Shown here piece after piece: positions 1 through 64,000 of a stretch of DNA of 64,000 nt. Numbering within the stretch: position 1 is the stretch's first letter; every line of letters begins with the position of its first letter. The stretch is from Jiangella alba (GTDB lineage Bacteria > Actinomycetota > Actinomycetes > Jiangellales > Jiangellaceae). A model generated the notes under the pieces. The model was not told the origin of the DNA. It did not search any database and saw only the letters and a list, made by a program, of their open reading frames with translations. Both the position numbers and the translations under genes were made by a program. The stretch spans positions 1,736,001 through 1,800,000 of the forward strand of contig NZ_FNUC01000004.1 of NCBI RefSeq assembly GCF_900106035.1, in the 5' to 3' direction.

Positions 1-27
1 GGGGCGTGGGTGATCTAGCCTGGTCCG

Positions 28-921
28 ATGACGGAGGAACGGCCGGCGCGGCTCGACGTCGGCGTCGTCGGTACCGGGCGGGTGGGCGCGGTGCTCGGCG
101 CGGCGCTGGCCCGGGCCGGGCACCACGTGGTCGCCGGCTACGGCGTCTCGCTCACCAGCCGCACCCGGGCCGGTGCGCTGCTGCCGGACGTGCCGCTGGT
201 CGACGTGCCGCAGGTGTTCGCCCGCGCCGGGCTGGTGCTGCTCGCCGTCCCCGACGACGCGCTGCCGGCGCTGGTCGAAGGGCTGGCCGCCACGAACACC
301 GTCCGGCCCGGCCAGCTGGTGGTGCACACCAGCGGCCGGTACGGCGTCGGCGTGCTGGAACCGGCGACGAAGGCCGGCGCGCTGCCGCTGGCGCTGCACC
401 CGGCCATGACGTTCACCGGCACGTCGGTCGACCTCCAGCGGCTGTCCGGCGCGACGTTCGGGGTCACGGCGCCGGAGCCGCTGTGGCCGGTGGCCGAGGC
501 GCTGGTCGTCGAGATGGGCGCCGACCCGGTCCGCGTCGCCGAGGAGCACCGCGCGCTGTACCACGCGGCGCTCTCGCACGGGGCGAACCACCTGGTCACA
601 CTGATCAACGAGGCCATGGACCTGCTCCGCTCGGCCGGCGTCGCCGAGCCCGACAAGGTGCTGGCGCCGCTGCTCTCCGCGGCGCTCGACAACAGCCTGC
701 GCCAGGGCGACGACGCGCTGACCGGTCCGGTCTCGCGCGGCGACGCCGGCACCGTCGCCAGCCACCTCGCCGAGATCGCCGCGGCCCGGCCGGAGTCGGT
801 GAGCACGTACGTCGCGTTGGCGCGGCGCACGGCGGGCCGGGCGCTGGCCGCCGGGCGGCTCAAGGCCGGCGACGCCGAGGCGCTGATCGACGTGCTCGCC
901 GAGCCGCCGTCCGCGCTCTGA
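28..921 (+). CDS. Rossmann-fold DUF2520 oxidoreductase-like protein
   Basis: 297-residue protein with an N-terminal NAD(P)-binding Rossmann motif (VGTGRVG, about residues 14-20) followed by a helical C-terminal half of the DUF2520 type, resembling the 6-phosphogluconate/ketopantoate reductase-like superfamily. In many actinobacteria this family sits directly upstream of panC; here panC lies about 6 kb downstream with exporters and secreted proteins between, so a pantothenate role is only suggested. ATG start at 28. Its TGA directly abuts the stop codon of the convergent HxlR gene (TGATCA), leaving no intergenic space. The substrate is unknown. Confidence 0.8.
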   Translation: MTEERPARLDVGVVGTGRVGAVLGAALARAGHHVVAGYGVSLTSRTRAGALLPDVPLVDVPQVFARAGLVLLAVPDDALPALVEGLAATNTVRPGQLVVHTSGRYGVGVLEPATKAGALPLALHPAMTFTGTSVDLQRLSGATFGVTAPEPLWPVAEALVVEMGADPVRVAEEHRALYHAALSHGANHLVTLINEAMDLLRSAGVAEPDKVLAPLLSAALDNSLRQGDDALTGPVSRGDAGTVASHLAEIAAARPESVSTYVALARRTAGRALAAGRLKAGDAEALIDVLAEPPSAL

Positions 922-1440
922 TCAGGACGTACGCAGCGGCTCGAGCAGCCGGTGCGGTTCGCGCAGCGCCACGCTGACGGCGTCGGTGCGGGTCTGCGTG
1001 GCGCCGGGGCCGGGCCGCACCTCGACGTCCTCGGGCCGGACGACCCCGCAGGTGGGGCAGCTGCCGTTGCGCAGCTCCGAACCGCACGGCAGGTGCGTGT
1101 AGACGCGTCGTGGCCCGTGCTCGCTGAGGTGCCGCTCGCCCCACTGGCTGAGCAGGTGCAGCGCCGGCCACAGGTCGCGGCCCATGGCGGTGAGCACGTA
1201 CTCGTCGCGCGGCGGGGCGTCCTGGTACCGCTCCTTCGTCATGACGCCGGCGTCGACCAGGGCCTGCAGCCGGGTGGCGAGGACCGCGCGCGGGATGTCG
1301 AGATGGTCGAGGAAGTCGCGGTAGCGGCGCACGCCGATGAAGGCGTCGCGGAGGATCAGCGGCGTCCACCGCTCGCCGACCAGCTCCAGCGCCTTGGCCA
1401 GCGAGCAGTCCTGGCCGCCGTAGTCGGTTCCGAGCGCCAC
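922..1440 (-). CDS. HxlR-family winged-helix transcriptional regulator
   Basis: 172 residues. The HxlR/MarR-like winged helix spans about residues 12-105, with the typical CSLAKALELVGERWTPLILR opening and a wing region around KERYQDAPPRDEY. A C-terminal extension carries a CPTC pair that could bind metal or respond to redox; that is inference. It is divergent from an MFS exporter gene and shares a 90-bp intergenic region holding two near-identical dyads, so it probably represses the exporter and itself in response to a transported compound. Start is the ATG at 1440. Confidence 0.85.
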   Translation of the reverse strand: MALGTDYGGQDCSLAKALELVGERWTPLILRDAFIGVRRYRDFLDHLDIPRAVLATRLQALVDAGVMTKERYQDAPPRDEYVLTAMGRDLWPALHLLSQWGERHLSEHGPRRVYTHLPCGSELRNGSCPTCGVVRPEDVEVRPGPGATQTRTDAVSVALREPHRLLEPLRTS

Positions 1441-1461
1441 GTTGGTCAGTTTACACCCCTG

Positions 1462-1517
1462 GGTTCATTCATCGAACTGACAGGCGTAGAGTTCCCTAGG
1501 TTCAGTCACCGAACTCA
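1462..1517. promoter_or_regulatory. Paired GTTC-N7-GAAC dyads between hxlR-type gene and MFS gene
   Basis: Two near-identical 19-bp sites at 1462-1480 and 1499-1517, both GGTTCAnTCAnCGAACTnA, start 37 bp apart. Each has GTTC/GAAC half-sites separated by 7 bp. They fill the only space between the divergent regulator and exporter and are therefore the likely HxlR operators. The half-site order is opposite to an actinobacterial LexA box. Confidence 0.6.
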
Positions 1518-1530
1518 GGAGTGCGCCGCC

Positions 1531-2913
1531 ATGACCTCGCCGTCCGCCACCCTCCAGGCCAGCGCCGCCGCCACCGGCCGGCCGCCGCGGGTGACCCTGC
1601 TCGTGGCCAGCGCCGCCACGCTGCTGGTGCTGATGAACTACACCGCCCCACTGGCGACGCTGCGCGACATCGGGGCGAGTCTCGACCTCGGCCATGCGGC
1701 GGTGACGTGGACGCTCAACGGCGTCCCGCTCGGCCTGGCCGCGCTGAGCCTCGCCGCGGGCAGCGTCGCCGACGACTACGGCCGCAAGCGGGTGTTCCTG
1801 GTCGGCCTCGGCGTGCTGGCCGCCGCGATGGTGGGCGGCGCGATGGCCCCGACGGCGACGGTGTTCGTCGTCGCCCGCGTGGTCCAGGGCGCCGCCAGCG
1901 CCGCGCTGCTGGCCAGCAGCCTCGGCCTGATCGCGCACGCCCACCCGGACGGCCACGCGCGGCTGCGCGCCACCACCGTCTGGGGTGCGACGGTCAGCGC
2001 CGGCATCGCCGTCGGCCCGATCGTCGCCGCGGCCCCCGTGCCCGGCGGCTGGCGGACGGCGTACGTCGTGTTCGCGGTGCTCGGTGTCGTCATCGCGGGC
2101 ATCGGCGCGGTCGTGCTGGACGAGTCGCGCGCGCCGGTGCGGCGGCGGTTCGACGGCCTCGGCGTCACCACGCTGGGCCTCGGCCTGTCGGCGCTGTTCA
2201 CCGCGTTGATCCAGGTGCGCGACGGCGTGACGGTGTCGGCCGTGGTGTTCGCGGTGGCCGCCGTCGCGCTGCTCGGCGGGTTCGTCCTGGCCGAGTGGCG
2301 TGGCCGCGAGCCGATGCTCGACCTGCGCCTGTTCGCCCGGCGCGACTTCGTGGCCGCGACCGTGGGCGCGCTGGCCACCGGCGTCGCCGTCATCGGCTTC
2401 TTCAGCTACCTGCCGACGCTGATGCAGCAGGGCCTCGGGCTGTCGGCGATGTCGACGGCGCTGCTGTCGTCGCTGTGGGCGGGCATCGCGTTCGTCGTCG
2501 CGCTGGAGGTGCGCCGGCTGGCCCGGCACTGGCCCGGCTGGGCGATCGTCTCCGCCGGGCTGGGGCTGTCCGCCGTCGGCACGGTCGCGCTGCTCGGGTT
2601 CCTCGACGCCGGGTCCTGGCAGCGGCTGCTGCCCGGCCTCGTCGTCGCCGGGGTCGGCAGCGGCCTGGTCAACGGGATCCTGCCGCGGCTGGCGGTCGAC
2701 TCGGTCCCGCCCCGCAGCGCGGCGATGGGCTCCGGCGCCAACAGCGCGGCCCGCTACGTCGGCGCGGCCATCGGCGTCGCCGTCGCGGTCGCCGTGGTGG
2801 GTGCGGCGGGGCCCGATCTCTCCCACGCCACCGACGTCATGCTCATGACCGGCGCCGCGCTGGCCGCGGTGAGCGCGCTGCTCATGCTGTTGCTGCGGGA
2901 CCGGCGTCGGTAG
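1531..2913 (+). CDS. MFS transporter (drug/H+ antiporter type)
   Basis: 460-residue polytopic membrane protein of the DHA2-like major facilitator group. The first helix begins near residue 20 (VTLLVASAATLLVLM), the loop after helix 2 holds the family-typical DDYGRKRVF sequence, and hydrophobic segments run to the C-terminus (about 12-14 helices). The ATG at 1531 follows an AGGAG at 1517-1521; the open frame extends upstream but that part lacks coding character. Divergent from an HxlR regulator, so probably an inducible efflux pump. The 3' end overlaps the convergent ABC ATPase gene by 32 bp. Confidence 0.85.
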   Translation: MTSPSATLQASAAATGRPPRVTLLVASAATLLVLMNYTAPLATLRDIGASLDLGHAAVTWTLNGVPLGLAALSLAAGSVADDYGRKRVFLVGLGVLAAAMVGGAMAPTATVFVVARVVQGAASAALLASSLGLIAHAHPDGHARLRATTVWGATVSAGIAVGPIVAAAPVPGGWRTAYVVFAVLGVVIAGIGAVVLDESRAPVRRRFDGLGVTTLGLGLSALFTALIQVRDGVTVSAVVFAVAAVALLGGFVLAEWRGREPMLDLRLFARRDFVAATVGALATGVAVIGFFSYLPTLMQQGLGLSAMSTALLSSLWAGIAFVVALEVRRLARHWPGWAIVSAGLGLSAVGTVALLGFLDAGSWQRLLPGLVVAGVGSGLVNGILPRLAVDSVPPRSAAMGSGANSAARYVGAAIGVAVAVAVVGAAGPDLSHATDVMLMTGAALAAVSALLMLLLRDRRR

Positions 2914-3895
2914 ACCGGCGCACCGCGCTCGGGGCGAGGTAGAGGCGGCGCACGACGTCCTCGATGTCGGGTTCCTCGATGGCGAGGTCGCGCACCTGGC
3001 CGCGGCGCCCGACCGCCTCCAGGATCGCGCCCGCCGTCGTCCGTTCCGGCGTGAACGCGAACCGGTGCCGCAGCCCGTCGGACTCGACGGCGACGCGGCG
3101 GGCGCCGTCGACGGGACCGAGGTCGGCCACCGGCTCGACCAGGTCCACGACCATGACGCGCTCCGCGCCGACCTGCGCCGTCAGCCCGGGCAGCGTCCCG
3201 TCGTAGACCAGCCGGCCGTGGTCGACCACCAGCACGCGGTCGGTGAGCCGCTGCACGTCGTCCATGTCGTGCGTCGTGAGCAGCAGGGTCGTGCCGTGCA
3301 GCGCCCGCTGTTCGGCGAGGAACACCCGCAGCCGCTCCTTGCTCAGCACGTCCAGCCCGATGGTGGGCTCGTCCAGGATGAGCAGCCGCGGCGAGTGCAG
3401 CAGCGCCGCCGCGATCTCGCCGCGGATCCGCTGGCCGAGCGAGAGCTGGCGCACCGGCGTCGCCAGGAACGCGCCGAGGTCGAGCCGGTCCACCAGCTCG
3501 TCGCGGCGGACCGGCCAGGACGCCTCGGGCAGCCGGTGGATCGCGGCCAGCGCGCGGAACGACTCCGCCAGCGGCAGGTCCCACCACAGCTGGCTGCGCT
3601 GCCCGAACACGACGCCGATCTGCCGGGCCAGGTCGCGCCGCCGCCGGACGGGGTCCAGCCCGCAGGTGCGCACCGTCCCCTCCGTCGGCACCAGGATCCC
3701 GGTCAGCATCTTGATGGTGGTCGACTTCCCGGCGCCGTTCGCCCCGATGTAGCCGACGGCCGCGCCCTCGGCGAGGTCGAAGCTCAGCCCGTCGACGGCG
3801 GCGACGACGGTGCGCGCGCGGCGCAGCCGGCCGGCCGGGCTGCGGACGACGAACTCGCGGCGCAGGTCGCGCACCTGGATGATCGGCTCGGTCAT
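2882..3895 (-). CDS. ABC-2 exporter ATP-binding protein
   Basis: 337-residue single nucleotide-binding subunit. Visible motifs are Walker A GANGAGKST (about residue 52), the divergent signature LSLGQRIRGEIAAALLHSP, Walker B LLILDEPTIGLD and the H-loop TTHDMDD. It resembles the ATPases that pair with two DUF990-type ABC-2 permeases, including those described as viologen/drug exporters. Start ATG at 3895 overlaps the stop of the upstream permease by 4 bp (ATGA), so it is the last gene of a three-gene operon 5482-2882. Substrate unknown. Confidence 0.88.
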   Translation of the reverse strand: MTEPIIQVRDLRREFVVRSPAGRLRRARTVVAAVDGLSFDLAEGAAVGYIGANGAGKSTTIKMLTGILVPTEGTVRTCGLDPVRRRRDLARQIGVVFGQRSQLWWDLPLAESFRALAAIHRLPEASWPVRRDELVDRLDLGAFLATPVRQLSLGQRIRGEIAAALLHSPRLLILDEPTIGLDVLSKERLRVFLAEQRALHGTTLLLTTHDMDDVQRLTDRVLVVDHGRLVYDGTLPGLTAQVGAERVMVVDLVEPVADLGPVDGARRVAVESDGLRHRFAFTPERTTAGAILEAVGRRGQVRDLAIEEPDIEDVVRRLYLAPSAVRRSTDAGPAATA

Positions 3896-4695
3896 GATCC
3901 CGTCCCGGTGTAGTGGCGAAGGCCGGTCCGCCAGCCCACCAGAGCGACGGCCCAGACGGCGACGGCGGCCAGGGGCGTGCACCAGCCCAGCCAGTGCGGC
4001 GTGCCCGGCGGCCCGGGCAGGTCCAGCAGCGCCAGCACCGGCAGGTAGGCGGTGAACGCGGCCGGCACGACGAACGTGAACAGCAGCCGCATCGGCAGGC
4101 TGAAGATGCTGGACGGGTAGCTGGACGCGTAGGCGCCGCCGTAGGTGAAGGCGTTCGAGAACTCCGACCCCTCGACCAGCCAGAACTGGATGGCCGACGC
4201 ACAGACGAACAGCCCGGCGAAGACCGCGGCGCCGGTCAGCGGCGTCAGCACGAGCAGCGCGACCTTGGCTGCCGTCCAGTCGATGTCGTTGAGCGGCAGC
4301 GCGATCACGAGGATGAGGACGGACACGGCGACCCGGCCGAGCCGGCGCAGCGACACGTCGCTGGTGATGAGCTGGGCCAGCACCGGCAGCGGCCGCAGCA
4401 GGTACGCGTCCAGCGTCCCCTCGCGCAGGTACACCGGCAGGTTGTCGACGTGCCCGACCAGCAGGTCGGCGATGCTGAAGCCGACGTTGGCCAGTGCGAA
4501 CAACAGTGCCGCGGCGGCGAAGTCCAGCTCGCCGAGCAGGTCGACGTTGGCGAACAGGACGTAGACCTCGGCGAACTCCATCAGCCCGATGCTGAGGCTG
4601 CCCAGCAGGTCGGACACGAACGAGCGCCGGTACGCCGTCTGCGACCGCATCCGCGACCCCAGGAGCACCCGGTACGGACGCCAGCGCTCAGCCAC
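3892..4695 (-). CDS. ABC-2 family permease (DUF990-like), second subunit
   Basis: 267 residues with about six hydrophobic segments (for example near residues 60-80, 115-140, 145-170 and 235-255). The opening MAERWRPYRVLLGSRMRSQ and the internal LREGTLDAYLLRPL are typical of ABC-2 permeases in the DUF990 group. It overlaps the preceding permease gene by 8 bp and the ATPase gene by 4 bp, so the three subunits are translationally coupled and probably form a heterodimeric channel with two ATPase copies. Confidence 0.85.
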   Translation of the reverse strand: MAERWRPYRVLLGSRMRSQTAYRRSFVSDLLGSLSIGLMEFAEVYVLFANVDLLGELDFAAAALLFALANVGFSIADLLVGHVDNLPVYLREGTLDAYLLRPLPVLAQLITSDVSLRRLGRVAVSVLILVIALPLNDIDWTAAKVALLVLTPLTGAAVFAGLFVCASAIQFWLVEGSEFSNAFTYGGAYASSYPSSIFSLPMRLLFTFVVPAAFTAYLPVLALLDLPGPPGTPHWLGWCTPLAAVAVWAVALVGWRTGLRHYTGTGS

Positions 4696-5482
4696 CCTGC
4701 ACCACCAGCTTCCGGGCGCCGCGGGCGAACACCAGCCGGCCCAGCAGCAGGACGCCGGTCAGCCAGGCCGCCTGGATGGCCAGCACGCCGAGCGCCGCCG
4801 TCCCCTCCGCTCGCCCCATGAGGACGTCGACCGGCGCCTGCAGCATCGACGGGTACGGCGTCAGCGCGGCGAGGGTGGACAGCCAGCCCGGGAACCAGTG
4901 CACCGGGATGACCAGGCCGGACAGGATGCCCATGGCCACGACGTTCAGGGTGAGCACGCCGCGCAGCTCGATCAGCCAGAACGCGGACAGGTTCACCAGC
5001 CACCAGACCGAGAACGACACCGAGACGCCCAGCACGACGCTGACCGCGGCGAGCAGGTACGGCAGCGGCGTCGCCGGCAGCGCCAGCCCGGTGATCAGCG
5101 CGCCGGCCAGCAGCGGCGGCGCGCCGCGCGGGATGAACTGGTGGGCGGCGCGGCCGAGGAACCCGGCGAGGTAGGCGAACTGCGGGTCGAGCGGGCGGGC
5201 GAGGTCGATGGCGACGTCGCCGTCGCGGATGCGCAGCGCCAGCTCGTTCCAGTTGAACACGTTGACGGGCGCGATGAGGGCCTGCACCAGCCACGCGTAC
5301 GTGGCGCCGGTCTGCGCGTCGTATCCGGCCAGCGTGCCGCCCGCCGCCCCGATGGCGCCGACCGTGATGGACGCCTTGATCAGGCCGAAGACGGTGTTCG
5401 TGAACGCGCCGGCGGCGGTCGCCATGCGGTACGTCGACCAGCGGCGGAAGCCGAGGACGACGAGCGTCGCGAACAGGCGCAC
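4688..5482 (-). CDS. ABC-2 family permease (DUF990-like), first subunit
   Basis: 264-residue inner-membrane protein, first gene of the ABC-2 exporter operon. The N-terminus (RLFATLVVLGFRRWSTYRMA) precedes several hydrophobic helices, and IRDGDVAIDLARPLDPQFAY matches the interfacial segment of the family. The two permeases are paralogous rather than identical. It is divergent from the lipoprotein gene at 5586, with about 100 bp between. Confidence 0.85.
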   Translation of the reverse strand: MRLFATLVVLGFRRWSTYRMATAAGAFTNTVFGLIKASITVGAIGAAGGTLAGYDAQTGATYAWLVQALIAPVNVFNWNELALRIRDGDVAIDLARPLDPQFAYLAGFLGRAAHQFIPRGAPPLLAGALITGLALPATPLPYLLAAVSVVLGVSVSFSVWWLVNLSAFWLIELRGVLTLNVVAMGILSGLVIPVHWFPGWLSTLAALTPYPSMLQAPVDVLMGRAEGTAALGVLAIQAAWLTGVLLLGRLVFARGARKLVVQGG

Positions 5483-5585
5483 AGTCGCAGGACATTACTC
5501 AGCCCACTTACCGTTGTCACGGGGATTTGTGTTACCTTGCGACCGGGCACGCACGGCAGTTCGGTATCCGGTTCGCGAGGAGCGA

Positions 5586-6236
5586 GTGCACTTGTCTGCC
5601 CGTCCGCAGCACCCACTGCGCGCGACCGTCCTCGCCGTCTGCGCCGGTGTGCTGACGCTGGCCGGCTGCGGCGACTCCGGCGGCGAGGAACCCACCGGGC
5701 TCGGCGAGTCGACGACGACGGCGCCCAGCGCAGAGCCGTCCGCCGACCCCACCGAGACGCCGTCGGACGACCCGGCCGGCCCCACCGAGCACGCCTTCCC
5801 CGACGCCGGTGTCACCATCGTCACCCCACCGCCGTCCGGACCGGCCGAGCAGGCCGCGCTGGCCGCGTACGTCGAGTTCGCCCGCGAGTGGCGCTGGTCG
5901 CTGCGCGAGGTCCGGCTGAGCGAGCAGCTTCCCGCGCTCGCGGTGGCGCCGGTCGTCCAGACGGTCGAGGACTCCCTGGCGTACCAGGAGGAGAACGGCA
6001 TCCGGTACGGCGGCGAGATGGTCATCACCCCGGTCGTCGAGGAGAGCGGCGACGCGCTGGTCGTCCTCGGCGGCTGCATCGACGGCTCGGCCGTCCTGCT
6101 CGTCGACGACGGCGAGGAGCGCCCGCCCGACGGCGTCGACGAACACCCGGTCATCCCGATGCGCGTCGTTCTCGGTAACGACGGCAGCGGCTGGAAGGTC
6201 AACGAGAACACTCTGCACGAGGACGAATCATGTTGA
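5586..6236 (+). CDS. Putative lipoprotein of unknown function
   Basis: About 216 residues. The signal peptide ends in a lipobox (LTLAGC), followed by an acidic Thr/Ser/Pro-rich linker (about residues 28-70) and a compact C-terminal domain of about 130 residues, possibly NTF2-like; I do not recognise a named family. The start is uncertain: GTG at 5586 is annotated, but TTG at 5592 lies at a better distance (9 nt) from the AGGAG at 5578-5582. The stop overlaps the start of the next secreted protein, implying coupled translation and a shared role at the cell surface. Confidence 0.65.
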   Translation: MHLSARPQHPLRATVLAVCAGVLTLAGCGDSGGEEPTGLGESTTTAPSAEPSADPTETPSDDPAGPTEHAFPDAGVTIVTPPPSGPAEQAALAAYVEFAREWRWSLREVRLSEQLPALAVAPVVQTVEDSLAYQEENGIRYGGEMVITPVVEESGDALVVLGGCIDGSAVLLVDDGEERPPDGVDEHPVIPMRVVLGNDGSGWKVNENTLHEDESC

Positions 6237-7255
6237 TGACACGCTCCGCGCGCCGGGCCGCCGCTCTCGGTGCCGCCCCGGCCCTGCTCGCGGCCGCCGC
6301 CCTGACCGCGCTGGCCGCACCACCGGCCGCCGCCGATCCCGCCCCGCGCTGCGGCATCAGCAGCTGCGACGACGACGACGGCGGCTCCGACGCCGATTCC
6401 GGCGACGGCGCCGTCACCATCCTCGTCTGGGGCTCCGGCACGACCGGCGGCGGTGAGGGCTACGAGATCCCTGGAGAGTCGGTCACCATCCTGCCGCCCT
6501 GTCGGTACTTCAACACGACGTGGAGCGGCAAGGAGTACTACGAGATGGTCCAGAGCGGCGAGTGGATCGGCGGCCGCGACGCCGACGGGAACCCCATCCC
6601 GCCGTACGAGGGCTATGAGGCGTACAAGGACGACACCGAGGGCCGGTGGTGGTCCGGCATGTGCTCCAGCGCCGACTACGACGGCCCCATCGATGACTTC
6701 TTCGACTACTCCGACGACTGGTTCGAGAACGAGTTCGAGCCCCTCTACGTCGAGCCCGGCGAGCCCGTCCCGGTGCCGCCCATCCCGCCGGAGGTCCTGG
6801 TCCAGGTCGCCTACGACGAGATGACGCTGCCCGACCCGCAGATCGGCTGGAACCCGCGGCGCGACGGCGACGGCGCCACCGTCGTCAACCTGCCCACGTG
6901 GATGTGGCTCGAGGACGGTCCCGTCACGCTCGAGGTGCACGCCGAGGCCGGCGACAACCAGGCCACTGTCGAGGCGACCATGAGCTCGATGAACTTCTCC
7001 GCCGCCAACGCCGCGCCAGTCTCGTGCGACGGCCACGGTGTCGAATGGTCGTCGGGGGCGTCGTCGGACTGCACACTCACGTTCACCCGGTCCAGCGCGC
7101 AGCTGCCGGGCGGTGTGGCGAACGTGCTGGCCGAGAGCCAGTGGACCATCGAGTGGTTCGCCAACGGCGCGCCGCAGGGTCCGCTCGACCCGCAGACCAC
7201 GTCGGCGAACTTCGACCTGCCGGTCGCGGAGGTGCAGACGATCGTCACGCGCTGA
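6230..7255 (+). CDS. Secreted protein of unknown function
   Basis: 341 residues with a Sec-type signal peptide (Arg-rich start, Ala-rich core, AxA-like site near PPAAADP). The mature part begins with a Cys-containing Asp-rich stretch (CGISSCDDDD), then an acidic, Tyr/Trp-rich middle and a C-terminal region that reads as all-beta. No enzyme motif is visible. The ATG at 6230 overlaps the lipoprotein stop by 7 bp; a second ATG at 6236 would give a 2-residue-shorter form and a TGATG junction. It ends 17 bp before panC. Confidence 0.65.
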   Translation: MLMTRSARRAAALGAAPALLAAAALTALAAPPAAADPAPRCGISSCDDDDGGSDADSGDGAVTILVWGSGTTGGGEGYEIPGESVTILPPCRYFNTTWSGKEYYEMVQSGEWIGGRDADGNPIPPYEGYEAYKDDTEGRWWSGMCSSADYDGPIDDFFDYSDDWFENEFEPLYVEPGEPVPVPPIPPEVLVQVAYDEMTLPDPQIGWNPRRDGDGATVVNLPTWMWLEDGPVTLEVHAEAGDNQATVEATMSSMNFSAANAAPVSCDGHGVEWSSGASSDCTLTFTRSSAQLPGGVANVLAESQWTIEWFANGAPQGPLDPQTTSANFDLPVAEVQTIVTR

Positions 7256-7271
7256 CCGGTAGCGTGGCGGG

Positions 7272-8108
7272 GTGACCGAGCCGATCGTCGCCCGCACCCG
7301 AGACGAGCTCGCCGAGGCGCTGTCGCGCGGCGAGCAGGAATCCGCCGTCGTCCTGACGATGGGCGCGCTGCATGCGGGCCACCGTGCCCTCATCCACGCC
7401 GCCCGCGACCTGGTCGGCACCGGCGGCGCCGTGCTGGTGACGATCTTCGTGAACCCGCTGCAGTTCGGGCCGGGTGAGGACTTCGAGCGCTACCCGCGCC
7501 CGTTCGGCGCCGACCTCGCCGTCTGCGCCGAGGAAGGCGTCGACCTCGTGTTCGCGCCGGCTACCGAGGAGCTGTACCCGCTCGGCGACCCGCAGGTGAC
7601 GGTCGCGCCCGGGCCGCTGGGCGCCGAGCTGGAGGGCGCGGTGCGGCCGGGCCACTTCGCCGGCGTGCTGACGGTCGTCGCGAAGCTGCTCAACCTCACC
7701 GTGCCCAGCTACGCGGTGTTCGGCGAGAAGGACTACCAGCAGCTGGTCCTCGTCGGGCGCATGGTGGCCGACCTCGACCTGCCGTACGAGATCGTCGGCG
7801 TGCCCACGGTCCGCGAGGCCGATGGGCTGGCACTGTCCAGCCGCAACCGCTACCTCTCCGCCGACGAGCGGGCCGCCGCGCCGGTGCTGGGGCGGGCGCT
7901 GGAGGCGGGCGCGGCTGCCGCGGCGGGCGGGCCGGACGCCGTCCTCGCCGCCGCCCGGGCCGAGCTCACCGGCGTCGAGCTCGACTACCTGGAGCTGCGC
8001 GGCGCCGACCTCGAACCGGCCCCGGCCACCGGGCCGGCTCGCCTGCTCGTCGCCGCGCGCGCCGGCACCACCCGGCTCATCGACAACATCGCCGTCGATC
8101 TGCCCTGA
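7272..8108 (+). CDS. panC: Pantoate--beta-alanine ligase
   Basis: 278 residues. Condenses pantoate and beta-alanine with ATP to give pantothenate, the cytosolic precursor of coenzyme A. Family motifs are [12 protein letters not shown] (first HxGH nucleotide site, about residues 30-41), [26 protein letters not shown] and the KMSKS-like [12 protein letters not shown] start at 7272. First of four same-strand cofactor genes (panC-nadB-nadC-coaX); coaX later in the run consumes the pantothenate made here. panB is not in the window. Length is normal. Confidence 0.95.
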
Positions 8109-8116
8109 ATCAGGGC

Positions 8117-8162
8117 GGGTGGGCCTCCCACCCGGCCGGGCGGGGTGTCACCGTCGCCGAAA
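8117..8162 (+). terminator. Hairpin plus repeat tail after panC
   Basis: A perfect 7-bp stem GGGTGGG/CCCACCC with a 3-nt loop (8117-8133) starts nine bases after the panC stop, with no U-run. It is followed by a G-rich tail, closely similar to the tails of the repeats at 13608-13712 and 13768-13871 (shared CGGCCGGGCGGGGTGTCAC and CCGAAA). It may terminate or attenuate transcription between panC and nadB. The rest of the 159-bp gap shows nothing recognisable. Confidence 0.5.
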
Positions 8163-8267
8163 CCGAACCGGTCACCGGCGGTGACCTCTGCCGGATCGGG
8201 CATCGGGGCGGCCGGCTGGAGGTTTGGCGGGGAAGGTGTCGCGCCCCGAGGCGTAGGCTCTTGGCGC

Positions 8268-9923
8268 GTGACCGGAGTTCGCATACCCCGCCGCATGCGC
8301 ACCGAAGACCCCGGCTGGACGGCGTCCGCCGACGTCGTCGTGGTCGGCAGCGGCATCGCCGGGCTCACCACCGCGCTGGAGGCCCGCAAGGCCGGCCGGG
8401 TGCTGCTGGTGACCAAGACCCGGCTGTCCGACAGCGCCACCGCGTGGGCGCAGGGCGGCATCGCCGCGGCGCTCGGGCCCGAGGACAGCCCCGAGCAGCA
8501 CCTGCGCGACACTCTCGTGGCCGGCGTCGGCCTGTGCGACGAGGACGCCGTCCGCACGCTGGTGACCGAGGGGCCGCGGCGGGTCCGCGAGCTGGTCGAG
8601 CTGGGCGCGCGGTTCGAGCGCACCCCCAACGGCGACATCGCGCTGACCCGCGAGGGCGGCCACCACCGCGACCGCATCGCGCACTCCGGCGGCGACCAGA
8701 CCGGCAAGGAGATCTCCCGCGCGCTGCTGGAGGCGCTGGCCGCGGTCCGCGAGGACCCGCAGATCGAGGTCGTCGAGCACGCACTCGTCACCGACGTCCT
8801 CACCGACGCCACGGGCCGGGCTTGCGGGGTCGTCCTGCACGTCATCGGCGCCGGGCGGCAGAGCGGTGTCGGCGCGGCGCTCGGCCGGGCGGTCGTGCTG
8901 GCCACCGGCGGGCTCGGCCAGGTCTACGCGTCGACCACCAACCCGCCGGTCTCCACCGGCGACGGCGTCGCGGCGGCGGTGCGGGCCGGCGCGCAGATCG
9001 CCGATCTCGAGTTCGTCCAGTTCCACCCGACGGTGCTGTGGCTCGGCCGCTCCGCCAAGGGGCAGCAGCCGCTGATCTCCGAGGCGGTCCGCGGCGAAGG
9101 CGCCGTCCTGCGCGACGTCGAGGGCCGCCGGTTCATGAAGGGCCGGCACGAGTTGGCCGAGCTGGCCCCCCGCGACGTCGTCGCCAAGGGCGTCATGACC
9201 GCGATGGCCGAGACCGGCGCCGAGCACGTCTGGCTCGACGCCCGGCACCTCGGCGGGACGTTCCTGGAGGAACGGTTCCCGACCATCGTCGCCCGCTGCC
9301 GCTCCTACGGCATCGACCCCGCCACCGACCTCGTGCCCGTCGCGCCGGCCCAGCACTACGCCAGCGGCGGCGTGCGCACCGACCGCCGCGGCCGCACCAG
9401 CGTCCCCGGCCTGTACGCGTGCGGCGAGGTGTCCTGCACCGGCGTCCACGGCGCCAACCGGCTGGCGTCGAACTCGCTGCTGGAGGGGCTGGTCTGGGGC
9501 CACCGCATCGCCGAGGACCTCGCGTCGTCGCTCGGCGACGCCCACCCCGGCGACCCGGTCGAGCGCAGCGGGCCGGTCGGGCTGCTCGCCGCCGACGCCC
9601 GCCCGTTCGTCCAGTCGGCCATGACGGCCGGCGCCGGCGTGCTCCGCTCGGAGTCGACGCTGACGACGCTCGCGGCCCGGCTGGCGAGCCTCACCGCCGA
9701 CCCCGCGAGTGAGCGAATGACCCCGGATTCGTGGGAGACGACCAATCTGCACACCGTGGCCGTTACGCTCGGTCGGCATGCCGCCATGCGGGAAGAGACG
9801 CGTGGCGGTCATTGGCGTGAGGACTTCCCGGACCGGGACGACCCCCGCTGGCGCGGCCACCTGGTCAGCGTCGTGGACCCGGACGGCGTGCTCACGACGA
9901 CATATGAGCCCATGAAGGAGTAA
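8268..9923 (+). CDS. nadB: L-aspartate oxidase
   Basis: 551 residues. Flavoenzyme oxidising L-aspartate to iminoaspartate, the first step of de novo NAD synthesis. The N-terminal FAD-binding motif VVVGSGIAGLTTALEA lies near residue 25, the succinate dehydrogenase-like capping domain includes REGGHHRDRIAHSGGDQTGKE, and active-site segments include EFVQFHPT and GEVSCTGVHGANRLASNSLLEG. GTG at 8268 is preferred; the open frame extends to 8145 and ATG 8295 is an alternative. nadC follows 2 bp after its stop. nadA, its usual partner, is not adjacent. Confidence 0.94.
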   Translation: MTGVRIPRRMRTEDPGWTASADVVVVGSGIAGLTTALEARKAGRVLLVTKTRLSDSATAWAQGGIAAALGPEDSPEQHLRDTLVAGVGLCDEDAVRTLVTEGPRRVRELVELGARFERTPNGDIALTREGGHHRDRIAHSGGDQTGKEISRALLEALAAVREDPQIEVVEHALVTDVLTDATGRACGVVLHVIGAGRQSGVGAALGRAVVLATGGLGQVYASTTNPPVSTGDGVAAAVRAGAQIADLEFVQFHPTVLWLGRSAKGQQPLISEAVRGEGAVLRDVEGRRFMKGRHELAELAPRDVVAKGVMTAMAETGAEHVWLDARHLGGTFLEERFPTIVARCRSYGIDPATDLVPVAPAQHYASGGVRTDRRGRTSVPGLYACGEVSCTGVHGANRLASNSLLEGLVWGHRIAEDLASSLGDAHPGDPVERSGPVGLLAADARPFVQSAMTAGAGVLRSESTLTTLAARLASLTADPASERMTPDSWETTNLHTVAVTLGRHAAMREETRGGHWREDFPDRDDPRWRGHLVSVVDPDGVLTTTYEPMKE

Positions 9924-9925
9924 CG

Positions 9926-10810
9926 ATGAGTCTGCCCGAGCCCGTGACACTCGCGCTGAGCGAGGCGGGTCTCGACCCCCGATACGTCGAGGATCTCGTC
10001 CGGGCCACGCTGGAAGAGGACCTCGGCGGCGGCGCGGACGTCACCACGGTGGCGACGGTGCCCGCCGACCAGCTCGCGGTCGCGGTGCTCGGCGCCCGCG
10101 AGGGCGGCGTGCTGGCCGGCCTCCCGGTGGCCGAGGCGGTCTTCGCCGTCACCGACCCTGGTGTCGAGATCGAGCGGCACGCCGCTGACGGCGCGGAGCT
10201 GCGGGCCGGCGCGAAGGTGCTGACGGTGCACGGCCGCGCCCGCCAGCTGCTGCTGGCCGAGCGGACCGCGCTGAACCTCGCCAGCCGGCTCTCCGGCATC
10301 GCCACCGCCACCCGGTCCTGGGTCGACGCGCTGGCCGGGAGCACCGCCGCTGTCCGCGACACCCGCAAGACCACGCCGCTGCTGCGCCCGCTGGAGAAGT
10401 ACGCGGTGCGGGTCGGCGGCGGGGTCAACCACCGGTCGACGCTGTCCGAGTCGGCGCTGATCAAGGACAACCACATCGCCGCCGCAGGAGGCATCATGGC
10501 GGCCTTCCAGGCGGTCCGGCGGGCCTACCCCGATCTCACCGTCGAGGTCGAGGTCGACGACGTCGACGGCGCCCGCGAGGCGGTCGAGGCCGGCGCCGAC
10601 CTCGTCCTGCTCGACAACTTCACCGTCGACGATGTGCTCGAGGCCGTGAAGGTCGTCGACGGACGGGCCCGGCTCGAGGTCAGCGGCGGGCTGACGCTGG
10701 CGCAGGCCGGCGCGTACGCCGCCACCGGCGTCGACTACCTGTCCACCGGCGCGCTGACCCACTCGGTGCAGGCCCTGGACCTCGGCCTGGACGTCGTCGA
10801 GGCCTCCTGA
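9926..10810 (+). CDS. nadC: Nicotinate-nucleotide pyrophosphorylase (carboxylating)
   Basis: 294 residues. Quinolinate phosphoribosyltransferase converts quinolinate and PRPP to nicotinate mononucleotide. Visible motifs are LEEDLGGGADVTT near the N-terminus, ERTALNLASRLSGIATAT, DTRKTTPLLRPLEKYAVRVGG and the phosphate-binding C-terminal SGGLTLAQAGAYAATGVDYLSTGALTHS region. Directly downstream of nadB and 2 bp upstream of coaX, so almost certainly co-transcribed. Length is typical. Confidence 0.95.
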   Translation: MSLPEPVTLALSEAGLDPRYVEDLVRATLEEDLGGGADVTTVATVPADQLAVAVLGAREGGVLAGLPVAEAVFAVTDPGVEIERHAADGAELRAGAKVLTVHGRARQLLLAERTALNLASRLSGIATATRSWVDALAGSTAAVRDTRKTTPLLRPLEKYAVRVGGGVNHRSTLSESALIKDNHIAAAGGIMAAFQAVRRAYPDLTVEVEVDDVDGAREAVEAGADLVLLDNFTVDDVLEAVKVVDGRARLEVSGGLTLAQAGAYAATGVDYLSTGALTHSVQALDLGLDVVEAS

Positions 10811-10812
10811 CC

Positions 10813-11592
10813 ATGCTGCTGGCGATCGACGTCGGTAACACCGAGACCGTCATCGGGCTGCTCGACGGCCTCGAGGTGCGACACCACTGGCGCGTGGCGA
10901 CCGTGCCCTCGCGCACCACCGACGAGTTCATGGCGCTGCTGCGCGGGCTGTTCGCGGGGACCGACGAGCCGATCGACGGCGTCGCCATCTGCTCGACGGT
11001 CCCCGTGGTGCAGCGCCAGGTGCGGTGGCTGACGGAGCGCTACTTCGCCGACGTTCCGGCGCTGCTGGTCGAGCCCGGCGTCAAGACCGGCGTGCCGATC
11101 CTCATGGACAACCCGCGCGAGGTCGGCACCGACCGCATCGTCAACGCGCTCGCCGCCATGCACAAGTACGGCACCGGGCGGCCGTGCATCATCGTCGACT
11201 TCGGCACCGCCACCACGTTCGACGTCGTCTCGGCGCGCGGTGAATACATCGGCGGCGCCATCGCCCCCGGCATCGACGTGTCGCTGGAGGCACTGCGCAA
11301 CGCCGCGGCCCAACTGCGCCGGGTCGAACTGGTCCGGCCCCGGTCGGTCATCGCCAAGAACACGGTCGAGGCGCTGCAGTCCGGCGCACTGTACGGCTTC
11401 AGCGCCCAGGTCGACGGCGTCGTGACCCGCATGGCGACGGAGCTGGGGGTGGGACTCGACGGTGTCACGGTGATCGGGACGGGTGGGCTGGCGCCGTTGG
11501 TGCTGGACGAGGCGGCGACGATCACCTACCACGAACCGTGGCTGACCCTGATGGGCCTGCGGCTGGTGTTCGACCGCAACCACCCGGCCTAG
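10813..11592 (+). CDS. coaX: Type III pantothenate kinase
   Basis: 259 residues. ASKHA-fold kinase phosphorylating pantothenate, the first committed step to coenzyme A. Phosphate-binding DVGNTET is at residues 5-11; DFGTATTFD and GGAIAPGIDVSLEAL are the other catalytic motifs. It ends the panC-nadB-nadC-coaX run. The stop is shared with the convergent sigma factor gene: CTAG at 11589-11592 supplies TAG to both strands. Confidence 0.94.
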   Translation: MLLAIDVGNTETVIGLLDGLEVRHHWRVATVPSRTTDEFMALLRGLFAGTDEPIDGVAICSTVPVVQRQVRWLTERYFADVPALLVEPGVKTGVPILMDNPREVGTDRIVNALAAMHKYGTGRPCIIVDFGTATTFDVVSARGEYIGGAIAPGIDVSLEALRNAAAQLRRVELVRPRSVIAKNTVEALQSGALYGFSAQVDGVVTRMATELGVGLDGVTVIGTGGLAPLVLDEAATITYHEPWLTLMGLRLVFDRNHPA

Positions 11593-12497
11593 CGCTGCTC
11601 CATCAGGGCGTTGAGGTCGCCGACCGGGCCGAGGTGGTGCAGCTTCTCGGGGTTGATCTGGTTGTGCACGCCCACGACGCGGCCGTCGGCGATGGTGAGC
11701 GACAGCACGCCGATCACCGCGCCGTCGGGGTCCGACACCCGGGCGCCGGGCTGGCCGTTCACCGTCACCGGCGTGACCGTCGTCCCGAGCTGCGCGCCGG
11801 TGCGGCCCAGGTTGGCCAGGAACCGGGCCACCTGCAGCGCGCCGGTCAGCGGCTTGCGCACCGCCGCGGTGATGCCGCCGCCGTCGCCCTGGAACTCGAC
11901 GTCCTCGGCCAGCAACCGCTCCAGCGCGCCGACGTCGCCGTCGTTGAGGGCGGCGAAGAACGTGCGGGCCAGTTCGTCGCGGTGGTCCCGCGACGGCTCG
12001 AAGCGCGGCCGCCGCTCTTCGATGTGCTTGCGGGCGCGGGTCATCAGCTGCCGGCAGTTGGCCTCGCTGCGCTGCACGATCGCCGCGATCTCGCCGTAGC
12101 CGTAGCCGAACACCTCGCGCAGCAGGAACACCGCCCGCTCGACCGGTGACAGTGTCTCCAGCACCACGAGGAACGCCGTCGACAGCGAATCGGTCTGCTC
12201 GACTCGCCTCGCCGGGTCGTCGTCGGTGGCCAGCAGCGGTTCCGGCAGCCACGACCCGACGTACTGCTCGCGCCGGTGCCGGGCCGAGCGCAGCGCGTCG
12301 ATGGCCAGCCGGGTGGTGACGGTGGTGGCGTAGGCCTCGGGGTTGTCGGCGTGGGTGCCGGACTGAGACGCGCGGTGCATGCGCAGGAACGCCTCCTGGA
12401 CGACGTCTTCGGCTTCGCTGACGCTGCCCAGCATGCGGTAGGCCACCGAGAACATCAGCGGCCGGAGGTCGTCGTGGGCGACCGCGAGATCGGTCAC
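11589..12497 (-). CDS. ECF41-type RNA polymerase sigma factor (SigJ family)
   Basis: 302 residues. Sigma region 2 (about residues 15-75, SVAYRMLGSVSEAEDVVQEAFLR) and region 4 (about 110-165, GYGYGEIAAIVQRSEANCRQ) are followed by a SnoaL-like C-terminal domain of about 130 residues, the hallmark of ECF41. That domain holds QGDGGGI (resembling the family DGGGK motif) and the terminal NPEKL. In ECF41 factors this domain modulates activity in place of a separate anti-sigma factor. GTG start at 12497. Divergent from an NAD(P)-dependent dehydrogenase, the usual ECF41 neighbour type, whose promoter matches the ECF41 consensus. Confidence 0.9.
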   Translation of the reverse strand: MTDLAVAHDDLRPLMFSVAYRMLGSVSEAEDVVQEAFLRMHRASQSGTHADNPEAYATTVTTRLAIDALRSARHRREQYVGSWLPEPLLATDDDPARRVEQTDSLSTAFLVVLETLSPVERAVFLLREVFGYGYGEIAAIVQRSEANCRQLMTRARKHIEERRPRFEPSRDHRDELARTFFAALNDGDVGALERLLAEDVEFQGDGGGITAAVRKPLTGALQVARFLANLGRTGAQLGTTVTPVTVNGQPGARVSDPDGAVIGVLSLTIADGRVVGVHNQINPEKLHHLGPVGDLNALMEQR

Positions 12498-12508
12498 GGC
12501 AGCGATCC

Positions 12509-12535
12509 TGTCACAGGACGGCGGGTTGCCTCGTC
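12509..12535 (+). promoter_or_regulatory. ECF41-type promoter TGTCACA-N16-CGTC
   Basis: TGTCACA at 12509-12515 and CGTC at 12532-12535, separated by exactly 16 bp. From memory this is the consensus reported for ECF41 sigma factors. It lies between the ECF41 gene and the divergent dehydrogenase, points at the dehydrogenase, and would place the start of transcription some 25 bases before its ATG. Confidence 0.75.
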
Positions 12536-12568
12536 GGAGGGGGCAGCACACGAGAAGAGGAGAAGGAC

Positions 12569-13504
12569 ATGCGAGTCTTCCTGGCCGGTGCCACCGGCGC
12601 CCTGGGGCGGTCCCTCGTCCCGCTGCTGATCCAGGCCGGCCACGAGGTGACCGGCACGACGCGCTCGGCGGCGAAGGTCGCCGACCTGAATGCCGCCGGC
12701 GCCGAGGGCGTCGTCATGGACGGGCTGGACGCGCAGAGCGTGGCGGCCGCGGTCCGCACCGCCCGCCCGGACGTCATCGTGCATCAGCAGAGCGCGCTGA
12801 GCGACCAGAGCGGCAACCTGAAGCGGTTCGACCGCGACTTCGCCACCACCAACCGGCTGCGCATCGAGGGCACCGACCACCTGCTGGCGGTGGCCCGCGA
12901 GACCGGAGTGACCCGGTTCGTCGCGCAGAGCTTCACCGGCTGGCCCAACGCCCGCAGCGGCGGCCCGGTGAAGACCGAGGACGACCCGCTCGAGCCGAAC
13001 CCCGAGTCGGCCTGCAGCCAGACCCTGCGAGGCATCCAGTACCTGGAGCGGGTCACCACCGGCACGCCCGGTATCGACGGTCTCGCGCTGCGCTACGGCA
13101 GCTTCTACGGCAACGGCACCGGGCTGACCAGCGAGAAGTTCGCCGGCCTTCTGCGCAAGCGGCAGCTGCCGATCGTCGGCGGCGGCACCGCCGTATGGTC
13201 CGTCGCACACATCGACGACGCCGCGCAGGCCACGCTCGCGGCGATCGAGGGCGGAGCACCGGGCATCTACAACATCGTCGACGACGACCCGGCGCCGGCC
13301 GCGGATGTGCTGACGACGCTCGCCGCTGCGTTCGGCGCGAAGCCGCCGCGCCGGTTGCCCACCTGGCTGGCCCGGCCACTGATCGGCGACTTCGGCGTGG
13401 CGTTCATGACCACACTGCGCGGCTCGTCGAACGCCAAGGCCAAGCGCGAACTGGGCTGGAAGCCGGGGCACCCGAGCTGGCGGCAGGGATTCTACGAGCG
13501 GTAG
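12569..13504 (+). CDS. NAD(P)-dependent epimerase/dehydratase family protein
   Basis: 311 residues, extended-SDR fold. Nucleotide motif GATGALGRSLV at about residues 7-17; the position of the usual YxxxK is not obvious, so catalysis is uncertain. ATG at 12569 follows an AGGAGAAGG ribosome-binding site. It is preceded by a match to the ECF41 promoter and is divergent from the ECF41 gene, the COE (carboxymuconolactone decarboxylase, oxidoreductase or epimerase) context known for that sigma group. Likely the sigma factor's main target. Physiological substrate unknown. Confidence 0.82.
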   Translation: MRVFLAGATGALGRSLVPLLIQAGHEVTGTTRSAAKVADLNAAGAEGVVMDGLDAQSVAAAVRTARPDVIVHQQSALSDQSGNLKRFDRDFATTNRLRIEGTDHLLAVARETGVTRFVAQSFTGWPNARSGGPVKTEDDPLEPNPESACSQTLRGIQYLERVTTGTPGIDGLALRYGSFYGNGTGLTSEKFAGLLRKRQLPIVGGGTAVWSVAHIDDAAQATLAAIEGGAPGIYNIVDDDPAPAADVLTTLAAAFGAKPPRRLPTWLARPLIGDFGVAFMTTLRGSSNAKAKRELGWKPGHPSWRQGFYER

Positions 13505-13510
13505 TCGCCC

Positions 13511-13594
13511 GCCGGCCGGGGCGGGGCCGGTCGTTCTCCGGGGCGGCGGTCCGCGCCGGCCGGGGCGGGGTCGGTCGTTCTTCAAGCGGCGGTC
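13511..13594 (+). repeat. Two tandem 40-bp GC-rich direct repeats
   Basis: Units at about 13511-13551 and 13555-13594 share the pattern GCCGGCCGGGGCGGGG, then CGGTCGTTCT, then GCGGCGGTC. They start a few bases after the dehydrogenase stop and lead into the longer repeats beyond 13608. No gene is visible here. Confidence 0.6.
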
Positions 13595-13607
13595 GGGCCG
13601 GTCACGG

Positions 13608-13871
13608 GCGTGGACGACCGTGCGCGTGAGCGTCGCGCGTTCGAGGTTGTCGGTGCCCGCCCGTAGGGTGGGGGCCCTCCCGGCCGGGCGGGGTGTCACT
13701 CCGGCCGAAAGCTCGGCCGAGGCGTTGCTGTGGCCGAGACCCGAGGCTGAACGTCGTCCCCGATCGTGCGTGGACGACCGTGCGCGTGAGCGTCGCGCGT
13801 TCGAGGTTGTCGGTGCCCGCCCGTAGGGTGGGGCCCTCCCGGCCGGGCGGGGTGTCACTCCGGCCGAAAGC
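13608..13871 (+). repeat. Pair of 105-bp direct repeats with DNA-damage-type promoter motif
   Basis: Copies at 13608-13712 and 13768-13871 are identical except for one G missing in the second. Each contains TTGTCGGTG, eight bases, then TAGGGT (13647-13669 and 13807-13829). This matches the RecA-independent (RecA-NDp/PafBC) promoter pattern TTGTCRGTG-N8-TANNNT in the + direction. The motif is followed by a GGGCCC-containing dyad and a GGCGGGGTGTCAC tail. No convincing ORF follows; downstream is a convergent STAS gene. Confidence 0.7.
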
Positions 13872-13995
13872 AACGACACGGTGCCCGTGCCGAGAGAAGG
13901 CTCAACGACGCGGTGCCCGCGCCGAGAGCCGAAGGCGCGACGGCGCCCGCGCCCGAGAGCTCAAGCCGAGGCGGCACCACCCCGGCCCGAGAAAC
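13872..13995. repeat. Degenerate short tandem repeats, no gene seen
   Basis: About 32-bp degenerate units (AACGACrCGGTGCCCGyGCC, then GAGAG) repeat twice and then decay. The stretch 13505-13995 contains only such repeats and the 105-bp pair. Open frames across it have no start signals or domain resemblance and change reading with each repeat unit. Confidence 0.45.
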
Positions 13996-14337
13996 TCAGG
14001 CGCGGCTGGGCGGCACGATGGGACTGTGCTCGGCGAAGGTCCAGCCGTTCGCCTCGATGGCCCGGTGCGCCGGCCCGCTGACCGCGGCGAACGACACCTC
14101 GTAGCCCGACGTGTGGCCGCGGGTCGACAGCTCGCGCAGGAACTCGATGGCGGCGTCGCTCATGCCCGTGACCCGGTGCATGTCGACGACCACGTGATCG
14201 AGCGCGTTCAGCTGCTCCAGCTGGACGACCCTGTCGATGGCCGGGCCGAACGCGTCGTCGGGATCGGTGCCGACCTCGCCGGCCAGGAACACCACGATCT
14301 CGCGGCCTCCGCGGTCGACGACCTCCACTGTGCTCAT
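13996..14337 (-). CDS. STAS-domain protein (anti-sigma-factor-antagonist-like)
   Basis: 113 residues, predicted alternating beta/alpha. The segment HVVVDMHRVTGMSDAAIEFL resembles the STAS core in which the residue before the helix is a phosphorylatable Ser; here the order is GMSDAA, so phospho-control is possible but unproved. Start ATG at 14337 follows a strong GGAGGTGAGG. No kinase or sigma partner is adjacent. An alternative reading is a stand-alone STAS-like structural protein. Confidence 0.6.
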   Translation of the reverse strand: MSTVEVVDRGGREIVVFLAGEVGTDPDDAFGPAIDRVVQLEQLNALDHVVVDMHRVTGMSDAAIEFLRELSTRGHTSGYEVSFAAVSGPAHRAIEANGWTFAEHSPIVPPSRA

Positions 14338-14442
14338 CGACCTCACCTCCACACCCAGCGTGACAGTTCGTGGTATCGGCGGCAAGCATTCCGCGCCTGC
14401 CCATGAACGGCGGGGAACGTCTACCGCCTAGGCTTGTCCTTC

Positions 14443-15939
14443 ATGAGTGGACAGCCGCCGACCGACGATCAGGATTTGCCCGAGCAACTGCGCATCCGGC
14501 GCGAGAAGCGCGCGGAGTTGCTCGCCTCGGGGCAGCCGCCGTATCGTCTCGGATTCCCGCGCAGCCACACGTTCGACGCGCTGCGGGCGGCATATCCCGA
14601 CTTGCCCCCCGGCGCCGAAACCGGCGACCGCGCCTCCGTCGCGGGCCGGGTGATCTTCCTGCGCAACACCGGCAAACTCTGTTTTGCCCGGCTGCGTGAA
14701 GGCGACGGCACCGAACTCCAGGTCATGCTCTCGCTCGATCGCGTCGGCGAGGAGAGCCTGGCGTCCTGGAAGCACCTGGTCGACATCGGCGATCACGTGG
14801 GCGTCGAGGGCGAGGTCATCGTCAGTAAGCGCGGCGAGCTGTCGGTGTCGGCCGAGCGCTGGACCATGCTTTCCAAGGCGCTGCGGCCGCTGCCGGTGGC
14901 GCACAAGGATTTGAATGAGGAAACCCGGGTCCGGCAGCGTTACGTCGACCTCATCGTCAATCCGGACGCCCGGGCCATGGTGCGAACTCGCGCCGTCGTC
15001 ACCCGGTCGGTCCGCGAAACGCTGCATCGGCACGGGTTCATCGAGGTCGAGACGCCGGTACTGCAGCTGATCCACGGCGGCGCGTCGGCGCGGCCTTTCC
15101 AGACGCATCTCAATGCGTTCGACATTCCGATGACGTTGCGCATCGCCCTCGAGCTGTACCTGAAGCGGGCCATCGTCGGGGGCATCGACAAGGTCTACGA
15201 GATCGGCCGCATTTTTCGAAACGAGGGTATCGATTCCACGCACAGCCCCGAGTTCACCATGCTCGAGGCGTACGAGGCCTACGGCGACTACGACACCATG
15301 GCCGAGCTCATCCGTGACCTCGTCGTCGACGCCGCGCGCGCCGTCGGCCGCACGGTGGTGCCCGACGGCCGCGGCGGCGAGATCGACCTCGAGGCGCCCT
15401 GGCAGCACCTGACGCTGCACGAGGCCGTCTCGGGGGCGGTCGGCGAGACGGTCACCATCGACACCCCGGTCGAGCGGCTGCGCGAACTGGCCGAGAAGCA
15501 CGAGGTCGGACTGGACCCGTCGTGGGGTCACGGCGAGGTCGTGCTCGAGCTGTTCGAGAAGCTGGCCGAGCACACGTTCATGACGCCCACGTTCATCCGC
15601 GACTATCCGGAGGAGGCGCGGCCGCTGGCCCGCCCGCACCGCGACGACCCCCGGCTCACCGAGGCGTGGGACCTCGTCATCCGCGGCGTCGAGATGGGCG
15701 TGGCGTACTCCGAGCTGGTCGACCCCGTCCTGCAACGGGACCGGCTGACGGCGCAGTCGCTCAGGGCGGCCGCCGGCGACCCCGAGGCCATGCAGCTCGA
15801 CGAGGACTTCCTGCGCTCGCTCGAATACGGCATGCCGCCCACCGGCGGCATGGGCCTCGGAATCGACCGCCTGATGATCCTGCTCACCGACTCGGGCATT
15901 CGCGAGACGATCCTGTTCCCGCTGGTGAAGCCGGAATGA
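14443..15939 (+). CDS. lysS: Lysyl-tRNA synthetase (class II)
   Basis: 498 residues. Charges tRNA-Lys in the cytosol. N-terminal OB-fold anticodon-binding domain (about 55-150), then a class II catalytic core with motif 2 FRNEGIDSTHSPEFTMLEAY and motif 3 GMGLGIDRLMILL at the C-terminus. ATG at 14443 is preferred to an in-frame TTG 9 bp upstream. The C-terminus ends in the usual FPLVKPE. The next gene overlaps by 4 bp (ATGA). Length matches bacterial LysS and excludes the longer LysX membrane fusion. Confidence 0.95.
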   Translation: MSGQPPTDDQDLPEQLRIRREKRAELLASGQPPYRLGFPRSHTFDALRAAYPDLPPGAETGDRASVAGRVIFLRNTGKLCFARLREGDGTELQVMLSLDRVGEESLASWKHLVDIGDHVGVEGEVIVSKRGELSVSAERWTMLSKALRPLPVAHKDLNEETRVRQRYVDLIVNPDARAMVRTRAVVTRSVRETLHRHGFIEVETPVLQLIHGGASARPFQTHLNAFDIPMTLRIALELYLKRAIVGGIDKVYEIGRIFRNEGIDSTHSPEFTMLEAYEAYGDYDTMAELIRDLVVDAARAVGRTVVPDGRGGEIDLEAPWQHLTLHEAVSGAVGETVTIDTPVERLRELAEKHEVGLDPSWGHGEVVLELFEKLAEHTFMTPTFIRDYPEEARPLARPHRDDPRLTEAWDLVIRGVEMGVAYSELVDPVLQRDRLTAQSLRAAAGDPEAMQLDEDFLRSLEYGMPPTGGMGLGIDRLMILLTDSGIRETILFPLVKPE

Positions 15940-16526
15940 CGGCGCCGGCCGATAACGAGCCGGAACAGCGCTATCGGGTACGGCGGGCACGCACCGCCGA
16001 TGTACGGCACATCCGCGGACTGCTCGACGGTTACGCGTCCCAGCGGATCCTGCTATCGAAAGAGACCGTGACCCTATTCGAGGACATCCAGGAGTTCTGG
16101 GTGGCCGAAACGGTTTCAGAGAGCAGCGCGGTGGGCACTGTCATCGGCTGTGGCGCGTTGCACGTCATGTGGGAGGATCTGGCGGAGGTTCGCACCCTCG
16201 CCGTGGCGCCGGAATGGCGTCGCCACGGCGTCGGGCACGTACTGCTCTCCCGCTTGCTGCGGGTGGCTGAAGAACTCGGGGTCGTGCGCGTGTTCTGTCT
16301 CACGTTCGAGGTCGACTTCTTCGAGCGGCACGGTTTCGAGCGAGTGCAAGGCACGCCGGTAGACACCGACGTCTACGCACAGTTGTTGCGCTCGGCAGAC
16401 GAAGGCGTTGCGGAGTTCCTCGACCTCGACCGGGTGAAGCCGAATACTCTGGGTAACGTGCGGATGCTACGTCGAATGGGTACCACGTCACAAAACGACC
16501 AGGACGACTCGCGGCAGCCGAATTGA
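15936..16526 (+). CDS. GNAT acetyltransferase, amino-acid N-acetyltransferase-like
   Basis: 196 residues. GNAT fold with the acetyl-CoA motif VAPEWRRHGVGHVLLSRLL (about residues 88-106). The RRARTADVRHIRGLLDGYA start and the C-terminal LTFEVDFFERHGFERV resemble the short actinobacterial N-acetylglutamate synthase (ArgA of the Rv2747 type). That would supply the first step of arginine synthesis, but no arg gene is near. Overlaps the lysS stop by 4 bp, so translationally coupled. Acceptor assignment is inference. Confidence 0.75.
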   Translation: MTAPADNEPEQRYRVRRARTADVRHIRGLLDGYASQRILLSKETVTLFEDIQEFWVAETVSESSAVGTVIGCGALHVMWEDLAEVRTLAVAPEWRRHGVGHVLLSRLLRVAEELGVVRVFCLTFEVDFFERHGFERVQGTPVDTDVYAQLLRSADEGVAEFLDLDRVKPNTLGNVRMLRRMGTTSQNDQDDSRQPN

Positions 16527-16602
16527 AATTCGGTGTACTGAGGCGTAACAATAGTGATGTCATACTTAATCTTCGAGGGCACCCCCGCAGGAAGGATCAA
16601 CG

Positions 16603-16938
16603 ATGGCGCAAAAGGTTCAGGTGATTCTGCTCGACGATCTCGATGGCGGTGAAGCTACCGAGACCGTGAGCTTCGCCTTGGACGGAGCCACGTACGAGAT
16701 CGATCTGTCGGCCAAGAACGCCGGTAAGCTCCGCGACGCCATGGCGCCCTACGTCGCCTCGGCTCGCCGGGCGTCGGCACGACGGGGACGCGGGCGGGCC
16801 GCTGCTACCGGCGGGCGGGCCAGCCGCACCGACACCACGGCCATCCGTGAATGGGCCCGCGACCAGGGCCTGAAGGTGTCCGACCGGGGCCGCATCCCGT
16901 CCGACATCTTGGCGAAGTACGAGTCCGCGCACGGGTGA
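16603..16938 (+). CDS. lsr2: Nucleoid-associated protein Lsr2
   Basis: 111 residues. H-NS-like DNA-bridging protein that silences AT-rich and horizontally acquired DNA. N-terminal dimerisation domain MAQKVQVILLDDLDGGEA (1-60), a basic Ala/Arg/Gly linker (62-80), and a C-terminal DNA-binding domain with the AT-hook-like RGR in SDRGRIPSDI (about residues 97-106). ATG at 16603 with AGGAAGG. The 76-bp upstream region is unusually AT-rich for this genome and holds TTGAAA-N17-TAACAA (16523-16551), a weak promoter candidate. Confidence 0.96.
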   Translation: MAQKVQVILLDDLDGGEATETVSFALDGATYEIDLSAKNAGKLRDAMAPYVASARRASARRGRGRAAATGGRASRTDTTAIREWARDQGLKVSDRGRIPSDILAKYESAHG

Positions 16939-16993
16939 CGACACTCGTCAACGCATCCAACCGCGGAGATGCACGGGGGATTTGACGCGGGAA

Positions 16994-17027
16994 GGGGCCG
17001 GCGCCTGGTGATCAGGCGGCCGGCCCC
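16994..17027. terminator. Hairpin terminator between lsr2 and FAH gene
   Basis: Arms GGGGCCGGCGCCTG and CAGGCGGCCGGCCCC pair with a single-base bulge around a 5-nt loop. It lies between two convergent genes and could stop transcription from both sides; there is no U-tract, as is common in high-GC actinobacteria. Confidence 0.7.
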
Positions 17028-17053
17028 TCGCGTTGCTCGGGAACGGGGATGAC

Positions 17054-17902
17054 CTACGCGTCGGCGAAGACCTGGCGCTGCCGGCCGAGTCCATCGATCT
17101 CCAGTTCCACGACGTCGCCGGCCCGCAGGTAGGGCTGGCCGGGCATGCCCATCGCCACGCCGGCGGGGGTGCCGGTGTTCACCAGGTCGCCCGGCTCGAG
17201 CACCATGAACTGGCTCAGGTACCAGATGACGTGCCCGATGCCGAAGATCAGGTCGGCGGTGGTGCCGTCCTGCCGCTGCTCGCCGTTCACCCACAGCCGC
17301 AGCCCCAGCTTGCCGGGGTCGTCGATCTCGTCGGCCGGTACCAGCCACGGGCCGAGCGGGTTGAACGTCTCGCACGACTTGCCCTTGTCCCACTGGCCGC
17401 CGCGCTCGAGCTGGAACTCTCGCTCCGAGACGTCGTTGGAGATGGCGTAGCCGGCGATGACGTCCAGCGCGTCGTCGGGGGAGTCGAGGTAGCGGGCCTC
17501 CTTGCCGATGACGACGCCCAGCTCGACCTCCCAGTCGGTCTTCACGCTGCCGCGCGGGACCAGCACGGTGTCGTCCGGCCCGATGACGGTGTTCGGCGCC
17601 TTCATGAAGATGATCGGCTCAGGCGGCGTCGCCGCGCCCGTCTCGGCGGCGTGGTCGCGGTAGTTCAGGCCGATGCACACCACCTTGCCGGGACGGGCGA
17701 TCGGGGCTGCGATGCGCCCACCCGCCGGCAGCTGCGGCAGGCCGCCCTCGGCCAGCGCGGCGCGGGTCCGCGCGACACCGTCGCCGGACAGGAACGCGCC
17801 GTCGATGTCGCCGGTGACCGAGCTCAGGTCGTAGACCGTGCCGTCGTCGGCGCGGACGGCGGGGCGCTCAGCGCCCCGGTCACCGATGCGCATCAGTTGC
17901 AT
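17054..17902 (-). CDS. Fumarylacetoacetate hydrolase family protein (likely 2,4-diketo-3-deoxy-L-fuconate hydrolase)
   Basis: 282 residues. FAH fold: CIGLNYRDHAAETG (about 77-90), metal-binding acidic motif DWEVELGVVIG (about 124-134), SNDVSERE and the C-terminal NTGTPAGVAMGM. Proteins of this length act on acyl-pyruvates. The adjacent lactate dehydrogenase and a regulatory palindrome shared with an L-fuconate dehydratase cluster point to cleavage of 2,4-diketo-3-deoxy-L-fuconate to pyruvate and L-lactate. Ureidoglycolate-lyase-like or other acylpyruvase roles cannot be excluded. Second gene of the operon 19142-17054; 28 bp follow the lactate dehydrogenase stop. Confidence 0.85.
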   Translation of the reverse strand: MQLMRIGDRGAERPAVRADDGTVYDLSSVTGDIDGAFLSGDGVARTRAALAEGGLPQLPAGGRIAAPIARPGKVVCIGLNYRDHAAETGAATPPEPIIFMKAPNTVIGPDDTVLVPRGSVKTDWEVELGVVIGKEARYLDSPDDALDVIAGYAISNDVSEREFQLERGGQWDKGKSCETFNPLGPWLVPADEIDDPGKLGLRLWVNGEQRQDGTTADLIFGIGHVIWYLSQFMVLEPGDLVNTGTPAGVAMGMPGQPYLRAGDVVELEIDGLGRQRQVFADA

Positions 17903-17930
17903 GTCGTCTCCTCGTGAGTGGTGGTGCGGA

Positions 17931-19142
17931 TCAGGGGAGCCGGACGTGGCCAGGGTTCAGCTCGTCCACGGTACGGGCACCGAGCAGCTGCATGGTGCGT
18001 CGCACCTCGGTGGTCAGGATCTCGGCGGCCCGGGCCACGCCGCGCTCGCCGCCGGCCATCAGGCCGTACAGGTAGGCGCGGCCGACCATGCAGGCGTCGG
18101 CGCCCAGCGCCTTCGCCGCCACGATGTCCGCGCCGCTGGTGATGCCGGTGTCGAGGTAGATCTCGGTGCGGTCGCCGACCGCCGCGGCCACGTCGGGCAG
18201 CAGTCGCAGCGGCACCGGCGCGCGGTCCAGCTGGCGGCCGCCGTGGTTCGACAGCACGATCGCGTCGGCCCCCGCGTCGACCACGCGCCGTGCGTCGTCG
18301 ACGGTCTGGACGCCCTTGACGATCAGCGGCCCGGACCAGATGGAGCGCAGCCAGGCGAGGTCGTCGATGGTCATCGTCGGGTCGAACAGCATGTCCAGCA
18401 GCTCGGCGATGGTGCCCTTCCACGATGTCAGCGACGCGAACTGCAGCGGCTTCGTCGTCAGCATGTTCATCCACCAGGCTGGGTGCACGGCGGCGTCGAG
18501 CACCGTCTTCGCCGTCAGCGTCGGCGGGATGGTGAAGCCGTTGCGCACGTCGCGCAGCCTGGCCCCCGCCACCGGCACGTCGACGGTGAGGACCAGCGCC
18601 TCGAAGCCGGCGTTCGCGGCCCGCTTCACCAGGTCCTCGCCGGCGGAGCGGTCCTTCCACACGTACAGCTGGAACCACTTGCGCGCCCGCGGCGCCGCGG
18701 CGGCGACGTCCTCGATGGACGTCGTACCCATGGTCGACAGCGAGTACGGGATGCCGGCGCGCTCGGCGACCCGGGCCACGGCGCTCTCGCCCTCGTGGTT
18801 CATCATCCGGGTGAAGCCGGTCGGGGCGAACGAGAACGGCTGCGCGGCCGGCCGGCCCAGCATCGTCGTCGTGGTGTCGACGTCGGACACGTCGTGCAGG
18901 ACGGACGGGCGGAACTCCAGGTTCGCGAACAGCGACCGGGCCCGGCGCAGGCTGATCTCGGCCTCCGCGGCGCCGTCGGTGTAGTCGAACACCGACCGCG
19001 GGGTGCGCATACGGGCGATGCGCCGCAGGTCGGCGATGGTCAGCGCGTTCTCCAGCCGGCGGTCGGTCGGGTTGAGCGTGGGCCGCTTCGTGCGCAGCAG
19101 CGGCTTGAGTTCGGACCAGCGGGGGAGTTGTCGGTCGGTCAT
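17931..19142 (-). CDS. lldD: FMN-dependent L-lactate dehydrogenase / alpha-hydroxy-acid oxidase
   Basis: 403 residues. TIM-barrel flavoprotein oxidising L-2-hydroxy acids. Visible are [34 protein letters not shown], the Lys of LIVKGVQ, the catalytic His/Arg pair in [11 protein letters not shown], and the FMN phosphate site DTGITSGAD with GRAYLYG. Length and motifs fit LldD/mycofactocin-linked homologues. Next to an FAH hydrolase whose likely products are pyruvate and L-lactate, so it would feed lactate to pyruvate. ATG at 19142; a palindromic operator lies 26 bp upstream. Confidence 0.88.
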
Positions 19143-19167
19143 GGAGCGGCTCCGTGGACGTCAGCCA

Positions 19168-19182
19168 TGTGGTCAGACCACA
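19168..19182. promoter_or_regulatory. FadR/LldR-type operator TGTGGTCAGACCACA
   Basis: A perfect 7-bp inverted repeat around a central A in the 62-bp space between lldD and the divergent FadR-type gene. TGGTCnGACCA-like sites are typical of FadR-subfamily GntR regulators such as LldR and PdhR. The 13-bp core is repeated exactly at 62437-62449. It probably mediates autorepression and sugar-acid/lactate control. Confidence 0.75.
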
Positions 19183-19204
19183 CGGTATCAGTAGGGTTCC
19201 CAGC

Positions 19205-19894
19205 ATGAGGACCCACGAGCTGGTGCTCCGTCAGGTGGAGGCCGACCTCGCGGCTGGAAAGCTGCGACTGGGCGACCGCCTGCCCGGCGAACGGGCCATG
19301 GCCGGCCAGCTCGGCGTCAGCCGGCCGTCGGTCCGCGAGGCGATCCGCGTCCTCGAGGCCATGGGCGTCGTCCGCACCGCGGTCGGGTCCGGCCCCGACG
19401 CCGGCGCCGTCATCGTCGCCGACCCCGGCTCGCCGCTGACGGCAGCGCTGCGGTTGCACCTCGCCACCAGCCACCTGCCGATGGGCGACATCGTCCAGAC
19501 CCGCGTGCTGCTGGAGTCGTGGGCGGTGCGCGAGGCGGCCGGCCGGGCCACCCCGGCGCAGGTCGCGGCGGCGGCGCAGCTGCTCGACGCCATGGACGAG
19601 CCCGACCTCCCGCGCGAGCGGTTCCACCTCCTCGACGCCGAGTTCCACGTCGCGCTGGCCAGCCTCGCCGGCAACGTGCTGGTGTCGACGATCATGGCGT
19701 CGCTGCGCGAGGCGATCCACGGCTACGTCATCGCGGCCGCGCCCAGCGTGCCCGACTGGACCCCCGTCGCCACCATGCTGCGCGCCCAGCACCGCGCCGT
19801 CCTCGCCGCCGTCGCCGACGGTGACGGCGACCTCGCCGCCGAGCTCGTCGCCGAGCACATCGAGGGCTTCTACAAGGCGTCGCGCCTGGCCTGA
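19205..19894 (+). CDS. FadR-subfamily GntR regulator (LldR-like)
   Basis: 229 residues. Winged helix with GDRLPGERAMAGQLGVSRPSVREAIRVLEAMGVV (about 22-55), then an all-helical FCD effector domain whose DAEFHVALASLAGN and the C-terminal His of QHRAVL fit the metal/ligand pocket. Divergent from lldD and FAH with one strong palindrome between. Likely senses lactate or a fuconate-pathway intermediate. ATG at 19205; the frame is open upstream to 19154, but that start would lie within the operator region. Confidence 0.86.
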   Translation: MRTHELVLRQVEADLAAGKLRLGDRLPGERAMAGQLGVSRPSVREAIRVLEAMGVVRTAVGSGPDAGAVIVADPGSPLTAALRLHLATSHLPMGDIVQTRVLLESWAVREAAGRATPAQVAAAAQLLDAMDEPDLPRERFHLLDAEFHVALASLAGNVLVSTIMASLREAIHGYVIAAAPSVPDWTPVATMLRAQHRAVLAAVADGDGDLAAELVAEHIEGFYKASRLA

Positions 19895-19910
19895 CCGCCA
19901 CCCGCCGCGA

Positions 19911-20282
19911 TCACGCGTCCGGGAACGGGTCCTCCGGCAGCAGGCCGTCCAGTTCGGCGTCGGCGGCGTGCACCTGCGCCACGTACTCGTCCTCGATCTC
20001 GTAGGAGCGCGAACCGAGCCGGAACGTCGGGGCCGGGGCGAACTCGACCGGCCCGAGCCGCGTGGCGCGTGGGTACTGCAGGTTCACGTCGGCCGGCCGG
20101 CCGCGGTGGCGCAGGCCGCCGGTGAGGACGGCGATGCGCCGGTCGGTGACGGCGACGTAGCAGTCGATGCCGGACATCACGCTGCCGATCCAGACCGTGG
20201 TGACGGGGATCAGGTAGCCGATCTCCTCTCCTGCCTCGAGGAGGTCCTGGCACTGGCGGCGGACGTGCGCGGGCACCGGCAT
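19911..20282 (-). CDS. Conserved hypothetical protein, possible PH-like fold
   Basis: 123 residues, no signal peptide. The pattern of strands (YLIPVTTVWIGSV, CYVAVTDRRIAVLTGG, a basic loop, then a final helix) is reminiscent of bacterial PH-like/YcxB-type domains that begin with a 'this is how it reads in the cell' VTDRRI strand, but I cannot name the family. It converges on the FadR gene with a 16-bp gap. Function unknown. Confidence 0.6.
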   Translation of the reverse strand: MPVPAHVRRQCQDLLEAGEEIGYLIPVTTVWIGSVMSGIDCYVAVTDRRIAVLTGGLRHRGRPADVNLQYPRATRLGPVEFAPAPTFRLGSRSYEIEDEYVAQVHAADAELDGLLPEDPFPDA

Positions 20283-20423
20283 GTCTCACTCTGGCACGGC
20301 GATCGGCGGGTGCGGCGGCGCCGTGGCGCAAAACGGACAATCACGATCTCGAAGGGTCTCGAAGTTACGGCGGGATGCCGCTACTGTTTCCCCAACATCG
20401 GGGCAGCTTTCCACGCTTGTCGT

Positions 20424-20434
20424 CGAAAGTTTCG
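20424..20434. promoter_or_regulatory. CGAAAGTTTCG palindrome upstream of the isomerase-like gene
   Basis: An 11-bp perfect palindrome about 74 bp before the start at 20508. CGAAA-N-TTTCG sites are used by LacI/ROK-type sugar regulators in actinomycetes. The 225-bp gap 20283-20507 also has a short direct repeat TCTCGAAG (20349 region). No regulator gene is adjacent, so the assignment is tentative. Confidence 0.35.
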
Positions 20435-20507
20435 GCCGCAGCCAGCTCCGGTGCAGTGAGCATCTCGAGCAACGGTCCCGCACTTCCGACGGAGCGAGGA
20501 GACGACC

Positions 20508-21794
20508 ATGGCTCAGGAACACAGGTTGAGCCGGCGCCGGCTGCTGACGATCAGCGCCGGCACGCTCGCGGCAGCAGCCATCGTGCCGGCCACGCCGGCG
20601 CTGGCCGGTCCGCTGGTGCGCAACGTGCCCAACCCGCTGCTTCCCCCGGGCAAGCGCGGCACGATCCTGTACACCCAGCGCGACGCGACCGCGCGGCGCG
20701 GCATCTGGAACAACCCGGCCCCGACCATGGGCTACCTCGGTGGCCCGAACTTCCCTGCCGACCCCGACGACCTCGGCGCGCTGGTGCCGCTGCCCGGCGG
20801 TTTCCGTGAGGTGTTCCAGTTCCTGGCGAACGCCGGCTTCAAGCAGGTCGAGTTCGCCGGGTACGGCCAGCACGCCGACAACCAGGGCGGCACCGTCCCG
20901 TCGCTCTCGTCGGGCGGCCGGCTGCTGCGGGAGAACTTCCCCGCCTACCTCGACTACGCGCGGACGCTGCGCGGCTTCCTCGACGAGGCCGGGCTGGAGG
21001 CCATCGGCAACCACGGCTTCATCCCGAACAGCTGGCCGGGCGGGCCGAACGGCGGCATGACCGTCGACGACTACGACCGGTTCCAGATCGAGCTGGAGTT
21101 CGCCTCGATCGTCGGCATGCCGTACATGGGCACCGGCGGCGACCCGACCGGTAGCTCTACCAAGGAGGCCTGGGACGTCGCCGGGCAGAAGTGGGAGGCG
21201 CTGAACGACCTCGGCCGCGCGTGGCGGATCTCGATCTACCCGCACAACCACGCCGACGCGTACGGCTTCCTGCAGGACGGCCCGATGGTCGAGGTGACCG
21301 TCGACCGCGTCACCGGCAACCCGCTGCCGCAGCCGCAAATGGTGCGGGGCGAGTCCGGCATCCGCAAGATGCAGTACTACTTGGACATCACGCCCAGCAC
21401 GAAGTGCTACTGCGAGATCGACATCTACTGGGCGCACTCGGCGCAGCACCGGTTCCGCTGGTACTACGACTGGGACGGCCAGCGCCGCGAGAGCATCTTC
21501 AGCCCGATCGACCAGATCGCTGCCCAGCCGCTGCGCTACCCCCTGTACCACGCCAAGGACGGCGAGCGCCGCGACGACCAGCCCGTCGGCGTCGGCGAGG
21601 GCTACCGGATGATCCCGTTCGGCGACCCCCGCAGCGACATCGACTACGACGCGATCTTCCGGCGGCACCGCCCGCGCGGCTACCACAACCCCAACTACGA
21701 GGACGACTCCGCACCCGGCGGCGCCGGTGACCCGGGCCGTTCGCTGCGGCACGCGATCATCAGCGGCACGAACATGTCGAACATGGCGCGCTGA
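20508..21794 (+). CDS. Tat-exported sugar phosphate isomerase/epimerase-like TIM-barrel protein
   Basis: 428 residues. Twin-arginine signal (LSRRRLLTISAGTLAAAAIV, residues 6-25) predicts folded export. The mature part has a xylose-isomerase-like TIM barrel: QVEFAGYGQ, EAIGNHGFIPNSW, ISIYPHNHADAYGF (His/Asp/Glu ligands) and CEIDIYWAHSA. Homologues occur in sugar-degradation loci of actinobacteria and Planctomycetes; a specific substrate is not evident. The CGAAAGTTTCG palindrome upstream fits sugar control. Ends before a strong hairpin. Confidence 0.8.
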   Translation: MAQEHRLSRRRLLTISAGTLAAAAIVPATPALAGPLVRNVPNPLLPPGKRGTILYTQRDATARRGIWNNPAPTMGYLGGPNFPADPDDLGALVPLPGGFREVFQFLANAGFKQVEFAGYGQHADNQGGTVPSLSSGGRLLRENFPAYLDYARTLRGFLDEAGLEAIGNHGFIPNSWPGGPNGGMTVDDYDRFQIELEFASIVGMPYMGTGGDPTGSSTKEAWDVAGQKWEALNDLGRAWRISIYPHNHADAYGFLQDGPMVEVTVDRVTGNPLPQPQMVRGESGIRKMQYYLDITPSTKCYCEIDIYWAHSAQHRFRWYYDWDGQRRESIFSPIDQIAAQPLRYPLYHAKDGERRDDQPVGVGEGYRMIPFGDPRSDIDYDAIFRRHRPRGYHNPNYEDDSAPGGAGDPGRSLRHAIISGTNMSNMAR

Positions 21795-21798
21795 GACT

Positions 21799-21832
21799 CC
21801 CCGGCCGGCCGGGCCACCCCCGGCCGGCCGGG
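21799..21832. terminator. GC hairpin between isomerase-like gene and ABC exporter gene
   Basis: Two self-complementary arms, CCCGGCCGGCCGGG at 21800-21813 and again at 21819-21832, form a 14-bp stem with a 5-nt loop. It starts five bases after the stop at 21794 and four bases before the convergent ABC exporter stop, so it could act in both directions. Confidence 0.7.
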
Positions 21833-21835
21833 TGA

Positions 21836-24800
21836 TCAGCTCGCTCTGCTCAACACCCGCTCCACGTACCTCGGGGCCGGCTCGTCCGTGGCGATGCGCC
21901 CGTCCGCCACCTCGACGACGCGGTCGACCCAGTGCAGCGACTGCGGCCGGTGCGTGACGACGATGGTGGTGCGGCCGGCCGACGCCACGCGCATGGCCTG
22001 GTTCACCTTCCGCTCGCTGGCGAGGTCGAGGTTCGACGTCGCCTCGTCGAGGATGAGGATCGACGGATCGCCGAGCAGGGCCCTGGCCAGGCACACCAAC
22101 TGCCGCTGGCCGGCCGACAGCGACCGGCCGCGTTCGGCCACCACGTGGTGGTAGCCGCCCGGGAGCCGGGTGACGAACTCGTGCGCCCCGACGGCGCGGG
22201 CGGCAGCCTCGACCTCGGCGTCGCTGGCGTCCGGCCGCGCGTAGGCGATGTTGTCGCGGATGGTGCGCGAGAACAGGAACGGTTCCTGCGGCACGTACCC
22301 CAGGTGCCGCCGGTAGCTGGTGACGTCCAGGTCGTCGAGCGGCCGGCCGTCGACCAGCACGCGGCCGTCGGTGGGGTCGTAGAACCGGGCGACCAGCTTC
22401 GACAGCGTCGACTTCCCGGCGCCGGTGCGCCCCACGAACGCGACCCGCTGGCCGGCCGGCACGTGCAGGTCGATGTCGCGGACGGCGTCGGTGGCGGCGC
22501 TGGCGTAGCGCAGCCGGACCTGCTCGAACCGGAGGTCACCGGCGATGGACTCGACGGGGACGGCGTCGGGCCGCACCGGCGTCGACGTGTCCAGCGCCAG
22601 CAGCGCGCGCACGCGGACCAGCCCCGTGCGGGCCCGCTGGTACACGTCGAACACCGACGACAGCTGCTGGATCGGCGCGAACACCTGGGCGAGGTACAGC
22701 AGGAACGCGATCAGCGTGCCGAGCGCCAGCGTGCCGGCCTCGATGCGCTGCGCGCCCACCCAGAGCACGGCCGCGATGGCCAGCACCGAGAGCAGCTCGA
22801 TGGCGGCGACGTACACCGCGGTGGCGTACAGGCCGCGCAGGCTGGCCTCGACGTACTGGCGGCCGAGCCCGGCGAACCGCTCCAGGTTGACGGCCTCGCG
22901 CCGGAACGCGTGCGTCACCCGGATACCGGCCATGCTCTCCTGCACGTCGGCGTTGATCGTCGACAGCAGCTCGCGCGCGTCGTCGTACGCGACCGAGGCG
23001 CGCCGCCGGTACCACCACGTGACGGCGGCGGCGAACGGCACGACGCCCAGCACGACAAGCGCCAGCATCGGGTCGAGCGCGACGACCACGACCGTCATGC
23101 CGGCGAACGTGGCGATGCTGACGACGGCGTTGATCAACCCGACCTGGAACAGCTGGGCGATCGCGTCGACGTCGGACGTCATGCGGGTCATGACGCGGCC
23201 GGCCTGGGTGCGGTCGTAGTAGTCGATGCCCAGCCGCTGCAGCTGCCCGAAGATGCGCACCCGCATCGCCAGCAGCAGCCGCTCGGTACTGCGCGTCGTC
23301 CACAGGAACCCGGTGCGTTGGTCCAGCCAGAGCAGCCCGACCAGCACCGCCGCTCCGAGACACACCCACAGCAGCACGTCCGTGGCGCCGGCGCGCATGC
23401 CGTCGTCGACCGCACGCTGCACCAGCATGGGGTTGGCCAGGGTGATCGCCGCTTCGAGGACGACCAGCGCGAGGCCGACCAGCAGGCCGCCGACGTACGG
23501 GCGCAGGAACGACGCCAGCCGCAACGGGCCGCGAGCGGAGTTCTCGTGGTCGAGGTCGACGCCGGGCGGGTCGGCGGGCGGTGGCAGCGCGGCGATGCGC
23601 TCGGCGACCGCCGGCGGCACCGTCATGTGCAGGCTGGGCAGCGAGCCGGTGGCGTCCTGCCGCGACTCCCACGCCGACGCCGTGGCCTCGAACCGTCCGG
23701 CCCGGGCGTGCGACATCAGGTCGTCGGCGCGCTCCTCGTTGCCGGGGCCGTCGCCGAACAGGTCGCGGTACAGCGTGTTGCGTTCCAGCAGTTCGGCGTG
23801 CCCGCCCTCGTCGACCACCCGGCCGTCGTCGACCAGGACGACACGGTCGGCCAGCCGCAGCGTGGACTCGCGGTAGGCGACCAGCAGGACGGTCCGGCTG
23901 GCGAGGAACGGTTCGAGGTTGGCGTGGATGCGCTCCTCGACCTTCACGTCGACCGACGAGGTGGCGTCGTCGAGCAGCAGGATGTCGGGCTCGGCCAGCA
24001 GCGCCCGGGCCAGCGCGACCCGCTGCCGCTGCCCGCCGGACAACGTGATGCCCTGCTCGCCGACCACGGTGTCGTAGCCGTCGGGCAGCGCCTCGACGAA
24101 CTCGTCGGCCAGCGCCGCGCGGGCGGCCGCGCGGATCTCGTCCATGCTCGCGTCGGGTTTCCCGTAGGCGATGTTGGCGGCGATGGTGTCGGAGAACAGG
24201 AAGCTGTTCTCGAACACCACCCCGATGCGCCGGCGCAGCTCCGGCAGCGACCACCGCCGCACGTCGATGCCGTCGACGGTGACGGTGCCGGCGTCGGCGT
24301 CGAAGAAGCGGGGGAGCAGCGACAGCGCCGTCGACTTCCCGCAGCCGGACGGCCCGACCAGCGCGACCGTCTCGCCCGGCCGCACCTCGAGGCTGAAGTG
24401 GCGCAGCACCTGGTGGCCGTCGCCGTCGGCGTAGGCGAACCGGACGCGGTGGAAGGAGACCGCGCCGCCCTGCTCGTCGGCGGTCGCCGGGCGCAGCGGC
24501 TCGGTGATCTCGGCCCGCAGGTCGAGCAGTTCGCCGACCCGTTCAGTGGACGCCTTGCACAGCGGCGCGTTGGTGAGCACCATGCCGGCCACCCTGGCGG
24601 CGCCGATGAGTTCGGCCAGGTAGCCGGTGCAGGCCAGGAAGACGCCGAGGGTGAGCTGGCCCTGGATGACCAGCAGGCCGCCGGCCAGCAGCACCAGCAC
24701 CTGGCCGAACAGCGGCGCGCCCTGCAGCGAGGCGATGAACGGGGCGCGCAGCCGGACCGCCCGGACCCGGGCCCGGAACATGTCGAGCAGCGCGCCGTGC

Positions 24801-25588
24801 AGCCGCTCGGTCTCGGCCGGCTGCTGGCCGAATGCGCGGACCACCCGGACGCCGGTGACGGCCTCCTCGACCCGGGAGGTCATCTCCGCCTCACGGTCCT
24901 GGGCGTCCCACCCGGCCGCGTACACCTGGCGCCGCTGCCGGTTCGTCACCGCGAACACCACCACGATGACGGCCACCACCAGCGTCGCGATGAGCGGCGA
25001 CAGCATGAACATGACGATGACCGCCAGCAGCGACGACAACAGGGTTGCCGCCACCTGCGGGATCCAGCTGAGCAGCATGTGGACGTAGCGCAGGTCGCCG
25101 CTGATGCGCGACACCAGCTGGCCGCTCTGCAACTGCGCGTGGCCGGTGAAGTCGAGGCGCTGCAACGTGTCGTACACGTCGCGGCGCAGGTCGTCCTGGA
25201 TGCGGAACGCGGTGGTGCCACCGACGTGCCGCCACCAGGCGGACAGGATGAAGCGGGCCACCGCCAGGCCGATGAGCAGCAGGATCATCGGTAGCAGCGG
25301 CGCACTGCGGTCGGTGATCGCGTCGTCGACGACCCGGCCCTGCGTGACCGGAACGGCGGCGACGGCGACGGCCCAGGCCAAGGCCACGACGACCGAGATG
25401 GTCAGCGTGCCACGGTGGCGGAGGAGGTACGGAGCGAGCCGGCGGAACGTGCCGGGTGGCTGTGAGGGTTCGGCTGACGCAGCGGCCAGCGACGGCGTTG
25501 ACGGCTTGGCGGTCTGGGCTGAGGGACGCGCGGACGCGGTGCGGCTGGGCACAGGGAGCTCCCGAAGCAGCGGTCGGATTGTGATCAC
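21836..25588 (-). CDS. Fused double ABC exporter (TMD-NBD-TMD-NBD)
   Basis: 1250 residues: two complete half-transporters in one chain. First TMD about 55-340, NBD1 about 380-620; second TMD about 690-970, NBD2 about 1010-1245. NBD1 has Walker A GPSGCGKST and signature LSGGQ, but Walker B ends in LLLDDATSSVD (Asp where the catalytic Glu should be) and the H-loop reads VAYRES (Tyr for His). NBD2 has GRTGAGKST, DEATSNLD and VTHRPQ, but signature LSAGQ. So one composite ATP site is degenerate and the other consensus, as in heterodimeric exporters such as TM287/288. GTG start at 25588. Likely a multidrug or lipid exporter; substrate unknown. Confidence 0.9.
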   Translation of the reverse strand: MITIRPLLRELPVPSRTASARPSAQTAKPSTPSLAAASAEPSQPPGTFRRLAPYLLRHRGTLTISVVVALAWAVAVAAVPVTQGRVVDDAITDRSAPLLPMILLLIGLAVARFILSAWWRHVGGTTAFRIQDDLRRDVYDTLQRLDFTGHAQLQSGQLVSRISGDLRYVHMLLSWIPQVAATLLSSLLAVIVMFMLSPLIATLVVAVIVVVFAVTNRQRRQVYAAGWDAQDREAEMTSRVEEAVTGVRVVRAFGQQPAETERLHGALLDMFRARVRAVRLRAPFIASLQGAPLFGQVLVLLAGGLLVIQGQLTLGVFLACTGYLAELIGAARVAGMVLTNAPLCKASTERVGELLDLRAEITEPLRPATADEQGGAVSFHRVRFAYADGDGHQVLRHFSLEVRPGETVALVGPSGCGKSTALSLLPRFFDADAGTVTVDGIDVRRWSLPELRRRIGVVFENSFLFSDTIAANIAYGKPDASMDEIRAAARAALADEFVEALPDGYDTVVGEQGITLSGGQRQRVALARALLAEPDILLLDDATSSVDVKVEERIHANLEPFLASRTVLLVAYRESTLRLADRVVLVDDGRVVDEGGHAELLERNTLYRDLFGDGPGNEERADDLMSHARAGRFEATASAWESRQDATGSLPSLHMTVPPAVAERIAALPPPADPPGVDLDHENSARGPLRLASFLRPYVGGLLVGLALVVLEAAITLANPMLVQRAVDDGMRAGATDVLLWVCLGAAVLVGLLWLDQRTGFLWTTRSTERLLLAMRVRIFGQLQRLGIDYYDRTQAGRVMTRMTSDVDAIAQLFQVGLINAVVSIATFAGMTVVVVALDPMLALVVLGVVPFAAAVTWWYRRRASVAYDDARELLSTINADVQESMAGIRVTHAFRREAVNLERFAGLGRQYVEASLRGLYATAVYVAAIELLSVLAIAAVLWVGAQRIEAGTLALGTLIAFLLYLAQVFAPIQQLSSVFDVYQRARTGLVRVRALLALDTSTPVRPDAVPVESIAGDLRFEQVRLRYASAATDAVRDIDLHVPAGQRVAFVGRTGAGKSTLSKLVARFYDPTDGRVLVDGRPLDDLDVTSYRRHLGYVPQEPFLFSRTIRDNIAYARPDASDAEVEAAARAVGAHEFVTRLPGGYHHVVAERGRSLSAGQRQLVCLARALLGDPSILILDEATSNLDLASERKVNQAMRVASAGRTTIVVTHRPQSLHWVDRVVEVADGRIATDEPAPRYVERVLSRAS

Positions 25589-25635
25589 CCCGACTGGGGG
25601 TCGCGGAAAAGCCTACGCCCGGCCGGTCGGGCGGA

Positions 25636-26217
25636 TCAACGGTCCGGAGCGAGCTCCGCGATCTCGATGTCGACCTCGAACGGCGCCCGGATGGGTGCCG
25701 TCTGACCGGCGGCCCAGGTGCCCACCTCGGTGTACGTGCGGGCGCCGTCGGGCAGTGCGTAGGCAGTGAGGCTGAGCTCGGGCTGGAGTTCGACCCGCCA
25801 GAAATGCGGGATGCCGGCCTCGGCGTACTTGGCGGGCTTGAGAATGCGGTCGATCGAGACCGACCCCGGCGACACCACCTCGACGACGAGCAGCGTCTCG
25901 GGGATCACCAGCAGGTTTCGGCTCGGCCGGACCGCCTCATGACGGAGCACCACGAGGTCGGGAATGAGGTAGCTGGGATCGAGATCGACAGCTGTCGGCC
26001 CGTGTGCGACGTAGCCGGCCGGAATGGCATCGCGGATCTGGTCGCGCAATCGAAGCCAGATCGCGTCGTGGAAGATGCTCGGCGGAGGTGTCATGAGCAG
26101 ACCGCCGTCGACGATCTCGAATCGCCAGATCGACTCGGGTAGCGCGAGAAGATCATCGAACGTCCACCGTTCGAGATCGGTCGGAAGCTCGACCGCCGGC
26201 ATGTCGACCACCACCAT
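25636..26217 (-). CDS. Uma2/DUF820 family endonuclease-like protein
   Basis: 193 residues. PD-(D/E)XK-like Uma2 fold: FEIVDGGLLMTPPP near residues 33-46, DLDPSYLIPDLVVLRHE with the metal-binding Asp (about 75-92), VVEVVSPGSVSID (Glu of ExV) and KPAKYAEAGIPHFWRV. Family members are abundant in actinobacteria, often near mobile or toxin-like genes, with little functional proof. Start ATG 26217 with AGGAG upstream. It lies alone between the fused ABC gene and the SigK-type promoter at 26381. Confidence 0.8.
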   Translation of the reverse strand: MVVVDMPAVELPTDLERWTFDDLLALPESIWRFEIVDGGLLMTPPPSIFHDAIWLRLRDQIRDAIPAGYVAHGPTAVDLDPSYLIPDLVVLRHEAVRPSRNLLVIPETLLVVEVVSPGSVSIDRILKPAKYAEAGIPHFWRVELQPELSLTAYALPDGARTYTEVGTWAAGQTAPIRAPFEVDIEIAELAPDR

Positions 26218-26380
26218 CTGGATTCTCCTGTTCTCGTGAGTTTCGCACTGCTGTTCGGCATGCCGCCACTCTTGCTGGTCGGTGGGCCGTGATCCATCGG
26301 CAGATCGGGAAATGTGGACAACCGGCGAGTCCGGCCGAGCCTGTGGACAACCGGCCGAACGGCTGATTCCCGGGATGCGA

Positions 26381-26410
26381 CCAATCCGGGCCCGAAGCCG
26401 TGTCGAACAC
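26381..26410 (+). promoter_or_regulatory. SigK-type promoter upstream of molybdopterin oxidoreductase
   Basis: CCAATCC (26381-26387), 16 bp, CGAACAC (26404-26410). The same bipartite pattern precedes sigK itself and other genes in this region and resembles the mycobacterial SigK consensus CCATCC...CCGAAT. The -10 element ends five bases before the ATG at 26416, predicting a leaderless transcript. Confidence 0.7.
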
Positions 26411-26415
26411 GGGGC

Positions 26416-28062
26416 ATGACGACGCACCGGTGGGGGACCCGAGGACTGGCCGCGCTGGCCGGAATCGCGGCCGGCGGGCTCACCCTGGGCGTCGGCGAAC
26501 TGGTGGCGGCGCTCGTGGCGGAGCCGGCCGCGGCGCCGTTCCTGGCGGTCGGCAACACGTTCGTGGACCTGACGCCGGAGTGGCTGAAGAGCTTCGCCAT
26601 CCGCACGTTCGGCGAGAACGACAAGCAGGTGCTGCTGGCCGGGATGGCCGGCGTGCTGCTGGTGGTGTCGGCGGCGGGCGGGCTGATCGAGCTGCGGCGT
26701 CGGTGGGCCGGCGTGGCGGTGCTGCTGGCGCTGGGCGCCGTGGCGGTCGTGGCCGCGGTCGGACGGCCGACGGCGACGGCGGGGTGGGCGGTGCCGACCC
26801 TCGCCGGGCTGGTCGCGGGCGTGGTGGCGCTGACGGTGCTGGTGGGCCGGCTCCGCGCCGCGGTGGCTGTCTCCGGGGTGGCGGAGAAGAACGGGGCGGG
26901 CGGCGACGCCGGCGCCGAGGCCGGGGCGCCGGAGAGGAACAGGGCGGGCATCGGCGCCGAGGGGGAGGGCGTCGGCGCGGCGGAGGCGCGGCGGCCGTCG
27001 CGGCGGGACGTGGTGGTGCTGACGGCGGCGGTGGCGGGGTTGGCGGTGCTGACGGCGATCGGCGGGCGGCGGTTCGGGCAGACGCTGGCCGACGTGCGGG
27101 CGGCGCGCGACGCGCTGCGGCTCCCGGCGCCGAGCGACCCGGCGCCCGCGGTCCCGGCCGGCACCGAACTGGACGTCGCGGGGATGACACCGTTCACCAC
27201 GCCGAACCCGGACTTCTACCGCGTCGACACCGCGCTCGACCTGCCGCGTGTGACGCCTGAGGAGTGGCGGCTGCGGATCCACGGCATGGTGGGGCAGGAG
27301 GTCGAGCTCGACTTCGACGACGTGCTCGGGCTGGACCTGGTGGAGCGCATGATCACGCTCACCTGCGTCTCCAACGAGGTCGGCGGCGAGCTGGCCGGGA
27401 ACGCCGTCTGGCTCGGCTACCCGCTGGCCGGCCTGCTGGCCCGGGCGAACCCGAGCGCCGACGCCGATCTGCTGCTCTCGACCAGCGTCGACGGGTTCAC
27501 GGCCGGTACGCCGCTGGACGTCGTCACGGACGGGCGGGACGCGCTGCTGGCGATCGGCATGAACGGCGAGCCGCTGCCGGTGGCGCACGGCTTCCCCGCC
27601 CGCCTCGTCGTCCCCGGCCTGTACGGCTACGTGTCCGCGACGAAGTGGGTCACGGACCTGGAGCTGACCCGCTTCGACCGCGCCACCGCCTACTGGACCG
27701 ACCGCGGCTGGGCGGCGAAGGCCCCGATCAAGACGGCGTCGCGCATCGACGTGCCGGGGTCGTTCGCCGAGCTGCCGGCCGGCCGGACCGTCGTCGCCGG
27801 GGTGGCGTGGGCGCAGCACCGCGGCGTCGCCGGGGTGGAGGTGCAGGTGGACGACGGCGACTGGCGGCCCGCGCGGCTGGCCGCGGAGGCGTCGGCGGAC
27901 ACCTGGCGGCAGTGGTCGTGGGACTGGGACGCCGAACCGGGCAACCACACGCTGCGCGTGCGCGCCACCGACGGCGCCGGCGACCGGCAGACCGACGAGC
28001 AGGCGCCGCCGTTCCCGGACGGGTCCAGCGGCTGGCATTCGGTGGTGGTGCGCGTGACCTGA
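26416..28062 (+). CDS. Molybdopterin-dependent oxidoreductase, membrane-anchored sulfite-oxidase fold
   Basis: 548 residues. The N-terminal third has about four membrane helices (between residues 10 and 220, with a basic/acidic Ala-Gly-rich loop). The C-terminal half is a sulfite-oxidase/YedY-type molybdopterin domain: [21 protein letters not shown], the Moco-ligand Cys in [11 protein letters not shown] (about residue 316), GYPLAGLL, and a Mo-co dimerisation domain near the C-terminus. Possible role: repair or oxidation of sulfur compounds at the membrane. First gene behind a SigK-type promoter; the fasciclin gene follows 53 bp later. Confidence 0.85.
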
Positions 28063-28115
28063 CGCTCCGGCAGCACCCGGCACACCCATCAGAACGAGCA
28101 CGAGAGGAACCGATC

Positions 28116-28811
28116 ATGAAGCTCCTGACCAGGCGAGTCCCCGTCCTGCTGGCGACCGCCGCCGCCCTCACCCTCACGCTGTCCGCCTGTGGCGACGACG
28201 GCGACGACTCGACGGCGGACGGCAACGGCGGCAGCTCCGCCGCGCCCGAGAACGACGCCGCCGACGAGCCGAGCGACGAGGCCAGCGAACCGGCCGACGA
28301 GATGACGGAAGAGCCGATGGCCGGCCCGGTCGGCCCGGGCTGCGCCGACTACGCGTCCCAGGTGCCCGACGGCGAGGGGTCGGTCGAGGGCATGTCCGAC
28401 GACCCGGTGGCGGTGGCCGCGTCGAACAACCCGATCTTGACGACGCTCGTCTCGGCCGTGTCCGGCGAGCTGAACCCGCAGGTCAACCTGGTCGACACGT
28501 TGAACGGCGGCGAGTTCACCGTCTTCGCGCCGGTGGACGACGCGTTCGCGGCGGTCGACCCGGCGACGCTGGCGACGCTGTCGACCGACGCCGACCTGCT
28601 GACGACGGTGCTGACGTACCACGTGGTGCCCGGCCAGCTGTCGCCCGACCAGGTGGTCGGCGAGCAGACGACGGTGCAGGGCGCGCCCGTGACCGTCGCC
28701 GGCACGCCGGACGCGCTGACCGTCAACGACGCGAACGTCGTCTGCGGCGGCGTCACGACGGCCAACGCGACCGTCTACCTCATCGACGGCGTGCTGATGC
28801 CGCCGATGTGA
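28116..28811 (+). CDS. Fasciclin-domain lipoprotein (MPT83/MPT70-like)
   Basis: 231 residues. Lipobox LTLSAC at about residues 19-24, then an acidic Ser/Ala linker (30-70) and one FAS1 domain (about 95-231) with [25 protein letters not shown] and the H-box [10 protein letters not shown]. In mycobacteria the fasciclin proteins MPT70/MPT83 are the main SigK products; here the gene sits downstream of a SigK-type promoter in the same run as the molybdopterin enzyme. No separate promoter of that type is visible in the 53-bp gap. ATG at 28116, AGAGGAA upstream. Confidence 0.9.
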
Positions 28812-28822
28812 CGGACGAGCGT

Positions 28823-28859
28823 GGCCGCCGGTCTCCCGCGTGGGGGGAGACCGGCGGCC
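28823..28859 (+). terminator. Perfect 15-bp hairpin after fasciclin gene
   Basis: Arms GGCCGCCGGTCTCCC and GGGAGACCGGCGGCC pair perfectly around a 7-nt loop, starting 11 bases after the stop. Without a U-tract it is the I-shaped type common in actinobacteria. It separates the SigK-type transcript from the following marR gene. Confidence 0.8.
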
Positions 28860-28880
28860 GGCGTCTGCGACCATGGCCCC

Positions 28881-29381
28881 ATGGCGACGCAGCTGCCCGG
28901 CGAGGCGGGGCCGAGGGACGCGCGCACCGACGCCGTCATCCGGCAGCTCCAGCAGCTCGGCGCCGAGATGGCCGACCTCGCCCGCCGCTTCGGCGCGGCC
29001 CACGACATCGACCACTCGGCCGCCCGCGCGCTACTCGTCCTGGTGGCCGCCGCACGTGAAGGGCGCGACGTCACCGCCGGTGCGATCGGGCGCGAACTGG
29101 GGCTCTCGTCGGCGTCGGTGACGGCGCTCATCGACCGGCTGGTCGCGTCGGGCCACCTGCGCCGCGAGGCCGACCCGCGCGACCGCCGCCGGGTGCTGGT
29201 CCGGCTGGAGCCGTCGGCCGCCGCGCTCGGCCCGGCCTACTTCGGCCCGCTGGCGGTGGACATGGCGGACCGGCTGGAGGAGTTCGACGCGCATGACGTC
29301 GAGGTGGTCCAGCGGTTCCTGACGACGGCGCTCGAGGCCCTCGTCGCCCACCGGGAGCGTGAGGCCGGCCCGCGCGGGTAA
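28881..29381 (+). CDS. MarR-family transcriptional regulator
   Basis: 166 residues. Winged helix: RDVTAGAIGRELGLSSASVTALIDRLVASGHLRREADPRDRRRVLVRLE (about 52-102), with the DxRxxR wing motif. Upstream of an MMPL transporter; a perfect dyad overlaps its own stop codon and sits in front of the transporter start, so it probably represses the exporter. ATG 28881 is chosen because the in-frame open region before it contains the terminator hairpin. Confidence 0.87.
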   Translation: MATQLPGEAGPRDARTDAVIRQLQQLGAEMADLARRFGAAHDIDHSAARALLVLVAAAREGRDVTAGAIGRELGLSSASVTALIDRLVASGHLRREADPRDRRRVLVRLEPSAAALGPAYFGPLAVDMADRLEEFDAHDVEVVQRFLTTALEALVAHREREAGPRG

Positions 29382-29402
29382 TATCTCGACAATCGAGATA
29401 TT
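29380..29402. promoter_or_regulatory. MarR operator dyad AATATCTCGA-N3-TCGAGATATT
   Basis: A perfect 10-bp inverted repeat with a 3-bp centre. It begins inside the marR stop codon (29379-29381) and ends 26 bp before the MMPL start. Strikingly AT-rich for this genome. Best read as the MarR binding site controlling the MMPL gene. Confidence 0.75.
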
Positions 29403-29428
29403 CGACCATCGAAACGAAAGGCCCGAGC

Positions 29429-31474
29429 ATGCCCTCTCGGCTGCGCTGGCTCGTCCCCGTCCTCTTCCTGCTCGGCTGGCTGGCGGTCGGCGCCGTCGGC
29501 GGTCCCTACGCGGGCCGGCTCGGTGAGGTCGCCGAGAACGACAACGCCGCGTTCCTGCCCTCCGACGCGGAGTCCACCGAGGTCGCCGACGCGCGGGCGG
29601 ACTTCCAGGACGCCGACGTGCTGCCCGCGGTCGTGGTCTGGGAGGACGCGGACGGCCTGGCCCCCGAGGCGGCCGGCGAGGCCGCGGCCCAGCTCGAGCG
29701 GGTGGCCGCGCTCGACGGCGTCACCCCGCCGGTGAGCCCGCCGATCCCGGCCGAGGACGGGAGCGCGCTCACCGCCGTCGTCCAGATCGACACGTCCGGC
29801 GCCGCCGAGGTCGACGCCGTGGTCGAGGAGATCCGGGCCGAGCTCGCCCCCGCGGCCGGCGCCGCCGTGCACGTGACCGGGCCGGCCGGGTTCGCCGCCG
29901 ACCTCGGCTCGGCGTTCGCGGGCATCGACGGCGTGCTGCTGGTGGTGGCGCTGGCCGTGGTGCTGGTGATCCTGTTGGTCGTCTACCGCAGCCCGATCCT
30001 GCCGCTCGCCGTGCTGGTGTCGTCGGTGCTCGGGCTCGGCCTGGCGTCGTGGGCGGTGTACCTGCTGGCCGACGCCGGCACGCTGACGCTGAACGGGCAG
30101 AGCCAGGGCATCATGTCGATCCTCGTGGTCGGCGCCGCCACCGACTACGCGCTGCTCCTGGTCGCCCGCTACCGCGAGGAGTTGCGCGAGCACCGAGGCC
30201 GGTTCGAGGCGATGGCGACGGCGCTGCGCCGGGCGGCCGGCCCGATCGTGGCCTCCGGCGGCACCGTCATCGCCGGCGTGCTCTGCCTGCTGCTGTCGAA
30301 CCTCAACTCCAACCGCAGCCTGGGCCCGGTGGCCGCCATCGGCATCGGCGCGTCGCTGCTGGCGGCGCTGACCTTCCTGCCCGCCGTGCTGGTCCTGCTC
30401 GGGCGGGCGGCGTTCTGGCCGTTCCGGCCGCGGTATGGTTCGGCGGCGCCGGAGCACGCCGGGGTGTGGGACCGCGTCGCGCGGCTGGTGGGGCGCCGCC
30501 CCCGCGCGCTCTGGGCCGGGACGGCCGTGGCGCTGCTGGCGCTGGCGGCGCTCGTGCCGGCCTTCCGCGCCGACGGCGTCAGCGAGAGCGAGCTGTTCCT
30601 CGACCGGGTCGAGGCCGTCGAGGGCCAGGAGGCGCTGAGCCGGCACTTCCCCGGCGGCTCCGGCTCGCCCGTGCTCGTGCTGAGCGGCGCGGACGACGCG
30701 GCCGACGTCGCCCGGGTGGCCGTGGGCGTCGACGGCGTGAGCCCGGCGGCGAACGCGCCCGAGCCGCAGGTCGCCGGCGACCGCGCCCTGCTCGAGCTGA
30801 CCCTCGCCGATCCCGCCGACAGCCACGCCGCCGTCGGCACCGTCAGGGACCTGCGGGCCGCCCTCGACGACGTCGGCGAGGACGTGCTGGTGGGCGGCCG
30901 GACCGCCGAGCTGCTGGACACCAACGAGATCTCGGCCCGCGACCGCACGCTGATCATCCCGGTGGTGCTGGCGGTGATCCTGCTGGTGCTGATCGGGCTA
31001 CTGCGCTCCGTGCTGGCGCCGGTGCTGCTGGTGCTCACCGTCGTGCTGAGCTTCGCCGCGACGCTGGGCGTGGCCGGGCTGGTCTTCGACCACGTCCTCG
31101 GCTGGCCCGGCGCCGACCCCGGCGTGCCGCTGTTCGCGTTCGTGTTCCTCGTGGCACTCGGCATCGACTACAACATCTTCCTGATGAGCCGGGTGCGGGA
31201 GGAGTCGGCGAGCATCGGCACCCGGCCCGGCGTGCTGCGCGGGCTCGCGGTGACCGGCGGCGTCATCACGTCGGCCGGGCTGGTGCTGGCGGCCACGTTC
31301 TCGGCGCTCGCGGTGATCCCGATCCTGTTCCTGGCGCAGATCGCCTTCCTCGTCGCCTTCGGCGTGCTGCTCGACACCTTCGTCGTGCGCTCGCTCCTGG
31401 TCCCCGCCCTCGCCTACGACATCGGCGACGCCGTCTGGTGGCCGAACCGCCACCTCGGCCGCAAGGCCCGCTGA
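29429..31474 (+). CDS. MMPL/RND-family membrane transporter
   Basis: 681 residues with about 12 membrane helices in two halves, each with a helix then a large extracellular loop (about 35-165 and 375-500). Motifs include GAATDYALLLVARYREEL (about 234-251) and GIDYNIFLMSRVREE in the second half, the MMPL proton-relay Asp-Tyr pairs. Exports lipids or drugs in the family. Single gene downstream of marR and its operator, hence likely ligand-inducible. Followed by an extended stem-loop. Confidence 0.9.
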   Translation: MPSRLRWLVPVLFLLGWLAVGAVGGPYAGRLGEVAENDNAAFLPSDAESTEVADARADFQDADVLPAVVVWEDADGLAPEAAGEAAAQLERVAALDGVTPPVSPPIPAEDGSALTAVVQIDTSGAAEVDAVVEEIRAELAPAAGAAVHVTGPAGFAADLGSAFAGIDGVLLVVALAVVLVILLVVYRSPILPLAVLVSSVLGLGLASWAVYLLADAGTLTLNGQSQGIMSILVVGAATDYALLLVARYREELREHRGRFEAMATALRRAAGPIVASGGTVIAGVLCLLLSNLNSNRSLGPVAAIGIGASLLAALTFLPAVLVLLGRAAFWPFRPRYGSAAPEHAGVWDRVARLVGRRPRALWAGTAVALLALAALVPAFRADGVSESELFLDRVEAVEGQEALSRHFPGGSGSPVLVLSGADDAADVARVAVGVDGVSPAANAPEPQVAGDRALLELTLADPADSHAAVGTVRDLRAALDDVGEDVLVGGRTAELLDTNEISARDRTLIIPVVLAVILLVLIGLLRSVLAPVLLVLTVVLSFAATLGVAGLVFDHVLGWPGADPGVPLFAFVFLVALGIDYNIFLMSRVREESASIGTRPGVLRGLAVTGGVITSAGLVLAATFSALAVIPILFLAQIAFLVAFGVLLDTFVVRSLLVPALAYDIGDAVWWPNRHLGRKAR

Positions 31475-31477
31475 CGC

Positions 31478-31553
31478 AAGGTCGACGGGCGTCGGAGGGC
31501 GGAGAGTGCGGAGCCGGCGCAGCACTCGCCGCCCGGAGAGGTCCGGCGACCTT
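31478..31553. terminator. Large imperfect stem-loop between MMPL and DUF2867 genes
   Basis: Outer arms AAGGTCG (31478-31484) and CGACCTT (31547-31553) enclose a 13-bp inner stem, GGGCGGAGAGTGC (31497-31509) against GCACTCGCCGCCC (31522-31534) with one mismatch. It fills the gap between convergent genes and is a likely bidirectional terminator. Confidence 0.6.
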
Positions 31554-31556
31554 CCC

Positions 31557-33005
31557 TCAACGGGAGGCCGCGCGGGTGATGTTGCGAGACATGCCGCCGA
31601 AGATGACGCCGTGGAACGGCCAGAGCGCCCACCAGTAGAGCTGGCCGGTCAGGCCGCGGGGCACGAAGACCGCGCGCTGGCCGTAGCGGGCGCCGTCGCC
31701 GTCGGGGGCCACCGTCAGTTCGAGCCAGGCGCTCCCCGGCACCTTCATCTCCGCGCGCAGCCGCAGCAGCCGGCCGCGGTCGATCGCCTCGACCCGCCAC
31801 CAGTCCAGCGCCTCGCCGAGGTGCAGCCGGGCCGGGTCGCGGCGGCCGCGGCGCAGGCCGACGCCGCCGGCGAGCCGGTCGGCCCAGCCGCGCACCGCCC
31901 AGGCCAGCGGGAACGAGTACCAGCCGTTCTGCCCGCCGATGCCCTCGATCACGCGCCAGAGCCGCTCCGGCGGCACGTCGCAGCGCACCGACCGCTGGTC
32001 CACCCGCACCGAGCCGCCGGACCAGGACGGGTCGCTGGGCAGCGAGTCCGACGGCGCACCGGCGGGCGACGCGGCGGACCAGTGGCTCTCGACCTCGCCG
32101 TCGCGCATGCGGGCCAGGGCCAGCTCGACCGCGCGCTCGTACGGCGTCGGGTCGACCGGCTCCGGCAGCAGGCCGCGCAGGTCGTCCTCGGTGCAGACGG
32201 CCTCGTGCTCGAGCGACTCGATCAGCGGGACGGCGAGCGACCGCGGCACCGGGGTCACCAGGTTCACCCACTGCGCCGACAGCCATGGCGTCAGCAGCGG
32301 GACCGGCACGATGACCCGGCGGGGCAGCCCGGCGACCCGGGCGTAGCCGCGCATCATGTCCGCGTACGTCAGCACGTCCGGGCCGCCGATGTCGAAGGTG
32401 CGGTTCGGCTCGCCCGGGAGCGTGGTGGCCGCGACCAGGTGGGCGAGGACGTCGCGGATGGCGATCGGCTGGGTGCGGGTGTGTACCCAGCGGGGGGTCA
32501 CGCTGACCGGCAGCCGCTCGGTGAGGTGACGGAGCATCTCGAAGCTGGCCGAACCGGAGCCGATGACCACCCCGGCCTGCAGCACGACCGCCGGCACCGG
32601 TCCGTCGAGGAAGATCCGCCCGACCTCGGTGCGCGACGCCAGATGGTCCGAGAGCCCGGCGGTGGCCGGCGGGTGCAGCCCGCCCAGGTAGACGAGCCGG
32701 CTCACACCGGCGTCCGCGGCCGCGGACGCCACGGTCGTCGCCGCCCTCCGGTCGGTCGCGGCGAAGCCGCGCGTCGCCAGCGAGTGCACGAGATAGTGCA
32801 CGACGTCGATGCCGTCCATGGCAGGGTCGAGGCTCGCCCGGTCCAGCACGTCGCCGCGCACGACCTCGACCTCGCCCGCCCAGGGCTGGTCGCGCAGCTT
32901 GCCGGGGTCGCGGGCCAGGCAGCGGACGGTGTGCCCGGCGGCGGCCAGCCGCGGGACCAGGCGGCTGCCGATGTAGCCGGTCGCGCCGGCGACGAGAACC
33001 CTCAT
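31557..33005 (-). CDS. NAD(P)-binding SDR-like protein with C-terminal DUF2867
   Basis: 482 residues. N-terminal Rossmann motif GATGYIGSRLVPRLA (7-21) of the atypical SDR/NmrA type; the C-terminal part from about residue 335 has the DUF2867 pattern (PPERLWRVIEGIGGQNGWYS, WWRVEAIDRGRLLRLRAEMK, PFHGVIFGGM). Such fusions are common next to photolyase and lipid-modification genes in stress regulons. ATG 33005 lies five bases after a SigK-type -10 on the minus strand (leaderless). Divergent from the photolyase gene. Substrate unknown. Confidence 0.85.
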   Translation of the reverse strand: MRVLVAGATGYIGSRLVPRLAAAGHTVRCLARDPGKLRDQPWAGEVEVVRGDVLDRASLDPAMDGIDVVHYLVHSLATRGFAATDRRAATTVASAAADAGVSRLVYLGGLHPPATAGLSDHLASRTEVGRIFLDGPVPAVVLQAGVVIGSGSASFEMLRHLTERLPVSVTPRWVHTRTQPIAIRDVLAHLVAATTLPGEPNRTFDIGGPDVLTYADMMRGYARVAGLPRRVIVPVPLLTPWLSAQWVNLVTPVPRSLAVPLIESLEHEAVCTEDDLRGLLPEPVDPTPYERAVELALARMRDGEVESHWSAASPAGAPSDSLPSDPSWSGGSVRVDQRSVRCDVPPERLWRVIEGIGGQNGWYSFPLAWAVRGWADRLAGGVGLRRGRRDPARLHLGEALDWWRVEAIDRGRLLRLRAEMKVPGSAWLELTVAPDGDGARYGQRAVFVPRGLTGQLYWWALWPFHGVIFGGMSRNITRAASR

Positions 33006-33010
33006 ACCCG

Positions 33011-33050
33011 GGATTCGTACCCATCCGGGCCGCGGATGGGCCTCGAATGA
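33011..33050. promoter_or_regulatory. Overlapping divergent SigK-type promoters
   Basis: Minus strand: CCATCC (33039-33034), 16 bp, CGAATCC (33017-33011), then the ATG at 33005. Plus strand: CCATCC (33021-33026), 17 bp, CGAATGA (33044-33050), toward the photolyase at 33088. Each -35 lies inside the spacer of the opposing promoter, so the two polymerases would compete for the same DNA. Confidence 0.7.
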
Positions 33051-33087
33051 CGGGTACGGGTGCCGTGAGCGACGAGGAGGACCGAGA

Positions 33088-34407
33088 GTGACCGACGACC
33101 GGACGGCCGTGGTGCTGTTCACCCGCGACCTGCGCGTGCACGACCACCCGGCGCTGGCCGCCGCCAGCGAGCACGCCGGACGGGTGGTGCCGCTGTTCGT
33201 GCTCGACGACGCGATCCTGAGCGGCCGGAACGCCGCGCCGAACCGGGCCGCGTTCCTCGTGCGGGCGCTGGCGGACCTGCGCGAATCGCTGCGCGAGCGT
33301 GGCGGCGACCTGGTGCTGCGCCGCGGCGACGTGGTCACGCAGACGTTGGCGGTGGTCGCCGAGACCGGCGCGACCGCGCTGGTGTGCAGTGCCGACGTCA
33401 GCGCCTACGCGCAGCGCCGGGAGCAGCGGCTGGCCGGCGCGTGCCAGGAGCAGGGCGTGCGGTTCCGGGCCTATCCCGGCGTGACGGTGGTCCCGCCCGG
33501 CGCGCTGCTCCCGGCCGGCGGCGACCACTACCGCGTCTTCACCCCGTACTGGCGGGCGTGGACCGCGGCGACGTGGCGGGAGCGGGTGGCCGCACCGGGC
33601 CGCGTCAGCAGCGGCGACCTCGCCCGCATCGGCCGGCTGCCCGCCGCCACGGACCTGTCCGGCGGCGCCACCTCGCCCGACCTGCCCGAGGGCGGCGAGA
33701 CCGCCGGGCGCGCCGTCCTCGCCCGGGCCGTCAGGCGCGCCGGCGACGGCGAGCCGGACCTCGACGACCTCGCGGGCGACCACACCTCGCGGTTGAGCCC
33801 GTACCTGCACTTCGGCTGCGTGTCGCCGCTGGAGGTGGCGCACCGGCTCACGGACGACGCGCCCGAGCAGGTGCGGCAGCTGGCCTGGCGCGACTTCCAC
33901 CACCAGGTGACGGCGGCGGTCCCGTCCGTCGCCACGAAGGACTACCGGCGCCGCGACGTCGAATGGCGCGACGACGCCGACGGCCTGCGCGCCTGGCAGC
34001 GCGGCGAGACCGGCGTGCCGATCGTCGACGCCGGGATGCGCCAGCTGCTGCGCGAGGGCTGGATGCACAACCGGGCCCGGCTGGTGACGGCGTCGTTCCT
34101 GACGAAGAACCTGCGGGTCGACTGGCGGGCCGGCGCCGCCCACTTCTTCCGCTGGCTGGTCGACGGCGACGTCGCGAACAACGTGGGCAACTGGCAGTGG
34201 GTGGCCGGCACCGGTAACGACACCCGGCCCAACCGCGTGCTCAACCCGTTGCGCCAGGCCAAGCGGTTCGACCCTGACGGCGACTACGTCCGCCGCTACG
34301 TGCCCGAGCTGCGCGGCGTCGAGGGCGCGGCCGTCCACACGCCGTGGACGCTGCCGGACGACCTTCGCCGGGGCCTGGACTATCCGGACCCGTTGATCGA
34401 CGTCTGA
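33088..34407 (+). CDS. phr: Deoxyribodipyrimidine photo-lyase
   Basis: 439 residues. Light-driven repair of cyclobutane pyrimidine dimers. N-terminal antenna domain (VVLFTRDLRVHDHPAL, residues 5-20), then the FAD domain with LSPYLHFGCVSP, QLAWRDFHHQV, GVPIVDAGMRQLLREGWMHNRARL and VANNVGNWQWVAGTGNDTRPNRVLNP. GTG start at 33088 preceded by GAGGAGG. A SigK-type promoter points at it. The 3' end overlaps the convergent DUF1295 gene by 28 bp. Confidence 0.95.
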   Translation: MTDDRTAVVLFTRDLRVHDHPALAAASEHAGRVVPLFVLDDAILSGRNAAPNRAAFLVRALADLRESLRERGGDLVLRRGDVVTQTLAVVAETGATALVCSADVSAYAQRREQRLAGACQEQGVRFRAYPGVTVVPPGALLPAGGDHYRVFTPYWRAWTAATWRERVAAPGRVSSGDLARIGRLPAATDLSGGATSPDLPEGGETAGRAVLARAVRRAGDGEPDLDDLAGDHTSRLSPYLHFGCVSPLEVAHRLTDDAPEQVRQLAWRDFHHQVTAAVPSVATKDYRRRDVEWRDDADGLRAWQRGETGVPIVDAGMRQLLREGWMHNRARLVTASFLTKNLRVDWRAGAAHFFRWLVDGDVANNVGNWQWVAGTGNDTRPNRVLNPLRQAKRFDPDGDYVRRYVPELRGVEGAAVHTPWTLPDDLRRGLDYPDPLIDV

Positions 34408-35201
34408 CGCGGCGGCAGCGGGACGAAACCGCTGGTCCGCTCGACGTACTCGGCGTAGCCGGGCCGCCCGGCCATGCGCTTCTCGGTCAGCGGCTTGCCC
34501 GTCCCGCGAGCCAGGAAGTACGTCATGAGCAGCGGCGACAGCACGGTCGCCGCCCCCGGCCAGGTGACGCACGCGCACAGCCACAGCCCCCACCAGACGC
34601 ACGCGTCGCCGAAGTAGTTGGGATGGCGGGTGTAGCGCCACAGCCCGCGGTCCAGGATGCGGCCGCGGTTGGCCGGATCGGCCTTGAACCGGGCCAGCTG
34701 GGCGTCGCCGACGGCCTCGAAGACCAGTCCGGCCGTGCACACGCCGACGCCGACGCCGACCAGCCACCAGGCCGGCGACACCGTCGCGTACTGCGCGACC
34801 TGCACCGGCAGCGACACGAACCACAGGATCACCGCCTGCGGCAGGCAGACCCACAGCACCGTGACGCGGACCCGGCCGCCGGCGTGCCGGGCGAACAGGT
34901 CCTCGTAGCGCGGGTCCTCGCCCTTGCCGTGGTTGCGCCGGTGCAGGTGGACGGCGAGCCGGACGCCCCACACGACGGTGAGGACGGTGACCACCGCGCG
35001 GAGGGCGCCGTCGCCGTCACCGGAGGACGCCAGCCAGGTCACGGCGGCGACCAGCGCGAACCCGGCGCCCCACACGGTGTCGATGACGACGACGGCGCCG
35101 CCGCGGGCCACCCACGCCACCACGCCGGCCATCACCACGGCGACGGCCGCGGCGGTCAGCCCGAGGTTCGCGCCGAGCCCGGACCACGCGACGCCGCCCA
35201 T
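34380..35201 (-). CDS. DUF1295 membrane protein (steroid-reductase/methyltransferase-like)
   Basis: 273 residues, about 6-7 membrane helices. The C-terminal LWRYTRHPNYFGDACVWWGLWL with EKRMAGRPGYAEYVERTSGFVPLPP is diagnostic of DUF1295/ICMT-like enzymes that bind NAD(P)H or SAM. In mycobacteria the homologue (Rv0446c) lies in the SigK locus. Last gene of the five-gene operon 39637-34380; its ATG shares one base with the preceding stop (TGATG). Likely modifies membrane lipids; reaction not established. Confidence 0.85.
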   Translation of the reverse strand: MGGVAWSGLGANLGLTAAAVAVVMAGVVAWVARGGAVVVIDTVWGAGFALVAAVTWLASSGDGDGALRAVVTVLTVVWGVRLAVHLHRRNHGKGEDPRYEDLFARHAGGRVRVTVLWVCLPQAVILWFVSLPVQVAQYATVSPAWWLVGVGVGVCTAGLVFEAVGDAQLARFKADPANRGRILDRGLWRYTRHPNYFGDACVWWGLWLCACVTWPGAATVLSPLLMTYFLARGTGKPLTEKRMAGRPGYAEYVERTSGFVPLPPRQTSINGSG

Positions 35202-36415
35202 CAGGGTCGCACCGCCAGGATCTGGTCGACGCCCATCCGGCCCTCGTCGAACGCGGCCGCGCCGCCGGCGAGGTAGAGCCGCCAGACCCGGGCGGTCCGC
35301 TCGCCGGCCAGCGCGACGACGTCGTCCCAGTGCTGCTCCAGCCGGCCGGCCCAGCACCGGATCGTCCGCACGTAGTGCTCGCGCAGCGCCTCGACGTGGC
35401 GCAGTTCGTACCCGGCGGCCGCGACCATCCGCAGCGTCTCGGGTAGCGGGCGCATGTGCATGTCGGGCGCGATGTAGGACTCGATGAACGCGCCGCCGCC
35501 GGCCGCGTGCCGCCCCCGCGACATCTGTTGCAGCAGCAGCCGTCCGCCGGGGCGGACGGCGCCGTACAGCACGGCCGCGTACTGCGGGTACCGCTCCGCG
35601 CCGACGTGCTCGCCCATCTCGATGGACGCGACGGCGTCGGCGCCGGTGACGTCGAGGTCGCGGTAGTCGCGCAGCTCGACGGCGGCGCGCTCGCCCAGCC
35701 CGGCCCGCGCGATGCGGTCGCGGACGAACGACGCCTGCGCCCGCGAGATGGTGCAGCCGGTGACCCGGACGCCGTACTCGCGGGCCGCGTGCAGCACCAG
35801 CGAACCCCAGCCGCAGCCGACGTCGACCAGGTGGTCGCCCGGGCGCAGCTCCAGCTTGCGGCAGACGAGGTCCAGCTTGGCCCGCGACGCGGCCGCGTCG
35901 TCGCCGTCGGGCACGTCCGGCGTCCAGTAGCCGCACGAGTACGCCATGGTCTCGTCCAGCAGCAGCCCGTAGAAGTCGTTGCCGAGGTCGTAGTGGTGGC
36001 TGATCGCCGCACGGTCGCGCTGCTGCGTGTGCCGTCGCCCGCGCAGGCGGGCCTCCTCGGGCGGGGCCGGTGGTGGCGCGCCCAGCAGCCGCCAGTCGCG
36101 GGCCGCCCGCCACGCCGACCGGACGGCGCCGGGTGTCGGCCGCGCGCGGGAGGCCGCGAACGCGCGCCGGGTATGCGAGAACGCGGCGCCGAGGTCGCCC
36201 TCGACGTCGAGGTCGCCGGCGACGTACGCGCGGGCCAGGCCCAGCTCGCCGGGCCGCCACAGCATCCGGCGCAGCGCCATCGGCGACCGGAGCACCACCA
36301 CTGGCGCGTCCGCCGGGCCGGCCAGGCTGCCGTCCCACGCCCTGATCCGGACCGGCGGCTCGGTCCCGAGCACCTCGCCCAGCAGGCCGTGCAGCCGGGT
36401 CGCCGTCGCGGTCAT
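35201..36415 (-). CDS. Cyclopropane-fatty-acid-synthase-like SAM methyltransferase (copy 1)
   Basis: 404 residues. SAM motif VDVGCGWGSLVLHAA (about 205-219), HYDLGNDFYGLLLDETMAYSCGYW substrate loop, SIEMGEHVGAERYPQYA and QQMSRGR. CFA synthases use SAM to add methylene or methyl to unsaturated acyl chains in membrane lipids. Only about 30-40% similar by eye to the next gene, so an old paralogue rather than a recent duplicate. Overlaps its neighbour by 4 bp. Confidence 0.9.
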   Translation of the reverse strand: MTATATRLHGLLGEVLGTEPPVRIRAWDGSLAGPADAPVVVLRSPMALRRMLWRPGELGLARAYVAGDLDVEGDLGAAFSHTRRAFAASRARPTPGAVRSAWRAARDWRLLGAPPPAPPEEARLRGRRHTQQRDRAAISHHYDLGNDFYGLLLDETMAYSCGYWTPDVPDGDDAAASRAKLDLVCRKLELRPGDHLVDVGCGWGSLVLHAAREYGVRVTGCTISRAQASFVRDRIARAGLGERAAVELRDYRDLDVTGADAVASIEMGEHVGAERYPQYAAVLYGAVRPGGRLLLQQMSRGRHAAGGGAFIESYIAPDMHMRPLPETLRMVAAAGYELRHVEALREHYVRTIRCWAGRLEQHWDDVVALAGERTARVWRLYLAGGAAAFDEGRMGVDQILAVRP

Positions 36416-37644
36416 CGGACGCCGCCCGCGCCGAGCGTGAACTGCTCGACGTCCAGCCGGCCGGTGCGGAACCCGGCCTCGCAGTAGGCCAGGTAGAACT
36501 CCCACATCCGCCGGAACACCGGGTCGAAGCCGAGCGCGCCGACGGCGTCTTCGGCGGCCAGGAACCGCGCGCGCCACTGCCGCAGCGTCTCGGCGTAGTG
36601 CGCGCCGAACGAGCGCCGGTGCAGCACCGACAGCCCGCCGTCGCGCTGCGCGTGCGCCCGGATCGCCGGCTCCGACGGGATCAGCCCGCCGGGGAAGACG
36701 TACTTGTGGATCCAGGTCCACGAGTGCCGCGTCGCCACCAGGTGCTCGTGCGGCATGGTGATGGCCTGCAGCCCGACCCGCCCGCCCGGCGCCAGCGCCC
36801 GGCCCAGCGCGGCGAAGTACCGCGGCCAGTGCCGCTCGCCGACCGCCTCGATCATCTCCACGCTGACGACGGCGTCGTAGCGGCCCTCGACGTCGCGGTA
36901 GTCGCGCACCTGCACGTCGACGCGGTCGGCCACCCCGGCCGCCTGAACGCGGGACCGGGCGAGGGCGGCCTGCTCCTCCGACAGGGTGACGGTGGTGACG
37001 TGCGCCCCGCGTTCGGTGGCGGCCCGGACCGCCAGCGCGCCCCAGCCGGTGCCGATCTCCAGCACCCGCCCCCCGGGCCGGACCGCGGCCGCGTCCAGCA
37101 CCGCGTCGATCTTGCGCAGCTGGGCCCGCTCGAGGTCGTCGCCGGGCCCGAACAGCGCCGACGAGTACGTCATCGACGGGTCGAGGAACAGCGCGAACAG
37201 CTCGTTGGAGAGGTCGTAGTGCCGGCTGACGTTGCGTCTCGCGCCGGCCCGGTCGGCGAACTCGGCGGCCGGCATCGACGGCTGCATCAGCCGGCGCAGC
37301 TTCTGCAGCGGCGGCGGGACCAGGCTGGTCAGCCGTTCGGCGAACGCCGTCAGTACGCCGGCGAGGTCGGGGGCCGTCCACGCGCCGCTCATGAACCCCT
37401 CGCCGAAGCCGATCAGGCCGTCGCGGCCGATGCGGGCGAAGAACTCGCGGGCCCGGCGGACCTCGAGCACCGGCGCGCCCGGCGCGGCGCCGAGCGCGCC
37501 GTCCGCCGTCACGACCCGGACCCCGGCCACCCGCGCGGCGTACGCCACCGCCGTCCGGGCCGCCCGCAGCCGCGCGCCACCGGCCGCGGGCGTGACGGCG
37601 ACGTCCGGCCAGCGGCCGATGTCGATGCTGGTGACGGCGCTCAT
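36412..37644 (-). CDS. Cyclopropane-fatty-acid-synthase-like SAM methyltransferase (copy 2)
   Basis: 410 residues. VSRHYDLSNELFALFLDPSM loop, SAM site LEIGTGWGALAVRAA, SVEMIEAVGERHWPRYF and the C-terminal EFYLAYCEAGFRTGRLDVEQF, typical of the Rv0447c (UfaA1)/CFA group. This is the canonical SigK-locus methyltransferase by its C-terminus. Having two distinct CFA-like enzymes in tandem suggests consecutive or alternative acyl modifications, for example methylation followed by further oxidation by the FAD protein in the same operon. Confidence 0.9.
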   Translation of the reverse strand: MSAVTSIDIGRWPDVAVTPAAGGARLRAARTAVAYAARVAGVRVVTADGALGAAPGAPVLEVRRAREFFARIGRDGLIGFGEGFMSGAWTAPDLAGVLTAFAERLTSLVPPPLQKLRRLMQPSMPAAEFADRAGARRNVSRHYDLSNELFALFLDPSMTYSSALFGPGDDLERAQLRKIDAVLDAAAVRPGGRVLEIGTGWGALAVRAATERGAHVTTVTLSEEQAALARSRVQAAGVADRVDVQVRDYRDVEGRYDAVVSVEMIEAVGERHWPRYFAALGRALAPGGRVGLQAITMPHEHLVATRHSWTWIHKYVFPGGLIPSEPAIRAHAQRDGGLSVLHRRSFGAHYAETLRQWRARFLAAEDAVGALGFDPVFRRMWEFYLAYCEAGFRTGRLDVEQFTLGAGGVR

Positions 37645-38354
37645 ACGGCCGCACCTCGGCGCGGGACGACGGGCAGCCGGCGCAGCCACAGCCGGACGCC
37701 CTGCCAGCGGATCAGCGCGCTGACCCGCAGCGGCGCCCACGGGTAGCGCAGCAGCAGCCGGAGCAGCTGCGGCACGGTGGCCGGGCGGCGGCGCCCGGTG
37801 AGCGACGCGGCGAACGCGGGCACGTCCGCGCCGCCGGGCCCGGGCCGGAACAGGGTGACCGCCAGCCGCAGCCGCTGGCCGGGACGGGGGACGGACATCG
37901 CGTAGCGGCCGTCGACGGGGAAGAACGGCGACACGTAGAGCTCCTTCGCGGTCGTCGCCCGATCCTGCTCGTCGGGGTGCAGGACGTAGGCGTGCCGGCC
38001 TCCGTAGGTGTTGTGCACCTCCGCGACGACGCAGAGCGGCGCGCCGTCCGCGTCGTGGCACCAGAACACCGTCAGCGGATTGAACACGTAACCGAGCACG
38101 GCCGCGCCGGAGAGCATGAGCACGCGGCCGCCGCCCAGGGACATACCCCGCTCCGCCAGCCACGATGCCAGCCCGTCCCGGATCGTCGCGGCGTCGCCGT
38201 CGAAGTGGTCGCGGGCCCGGAACGCCGCGAGCGCCCGCGGCAGCCGGGGCAGGTCGTCGAGGTCGACCAGCCACAGGAAGGTCCCGTAGCGGAACGTCCG
38301 GCGGGCCCGTTCGTACCGCGTGTGCGTCACCGTGGCCGCGTACAGCGCCGTCAC
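37641..38354 (-). CDS. DUF1365 family protein
   Basis: 237 residues. ALYAATVTHTRYERARRTFRY start, YVFNPLTVFWCHD, VHNTYGGRHAY and KELYVSPFFPVDGRYAM are hallmarks of DUF1365. Homologues (Rv0448c) are always next to CFA-like methyltransferases and FAD amine-oxidase-like proteins, implying a shared lipid pathway. GTG start at 38354 overlaps the preceding stop (GTGA). Biochemical role unknown. Confidence 0.9.
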   Translation of the reverse strand: MTALYAATVTHTRYERARRTFRYGTFLWLVDLDDLPRLPRALAAFRARDHFDGDAATIRDGLASWLAERGMSLGGGRVLMLSGAAVLGYVFNPLTVFWCHDADGAPLCVVAEVHNTYGGRHAYVLHPDEQDRATTAKELYVSPFFPVDGRYAMSVPRPGQRLRLAVTLFRPGPGGADVPAFAASLTGRRRPATVPQLLRLLLRYPWAPLRVSALIRWQGVRLWLRRLPVVPRRGAAV

Positions 38355-39637
38355 CAGCGGACCCCCAGGTGCTCGGCGGCGCGGACGCCGGACGCGCAGC
38401 CGTCCTCGTGGAACCCCCAGCCGTGCCAGGCGCCCGCGTACGCCGTCCGCGCGGTGGCGAGATCCGGCAGCCGTTGCTGGGCCGCGACCGTCTCGACGGT
38501 GTGGATCGGGTGCGCGTAGACCATCTGGGCGACGACGGCGTCCGGCGCGATGCGGTCCGTCCCGCCCAGCGTGACGACGTACTCCCGCCCACCCGCCGCA
38601 CCGTCCAGCCGGTGCAGCCGGTTCAGGTGGTACGAGATCGCCACGGGCCTCGCGCGCGCCCCGGCGCCGGGGCCGCAGGCCGGCACCACGTGGTTCCACG
38701 ACGCCCACGCCCGCCGCTCCCGGGGCAGCAGCGTCGCGTCGGTGTGCAGCACCGCCTCGTTGACCGAGAACCCGAACGTCCCCAGCACGGCCCGCTCGTC
38801 CGCCGTCGGGTCCTCCAGCAGCCGCAACGCCTGGTCGGCGTGGGTCGCCACGACGGCGTGATCGAACCGCTGCACCGTGTCCGACGCCTCGCGCACCAGG
38901 ACGCCGTCGCCCGTGCGCCGCAGGCCGCGGACCGGCGAGGCCGTGCGCACCGACGTGAGGTCCTTCGCGGCCCGTTCGACGTACGTCCGGGAGCCGCCGG
39001 TGACCGTCCGCCAGCGCGGCGACCCGCCGACCGCGAGCATGCCGTGGTTGTCGAGGAACCGGAACAGGAAGCGGGCCGGGTAGCGCAGCACGTCCGCCCG
39101 TCCCGCCGACCAGACCGCCGACACCAGCGGCACCATGAAGTGGTCGGCGAAGTAGGCGGTGTGCCGGTGCCGGGCGAGGAAGCCGCCCAGTGTCAGCGTG
39201 TCGTCCGCCTCGCTCGTCAGCAGCGCCCGCGCCCGGCGGTGGAACGCCGCGACCTCGCCGAGCATCCGCAGGAACCGCGGCCTGGCGGCGGAGCGGCGCT
39301 GCGCGAACACGCCGGTCGGGCCGAGCGCGCCCGCGTACTCCAGCCCGCACGACGCGCAGCTCACGCTCATCGACATGTCCGTCTCGGTGGTCGCGATGCC
39401 CAGTTCCCCGAACAACCGGGTCAGCCGCGGATAGGTTCGCTCGTTGTGCACGAGGAACCCGCTGTCCACCGCGACCGTCGCGCCCGCGCCCGGCACGTCG
39501 TGCGTGTGCGCGTGCCCGCCCAGCCGGTCGTCGGCCTCGAACAGGTGCACGTCGTACCGGCGCTGCAGCAGGTAGGCCGCGGTGAGGCCGGCGATGCCGG
39601 ACCCGATCACCGCCACCGACGGTCGCGTGGGCTCCAT
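38351..39637 (-). CDS. FAD-dependent oxidoreductase (amine oxidase/desaturase-like)
   Basis: 428 residues. FAD-binding VIGSGIAGLTAAYLLQRRYDVHLFEADDRLGGHAHTH (about 10-46), the group-specific DSGFLVHNERTYPRLTRLF, and a C-terminal YAGAWHGWGFHEDGCASGV FAD motif. Equivalent to Rv0449c of the SigK locus. Probably oxidises the acyl product of the adjacent methyltransferases. Start ATG 39637 lies five bases from a SigK-type -10, so it heads the operon on a leaderless mRNA. Confidence 0.9.
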   Translation of the reverse strand: MEPTRPSVAVIGSGIAGLTAAYLLQRRYDVHLFEADDRLGGHAHTHDVPGAGATVAVDSGFLVHNERTYPRLTRLFGELGIATTETDMSMSVSCASCGLEYAGALGPTGVFAQRRSAARPRFLRMLGEVAAFHRRARALLTSEADDTLTLGGFLARHRHTAYFADHFMVPLVSAVWSAGRADVLRYPARFLFRFLDNHGMLAVGGSPRWRTVTGGSRTYVERAAKDLTSVRTASPVRGLRRTGDGVLVREASDTVQRFDHAVVATHADQALRLLEDPTADERAVLGTFGFSVNEAVLHTDATLLPRERRAWASWNHVVPACGPGAGARARPVAISYHLNRLHRLDGAAGGREYVVTLGGTDRIAPDAVVAQMVYAHPIHTVETVAAQQRLPDLATARTAYAGAWHGWGFHEDGCASGVRAAEHLGVRW

Positions 39638-39642
39638 GCCCG

Positions 39643-39714
39643 GGATTCGCGGCCCGCGTGCGCCCGGATTGGTGCGGACCGCGACCAATCCGCCGTCGCC
39701 GCGGCTGCGAACAC
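39643..39714. promoter_or_regulatory. Divergent SigK-type promoters at the sigK locus
   Basis: Minus strand: CCAATCC (39672-39666), 16 bp, CGAATCC (39649-39643), then the ATG of the FAD gene at 39637. Plus strand: CCAATCC (39685-39691), 16 bp, CGAACAC (39708-39714), toward sigK at 39753. Identical -35 elements and spacers imply recognition by SigK itself, giving positive autoregulation. Confidence 0.75.
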
Positions 39715-39752
39715 GGGGCAGTCAGGTGGACGATGACGGTGGAGGACGCACC

Positions 39753-40352
39753 ATGGTGACGTTGCGATCGGTGCCGGCGGGTGAGCCGGAGCCGGCCGGT
39801 GGTCCGGGCGACCGGCTCGGCCGGCTGCTCGACCACTGTGCCCGCGGCGACCACGCCGCCTTCGAGCAGGTCTACGACAGCATGGCCGGTCCGGTGCTGG
39901 GCATCGCGACGACGGTCGTCCGCAACCGGGCGCTGGCCGAGGAGGTCGCGCAGGAGGTGCTGGTCGAGGTCTGGCGGACGGCGTCGCGGTACGAGCCCGA
40001 GCGGGGCAGCGCGCGCGGGTGGATCCTCACCATCGCCCACCGCCGCGCCGTCGACCGCGTCCGCCGCGAACAGGCCGGCAGCGACCGCGAGGAGCGGGCC
40101 GCCCGCCGCGACGACGAACGGCCGTACGACCACGTGGCCGACGAAGTGGAGGCGAACGTGGAGCGCGAACAGGTGCGCCGCTGCCTCGACTCGCTGACCG
40201 GGCTGCAGCGCGAGTCGATCGCGCTGGCCTACTACGACGGGTACACGTACCGCGAGGTCGCGCAGCTGCTGCATGCTCCGCTCGGTACGGTCAAGACGCG
40301 GCTGCGCGACGGCCTCGCCAGGCTGCGCGACTGCATGGGGGTGGGGCGATGA
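39753..40352 (+). CDS. sigK: ECF RNA polymerase sigma factor SigK
   Basis: 199 residues. Region 2 (about 25-95: FEQVYDSMAGPVLGIA, ALAEEVAQEVLVEVWRTASRY) and region 4 (about 135-190: ESIALAYYDGYTYREVAQLLHAPLGTVKTRLRDGLARLRD). Belongs to the ECF19/SigK group by gene context with RskA and the lipid operon. ATG 39753 follows GGTGGAGGAC. Overlaps rskA by 4 bp (ATGA). Predicted to drive the five promoters between 26.4 and 39.7 kb. Confidence 0.92.
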   Translation: MVTLRSVPAGEPEPAGGPGDRLGRLLDHCARGDHAAFEQVYDSMAGPVLGIATTVVRNRALAEEVAQEVLVEVWRTASRYEPERGSARGWILTIAHRRAVDRVRREQAGSDREERAARRDDERPYDHVADEVEANVEREQVRRCLDSLTGLQRESIALAYYDGYTYREVAQLLHAPLGTVKTRLRDGLARLRDCMGVGR

Positions 40353-41161
40353 ACGAGCCCGTGGACGCCGGCATCCACACGCTGGCCGCGCCGTACGCGC
40401 TGCATGCGCTGCCGCCGGACGAGGTCAGCCGGTTCGAGGAGCACCTGGAACAGTGCGCCGACTGCCGCGTCGAGGTCGACGAGCTGCGCGAGACCGCCGC
40501 CCGCCTCGGCGTCGCCGCCGCCGTCACACCGCCGCCGCGGATGCGGGATGAGGTGCTCGCGCGGATCGCCGAGGTGCGGCCGCTGCCGCCGCGGGTGGCG
40601 TCTGGTTCTGCCGGCGCGGGGCTGGAGTCGGGTGCGGGTGCGGGCTCGGGGCCGGATTCGGCCGCGGGTTCGGCCGCCGGGCGGGCGCTGCGCCGCTGGT
40701 GGCCGCGGGTCGCGACCGGCCTGGCCGCGGCCGCCGTGGCGGCGATCGTCGTGCTCGGGATCCGGCTGAACGACGTGCAGTCCGACCTCGACCGGTCGCA
40801 GCAGATCGGCGCCCAGATGCGGCAACTGGTCGGCGCCGAGGACATGGAGATGGTGCGGGTCGGCGAGGGCGACACCAGCGGCACCGTGCTGCTGGCGCGT
40901 TCGCTGGACGTCGCCGTCTTCATCGGCGACGGCATGGCGCCGGCGCCCGCCGGGCACACCTACCAGCTGTGGTTCATGCACGAGGACGGCGGCGTGGTGT
41001 CCGCCGGAGTCCTCGGCAACCCCCCCGACGGCCACGTCGGCCCCTTCACCGCCCGCGGCCTCGCCGGCGCCGACCGGCTCGGCATCACCGTCGAACCGGA
41101 CGGCGGATCGCCGCAGCCGACCACGGACCCCGTCATGATGATCGACCTGCCGGCCGCCTGA
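40349..41161 (+). CDS. rskA: Anti-sigma-K factor RskA
   Basis: 270 residues. Cytosolic N-terminal anti-sigma domain with H-x3-C-x2-C (HLEQCADC, about 29-36), an Ala/Gly/Ser linker, one membrane helix (about 125-145, VATGLAAAAVAAIVVLGI) and an extracytoplasmic RskA domain ending VEPDGGSPQPTTDPVMMIDLP. Binds and inactivates SigK until regulated proteolysis or a redox signal releases it; the zinc-type Cys pair is intact. Stop-start coupled to sigK. Confidence 0.92.
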   Translation: MNEPVDAGIHTLAAPYALHALPPDEVSRFEEHLEQCADCRVEVDELRETAARLGVAAAVTPPPRMRDEVLARIAEVRPLPPRVASGSAGAGLESGAGAGSGPDSAAGSAAGRALRRWWPRVATGLAAAAVAAIVVLGIRLNDVQSDLDRSQQIGAQMRQLVGAEDMEMVRVGEGDTSGTVLLARSLDVAVFIGDGMAPAPAGHTYQLWFMHEDGGVVSAGVLGNPPDGHVGPFTARGLAGADRLGITVEPDGGSPQPTTDPVMMIDLPAA

Positions 41162-41704
41162 TCGCCAGCCCCACCCTGCGTCGGGGCGGCGGTCGTACCG
41201 GGCGGTGGCGCAGGACGTTGGTGCTGGGGCGGTGGTGGTGGGGCGGTGGTGCGGTGCGGTCGCTTCTGATCGCGCGGTAGGTATGACCCGCCCCTTGAGG
41301 GAGGGTGCCCACCCTACGGGCGGGCACCGACAGACTCGCGCGGCGCCGACAGGCGCCCGCGGCGCTGACCGACGTGCGCGACGGCAACGGACAGGCTCGG
41401 CGCGGCACCGGCAGACTCGCGCAACGCTGACCGACGTGCTTGGCGTGGGCGGGCGGACGCAGCGCCGACCGACGCGCGCGGCGCGCGAACCGGCAGCCCA
41501 GCACTGACGAGGCCCGCGGCACCGACGACAGAACCCCGAATCGCGACATTTCGCCTCACATAGTCACATTCAGGTATACACTCCCGCCGAAGACTTTCTG
41601 GTCAGGAACCGCGAGCCTGACCTGCCTGGCGATCATGGCGTGGCATCGCCGCGCCGTGGGCCGGCGCGCAGGTCTGTGCGACACCTCGGGGGGAGGCGTC
41701 GGCG
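41162..41704. other. 543-bp intergenic region with repeat fragments
   Basis: No gene is visible. On the minus strand CTGTCGGTG-N8-TAGGGT (41333-41311) matches the DNA-damage-type promoter motif of the 13.6 kb repeats, followed by the dyad AGGGTG/CACCCT. From 41335 to 41510 lie degenerate GC-rich segments repeating CCGACAG and GCTGACCGACGTGC. An AT-richer stretch (41545-41600) with TATACA at 41575-41580 may carry the promoter of the next gene. Confidence 0.5.
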
Positions 41705-43612
41705 TTGCGCGACACCGTGTCGACTCTGCCCGCGCTGCCGCTGGACCTCGACGACCTGCGGCTGCCGATTCCGGTGCAGCCGAGGCCGCCGCGGCCGCGC
41801 CGGGTGCGTGGTTGGTTCCGCCGGCACGGCCCGGATCTCGCCTGGCTGGCGCCGCTGCTGACGCTGGCCGGTTTCGTGCACGCCGCCGGGATGACCCGCT
41901 CGCCCGCGTTCACCGAGGCCGAGGGCGAGCTGATGGCCCGGGTGACGGACGGCGCCGACGGCGACCTGGCCGCCGCACAGCTGGCGGCGTGGACCGGGCC
42001 GACCGGCGCGCTGGACCGGGCGACGCACGTGGTGGGGGGTGGGCGGGAGGCGCTGCTGGTCGTGCTGCTGCTCGGCGTCGTCCTGATGTGGGTGCTGGCC
42101 CGGCGCCTCGGGGTGGCCCGGCCGGCCGCCGCGGTCGCCGTCGTGATCTATGCGGTGTCGCCGCTGGCGCTGCACCTGCACCGGCTGGTGCTGGCCGAGA
42201 ACGTGGCGGTGCTGTGGATGCTGCTCGCGTTCGTGCTGGCGACGGCGCGGCGCGGGCGGCCGGTCGCGTTCCCGGCGGCCGGGGTCGCGGTGGTGCTGGC
42301 GGCGTTGACGCAGGCCACGTTCGTCGTCGTGGCGCCGTTCGTGGTGTGGACGATGTGGCAGCAGGTGACGCGGCGACGGTGGCGACTCGCGCTGGCCGGG
42401 GTGGCCGCCGCGGCCAGCGCCGGCGCCTACGGGTACCTGCTCGCGTCGCTGGGCGAGCTCGGCGGCGCGGCGCCGGAACGGTGGTGGACGCTGGATCCGG
42501 TGCTGGTGGCGATCGGGCCGGTCGCGGCGGGCGCCGCGCTGCTCTTTCCGCCCCTGCGTCCGGCGGCGGCCGCACTGATCACGCTGGCGCTGCTGATCGT
42601 CGTCCCGGGCGGGCCGGCCCCGGTCGTGCTGCCGGTCGCGGCGGTCCCGCTGGCCGCGCTGCTGGTGCCCGCGACGGCGCACCGGCTGGTCGTCCGGCTG
42701 CTGGCGGTGCGCGGGCGGCCTGAGGCGATGCCGCTGGCCATCATGTCGACGACCGCGGCGGCCGCGCTGATCGTCGCGGTGACGGCGACCTGGCCGGGCG
42801 AGCTGCGCCCGCTGCTGCGCGACGACCCGGTCGCGCCGGTCGCCCAGGCCGAGCGCTGGCTGACGGCGAACGTGCCGCACGACGTCCGGCTGGTGGTCGA
42901 CCAGACGCTGCGGGCGGACCTGCTGCGGTCCGGGTTCGCGGCCGCCGGGCTGGTGCCGTTCACCAGCTTCCCGGCGAGCGCGGGCACCGGCACCGGCGCC
43001 GGCACGGAGCGCGGTCCGTTCGTCCCGCGTCCGCCCCGCTGGACCCACTACGACTACGTGGTGTCGACCGCGGCGCTGCGCGACGACGACGCCGGCCGGG
43101 CCGACGTCGGGTCCGCGCTGGCCGAGTCGACCGTCGTCGCGGTGTTCGGGCAGGGCGACGGCCGGGTGGAGATCCGGGCGGTGCACCCGCTCGGGCGCGA
43201 GGTCGCCGAGGCGGTCGCCGCCGGGGACCGGCACACCGTCCGGTACGCGACCGGCCAGCTGCTGCGCAACGACGCCCTGACCTTCGACGCCGCCGCGCGC
43301 GCCGTCGCGGCCGCCGGCCGGGTCGACCCGCGGCTGGTGATCGTCCTGGGCAAGCTGTCCGGCACCTACGAGCTGGACGTGTCGCTGCCCGCGCTGCCGG
43401 GCGAGGACGACGGCGTGCGCCGCCGGCTCGTGCTGGCCGGCCTGCCGACGGAGGACGAGGCGGCCCGGCTGGCGCTCTGGCTGCTCGGGCAGCCGGCGCC
43501 GTTCACGCCGTCGCAGGTCGACACGGACGGGACCACCGTCACCGTCACGTACTCGCTGACCGCGCCGCGCGGTCTGCTCCCCGACCCACCGCATCCCGAG
43601 GAGACCCCATGA
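41705..43612 (+). CDS. GT-C-like membrane glycosyltransferase
   Basis: 635 residues. About nine membrane helices between residues 35 and 360, then a large extracytoplasmic domain of about 270 residues. The first loop has FTEAEGELMARV, the acidic position typical of GT39/83 enzymes that use lipid-linked sugars. Starts at TTG 41705, 8 nt after GGGAGG; GTG 41717 is the alternative. It overlaps the DUF4397 gene by 4 bp and so is coupled to it and to the sortase, suggesting glycosylation of a surface protein. Family assignment is moderate. Confidence 0.6.
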   Translation: MRDTVSTLPALPLDLDDLRLPIPVQPRPPRPRRVRGWFRRHGPDLAWLAPLLTLAGFVHAAGMTRSPAFTEAEGELMARVTDGADGDLAAAQLAAWTGPTGALDRATHVVGGGREALLVVLLLGVVLMWVLARRLGVARPAAAVAVVIYAVSPLALHLHRLVLAENVAVLWMLLAFVLATARRGRPVAFPAAGVAVVLAALTQATFVVVAPFVVWTMWQQVTRRRWRLALAGVAAAASAGAYGYLLASLGELGGAAPERWWTLDPVLVAIGPVAAGAALLFPPLRPAAAALITLALLIVVPGGPAPVVLPVAAVPLAALLVPATAHRLVVRLLAVRGRPEAMPLAIMSTTAAAALIVAVTATWPGELRPLLRDDPVAPVAQAERWLTANVPHDVRLVVDQTLRADLLRSGFAAAGLVPFTSFPASAGTGTGAGTERGPFVPRPPRWTHYDYVVSTAALRDDDAGRADVGSALAESTVVAVFGQGDGRVEIRAVHPLGREVAEAVAAGDRHTVRYATGQLLRNDALTFDAAARAVAAAGRVDPRLVIVLGKLSGTYELDVSLPALPGEDDGVRRRLVLAGLPTEDEAARLALWLLGQPAPFTPSQVDTDGTTVTVTYSLTAPRGLLPDPPHPEETP

Positions 43613-44442
43613 GACGCATCGTCAGGTCCCTGGCCACGGCCGTGGGAGTCGTCGCCCTGGCCGCCGGCACCGCCACCGGCGCCCAGGGCAGCGAGGAGCC
43701 GGCGGCCGCGGGCTGGGCCCGGCTGGCGCACCTGTCGCCGGACACGCCGGAGGTCGACGTCAGCCTGACCGGCCTCGACGGCGCGTCTGTGCTGGAGCTG
43801 CGGGACGTCGGTTACGGCGACGTGTCCGGCTATGCGCGGCTGCCCGCCGGGACCTACACCGCGGCGATGCGCCCGGCCGGCGCGCCGGCTGACTCCGAGC
43901 CGGTCATCACGGCGGCGGTGGAGATCGAGGACGGGGTCGCGATCACCGTCGCCGCGGTCGGCCTGAACGCCGACCTGTCCGGTCGCATCCTCGTCGACGA
44001 CCTGACGGCGCCGGCGGCGGGCCAGGCGCGGGTGCGGCTGATCTCGGCCGCCGTCTCGTCGCCGTCGGTCACCGTCAAGACCGACACCGGCACCGTCCTG
44101 GCCGACGACGCCGCCTTCGGGACGGCGACCGGCTACAGCGAGGTGCCCGGCGGCCGCTGGACCCTGGACCTCAGCAGCGACGCCGGCACCGGCAGCACGT
44201 CCGTCGACCTCGCCGCCGGCACCGTCAACACGCTCTTCGTCCTCGACGTGGACGGGGCGCTGAGCGTCGTCGGCGTCGTGGACAGCACCGGCACGCCCGA
44301 CGCCCCGGCCGGCGGCGTGCCGACCGGCGGCCGCGGGCTCGAGAACGCACCGGGCTGGACGGCGCCGCTCCGCGCGGTGGTGCTGGCGGCCGGGCTGGCC
44401 GTCGTCACCGCTGTGCTGGCGCGTCGCCGACGAGTGGCATGA
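43609..44442 (+). CDS. DUF4397 surface protein with C-terminal anchor
   Basis: 277 residues. Signal peptide (1-27), two DUF4397 modules (GWARLAHLSPDTPEVDVSL about 33-130; ARVRLISAAVSSPSVTVKT about 140-215), a Pro/Gly linker (DAPAGGVPTGGRG), then a membrane helix and RRRR tail. The architecture is that of a sortase substrate, but no LPXTG is present. It lies between a membrane glycosyltransferase and a class F sortase with 4-bp overlaps on both sides. Confidence 0.82.
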   Translation: MRRIVRSLATAVGVVALAAGTATGAQGSEEPAAAGWARLAHLSPDTPEVDVSLTGLDGASVLELRDVGYGDVSGYARLPAGTYTAAMRPAGAPADSEPVITAAVEIEDGVAITVAAVGLNADLSGRILVDDLTAPAAGQARVRLISAAVSSPSVTVKTDTGTVLADDAAFGTATGYSEVPGGRWTLDLSSDAGTGSTSVDLAAGTVNTLFVLDVDGALSVVGVVDSTGTPDAPAGGVPTGGRGLENAPGWTAPLRAVVLAAGLAVVTAVLARRRRVA

Positions 44443-45038
44443 ATCGAGCGGCGGCGACGCTGGTCGTGGCGGCCGTCGTCGTCGCCGGGCTCGGCGGGTG
44501 CGCGGACGGGACGGAGCCGGCTGTGGGCCGCGCGGCCGCATCGCCCGACGTCGTCACGTCCGTCACGTCCGCCGGGCCGCGCCCGATCCCCGTCGGCGAC
44601 ACGGTGCCGGTGCGCGTGCGGATCCCGGCGATCGGCGTCGACAGTGCGCTGGAGACGCTGCGCCGCGGCGACGACGGGCGGCTGGCCGCACCGGTGGACT
44701 GGCAGACGGCCGGCTGGTTCGCCGGCGGTCCGGTGCCGGGCACGCCCGGCCCGGCCGTCCTCGCCGGGCACGTGGACTCGCCCAGCGGTCCGGCGGTGTT
44801 CGCCGGGCTGGCCCGGCTCAGGCCCGGCGACCGGGTCGAGGTCGAGCTCAGCGACGGCGAAACGGCCGTGTTCGTGGTGGACGGCAGCCGCACGGTGCCG
44901 CAGGCCGACTTCCCGTCCGACGAGGTCTACGGCCCGGTGCCGGACCGCCAGCTGCGGCTGATCACCTGCCACACGTTCGACGAGTCCGCCGGCCACTACG
45001 TCGACAACCTGGTGGTCTTCGCGACGACCGCCATCTGA
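44439..45038 (+). CDS. Class F sortase, lipoprotein form
   Basis: 199 residues. N-terminal lipobox (VVAGLGGC, Cys about residue 21) instead of a simple anchor, then a sortase beta-barrel: RIPAIGVDSALE, catalytic His in AGHVDS and Cys in LRLITCHTFD. The position where class F enzymes usually carry the catalytic Arg (Y-R-D-N) reads Y-V-D-N here, so activity is questionable. Coupled to the DUF4397 gene upstream. Possible role: attaching or processing that protein. Confidence 0.82.
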   Translation: MNRAAATLVVAAVVVAGLGGCADGTEPAVGRAAASPDVVTSVTSAGPRPIPVGDTVPVRVRIPAIGVDSALETLRRGDDGRLAAPVDWQTAGWFAGGPVPGTPGPAVLAGHVDSPSGPAVFAGLARLRPGDRVEVELSDGETAVFVVDGSRTVPQADFPSDEVYGPVPDRQLRLITCHTFDESAGHYVDNLVVFATTAI

Positions 45039-45049
45039 CGCCGCCGCCG

Positions 45050-45313
45050 TCAGCTCGCCCCGTCGGCCGGCGTCGCCGCGATGACGAAGGTGCCCTTGCT
45101 CGGGTAGGTCTCGACGATGCCGCGCTCGCGCAGCAGTTCCAGCGTCCGGCGCACCGTGCCGATGCCCACCCCGTAGGTGCGCGCCATCTCGCGCTCGTTG
45201 GCCAGGCGCCCGCCGACCGTGATCCGGCCCGCGGCGATCTCGGCGAGGAGGTGGTCCGCGAGTCGCACGAAGACGTAGCCGCGCAGCTGGGGATCCGGAT
45301 CGAAGGTCTCCAC
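45050..45313 (-). CDS. Short GntR-type winged-helix regulator
   Basis: 87 residues, essentially only the DNA-binding domain (AGRITVGGRLANEREMARTYGVGIGTVRRTLELLRERGIVETYPSKGTFV, about 29-78). No effector domain is present, so it may be constitutive or work with a partner. It is not a truncation by frameshift: the start and stop are clean. Faces away from the orphan gene at 45495; the shared upstream region holds a dyad. Confidence 0.8.
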   Translation of the reverse strand: METFDPDPQLRGYVFVRLADHLLAEIAAGRITVGGRLANEREMARTYGVGIGTVRRTLELLRERGIVETYPSKGTFVIAATPADGAS

Positions 45314-45355
45314 GGATCCAGAATCTAGAGCTTGCCCGACCTGCGGTTATCACCA

Positions 45356-45385
45356 GGACGCACGGGCGCGCACCCCTGTGCGTCC
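45356..45385. promoter_or_regulatory. Inverted repeat GGACGCAC-N14-GTGCGTCC upstream of GntR gene
   Basis: A perfect 8-bp inverted repeat, about 43 bp upstream of the GntR start, in the 181-bp region between divergent genes. It could be an autoregulatory operator or an RNA hairpin. The remaining part toward 45495 is AT-richer (45408-45450) and may hold the promoter of the orphan gene. Confidence 0.4.
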
Positions 45386-45494
45386 GGCCGCTCCCTACGG
45401 CTCCCCATAGCAATTGTCCGGGGTTCGTGGCACCGTTTAGCTATTTGCAATGTACTCGCGACCCCGTCCCCGGGGGATCGGAGACCGATCCGAC

Positions 45495-46202
45495 ATGCTG
45501 CCTCGCCTGCACTACGCCGCCTTCCACATCCCGGCACTGGCGCCCGACCGGCCGCTGCCGGTCGTCCAGATCAGGCGGCCGGACGGCACCCTGATCGACG
45601 CGGTCCGCGGCCAGCCGTTCGTGCCGGGCCCGCGCGGCTGGGACGCGCTGGTCCGGCGCCTGGGCTACCGGCCGGTCACCCGCTGGAGCGAGACCGACGT
45701 CGGACTGGGCGGCGGTGCGGCCCACCTGTGCAAGGTCGAGCCGCTGCCGGCCGGCCCGCCACCGGACGCGGGCCTGGAACCGCCTTGTGCCGCCTCGATC
45801 GTGCTGTCGCGCACCGACGCCGAACGGCTCGCCGTCCACCGTGGGAACGGCGCCGCCGGTGAGTCCGACGCCAGGGCCGGCGACCTCATCGTGTGCGAGT
45901 ACGCCGCCGGTCACCGGCTGCCGCACATCGGGCTGGGCCAGCCGCGCGACCACGCCGCCGTCAGCACGCAGCCGTGGTGGTGGCTGCTCTGGTATGCCGA
46001 CGACGTCATGCTCACCGAGGCGCTGCCCTGCGTCGCCGAGGGGCCGGCGCCTGACGGCGGCCGCGCCGTCGACGCCTGCTCGCTGCCGCGGGGCCACGAC
46101 GACGCCAGCCCGCCGCACAGCTGGCAGCTCGCCGACGTCCCGCCGGTCAAGGCCGCGGGCGGGCCGGGACCGAGGGCGGTGCGCCGCCCGGGCGCGCGGT
46201 GA
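45495..46202 (+). CDS. Hypothetical protein, unrecognised
   Basis: 235 residues from ATG 45495 (an ATG at 45450 would add 15 residues). No signal peptide or membrane segment. There are Trp-rich (TQPWWWLLWYADDVML) and several Cys/His positions (CKVEPLP, PPCAASIVL, CEYAAGH, CVAEGP, CSLPRGHDD) but no motif I can name. Codon usage matches its neighbours, which supports a real gene. Convergent with the L,D-transpeptidase gene. Confidence 0.5.
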   Translation: MLPRLHYAAFHIPALAPDRPLPVVQIRRPDGTLIDAVRGQPFVPGPRGWDALVRRLGYRPVTRWSETDVGLGGGAAHLCKVEPLPAGPPPDAGLEPPCAASIVLSRTDAERLAVHRGNGAAGESDARAGDLIVCEYAAGHRLPHIGLGQPRDHAAVSTQPWWWLLWYADDVMLTEALPCVAEGPAPDGGRAVDACSLPRGHDDASPPHSWQLADVPPVKAAGGPGPRAVRRPGAR

Positions 46203-46252
46203 CGCGCCGACGGCGGCCGGGGAGCCCCCGGCCGCCGTCGGTCAGCGGGACG

Positions 46253-47392
46253 TCAGGACCAGTAGACGATGACGGTGTCGCCGACGTTGACCTGGTCGAA
46301 CAGCGACTTGATGGCGTCGCGGTCGCGGACGTTGACGCAGCCGTGCGAACCGCCGTTGTAGCCGTTGGCCGCGAAGTCGGGGGAGTAGTGCACCGCCTGG
46401 CCGCCGCTGAAGAACATCGCGAACGGCATCGGGGTGTCGTACAGCGACGACACGTGGTCGCGCGACTTGGAGTTCACCTGGAACGCGCCCTCGCGGGTGG
46501 GCAGCTCGTCGGTGCCGAACCGGACGTCGAGGGTCATGCGCACCTCGCCGTCGATGACCCAGCGCAGTGAGTTCGTCGACTTGTCGATGCACAGCACCCG
46601 GCCGGTGAGGCAGCGCGGGTCGAGGCCGTCGGTGTCGCCGCCGTTGTTCTCGGGCTCGCGGTTGTGCAGTTCGTCGTCGGTGGGCGTGCGGGTCATCTCG
46701 ACGATCTTGTCCCAGGTGCGCTGGTCGACCTCGCCGGTGGCGGGGAAGCCGCGCTTGTCCTGGAAGCCCTTGATCGACGCGGTGGTGGTATCGCCGTAGG
46801 TGTCGGTGACCTCGCCGCTGAACCAGCCGATCTGCACGAGCCGGGCCTGCAGCTCGCGGACCTGGTCGCCGGTGTCGCCGGGGCCGAGGATGGTCGGGCC
46901 GGCCGTGAGCACGTTGTTCAGCTCGTCCTCGGTGGGCGTCTTCGTCATTCCGACCAGGGTGTCCCAGGTGGCCTGGTCGACCGCGCCGGTGGCCGGCAGC
47001 TCGCGCTTGCCCTGGAACCCGGCGACGGCGGCGGCGGTGACGTCGTCGAACTCGCCGTTGATCTTGGGTTCGTACCATTGCAGCTGCTTGAGCCGGGCCT
47101 GCAGTTCGCGCACCTGGTCGCCGCTGGCGCCGGCGACCATCAGCGCCTCCGGCGTGGGCGTGGTGGTGGGAGTCGGCGTCGGGGTGACCGTCGGGGTGGG
47201 TGTCGCCGTCGGGGTCGGGGTGTCCGATGGCTCCTCGGCCGGGAGCGTCGCGGTCTGGCCGGACCGCTCCGGGCTGGCCGACGCCGGCTCGTCGCGCCCG
47301 AACTGGTTCCAGCCGATGAGCACGGCCGACACCACGGCGACGGCGAGCACGGCGATGAGCGCGCCCGTGCCGGCCTTCCTGCCACGCGTCAC
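46253..47392 (-). CDS. L,D-transpeptidase with two peptidoglycan-binding domains
   Basis: 379 residues. Membrane anchor (about 9-28), a Thr-Pro repeat linker (about 55-82), two PG_binding_1 modules (GDQVRELQARLKQLQWY about 90-150; GDQVRELQARLVQIGWF about 175-235), and a C-terminal YkuD domain with HYSPDFAANGYNGGSHGCVNVRD, the SHGC catalytic His-Cys. Forms 3-3 cross-links in the cell wall. Start ATG 47392. Divergent from mshA. Confidence 0.92.
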   Translation of the reverse strand: MTRGRKAGTGALIAVLAVAVVSAVLIGWNQFGRDEPASASPERSGQTATLPAEEPSDTPTPTATPTPTVTPTPTPTTTPTPEALMVAGASGDQVRELQARLKQLQWYEPKINGEFDDVTAAAVAGFQGKRELPATGAVDQATWDTLVGMTKTPTEDELNNVLTAGPTILGPGDTGDQVRELQARLVQIGWFSGEVTDTYGDTTTASIKGFQDKRGFPATGEVDQRTWDKIVEMTRTPTDDELHNREPENNGGDTDGLDPRCLTGRVLCIDKSTNSLRWVIDGEVRMTLDVRFGTDELPTREGAFQVNSKSRDHVSSLYDTPMPFAMFFSGGQAVHYSPDFAANGYNGGSHGCVNVRDRDAIKSLFDQVNVGDTVIVYWS

Positions 47393-47468
47393 GATCGTTC
47401 CTCCCCCTCTTGACGGCGTCCCCTCGACGCCGCTCCCACCCTTGAAGACTCACGAAGTCGCGACCAGG

Positions 47469-47488
47469 TTGCCGCATGGAGGCGGCAA
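47469..47488. promoter_or_regulatory. Inverted repeat TTGCCGC-N6-GCGGCAA in ldt-mshA spacer
   Basis: A perfect 7-bp inverted repeat in the 227-bp divergent region 47393-47619. It could be an operator for either gene. An AT-rich patch at 47540-47565 is the best candidate for promoter DNA; no consensus promoter stands out. Confidence 0.35.
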
Positions 47489-47619
47489 TCTCCATCACGA
47501 CTCGGTATCGGCCACAGGGATTTCTCGGGCGATGTGCAGTTTTTCAGTCAAAACAGCAGCAATCGAGCGCACTGTGCCAGGGAATCGGCCGCCGCCGCAG
47601 GCGGTTGCACAGATTTGTG

Positions 47620-48888
47620 ATGCCGGGCACGCGCGGACCGCGCAGGGTGATGATGCTGAGCGTCCACACCTCACCGCTCGACCAGCCCGGCGGCGGCAAC
47701 GCCGGCGGCATGAACGTGTACGTCGTCGAGCTGGCCCGGCGGCTGGCGGCGCTCGGCGTCGAGGTCGAGGTCTTCACCCGGGCCACGTCGTCCGGCCAGC
47801 CGCCGGTGGTCGAGACCGAGCCGGGCGTGCTGGTCCGCCACGTGGCGGCCGGTCCGTACGAGCTGCTGCCGATCGCCGAGGTGCCCGCGCAGCTGTGCGC
47901 GTTCACGTCCGGCGTGCTGCGGGCCGAGGCGCGCCGCCCGCCCGGCTGGTACGACCTCGTCCACTCGCACTACTGGCTGTCCGGCCACGTCGGCTGGCTG
48001 GCCACCAGCCGCTGGGGCGTCCCGCTGGTGCATTCCATGCACACCATGTCCAAGGTGAAGAACCTCTCGCTGGCCGAGGGCGAGCGGCCGGAGCCGCGCG
48101 AGCGAGAGCTGGGCGAGGAGCAGGTCGTCGCGGCCGCCGACCTGCTGGTGGCCAGCACCGACGACGAAGCCGCCCAGCTGGTCGGGCTGTACGGCGCCGA
48201 TCCCGCCCGGGTGGCGACGGTCCCGCCGGGGGTCGACCTCGACGTGTTCGCGCCCGGCCCGGCGGCCGCGGCCCGGGCCCGGCTGGGGCTGCCCGCCGAC
48301 GCCGTCGTGCTGCTGTTCGCCGGGCGCATCCAGCCGCTCAAGGCGCCGGACGTGCTGGTGCGGGCGGCGTCGCTGCTGCTGGCCCGCGACCCCGCGCTGC
48401 GCGAGCGGCTGGTGGTCGCCGTCGTGGGCGGGCCGTCGGGGTCCGGCTTCGCCGAACCGCACGCCCTGACCCGCCTGGCCGACTGTCTCGACGTCGCCGA
48501 CGTGGTGCGGTTCGAGCCGCCGGTCGGGCAGCGCGAACTGGCGGACTGGTACCGCGCCGCCGACGTCACCGCGGTCCCGTCCTACAGCGAGTCGTTCGGG
48601 CTGGTCGCGCTGGAGGCGCAGGCCTGCGGCACGCCGGTCGTCGCGGCCGCGGTGGGCGGGCTGCGCACCGCCGTCGCCCACGGCGTGTCCGGCCTGCTGG
48701 TCGACGGTCACGACCCGGCCGACTGGGCCGACGCGTTCGCCGGGCTGATCGGCGACCCCGACCGCCTGCGCCGGCTCGGCGCCGGCGCCGTCGCGCACGC
48801 CGCGGAGTTCGGCTGGGACGCCACCGCGGCCCGTATGCTCGACGTCTACGCCCGAGCGATGCGGCACCGGCAGGTGATGACGGCATGA
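47620..48888 (+). CDS. mshA: D-inositol-3-phosphate glycosyltransferase
   Basis: 422 residues. GT4 enzyme transferring GlcNAc from UDP-GlcNAc to 1-L-myo-inositol-1-phosphate, the first step of mycothiol synthesis. Motifs: [26 protein letters not shown] near the N-terminus, [35 protein letters not shown], and [20 protein letters not shown] (E-x7-E). The open frame runs upstream to 47476 but that part lacks family similarity; ATG 47620 (or GTG 47617) gives the usual length. Coupled to the YbjN gene. Confidence 0.93.
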
Positions 48889-49379
48889 CGACCGACGACG
48901 GTCCCGCCGCGGTCGTCCGCGCCTACCTGCGCGACTCCGGGCAGCCGTGGGACGAGCCCGCGCCCGGCGAGTTCGCCGTGGAACTGCCCGGCGAGCGCAA
49001 GCTGAAGACGTCCTGCAGCCTCGCCGTCCGCGACCACAGCCTGGTCGTCAACGCGTTCGTCGCCCGCAGGCCCGACGAGAACCACGAGGGCGTCTACCGC
49101 TGGCTGCTCGAGCGCAACGCCCGGCTGTCCGGCATCGCGTTCGCCGTCGACCACGCCGGCGACGTGTACCTCGTCGGCCGGCTGCCGCTGCACGCCGTCA
49201 CCGCCGACGAGGTCGACCGCCTGCTCGGCATCGTGCTCGGCACCGCCGACTCCTCCTTCAACACCATCCTCGAGCTGGGCTTCGCGTCGTCCATCCGGCG
49301 CGAGTGGGAGTGGCGGCTGGCGCGCGGCGAGTCCACCCGCAACCTGGCCGCGTTCGAGCACCTGAGGCCCGCACCGTAA
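48885..49379 (+). CDS. YbjN-domain protein
   Basis: 164 residues. YbjN/type III secretion chaperone-like fold: [71 protein letters not shown]. Conserved neighbour of mshA and gpmA in actinobacteria; molecular role unknown. Its ATG overlaps the mshA stop by 4 bp. Confidence 0.88.
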
Positions 49380-49389
49380 GCTGAGCGCC

Positions 49390-50136
49390 ATGACCTATCG
49401 CCTGGTGCTGCTCCGTCACGGCGAGAGCGAGTGGAACGCGAAGAACCTGTTCACCGGGTGGGTCGACGTCGACCTCACCGCGAAAGGCGAGGCCGAGGCC
49501 CGGCGCGGCGGCGAGCTGCTGAAGGCGCGCGACGTGCTGCCCGACGTCCTGCACACCAGCGTGCTGCGCAGGGCCATCCGCACCGCCAACATCACCCTCG
49601 ACGTCGCCGACCGGCACTGGATCCCGGTGCGCCGGCACTGGCGGCTGAACGAGCGCCACTACGGCGCGCTGCAGGGCAAAGACAAGAAGCAGACGCTGGC
49701 CGAGTTCGGCGAAGAGCAGTTCATGCTCTGGCGGCGCTCATACGACACCCCGCCGCCGCCCATCGACCCGGGCGACGAGTTCGCGCAGACCGGCGAGCCG
49801 CGCTACGCCGACCTCCCGCCCGAGCTGCTGCCGGCCACCGAGTGCCTGAAGGACGTGCTCGAGCGGTTCCTGCCGTACTGGTACGACGCCATCGTGCCCG
49901 ACCTCCGCCGCGGCCAGACGGTCGCCGTCGTCGCGCACGGCAACTCGCTGCGCGCGCTGGTCAAGCACCTCGACGGCATCTCCGACGACGCCATCGCCGG
50001 GCTGAACATCCCCACCGGCGTGCCGCTGCTGTACGAGCTGGACGAGTCGCTGCGCCCGGTCGCCAAGGGCGGCGAGTACCTCGACCCCGACGCCGCCGCG
50101 GCGGCCATCGAGGCGGTCAGGAACCAGGGCCGCTGA
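49390..50136 (+). CDS. gpmA: 2,3-bisphosphoglycerate-dependent phosphoglycerate mutase
   Basis: 248 residues. Glycolytic interconversion of 3- and 2-phosphoglycerate. [10 protein letters not shown] with phospho-acceptor His at about residue 11, [31 protein letters not shown], and the second catalytic His in [14 protein letters not shown]. Ten bases after the YbjN stop, so probably on the mshA transcript. Followed by a strong hairpin. Confidence 0.95.
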
Positions 50137-50153
50137 CCCCGTCACCCACCCGT

Positions 50154-50194
50154 CCGAAGGGCGTCACCAGGCTGGTCCTGGTGGCGCCCTTCGG
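50154..50194 (+). terminator. 18-bp hairpin terminator after gpmA
   Basis: CCGAAGGGCGTCACCAGG pairs with CCTGGTGGCGCCCTTCGG over a 5-nt loop, with one G-U wobble in the RNA. It begins 17 bases after the gpmA stop and lies before the promoter of the next regulator. Confidence 0.8.
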
Positions 50195-50236
50195 CCGCGT
50201 ATAGTCCGACCAGGGTGTCAAGGGGGAACGTGTCGC

Positions 50237-50953
50237 ATGGCAGTGACAGACGTCGCCATCGAGAAGATCAAGCAGATGATCGTCAGCGGGGAGCTGAGCC
50301 CCGGTGACCGGCTGCCGCGCGAGGCCGACCTCGCCGAACGGCTCGGGTTGTCGCGCAGTTCCCTGCGCGAGGCGGTGCGCGCGCTGTCGCTGATCCACGT
50401 GCTCGACGTACGGCAGGGTGACGGCACCTACGTCACCAGCCTGTCGCCCAACCTGCTGCTCGACGCCATGGCGTTCGTCGTCGACTTCCACCGCGACGAC
50501 ACCGTGCTGCACTTCCTCGAGGTGCGCCGCGTCATCGAGCCGGCCGCCGCGGCCATGGCGGCGGTGCGCATGAGCGACGACGCCATCGCGAAGCTCGAGG
50601 AGATCATGGCGCCGCTCGACCCCGACACCGGCGTCGAGGAGCTCGTCGCCAGCGACCTCGAGTTCCACCGGCTGATCGCCGAGGGCTCCGGCAACCCGGT
50701 GCTCTGCTCGCTGGTCGAGAGCCTGTCCGGTCCCACGCACCGGGCCCGGGTCTGGCGCGGCCTGACCCAGGAGGAGGCGGTGGCCCGCACGCTCGCCGAG
50801 CACCGCGCCATCGTCCAGGCCATCCGGTCGCGCCAGCCCGACGTCGCCCGCTCCTGGGCCACCGTCCACGTCGCCGGGGTCGAGCAGTGGCTCCGCGACG
50901 CTTTGACCCCGGCCCGCGACAGCGCCGAGCCCTCGATGACTGAGTCCGAATGA
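50237..50953 (+). CDS. FadR-subfamily GntR regulator
   Basis: 238 residues. Winged helix SGELSPGDRLPREADLAERLGLSRSSLREAVRALSLIHVLDVRQGDGTYV (about 16-66), then an FCD domain (about 85-220) with DLEFHRLIAEGSGNPVLCSLVE. No metabolic gene is adjacent; it sits alone between two hairpins. ATG 50237 follows AAGGGGGAACG. Distinct in sequence from the FadR-type protein at 19205. Confidence 0.86.
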   Translation: MAVTDVAIEKIKQMIVSGELSPGDRLPREADLAERLGLSRSSLREAVRALSLIHVLDVRQGDGTYVTSLSPNLLLDAMAFVVDFHRDDTVLHFLEVRRVIEPAAAAMAAVRMSDDAIAKLEEIMAPLDPDTGVEELVASDLEFHRLIAEGSGNPVLCSLVESLSGPTHRARVWRGLTQEEAVARTLAEHRAIVQAIRSRQPDVARSWATVHVAGVEQWLRDALTPARDSAEPSMTESE

Positions 50954-50972
50954 GTCCCGGGTGGCGGAGTTC

Positions 50973-51046
50973 GGTGAGCACCATGACCATGGCGCTGTAG
51001 TTGCTGCTCTGGCGACACGAATAGCGCCATCACCGTGGTTCTCACC
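50973..51046. repeat. 24-bp imperfect inverted repeat between convergent genes
   Basis: Arms at 50973-50996 and 51023-51046 match at 20 of 24 positions around a 26-bp centre that contains further GGCG/CGCC pairing. It lies between the FadR gene and phoU, both ending here, so it could be a bidirectional terminator. Its size and symmetry also suit a small palindromic repeat element. Confidence 0.55.
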
Positions 51047-51084
51047 CGCGCGACCAGCCACCCAGGCGTCACGGGGAACTACAT

Positions 51085-51771
51085 CTAGTGGCCGGCGCCG
51101 CTGTCGGCCCACTCGATCTCGCCGGTGACCAGGTAGCGGACGTTCGTGGCGATGTGCACGGCGTGGTCGGCGAAGCGCTCGTAGTAGCGGCCGAGCAGCG
51201 CGATGTCGATGGCCGCCTCGACGCCGCGGTTCCAGTCGTCGTCGAGGATCTCGTGGAACAGCGACCGGTGCAGGTGGTCCATCTCGTTGTCGTCCTGCGC
51301 CAGCTCCGCGGCGGCGTCGAGGTCGCGGGTGCGCAGCACCTCGGTGGCCTTGGTCGACATCTCGCAGGCGGCCTTGCCCATGGCGGCGAAGGTGTCGCGC
51401 AGCTCTTCGGGCACGGCGTGGTCGGGGTAGCGCATGCGCGCGACCTTGGCGACGTGGACGGCGAGGTCGCCCATGCGCTCGGCGTCGGACGTGCTGCGCA
51501 GCGCGGACGTGACGATGCGCAGCTCGGACGCGACCGGGCCCTGGGTGGCCATCAGCTCCAGGACCTGTTCGTCGATCTCGAGCTGGTCGCGGTTGATGCT
51601 GGAATCGGACGCCATGGCCTGCTCGGCGGCGTCGAGGTCGGCCTCGAGCAGCGCCTTGGTGGCCAGCCCCATCAGCTCACCGGTCTTGCGGATCATCCCG
51701 ATCAGCCGGCCGTTGACCTCGTCGAGCTGCTCGTGGTACGCCTCGCGCATTGGCTTCGTCATCCCTGTCAT
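51085..51771 (-). CDS. phoU: Phosphate signalling complex protein PhoU
   Basis: 228 residues, two PhoU three-helix repeats (about 10-100, 115-205) each with the metal-binding E/DxxxD pattern (RSTSDAERMGDLAVHVAK; GRYYERFADHAVHIATNV). Negative modulator of phosphate-starvation signalling between the Pst transporter and the SenX3 kinase. ATG 51771; internal ATGs at 51762 and 51750 are possible. Divergent from senX3 with PHO-box-like repeats between. Confidence 0.94.
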   Translation of the reverse strand: MTGMTKPMREAYHEQLDEVNGRLIGMIRKTGELMGLATKALLEADLDAAEQAMASDSSINRDQLEIDEQVLELMATQGPVASELRIVTSALRSTSDAERMGDLAVHVAKVARMRYPDHAVPEELRDTFAAMGKAACEMSTKATEVLRTRDLDAAAELAQDDNEMDHLHRSLFHEILDDDWNRGVEAAIDIALLGRYYERFADHAVHIATNVRYLVTGEIEWADSGAGH

Positions 51772-51839
51772 CCTGTGGGTAGGCAGGTTTCTCCTGTCTG
51801 ATCAGCCTAGGTGCACGAAGTGGACGCCCAGGGCGGCAA

Positions 51840-51868
51840 GGTGAATGGGCCGCGAAGTCTCGGTGAAC
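51840..51868. promoter_or_regulatory. PHO-box-like direct repeats in phoU-senX3 spacer
   Basis: Three 7-mers at exactly 11-bp intervals: GGTGAAT (51840), CGCGAAG (51851), GGTGAAC (51862). On the other strand these read as GTTCACC-type units, the PhoP/RegX3 binding pattern (7-bp repeat, 4-bp spacer). Further weaker GAA-centred units continue to about 51914 at 10-13-bp steps. Probably autoregulation of senX3-regX3 and phoU. Confidence 0.65.
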
Positions 51869-51936
51869 AAGGGACCGAAACTGCGGCGTGAAGTGTCTTG
51901 AAGTGGAGATGAACTCCGCTGTGGCACATACCATCG

Positions 51937-53118
51937 GTGGATGTGGATGCCGTGACAGCCGGAGCGCTGGCCGCGTGTGTCGGCGCAGCGGTCGGCCTCG
52001 CGGCGGGTCTGGCGTTCAAGGCCAGCGAGCGCGCGCAGCACCCGCCTGAGCCGCCACGTACCTCCCGTGTGCCCGAGGGCGTCGACGAGGTGCTGTCGGT
52101 GCTGCGCTCCAGCGCCATCGTTCTCGACAGCGCCCTCGACGTCGTGAAGGCCAGCCCGTCGGCGTACGCGTTCGGGCTGGTCCGGCACGATCGCGTGGCC
52201 GTGCCGGAGCTGGTCGAGCTGACCGAGCGGGTCCGCCGCGACGGCCAGATCCGCGAGGTCCAGCTGGAGATCCCGCGCTCGCGCGACACCACCCAGACGC
52301 TGTACGTGTCGGCCAGGGTGGCTCCGCTCAACAGCAAGCTGCTGCTGGCGCTGGTCGAGGACCGCACCCACGAGATCCGCGTCGACGAGGTCCGCCGCGA
52401 CTTCGTCGCCAACGTGTCACACGAGCTGAAGACGCCCGTCGGCGCGCTGCTGCTGCTCGCCGAGGCGGTCGAGGACGCCAAGGACGACCCCGAGGCCGTG
52501 CAGCGCTTCGCCGAGCGCATGCAGCGTGAGGGCGCCCGGCTCACCCGGCTGGTGCAGGAGATCATCGACCTCTCCCGGCTGCAGTACGACGACCCCGTCG
52601 CGTCGCCCCAGTCGGTCGACGTCGACAGCGTCGTCGAGGCGGCCCTCGACCGGAGCCGGGTCGAGGCCGAGAAGAACAAGATCCGGCTGACCTCCGGCGG
52701 CACGCCGGGGCTGCAGGTGCTGGGCAACGTCGAGCAGCTGGTCATCGCGCTGGGCAACCTGGTCGAGAACGCGGTGAACTACAGCCCGCCCAACACCCGG
52801 GTCGCGGTCGGCGTCCGCCGCCGCGACGACCTCGTCGAGGTCAGCGTCACCGACCAGGGGTTCGGCATCGCCGAGAGCGAGCTGGACCGCATCTTCGAGC
52901 GGTTCTACCGCGTCGATCCGGCCCGTTCCAGGGCCACCGGAGGCACCGGCCTGGGACTGTCCATCGTCAAGCACATCGCCGCCAGCCATGGCGGCGAGGT
53001 AGGCGTGTGGAGCGTGCAGGGAGCAGGGTCCACCTTCACCCTGCGACTGCCGCTGCACCCGCACCGAACCGGGCAACCGTCCGCGTTCGAGACGCCAGTT
53101 GGTAAGGAGACGCCGTGA
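51937..53118 (+). CDS. senX3: Phosphate-sensing histidine kinase SenX3
   Basis: 393 residues. Single N-terminal membrane helix (about 8-28), a PAS-like region (40-140), HisKA with FVANVSHELKTPVGALLLLAEAVEDA (phospho-acceptor His about 160) and the ATPase domain with NLVENAVNYSPPNT, DQGFGIAESELDRIFERFYRVD and GGTGLGLSIVKHI. GTG 51937 is used; GTG 51943 and 51952 are close alternatives. The stop overlaps the regX3 start (GTGA). Confidence 0.93.
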   Translation: MDVDAVTAGALAACVGAAVGLAAGLAFKASERAQHPPEPPRTSRVPEGVDEVLSVLRSSAIVLDSALDVVKASPSAYAFGLVRHDRVAVPELVELTERVRRDGQIREVQLEIPRSRDTTQTLYVSARVAPLNSKLLLALVEDRTHEIRVDEVRRDFVANVSHELKTPVGALLLLAEAVEDAKDDPEAVQRFAERMQREGARLTRLVQEIIDLSRLQYDDPVASPQSVDVDSVVEAALDRSRVEAEKNKIRLTSGGTPGLQVLGNVEQLVIALGNLVENAVNYSPPNTRVAVGVRRRDDLVEVSVTDQGFGIAESELDRIFERFYRVDPARSRATGGTGLGLSIVKHIAASHGGEVGVWSVQGAGSTFTLRLPLHPHRTGQPSAFETPVGKETP

Positions 53119-53795
53119 CCCGCGTGCTCGTCGTCGAGGATGAGGATTCGTTCAGCGACGCCCTGTCGTACATGCTCCGGAAGGAGGGGTTCGAGGTCGC
53201 CGTCTCCGTGACCGGCGACGACGCCCTCGACGAGTTCGACCGGGGCGGGGCCGACCTGGTCCTGCTCGACCTCATGCTGCCGGGCCTGTCCGGGACCGAG
53301 GTGTGCCGCCAGCTGCGGCAGCGCTCGAACGTCCCGGTCATCATGCTGACCGCCAAGGACTCCGAGGTCGACAAGGTCGTCGGGCTCGAACTGGGCGCCG
53401 ACGACTACGTCACCAAGCCGTTCTCCTCGCGCGAGCTGGTCGCGCGCATCCGGGCGGTGCTGCGCCGCGGCACCGAGCCCGCCGAGGCCAGCCAGGCGGT
53501 CCTGGGCGCCGGCCCGGTCCGCATGGACGTCGACCGCCACGTCGTCACCGTCAACGGCAGCTCCGTCCGGCTGCCGCTGAAGGAGTTCGAGCTGCTCGAG
53601 CTGCTGCTGCGCAACGCCGGCCGGGTGCTCACCCGGGCCCAGCTGATCGACCGCATCTGGGGCGCCGACTACGTGGGCGACACCAAGACGCTGGACGTGC
53701 ACGTGAAGCGGCTGCGGGCGAAGATCGAGCCCGACCCGGCGGCGCCGACCTACCTGCTGACGGTGCGCGGCCTCGGCTACAAGCTCGAGGCCTGA
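53115..53795 (+). CDS. regX3: Response regulator RegX3
   Basis: 226 residues. Receiver domain with VEDEDSF acidic pocket, phospho-acceptor Asp in LVLLDLMLPGLSG (about 51), Lys in GADDYVTKPFSSREL, then an OmpR/PhoB-type winged helix (about 130-226) with LPLKEFELLELLLRNAGRVLTRAQLI. Activates phosphate-starvation genes. GTG start with AAGGAG upstream. Its last 19 bp overlap the convergent SnoaL-like gene. Confidence 0.94.
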   Translation: MTRVLVVEDEDSFSDALSYMLRKEGFEVAVSVTGDDALDEFDRGGADLVLLDLMLPGLSGTEVCRQLRQRSNVPVIMLTAKDSEVDKVVGLELGADDYVTKPFSSRELVARIRAVLRRGTEPAEASQAVLGAGPVRMDVDRHVVTVNGSSVRLPLKEFELLELLLRNAGRVLTRAQLIDRIWGADYVGDTKTLDVHVKRLRAKIEPDPAAPTYLLTVRGLGYKLEA

Positions 53796-54139
53796 ACGGG
53801 CACGACGTACGAGTCGACCTGGGCGATCAGGTCGTCGCGGAACGTGAAGAGGTCGCTGTAGACGAACCGGAACGGGCCGTGCTCACGGTGCCGCCCGGCG
53901 CCCGTGCCGGTCACGACGACGACGTCGCCGGCGTCGACCGTGCGCTCGACGGTCAGCGTGGGGCTGCCCTCGAACGCCGGGTTCTCGATCTCGTCGTCGA
54001 ACTCCGCCTTGCCGTGCGTGCTGCGCCAGCCGTGCACGTGCCAGACGACGTCGTCGGTGAGGCAGGCGAGGATCGACGCGTGGTCGCTGCGGCGGAAGCC
54101 GTCCAGGTAGCGGTGGACGAGCTGCTCTCGGGTGGTCAT
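53777..54139 (-). CDS. SnoaL-like/nuclear transport factor 2-like protein
   Basis: 120 residues. SnoaL-like cone fold: REQLVHRYLDGFRRSDHASILACLTDDVVWHV (4-35), VVVVTGTGAG and the final FTFRDDLIAQVDSYVV strand. Third gene of an ArsR-SRPBCC-SnoaL operon with 4-bp overlaps, a common arrangement for small ligand-binding proteins of unknown substrate. Ends within the regX3 coding sequence. Confidence 0.83.
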   Translation of the reverse strand: MTTREQLVHRYLDGFRRSDHASILACLTDDVVWHVHGWRSTHGKAEFDDEIENPAFEGSPTLTVERTVDAGDVVVVTGTGAGRHREHGPFRFVYSDLFTFRDDLIAQVDSYVVPVQASSL

Positions 54140-54588
54140 CGGGTGCTCCCAGGGGTGGCGAGGACGGTGGCGAGGTGGTCGAGGATGCCGGCCAGGCCGG
54201 CGCGGGCCGGTTCGGTGCGCAGCTCCGGCGGCAGCCGTCGCTGGTGCACGACGACGGTGGTGCCGGCGCCCGACGGCGTGAGGCGGATCTCGGTGGTGAT
54301 GCCGCTGTCTGGCTCGGTCAGCACCAGCAGCTCCGGCGGCTCGACGACGTCGTAGCGGAACCGCAGCCGGCGGCCGGAGCCGTCGGGTCCGCGGGTCTCC
54401 AGCTCGAACCATCCGCCGGCGCGCAGGTCGACGGTGACCGAGCCGGGCGGGACGGTGGCGTGGTCGCCGCCCCAGAACGCGGCCAGGTGCTCCGGCGTGG
54501 TGAACGCGGCCCACACCAGCGCCGGCTCGGCGTCGAGGTGGCGGGTGGCGATCAGCTGATCGCCGTCGAGGCGGGCGTGCGTCGTCAC
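54136..54588 (-). CDS. SRPBCC/AHSA1-like protein
   Basis: 150 residues. START/SRPBCC fold: LIATRHLDAEPALVWAAFTTPEHLAAFWGG (about 10-40), VDLRAGGWFELETRGPDG, HQRRLPPELRTEP and a C-terminal helix. Binds hydrophobic ligands in the family. GTG start 54588 overlaps the ArsR stop (GTGA), so cotranslated with the regulator. Confidence 0.86.
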   Translation of the reverse strand: MTTHARLDGDQLIATRHLDAEPALVWAAFTTPEHLAAFWGGDHATVPPGSVTVDLRAGGWFELETRGPDGSGRRLRFRYDVVEPPELLVLTEPDSGITTEIRLTPSGAGTTVVVHQRRLPPELRTEPARAGLAGILDHLATVLATPGSTR

Positions 54589-54920
54589 GGCTGCCGCACC
54601 CGGGCCAGGTGGTCCTCGAGGCGGTCGAGCCGCGACGCCCACTCGCGCTGCTGCTCGGCTATCCAGCCGGCCAGCTCCTGCAGCCGCTCGGCCTGCAGCG
54701 TGCACGGCCGCCGCTGCCCGTCGACCCGCTGCTGGATCAGCCCGCAGCGGCGCAGGATGCCGACGTGCCGGGAGACGGCCTGGTGGGTGAGGTCGAACGG
54801 CTCGGCCAGCTCGGTGACCGTCGCCTCGCCGCGGGCCAGCCGGGCGACGATGGCCCGGCGGGTGGGGTCGCCGAGGGCGGCGAAGGCGGCGTCGAGGTCG
54901 TCGTCGATGGCGGTGGGCAT
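54585..54920 (-). CDS. ArsR-family regulator of SRPBCC operon
   Basis: 111 residues. Winged helix FAALGDPTRRAIVARLARGEATVTELAEPFDLTHQAVSRHVGILRRCGLI (about 13-62). It lacks the Cys cluster of metal sensors, fitting the ArsR group that pairs with SRPBCC proteins. ATG 54920 is chosen; an in-frame TTG at 54956 lies inside the operator palindrome. Confidence 0.88.
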   Translation of the reverse strand: MPTAIDDDLDAAFAALGDPTRRAIVARLARGEATVTELAEPFDLTHQAVSRHVGILRRCGLIQQRVDGQRRPCTLQAERLQELAGWIAEQQREWASRLDRLEDHLARVRQP

Positions 54921-54933
54921 GCCGCCGAGCCTA

Positions 54934-54971
54934 TGTGCAACGAGATGCTTGCGCAAGCGATCTGTTGCACA
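54934..54971. promoter_or_regulatory. 38-bp dyad operator of the ArsR operon
   Basis: Outer arms TGTGCAAC (54934-54941) and GTTGCACA (54964-54971) are perfect inverted repeats around a central TTGCGCAA (54949-54956), all sharing one dyad axis. It begins 14 bp upstream of the ArsR start. Very likely the ArsR autoregulatory operator. Confidence 0.72.
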
Positions 54972-55019
54972 AGCCGATGTGCGGAACCGCGCCCGGTGCG
55001 ACGGCGCCCGGCCCGGCGG

Positions 55020-55580
55020 TTACGGCGTCGCGGTGCTGGTGGGCTCTTCCGTCGGCTGGTCGCCAGGGGTCTCCGTGGGCCCGTCCGTGGGCTCTTCGGT
55101 GCCGGGCGCCGGCTCGGCCGGCAGTGCCTCGGCATAGGCGCCCTCGGCCGGGCGGACCAGCGCCTGGACGGTGGTGCGCGGCGCGTTCTCGAAGCGGAAC
55201 TCGACCGAGACGGTGTAGCCGGGGACGGCGTCGACGTCGAAGCCGTCGACGCGGTCGGCGTCGGGGCCGAGGTCGGCCACGCCGCTGACCGGGAGCTCGA
55301 GCGGGCCGTCGGCGATGTCGGCGGTGACGTCGCCGATGCGGACCTCGGCCAGTTCGTCGTCGTTGTCGCCGCGGTTGGTGAGGGTGGCGATGACGGTGGC
55401 CGTGCCGTCGCCGTCGGAGACGACCTGGACGTTGCGCAGGCCGATGTCGCCGGCCTCGGCGTTGATGCCGTTGTCTGCCGAGTACCACCGCTGGGTCTGT
55501 TCGTGGATGCTGCAGCCGGCCGCGCCCAGCATCAGGACGGGGGCGGCGGCGAGAACCAGACGCCGGACAGCAACCTTCAC
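55020..55580 (-). CDS. Putative lipoprotein, unknown function
   Basis: 186 residues. Lipobox LGAAGC at about residues 18-23. The mature domain (about 30-145) reads as an Ig-like beta sandwich (IGLRNVQVVSDGDGTATVIATLTNRG, VDAVPGYTVSVEFRFEN), followed by a Pro/Glu/Thr-rich tail. GTG 55580 is preferred because GGAG then lies 6 nt upstream; GTG 55583 is also possible. Divergent from carD. Confidence 0.75.
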   Translation of the reverse strand: MKVAVRRLVLAAAPVLMLGAAGCSIHEQTQRWYSADNGINAEAGDIGLRNVQVVSDGDGTATVIATLTNRGDNDDELAEVRIGDVTADIADGPLELPVSGVADLGPDADRVDGFDVDAVPGYTVSVEFRFENAPRTTVQALVRPAEGAYAEALPAEPAPGTEEPTDGPTETPGDQPTEEPTSTATP

Positions 55581-55817
55581 CACGTGCTCCTCGAAAGCGC
55601 GCTCACACTGGACAGACCGCGGACCACAGTACCGGCGCCGTCCGGGCGGCCGGTCACCGGCACCCGCTCCTACCTGGTGGGACGGCAAGATCGACGACCT
55701 TGGAAAGGGGCTAAACGGACACTACGGATCGACTCCCGGCCGCGTATGACGAGCGACCGCAGCACGCCGAATGGGCTTTTGTCAACCCCCATCACTGGCG
55801 CTGACCAGCACAAACGC

Positions 55818-55847
55818 TTATCCGGGTCGTGAAAATCGTGCTATCAT
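55818..55847 (+). promoter_or_regulatory. Candidate carD promoter TTATCC-N18-TATCAT
   Basis: TATCAT at 55842-55847 is a good -10 element, 26 bp before the carD ATG; TTATCC at 55818-55823 is a weak -35. The 293-bp region 55581-55873 shows no gene; it is AT-richer here than around it. Confidence 0.45.
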
Positions 55848-55873
55848 CGGTGGGGGAAAGGGGACAGGAACAC

Positions 55874-56356
55874 ATGACTTTCAAGGTCGGCGAAACGGTT
55901 GTCTACCCCCATCACGGGGCCGCGCTCATCGAGGCGATCGAGTCCCGGGTCATCAAAGGAGAGGAACGTCAGTACCTCGTCCTCAAGGTCACGCAAGGCG
56001 ACCTGACCGTTCGCGTTCCGGCGGACAACGTCGACCTCGTCGGCGTGCGCGATGTCGTCAACCAGGAAGGGCTCGATCGCGTCTTCGAGGTGCTGCGCCT
56101 GCCGCACACCGAAGAGCCCACCAACTGGTCGCGCCGGTACAAGGCGAATCTCGAGAAGCTGGCGTCCGGCGACGTCATCAAGGTCGCCGAGGTCGTCCGC
56201 GATCTCTGGCGGCGCGAGCGCGACCGCGGGCTGTCCGCGGGCGAGAAGCGCATGCTGGCCAAGGCCCGCCAGGTGCTCGTCTCCGAACTGGCCCTGGCCG
56301 AGAACACCAACGAGGACAAGGCCGAGACACTGCTCGACGAGGTCCTTGCAGGCTGA
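55874..56356 (+). CDS. carD: RNA polymerase-binding regulator CarD
   Basis: 160 residues. N-terminal RNAP-interaction (TRCF-like) domain opening [21 protein letters not shown], then a helical DNA-binding domain with [33 protein letters not shown] and [22 protein letters not shown]. Stabilises open promoter complexes, mainly at rRNA genes; essential in mycobacteria. ATG 55874 gives the standard length. Upstream of ispD-ispF, a conserved order. Confidence 0.96.
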
Positions 56357-56388
56357 CACACGCGCGTCGAACGGGGCATGATCCCGTC

Positions 56389-57069
56389 GTGAGCGTTGCG
56401 TGCATCGTGGTCGCCGCCGGTCGTGGCGAGCGACTGGGCGAAGGTCGCCCGAAGGCGTTCGTCGACATCGGCGGACGTCCCCTGGTCTGGCATGCGCTGC
56501 GGGCCGCCTCCGCCGCCGCGCGAGTGACACACGTCGTCGTGGTGGCGCCCGACGGCATGGAGGACGATCCCGCGCTGGCCGGTGCGGCCGCCGTCGTCCC
56601 GGGCGGGTCGACGCGGCAGCACTCGGTCGCGAACGGGCTGGCGGCGCTGCCCGCCGACACCGAGGCCGTGCTGGTGCACGACGCCGCCCGCTGCCTGGCG
56701 CCGCCCGAGCTGTTCGACGCCGTCGCCGCCGACGTCCTGGCCGGGCACGACGCCGTCATCCCGGGCCTGCCGGTGGTCGACACCCTGAAGGTGGTCGACG
56801 CCGCCGGCATGGTCACCGCGACACCCGACCGCGCCGCGCTGCGCGCCGTCCAGACACCGCAGGGCTTCGGCCGCGGCGTCCTCGAGCGGGCGCACGCGGC
56901 CGCCGTCGAGCGCGGCGACGTCGACGCACCCGACGACGGCGTGCTGGTCGAGCGGCTCGGGCTGGCGGTGCACGTCGTCGCGGGGCACGCCGACGCGTTC
57001 AAGGTGACCCGGCCGCAGGACCTCCTGCTCGCGTCGGCGGTGCTCGCACGGCGGGCGGCCGCCGTATGA
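56389..57069 (+). CDS. ispD: 2-C-methyl-D-erythritol 4-phosphate cytidylyltransferase
   Basis: 226 residues. Third step of the MEP isoprenoid pathway. Nucleotide-binding [46 protein letters not shown] and the C-terminal [14 protein letters not shown] start 56389, 32 bp after carD. Overlaps ispF by 4 bp. Confidence 0.95.
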
Positions 57070-57533
57070 CCCGGGTCGGGCTGGGCGTCGACGTCCACCG
57101 CATCGAGCCCGGCCGTCCGTGCTGGGTGGCCGGGCTGCACTGGCCGGACGAACCGGCCGGTCCGGTCGGCCACTCCGACGGCGACGTCGCCGCGCACGCC
57201 GTCTGCGACGCGCTGCTGTCCGCCGCCGGCCTGGGCGACCTCGGCGCCGTCTTCGGCACCGACCGCCCGGAGTGGGCCGGGGCCTCCGGCGTCGCGCTGC
57301 TCGGCGAGACCGCCCGGCTGGTGCGGGCCGCGTCGTTCACCATCGCCAACGCGTCGGTCCAGGTCATCGGCGTCCGCCCGCGCGTCGGCACCCGCCGCGA
57401 CGAGGCCCAGGCCGTGCTGTCCGACGCCATCGGCGCGCCGGTCAGCGTCAGCGGCACCACCACCGACGGCCTCGGCCTCACCGGCCGCGGCGAGGGCCTC
57501 GCCGCCGTCGCCACCGCCCTGCTACTCGGCTGA
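57066..57533 (+). CDS. ispF: 2-C-methyl-D-erythritol 2,4-cyclodiphosphate synthase
   Basis: 155 residues. Fifth step of the MEP pathway. Zinc ligands DVH (about 9-11) and the His of [17 protein letters not shown], then [18 protein letters not shown] at the C-terminus. Start ATG overlaps ispD. Ten bases from the convergent antiporter; a GGCTGA/TCAGCC stem spans both stop codons. Confidence 0.95.
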
Positions 57534-57543
57534 TCCCCTGAGC

Positions 57544-58725
57544 TCAGCCGCGCCGGTGCTCCTGTGGCGGGCCGACGAGTCGCAGCGCGATCGCCGGCAG
57601 GACCAACACCGACAGCATTCCGGCGCCCACGAGCGCGCTCGACATGCCGGACGACAACACCCCCTCGTCCTGCGCGATCTGCGTGATGACCACGAGCAGT
57701 GGCAGGGCGGTCGCCGCCAGCAGCCCCGCTGCCGTCGCGGAGCGAGCACCCAGGACCTGGACCTGCAGCAGGCCCGCCGGGCCACCGCGCACGGCGACGA
57801 AGAGCACGAGGAACACCGGCACCAACGCCAGCGTCGACGGGTCCGCCAGCGCGTCGACGTCGAAGCGCACGCCGCTGACGATGAAGAAGATCGGGATGAG
57901 GAAACCGAACCCGATGCCCTCGAGTCGTGCGAGCACCTCGTCGGACTCGCGGGGGACGCCGGTGTCCAGGAAGAGGTGGATCACGACGCCGGACGCGAAC
58001 GCGCCCATCACGGGGTCGAGGTCGAGGCTCTCCGCGAGCGCCACCATGGCGACGGAGACGAACACGCAGAAGCGGACCGCCACCTGGGCGCTGGTCCCGA
58101 GCGTCACGGTGACCAGCCGGGCCACGGCCGGGTGCCGCGGTCGCCGAGCCAGTGCGGCCGCGCCTCCCGCGACCAGCGCGAAGACCAGCAGTACCGCCGT
58201 CGTATGGGCGGGGCGCTCGCCGCTCAACGCGAAGGCGATCGCGACGATCGGCAGGAACTCGCCGGTCGCGCCGACGGCCATGAACCGGGTCCCGAAGTCG
58301 GTGCCGAGCAATCCGCGGTCGCGCAGCACGGGCAGGACGACGCCGAGCGTCGTCGTGGTCAGAGCCAGCCCGACCACCAGCCCGGCGTCGGTGCCGGCGA
58401 TCAGCAGTCCCACCCCGATGCCGAGGACCAGTGAGACGAGCCAGGCCGCCGCGGCCGCCCCGAGCGGCGCACCGCGGATGCGCGCGTACTTCAGCTCGTA
58501 GCCGGCGAGCAGCATGAGGAACGCCAGCCCGAGATCGGACAGCGCGTCGACGACGCCGGTCGGGCGCACCCAGTCGAGCACCGCCGGGCCGATGAGGATG
58601 CCGAGCCCGATCTGCAGGACGACCGACGGCACCATGACCACCCGGGAGAGCCGGTCGGCGACGATCGGCGCCAGCACGGCGACCGCGAGGACCACGGTCA
58701 GCATCACCGACGACTCGCTGGTCAC
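57544..58725 (-). CDS. Cation:proton antiporter (CPA2 type)
   Basis: 393 residues, about 12 membrane helices. LGLAFLMLLAGYELKYARIRG (about 66-86) and the transport helix ALTTTTLGVVLPVLRDRGLLGTDFG are typical of Na+/H+ exchanger-domain (KefB-like) proteins, but no TrkA/RCK domain follows. Possible role in pH or potassium homeostasis. GTG start 58725. Confidence 0.88.
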   Translation of the reverse strand: MTSESSVMLTVVLAVAVLAPIVADRLSRVVMVPSVVLQIGLGILIGPAVLDWVRPTGVVDALSDLGLAFLMLLAGYELKYARIRGAPLGAAAAAWLVSLVLGIGVGLLIAGTDAGLVVGLALTTTTLGVVLPVLRDRGLLGTDFGTRFMAVGATGEFLPIVAIAFALSGERPAHTTAVLLVFALVAGGAAALARRPRHPAVARLVTVTLGTSAQVAVRFCVFVSVAMVALAESLDLDPVMGAFASGVVIHLFLDTGVPRESDEVLARLEGIGFGFLIPIFFIVSGVRFDVDALADPSTLALVPVFLVLFVAVRGGPAGLLQVQVLGARSATAAGLLAATALPLLVVITQIAQDEGVLSSGMSSALVGAGMLSVLVLPAIALRLVGPPQEHRRG

Positions 58726-58780
58726 GGCCCACCCCCCAAGCGTTCCGTACGCCCAATCTAGGGGGTGGCGGCGGCGATGG

Positions 58781-61564
58781 TCAGGTGTCGCGCAGCACCG
58801 ATGGTGGTTCGGGGACGGGCGCGGTCATGATCTCGGCGACCTCGGCGTCGGTCAGCGCGCCGCCGTCGCGGAGGAGTTCGAGGGCGTGCCGCCATGCCGC
58901 GCGGGCGCCGTCGAGGTCGCCGAGGTGGTGGCGCGCGGAGCCGATGCGCCACTGGGCCACGATGTCCCGGCGCGTGTGCCCGAAGCGGCGGAACACCGCG
59001 GCGGCCTGCTCGGCGGCCGTGAGGGCGTCGGCGGGCTGGTCCTGGTCGAGGTGCAGCTGGCTGAGGTTGAGCAGGACGGCGCCGGCGCCGAGCTGGTCGC
59101 CGATCTCCGTGTAGGCGCGCAGGGCCTCCTGGTAGGCGCTGAGCGCCTCGTCGCCGTGGACGTGCTGCGACCAGGCCAGGTTGTTCAGCGTCCGGGCCGC
59201 GGCTCCTCGATCACCGCGGGCGCGCAGGATCGCCAGCGCCCGGCGGTGGTAGCCGACGGCGTCGTCGAGCCGGCCGGCCAGCCGCGACGCGTTGCCCAAC
59301 GAGTCCAGCGCCAGCGCCTGACCGGGGGTGTCGGCGAGCTGGTCGAACAGCCGCAGCGCCGCACGGAGGTCGACCATGGCCTCGTCCGGCCGGCCCCGGA
59401 TCGCCGCCGCCATCCCGAGGTCGTGCCGCGCCGCGGCCGTCAGCTCCGGCAGCTCGGCCCGTTCCGCCACGCTCAGGGCGATGGCCGGGACGGTGGCCAG
59501 CTCCGGCCACAGGTTCTGGCTGTGGAAGAGCTGGACGAGCGCCGCGGACAGGGCGGCCACCAGGGGCGGGCCGTCGCCGGGCAGCGTCGCGGCGTACCGG
59601 ACCGACGCCACCAGGCCGGTCGCCTCGGCGCGGATCCACGCGCCGGCCGCCTCGCCGTCGGCGAAGCCGAGCGGCGGCTCGGTCAGCTCCTCGTCGCGGA
59701 TGCCGGTCCGCTGCCGCCAGACCCGCCCCGGCGCCACCACGTGCATGGCCGCCCGGGCGGTCGCGAGCTGGTGGTGGACGACGCGCATCCGGGCGGCTCG
59801 CCGCTCGGCCGGCGTGGACGTCTCGGTGGCGCGTTCGCGGGCGTAGAACCGCAGCAGGTCGTGCAGCGTGTACCGGTCCGCGCCGGCGGCGTCGAGCAAC
59901 CCGGCCTCGACCAGCCGGTCCAGCTGGCGGGTCGCGACCGCCACCGGCTGGCCGGTCAGCGCCGCGACGACCGCCGGGGTGGCGTCGGCGAGATGCAGCA
60001 TCCCGAGCGCGACGAACGTGCGTGCGGTCTCCTTCGGCAGCGCGAGGAACCCGACGGCACAGCTGGCCCGCACCGCGAGGTCGCCGTGCTCGAGCTCGTC
60101 CAGGCGCGCGGTGCTGTCGCGCAGCCGGTCGCGCAGCGCGTCGAGCGACCAGTCCGGTCGTGCCACCAGCCGGGCGCCGGCGATGCGCAGGGCGAGCGGC
60201 AGCCGGTCGCACATGGCGGCGATCTCGGCCGCCGCGCGGGGGTCGGCGGTGACGCGGTCGGCGCCGGCCAGGCGGCCCAGCAGGGCGACGGCCTCGCGCT
60301 CGCTCAGCGCGGTCAGCCGCAGGTGCCGGGCGACGTCCAGGGCGCCGAGCACCGCCCGGCTGGTCACCACCACGGCCGACCCCGACGCGAGGCCGGGCAG
60401 CAGCGGCCGCACCTGGGCGGCGTCGGCCGCGTTGTCCAGCACGATCAGCAGCCGGCGGTCGGCGGTGACCGACCGGAACGCGGCGGCCGCCTCGTCGGTC
60501 GTCGTGGGGATGTCGCTGTCGGGGACGCGCAGCGAGCGCAGCAACCGGCTCAGCGCGTCCCGCGGCGGGATCGGCTCGGCCCCCGGCGTCGAGCCCTGCA
60601 GGTTGAGGTAGAGCTGGCCGTCCGGGAAGGCGTCGGCCGCCGCGTTGGCCGCCTGCCGGGCCAGTGCCGACTTGCCGACCCCGCCCGGGCCGCTGATGGC
60701 CACGATCGCGTGGTCGCCGCCGCGCAGCCGCTCGACCAGCTCGCGGCGCAGCGTCTCGCGGCCGACGAAGGACGCCTCGGCCGCGGGCAGCTCCGACGGC
60801 GCCGGGCGCGGCTCGGCCGGGCGGGGCGCCGCGATGCCGCCGTCGTCGGTCAGGATCGACTGATGGAGCTCGCGCAGCTCCACGCCGGGCTCGATGCCGA
60901 GCTCGTCGACGGCGAGGCGCCGGCCCTCGGCATAGGCCTCCAGCGCTTCCGCGGTGCGCCCGGACCGATGCAGAGCGAGCATGAGCAGTCCGCGCAGCTC
61001 CTCGCGGAGCGGATGCTCGGACACCAGCGCCACCAGCTCACCCACCACCTGGGCGGCCCGGCCGAGCGCGAGGCCGGCGCGCAGCCGGTCGGCCAGCGCG
61101 ACCAGCCGCAGTTCGGTGAGCCGCGCGATCTGCACCCGCACCGGCTCGGACTCCTCGTAGCCGGCGTAAGGCGAGCCGCGCCACAGGTCGAGCGCCTCGC
61201 TCAGAGTGTGGTGCGCCGCGGCGGCATCGCCGGCGGCCAGTTCCGCGTGCCCGCGGGCGGCCGTGCGCTCGAACCGCGCGTCGTCGGCCTCGTCGTCACC
61301 GACCCGCAGCTGGTACCCGGCCGGGCCGAACGCGATGCGGTCGGCGCCGAGCCGCTGGCGCAGCCGGTGCACGTGCACCTGCAGGTTCGTGCGCGACGCG
61401 GGAGCGTCGTCCCACAGCAGGTCGACCAGCCGGTCGGCCGGCACCGGTTCGTCGCGGTGACACAGCAGGACGGCCAGCAGCAGGCTCTGTTTCGCGGCCG
61501 CGGGGGTGACGTCGGCGCCGGAGTCGGCCAGGGCACGCAGCGGCCCCAGAACCCCGAACTCCAC
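58781..61564 (-). CDS. AfsR/SARP-like regulator with NB-ARC and TPR domains
   Basis: 927 residues. N-terminal OmpR-type winged helix (MEFGVLGPLRALADSG, about 1-92), BTAD domain (about 95-240, REELRGLLMLALHRSGRTAEALEAYAEGRRLAVDELGIEPG), NB-ARC ATPase with GPGGVGKSALARQAA (about 295) and LLIVLDNAADAAQVRPLLPG, then a TPR array (about 680-900). Activates neighbouring secondary or specialised genes in the family. GTG 61564. Downstream of and codirectional with the SDR gene, so it may be part of the fuconate locus. Confidence 0.9.
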   Translation of the reverse strand: MEFGVLGPLRALADSGADVTPAAAKQSLLLAVLLCHRDEPVPADRLVDLLWDDAPASRTNLQVHVHRLRQRLGADRIAFGPAGYQLRVGDDEADDARFERTAARGHAELAAGDAAAAHHTLSEALDLWRGSPYAGYEESEPVRVQIARLTELRLVALADRLRAGLALGRAAQVVGELVALVSEHPLREELRGLLMLALHRSGRTAEALEAYAEGRRLAVDELGIEPGVELRELHQSILTDDGGIAAPRPAEPRPAPSELPAAEASFVGRETLRRELVERLRGGDHAIVAISGPGGVGKSALARQAANAAADAFPDGQLYLNLQGSTPGAEPIPPRDALSRLLRSLRVPDSDIPTTTDEAAAAFRSVTADRRLLIVLDNAADAAQVRPLLPGLASGSAVVVTSRAVLGALDVARHLRLTALSEREAVALLGRLAGADRVTADPRAAAEIAAMCDRLPLALRIAGARLVARPDWSLDALRDRLRDSTARLDELEHGDLAVRASCAVGFLALPKETARTFVALGMLHLADATPAVVAALTGQPVAVATRQLDRLVEAGLLDAAGADRYTLHDLLRFYARERATETSTPAERRAARMRVVHHQLATARAAMHVVAPGRVWRQRTGIRDEELTEPPLGFADGEAAGAWIRAEATGLVASVRYAATLPGDGPPLVAALSAALVQLFHSQNLWPELATVPAIALSVAERAELPELTAAARHDLGMAAAIRGRPDEAMVDLRAALRLFDQLADTPGQALALDSLGNASRLAGRLDDAVGYHRRALAILRARGDRGAAARTLNNLAWSQHVHGDEALSAYQEALRAYTEIGDQLGAGAVLLNLSQLHLDQDQPADALTAAEQAAAVFRRFGHTRRDIVAQWRIGSARHHLGDLDGARAAWRHALELLRDGGALTDAEVAEIMTAPVPEPPSVLRDT

Positions 61565-61639
61565 CCGTCGTCCTCCGCTTCGGCCATCACCCCTGCGTGT
61601 CAGCCGGACAGTTTACGGGTACGAGGCGGGGCCCGCGGC

Positions 61640-62386
61640 TCACCGTCGCAGCCGCAGGGCCTGCATGCCGCCGTCGACGGCGATGGTGGTGCCGGTGACG
61701 GAGCCGGCCGACGGCCCGGCGAGGTAGGCGATGGCGGCGGCGATGTCCTCGGGCGGGACCAGCCGGCCGGTGGGCTGGCGGGCTTCGAGCGCGGCCCGCT
61801 CGGCGGCGGGATCGGGCGCGGCGTCGAGCAGGCGGGCCACCCACGGGGTGTCGGCGGTGCCGGGGTTGACGGCGTTGACGCGGACGCCGTCGGGCAGGTG
61901 GTCGGCGGCCATGGCCTGGGTGAGCGACAGCACGGCGCCCTTGGTGGCGGAGTAGAGGGCGCGCTGGGGGAGCCCGGTGGTCGCGGCGATGGAGCAGACG
62001 TTGACCACGGCGGCGTGCTGGGACTTGCGCAGATGGGGGAGCGCGGCGCGGGTGACGCGGACCATGCCGACGACGTTGACGTCGTAGACGCGGTGCCATT
62101 CGTCGTCGTCGTTGTCCTCGACGGTGCCCGCGGCGCCGATGCCGGCGTTGTTGACGACGATGTCGAGGCCGCCGAACCGCTGGGCGACGGCGTCGACGGC
62201 CGCGGTGACGCCGTCGGAGTCGGTGACGTCGCACCGGACGGCGTAGAGGTCGGACGGGGCGTCGTCGACGGAGCGGTCGAGCACGCCGACCGACGCGCCG
62301 GACGCGGCCAGCCGCCGTGCCGCCGCCAGCCCGATGCCCGACGCGCCGCCGGTGACCACCGCGGTCAGGCCATCGAATTCACCCAT
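61640..62386 (-). CDS. SDR oxidoreductase, probable 2-keto-3-deoxy-L-fuconate dehydrogenase
   Basis: 248 residues. Classical [19 protein letters not shown] (11-26), NNAGIG, catalytic Ser in [11 protein letters not shown] and YSATKGA (Tyr-Lys), and ITVDGG-like TIAVDGGMQ at the end. The neighbour L-fuconate dehydratase and a shared operator support oxidation of 2-keto-3-deoxy-L-fuconate to the 2,4-diketo compound, the substrate of the FAH hydrolase at 17054. ATG 62386 with GGGAGC; earlier starts (62404, 62425) lack a ribosome site. Confidence 0.87.
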
Positions 62387-62436
62387 CGTCCGCTCCCGTT
62401 TCATCGAGGATCGATTGCGAGACATCCTACGTCACC

Positions 62437-62449
62437 GTGGTCAGACCAC
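62437..62449. promoter_or_regulatory. GTGGTCAGACCAC operator in SDR-fuconate dehydratase spacer
   Basis: A perfect 13-bp palindrome identical to the core of the site at 19168-19182. It lies 51 bp upstream of the SDR gene and 85 bp upstream of the fuconate dehydratase gene, so one site can serve both divergent promoters. Probably bound by the FadR-type protein encoded at 19205. Confidence 0.75.
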
Positions 62450-62534
62450 AGCATCGCCCCGAGGTCGTGGCAGACTGTCCGAGACAGACATCGGATGTTA
62501 CGCGTCCCCGCGCCAGTTGATTGAAAGGGCCGCC

Positions 62535-63827
62535 ATGAGTCAGATCACCGCTCTCGACACGTTCGACCTGCGTTTCCCGACATCGCGGATGCTGGACGGG
62601 TCGGACGCGATGAACCCCGATCCCGACTACTCCGCCGCCTACGTCGTCCTGCGCACCGACGACGACGGCCCCGACGGTCACGGGTTCGTGTTCACCATCG
62701 GCCGGGGCAACGACGTGCAGGTCGCGGCGATCGACGCGCTCGCCCCGCTGATGGTGGGCTCGGACGTCGAGGCGCTGCTGTCGGACCTCGGCGGCGCCTG
62801 GCGGCGGCTGGTACACGACTCGCAGCTGCGCTGGCTGGGCCCGGAGAAGGGCGTCATGCACATGGCCGTCGGCGCGGTGGTGAACGCGCTCTGGGACCTC
62901 GCGGCCAAGCGGGCCGGGGTGCCGCTGTGGCGGCTGCTGTCCGACCTCTCGCCGGAGCGGCTGGTCGACCTCGTCGACTTCCGGTACCTCACCGACGTGC
63001 TCGACCCGGCCGAGGCGCTGCACCTGCTGCAGGCCGCCGAGGCGGGGAAGGCCGATCGCGCGGCGACGCTGCTGGCCGAGGGCTACCCGGCGTACACCAC
63101 CACCCCCGGCTGGCTGGGCTACGACGACGCCAAGCTGGCCCGGCTCACCCGTGAGGCGCTGGCGGCCGGGTTCACGCAGATCAAGCTGAAGGTCGGCGGC
63201 GACCTCGACGACGACATCCGCCGCCTGGCCATCGCCCGGGAGATCTGCGGCCCCGGCATCCGCATCGCCATCGACGCCAACCAGCGCTGGGACGTCGACG
63301 AGGCGGTCCGCTGGGTGAAGGAGCTGGAGCCGTTCGACCCGTGGTGGATCGAGGAGCCGACCAGCCCCGACGACATCCTCGGCCACGCCGCCATCGCGCA
63401 GCGCGTCGCCCCGATCCGGGTCGCCACCGGCGAGCACGTCGCCAACCGCGTCGTGTTCAAGCAGCTGCTGCAGGCCGGCGGGACGCAGATCGTGCAGATC
63501 GACGCCACCCGCGTCGCCGGTGTGAACGAGAACCTGGCGATCCTGCTGCTCGCCGCGAAGTACGGCGTCCCGGTCTGCCCGCACGCCGGCGGCGTCGGGC
63601 TGTGCGAGGCGGTCCAGCACCTCGCGATGGCCGACTACGTCGCCGTCAGCGGCACCCTGCAGGACCGTGTCATCGAGTACGTCGACCACCTGCACGAGCA
63701 CTTCGCCGACCCGGTCAGGGTCGAGAACGGCCGCTACCTGGCGCCGACGCGGCCGGGCGCCGGCACCGAGATCCTGGTGCCGTCGATCCAGGCGCACCGG
63801 TTCCCGGACGGTGCCGTGTGGAGCTGA
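62535..63827 (+). CDS. L-fuconate dehydratase
   Basis: 430 residues. Enolase-superfamily enzyme dehydrating L-fuconate to 2-keto-3-deoxy-L-fuconate. [29 protein letters not shown] and [18 protein letters not shown] are close to the Xanthomonas FucD enzyme as I recall it. Catalytic Lys pair in IKLKVGG, metal ligands in [18 protein letters not shown] and ATGEH, and the acid His in [13 protein letters not shown] 62535 follows AAAGGGC. The aldo/keto reductase gene starts inside its last codons. Confidence 0.93.
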
Positions 63828-64000
63828 CGTTGTCGCGGCTGGGGTTCGGCGCGGCCCCGATCGCCGGCCTCTACACCGCCGTCGACGAGGACGCCGCGGC
63901 CGCCACCGTCGACGCCGCCTGGGCCGCCGGGGTCCGCTACTTCGACACCGCGCCGCACTACGGGCTCGGCGTCTCCGAGCGGCGGCTGGGCGCCGCGCTG
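63818..64000 (+). CDS. Aldo/keto reductase, 5' part only (probable L-fucose/aldose dehydrogenase)
   Basis: The first 61 codons are visible before the window ends. [19 protein letters not shown] is the start of an AKR barrel, and [21 protein letters not shown] has the catalytic Asp and Tyr motif. GTG at 63818 overlaps the dehydratase stop by 10 bp. In fucose pathways such AKRs oxidise L-fucose to its lactone, which would make this the first enzyme of the route. Confidence 0.8.

Follow-up and report, generated by a model that had tools for sequence, protein, structure and literature searches.

Two near-identical repeats between a pair of convergent Jiangella alba genes, each carrying a perfect match to the actinobacterial RecA-NDp/PafBC damage-promoter motif, raise the question of whether such a motif marks a dedicated regulatory site or belongs to the repeat that contains it. 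The initial annotation of the 64-kb stretch of DNA analysed here (the window) described a local duplication of two copies of about 105 bp, 160 bp apart, and this is borne out: the copies measure 105 and 104 bp, start 160 bp apart and differ, as judged by eye, solely by one G that is extra in copy 1 (the ungapped match, 88 nt at 90%, is lowered by this 1-base indel). The motif TTGTCGGTG-N8-TAGGGT, which we class by promoter letters that we take to be TTGTCRGTG-N8-TAnnnT, has exactly two exact matches in the window, one in each copy as originally claimed, with 0 expected from 100 shuffles (Table 1).

Both copies lie in the 491-bp gap (13505-13995) between an epimerase-like gene and a STAS-domain gene. 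The latter is matched in 12 of the 12 genus genomes, and its start codon is uncertain, the codon-usage caller having placed it at 14328. The annotated layout, with no gene downstream of the motifs and then the convergent STAS gene, holds: the crude codon-usage caller predicts no gene within the gap, which mechanical open reading frames do cross, and neither copy has a gene directly downstream, the next one being convergent. Further short direct duplications are found in the gap (13510-13537/13554-13581 and 13871-13896/13903-13928). An Rfam search (E ≤ 5) of a 1501-base stretch spanning the copies returned four weak matches, all far under gathering scores and none accepted. Blastn with 111 bases of the window element gave no match among phages and plasmids, nor did an exact 25-mer search of viral contigs.

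Table 1. Features of the repeat locus, further family members in the window, and three-copy arrays elsewhere in the genome
Feature	Position	Strand	Remarks
Local duplication, copy 1	13608..13712	+	105 bp
Local duplication, copy 2	13768..13871	+	104 bp, one G fewer
Dispersed palindrome-like core, copy 1	13643..13706	+	Model R1, 61.6 bits; R1 training included copy 1
Dispersed palindrome-like core, copy 2	13803..13865	+	Model R1, 58.8 bits; R1 training included copy 2
PafBC/RecA-NDp-type box and -10, copy 1	13647..13669	+	Exact motif
PafBC/RecA-NDp-type box and -10, copy 2	13807..13829	+	Exact motif
NAD-dependent epimerase/reductase-like gene	12569..13504	+	Convergent on repeats; Pfam Epimerase 7.1e-25
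STAS-domain gene	13996..14385	-	Convergent on repeats; Pfam STAS 1.8e-5, above cut-off
Third family member in window	41272..41336	-	R1 47.2 bits, changed box CTGTCGGTG
Partial family member	8117..8158	+	R1 26.0 bits, model positions 24-64; 3' half alone, without box
TT[ACG]AC-type array of three	C3:3136179-3136660		Own genome (G000)
TT[ACG]AC-type array of three	C3:2776864-2777234		Own genome (G000)
TT[ACG]AC-type array of three	C4:3147128-3147479		Own genome (G000)

A dispersed repeat family

The part of the window copies that recurs elsewhere in the genome is a core of about 60 bp, the other part of the 105 bp being mostly local duplication. A DNA search of the genome with the repeat returned 49 hits at E ≤ 10, of which 45 had E-values of at most 1.4e-11, and R1, a sequence-only model built from 48 own-genome copies, gave 147 matches at E ≤ 0.01 across 7.68 Mb. 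With the 4 weakest (E above 0.001) dropped, the family comprises at least 143 matches, partial ones included, a lower bound in that R1 scored 150 of 15453 first-look candidates. The initial annotation had proposed a genome scan for repeat and motif and named a genome full of inactive copies as evidence against its promoter proposal; as regards copy number, this is what the scan returned.

The box reads TTGTCGGTG in 53 of the 143 copies, CTGTCGGTG in 22, GTGTCGGTG in 18 and TTGTCGGCG in 11, with the remainder in smaller classes such as TT[AC]ACnnnG with its 3' half unchanged, and the -10 hexamer is TAGGGT in 119. Three of the 143 were set aside for low matrix score (two partial, one diverged), and 51 of the resulting 140 aligned copies, about one third, hold the exact motif. 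Across the whole genome this motif is found 63 times and its reversed control 0 times; 52 of the 63 occurrences are repeat-borne (the 51 of the aligned set and a weakly scoring copy at C4:2646687) and 11 are single sites outside the repeat. A subfamily with TT[ACG]AC-type boxes, its -10 and palindrome nearly unchanged, forms three-copy arrays (Table 1). Searching records for the core pattern gave 35 stretches, 29 of them from Jiangella; the other 6, from Janibacter, Phytoactinopolyspora, Streptomyces and Saccharothrix, come without the palindrome-like part.

Most copies share no downstream body past about 100 bases. A block of ~550 bp was considered as a longer transcript unit and rejected; because 16 of 141 copies share it and it contains other inverted repeats, we take it for neighbouring repeats. 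At L130:1989-2538 and other loci, some copies are followed by a larger, ordered block in which further inverted repeats occur, AAACCTGGATGATCATGG among them. Folding of eight sequences was at best moderately better than that of their shuffles (z -0.36 to -2.44), and the palindrome is therefore imperfect; the consensus RNA fold has little covariation, with a change on both sides in 2 of 9 pairs. Neither a target-site duplication nor sharp ends could be defined at the two sites compared, where inserts carry tens of extra bases per side, the genome gave 0 matches to the Y1/RAYT transposase (PF01797) at E ≤ 0.001, and no autonomous parent of the element was seen. Because ends, duplications and transposase are missing, membership among MITEs proper is not established.

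Occupied and empty sites

The exact 24-base core occurs in 9 of the 12 genus genomes, the own one (G000) included, at 0 to 77 copies each. At the window junction the elements are confined to G000 and its sister genome G010, two in each, and are absent from 10 of 12 genomes: an exhaustive mismatch scan gave none at ≤6 mismatches in those 10, and the 7-mismatch hits in five of them lie several hundred bases off and represent one common sequence (TTCTCGGTGGCC...) that is not the element. Six of the 12 genomes have the same two genes separated by a short gap (judged by eye), and four have a different neighbour gene, in both cases without the element. A second site, L218, is occupied in G000, G005, G010 and, at a contig end, G008, and is empty in the remaining 8 of the 12; the flank matches stand 6-16 bases apart at the empty sites of G001, G002, G004 and G009, versus about 150 in G000. 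A third, L235, has the element also in G008 and G010. At loci syntenic with G010, copy number runs from 1 to 3.

With genes called by the same crude codon-usage caller, 134 copies could be placed: 101 intergenic, 28 inside open reading frames and 5 in neither class. Of the intergenic copies, 45 occupy 37 convergent gaps, 48 occupy 40 tandem gaps and 8 occupy 6 divergent gaps, and the element-free gaps of ≥30 bp at the same loci number 20 convergent, 111 tandem and 89 divergent (63, 258 and 93 at any length). These control gaps are neighbours rather than a random sample, since the loci were chosen for holding copies. By Fisher's test on gaps of ≥30 bp, convergent gaps are favoured over divergent (p=7e-15) and tandem ones (p=8e-7), and tandem over divergent (p=4e-5); a stricter caller threshold left 36 convergent, 40 tandem and 7 divergent gaps occupied. 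Within tandem gaps orientation has no significant bias (28 same versus 20 opposite, p=0.31).

When 26 of the in-ORF copies were re-scored, 15 had a coding score ≥20 on both sides in one frame, and nine such open reading frames were read (L219, L222, L231, L098, L111, L202, L053, L215 and L230); in these the element lies in frame and contributes a recurring peptide, for example SVPARRVGSLPTGAGSTY or CRCPPVGWAPSLEGRVIPT (SVPARRVG-like or CRCPPVGW-like). Pfam families were assigned to seven of the nine, and in each of the seven the element falls outside the best listed stretches; two of them, the histidine kinase (L098) and the phosphoesterase (L202), match a domain profile over its later portion alone, so that the insert may there divide a domain. 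Insert-free orthologues were found for both of the two genes tested. The beta-N-acetylglucosaminidase carries the element in G000, G010 and G011, and twice in tandem in G002, and is free of it in G003, G004, G006, G007, G008 and G009 (G001 and G005 gave no matched orthologue). GlnD carries it clearly in G000, G010 and G008, has shorter or diverged related inserts in G005 and G009, and is free of it in G001, G002, G004, G007 and G011 (G003 and G006 gave no match). The family is thus dispersed, differs in presence between relatives, changes its local copy number, inserts in frame and prefers convergent gaps.

The promoter motif within the family

PafBC enables the housekeeping polymerase at promoters with a -26 motif, as stated in the excerpted text of PMC11804915. 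In J. alba, pafB- and pafC-like genes are located upstream of tatC, both with WYL and WCX domains and the second matching HTH_PafC at 126.7 bits, and single-site motifs place their -10 at 8, 7 and 6 nt from the start codons of recA, uvrB and dTMP kinase, identities that are backed by family searches; at a further single-site motif (L257), the family search of the gene gave no family. The pafB/pafC pair and the motifs at recA and uvrB indicate, at the level of sequence, that the genome does use the PafBC-type motif. The repeat-borne motifs are placed otherwise: 8 of the 51 intact ones lie within predicted open reading frames, and the 43 intergenic ones divide into 24 convergent, 9 tandem same, 7 tandem opposite and 3 divergent. 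A same-strand gene comes next for 12 of the 43; one intact copy overlaps the predicted start, another is 65 nt from an open reading frame that belongs to an inserted sequence and is presumably its transposase, and the other 10 lie at ≥102 nt. A distance comparable to the 6-8 nt of recA, uvrB and dTMP kinase is seen for 1 of the 43.

Across the 140 aligned copies, the two least conserved of the 23 motif bases are box position 1 (T in 84, or 60%) and box position 8 (T in 108, or 77%), whereas conservation is 89-99% at the eight spacer positions, for which the motif prescribes no base. Because positions 1 and 8 vary while the free spacer stays conserved, it is the element, and not the promoter, that the pattern tracks. 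Conservation is 96-99%, as high as in the spacer, at box positions 2, 5 and 9 and, within the -10, at the T, the A and the final T, and the promoter positions are therefore not simply decaying. Moreover, the exact motif is kept in 12 of 19 copies with ≥2 changes outside it versus 39 of the 121 remaining ones (p=0.019), a hint of constraint on the diverged copies, several of which had originally been gathered by their exact motif and so bias the comparison.

Synteny with G010 covers 14 loci and 16 own copies; the G010 loci had been picked for an exact motif, so that the box comparison is conditional on it. For 6 own copies at 4 of the 14 loci, the box is absent from every sister copy although the flanks are 95-98% identical; the other 10 have their box in common with at least one sister copy. 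At L218 the box reads GTGTCGGTG in G000 versus TTGTCGGTG in G005, G008 and G010, and of the two copies that G010 has at the window junction, one reads TTGTCGGCG. Since so specific a motif (0 expected in 64 kb) is unlikely to be present by chance in an element of 60 bp, we infer that box and -10 descend from, or were captured from, a PafBC-type promoter.

Competing readings and known relatives

We consider it probable, at about three in four, that the repeats are members of a GC-rich, palindrome-like and probably non-autonomous selfish family of the REP/RPE (Rickettsia palindromic element) kind, with a core of about 60 bp and an inherited or captured PafBC-type promoter. Such repeats would have entered gene ends, and also coding genes in frame where the reading frame stays open, spreading by transposition or a similar copying process and multiplying locally as tandem arrays; box and -10 would have been inherited from the founding sequence and, as a rule, not maintained by selection. 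Copies whose box is intact are probably still usable by PafBC-RNA polymerase after damage and would then give short noncoding transcripts as a side effect.

This differs from the dedicated function originally proposed, in which each copy would drive a small RNA induced by damage or a transcript antisense to the convergent gene, which we find unlikely and which the family-wide data do not support. In its favour, 51 of 140 copies hold the exact motif at the correct spacing, pafB/pafC-like genes are present, recA and uvrB carry the same motif, a convergent gene lies ahead of 24 of the 43 intact copies between genes, the -10 is highly conserved and the exact motif is enriched in spacer-diverged copies, a set partly collected by motif. 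However, a family of at least 143 matches, scarce in divergent gaps and sitting in frame within genes, mostly has no common downstream body beyond about 100 bases; its spacer is better conserved than box positions 1 and 8, the own box is unmatched by sister copies at 4 of 14 G010-syntenic loci, and the L218 box and that of one window-junction copy in G010 differ between genomes as described. A somewhat less likely proposal retains the selfish palindromic repeat with its captured promoter and gives the motif a use: damage would open some fifty sites at once, aiding the element's copying when single-stranded DNA is abundant, or titrating PafBC-RNA polymerase and sending antisense transcription into convergent 3' ends, and subfamilies with swapped boxes before the same -10 (CTGTCGGTG, GTGTCGGTG, TTGTCGGCG and TT[AC]ACnnnG) might answer other WYL-type activators.

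The excess in convergent gaps (p=7e-15 against divergent ones) and the GC-rich inverted repeats would also suit transcription terminators or 3'-end structures between genes, a role that we judge very unlikely given that copies occur in frame within genes, orientation in tandem gaps has no significant bias and, at two convergent sites, 10 and 8 of the 12 genomes lack the element; moreover, a scan of 13480-14450 gave no T-run terminator on the forward strand and one on the reverse (13892-13874), outside the core copies. Mobile DUF222/HNH (13E12-type) genes are reportedly damage-inducible, and the repeats might be remnants of such genes with the damage promoter left behind. This origin is largely refuted, and we accord it hardly any credence: DUF222/HNH genes or fragments occur at 3 genomic places, each more than 11 kb from the nearest copy among those listed, and the constant sequence runs past the promoter into the palindrome-like stretch.

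Among known systems, the selfish-repeat reading finds its nearest parallel in the RPEs, which the excerpted texts of PMC2229807 and PMC10969869 describe as small palindrome-like repeats, intergenic as well as in frame in unrelated genes, whose presence differs between species; the Jiangella repeat likewise sits between and in frame within unrelated genes, adds a peptide and varies in presence. It differs in its GC-rich core of about 60 bp, against 105-146 bp in RPEs, in its actinobacterial host, in its PafBC-type box and -10 and in its weak predicted stem-loop. By analogy, and as far as those descriptions go, its features match small selfish palindrome-like repeats, with a habit closest to that of RPEs. 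REP/BIME sequences are short, GC-rich, palindrome-like and multicopy, lie at gene ends and form tandem arrays, all of which applies to the Jiangella repeat; unlike them, it is also found inside genes, and the Y1 REP-associated transposase was not found in the genome. With Correia/NEMIS elements and promoter-bearing MITEs, as excerpted in PMC10969869, it has in common that a dispersed small repeat contains promoter sequence. Correia elements, however, carry sigma70-like promoters mostly just upstream of genes (PMC10969869, same excerpt), whereas the Jiangella motif is of PafBC type and its copies are scarce in divergent gaps; in contrast to MITEs, neither a target-site duplication nor a transposase match was found. 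Compared with RecA-NDp/PafBC promoters, box, spacing and -10 are the same in 51 of 140 copies, but a following gene is as a rule lacking and two box positions vary between copies and sister genomes. A literature search covering titles and abstract openings among the matches listed found no paper on the Jiangella repeat.

A perfect regulatory motif can be repeat-borne, as are 52 of the 63 exact PafBC-type motifs here, and a motif scan of this genome would consequently overstate the damage regulon five- to six-fold. The repeat adds an actinobacterial family to the small palindrome-like repeats with in-frame insertions in conserved genes, and its presence or absence across 12 genomes makes both the way it spreads and any response to damage testable. 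The copies themselves also receive insertions: at L033, L201 and L242, insertion sequences, which we presume to be IS982-like and IS481-like, have apparently landed at CTAG within element copies, taken here as ordinary landing sites.
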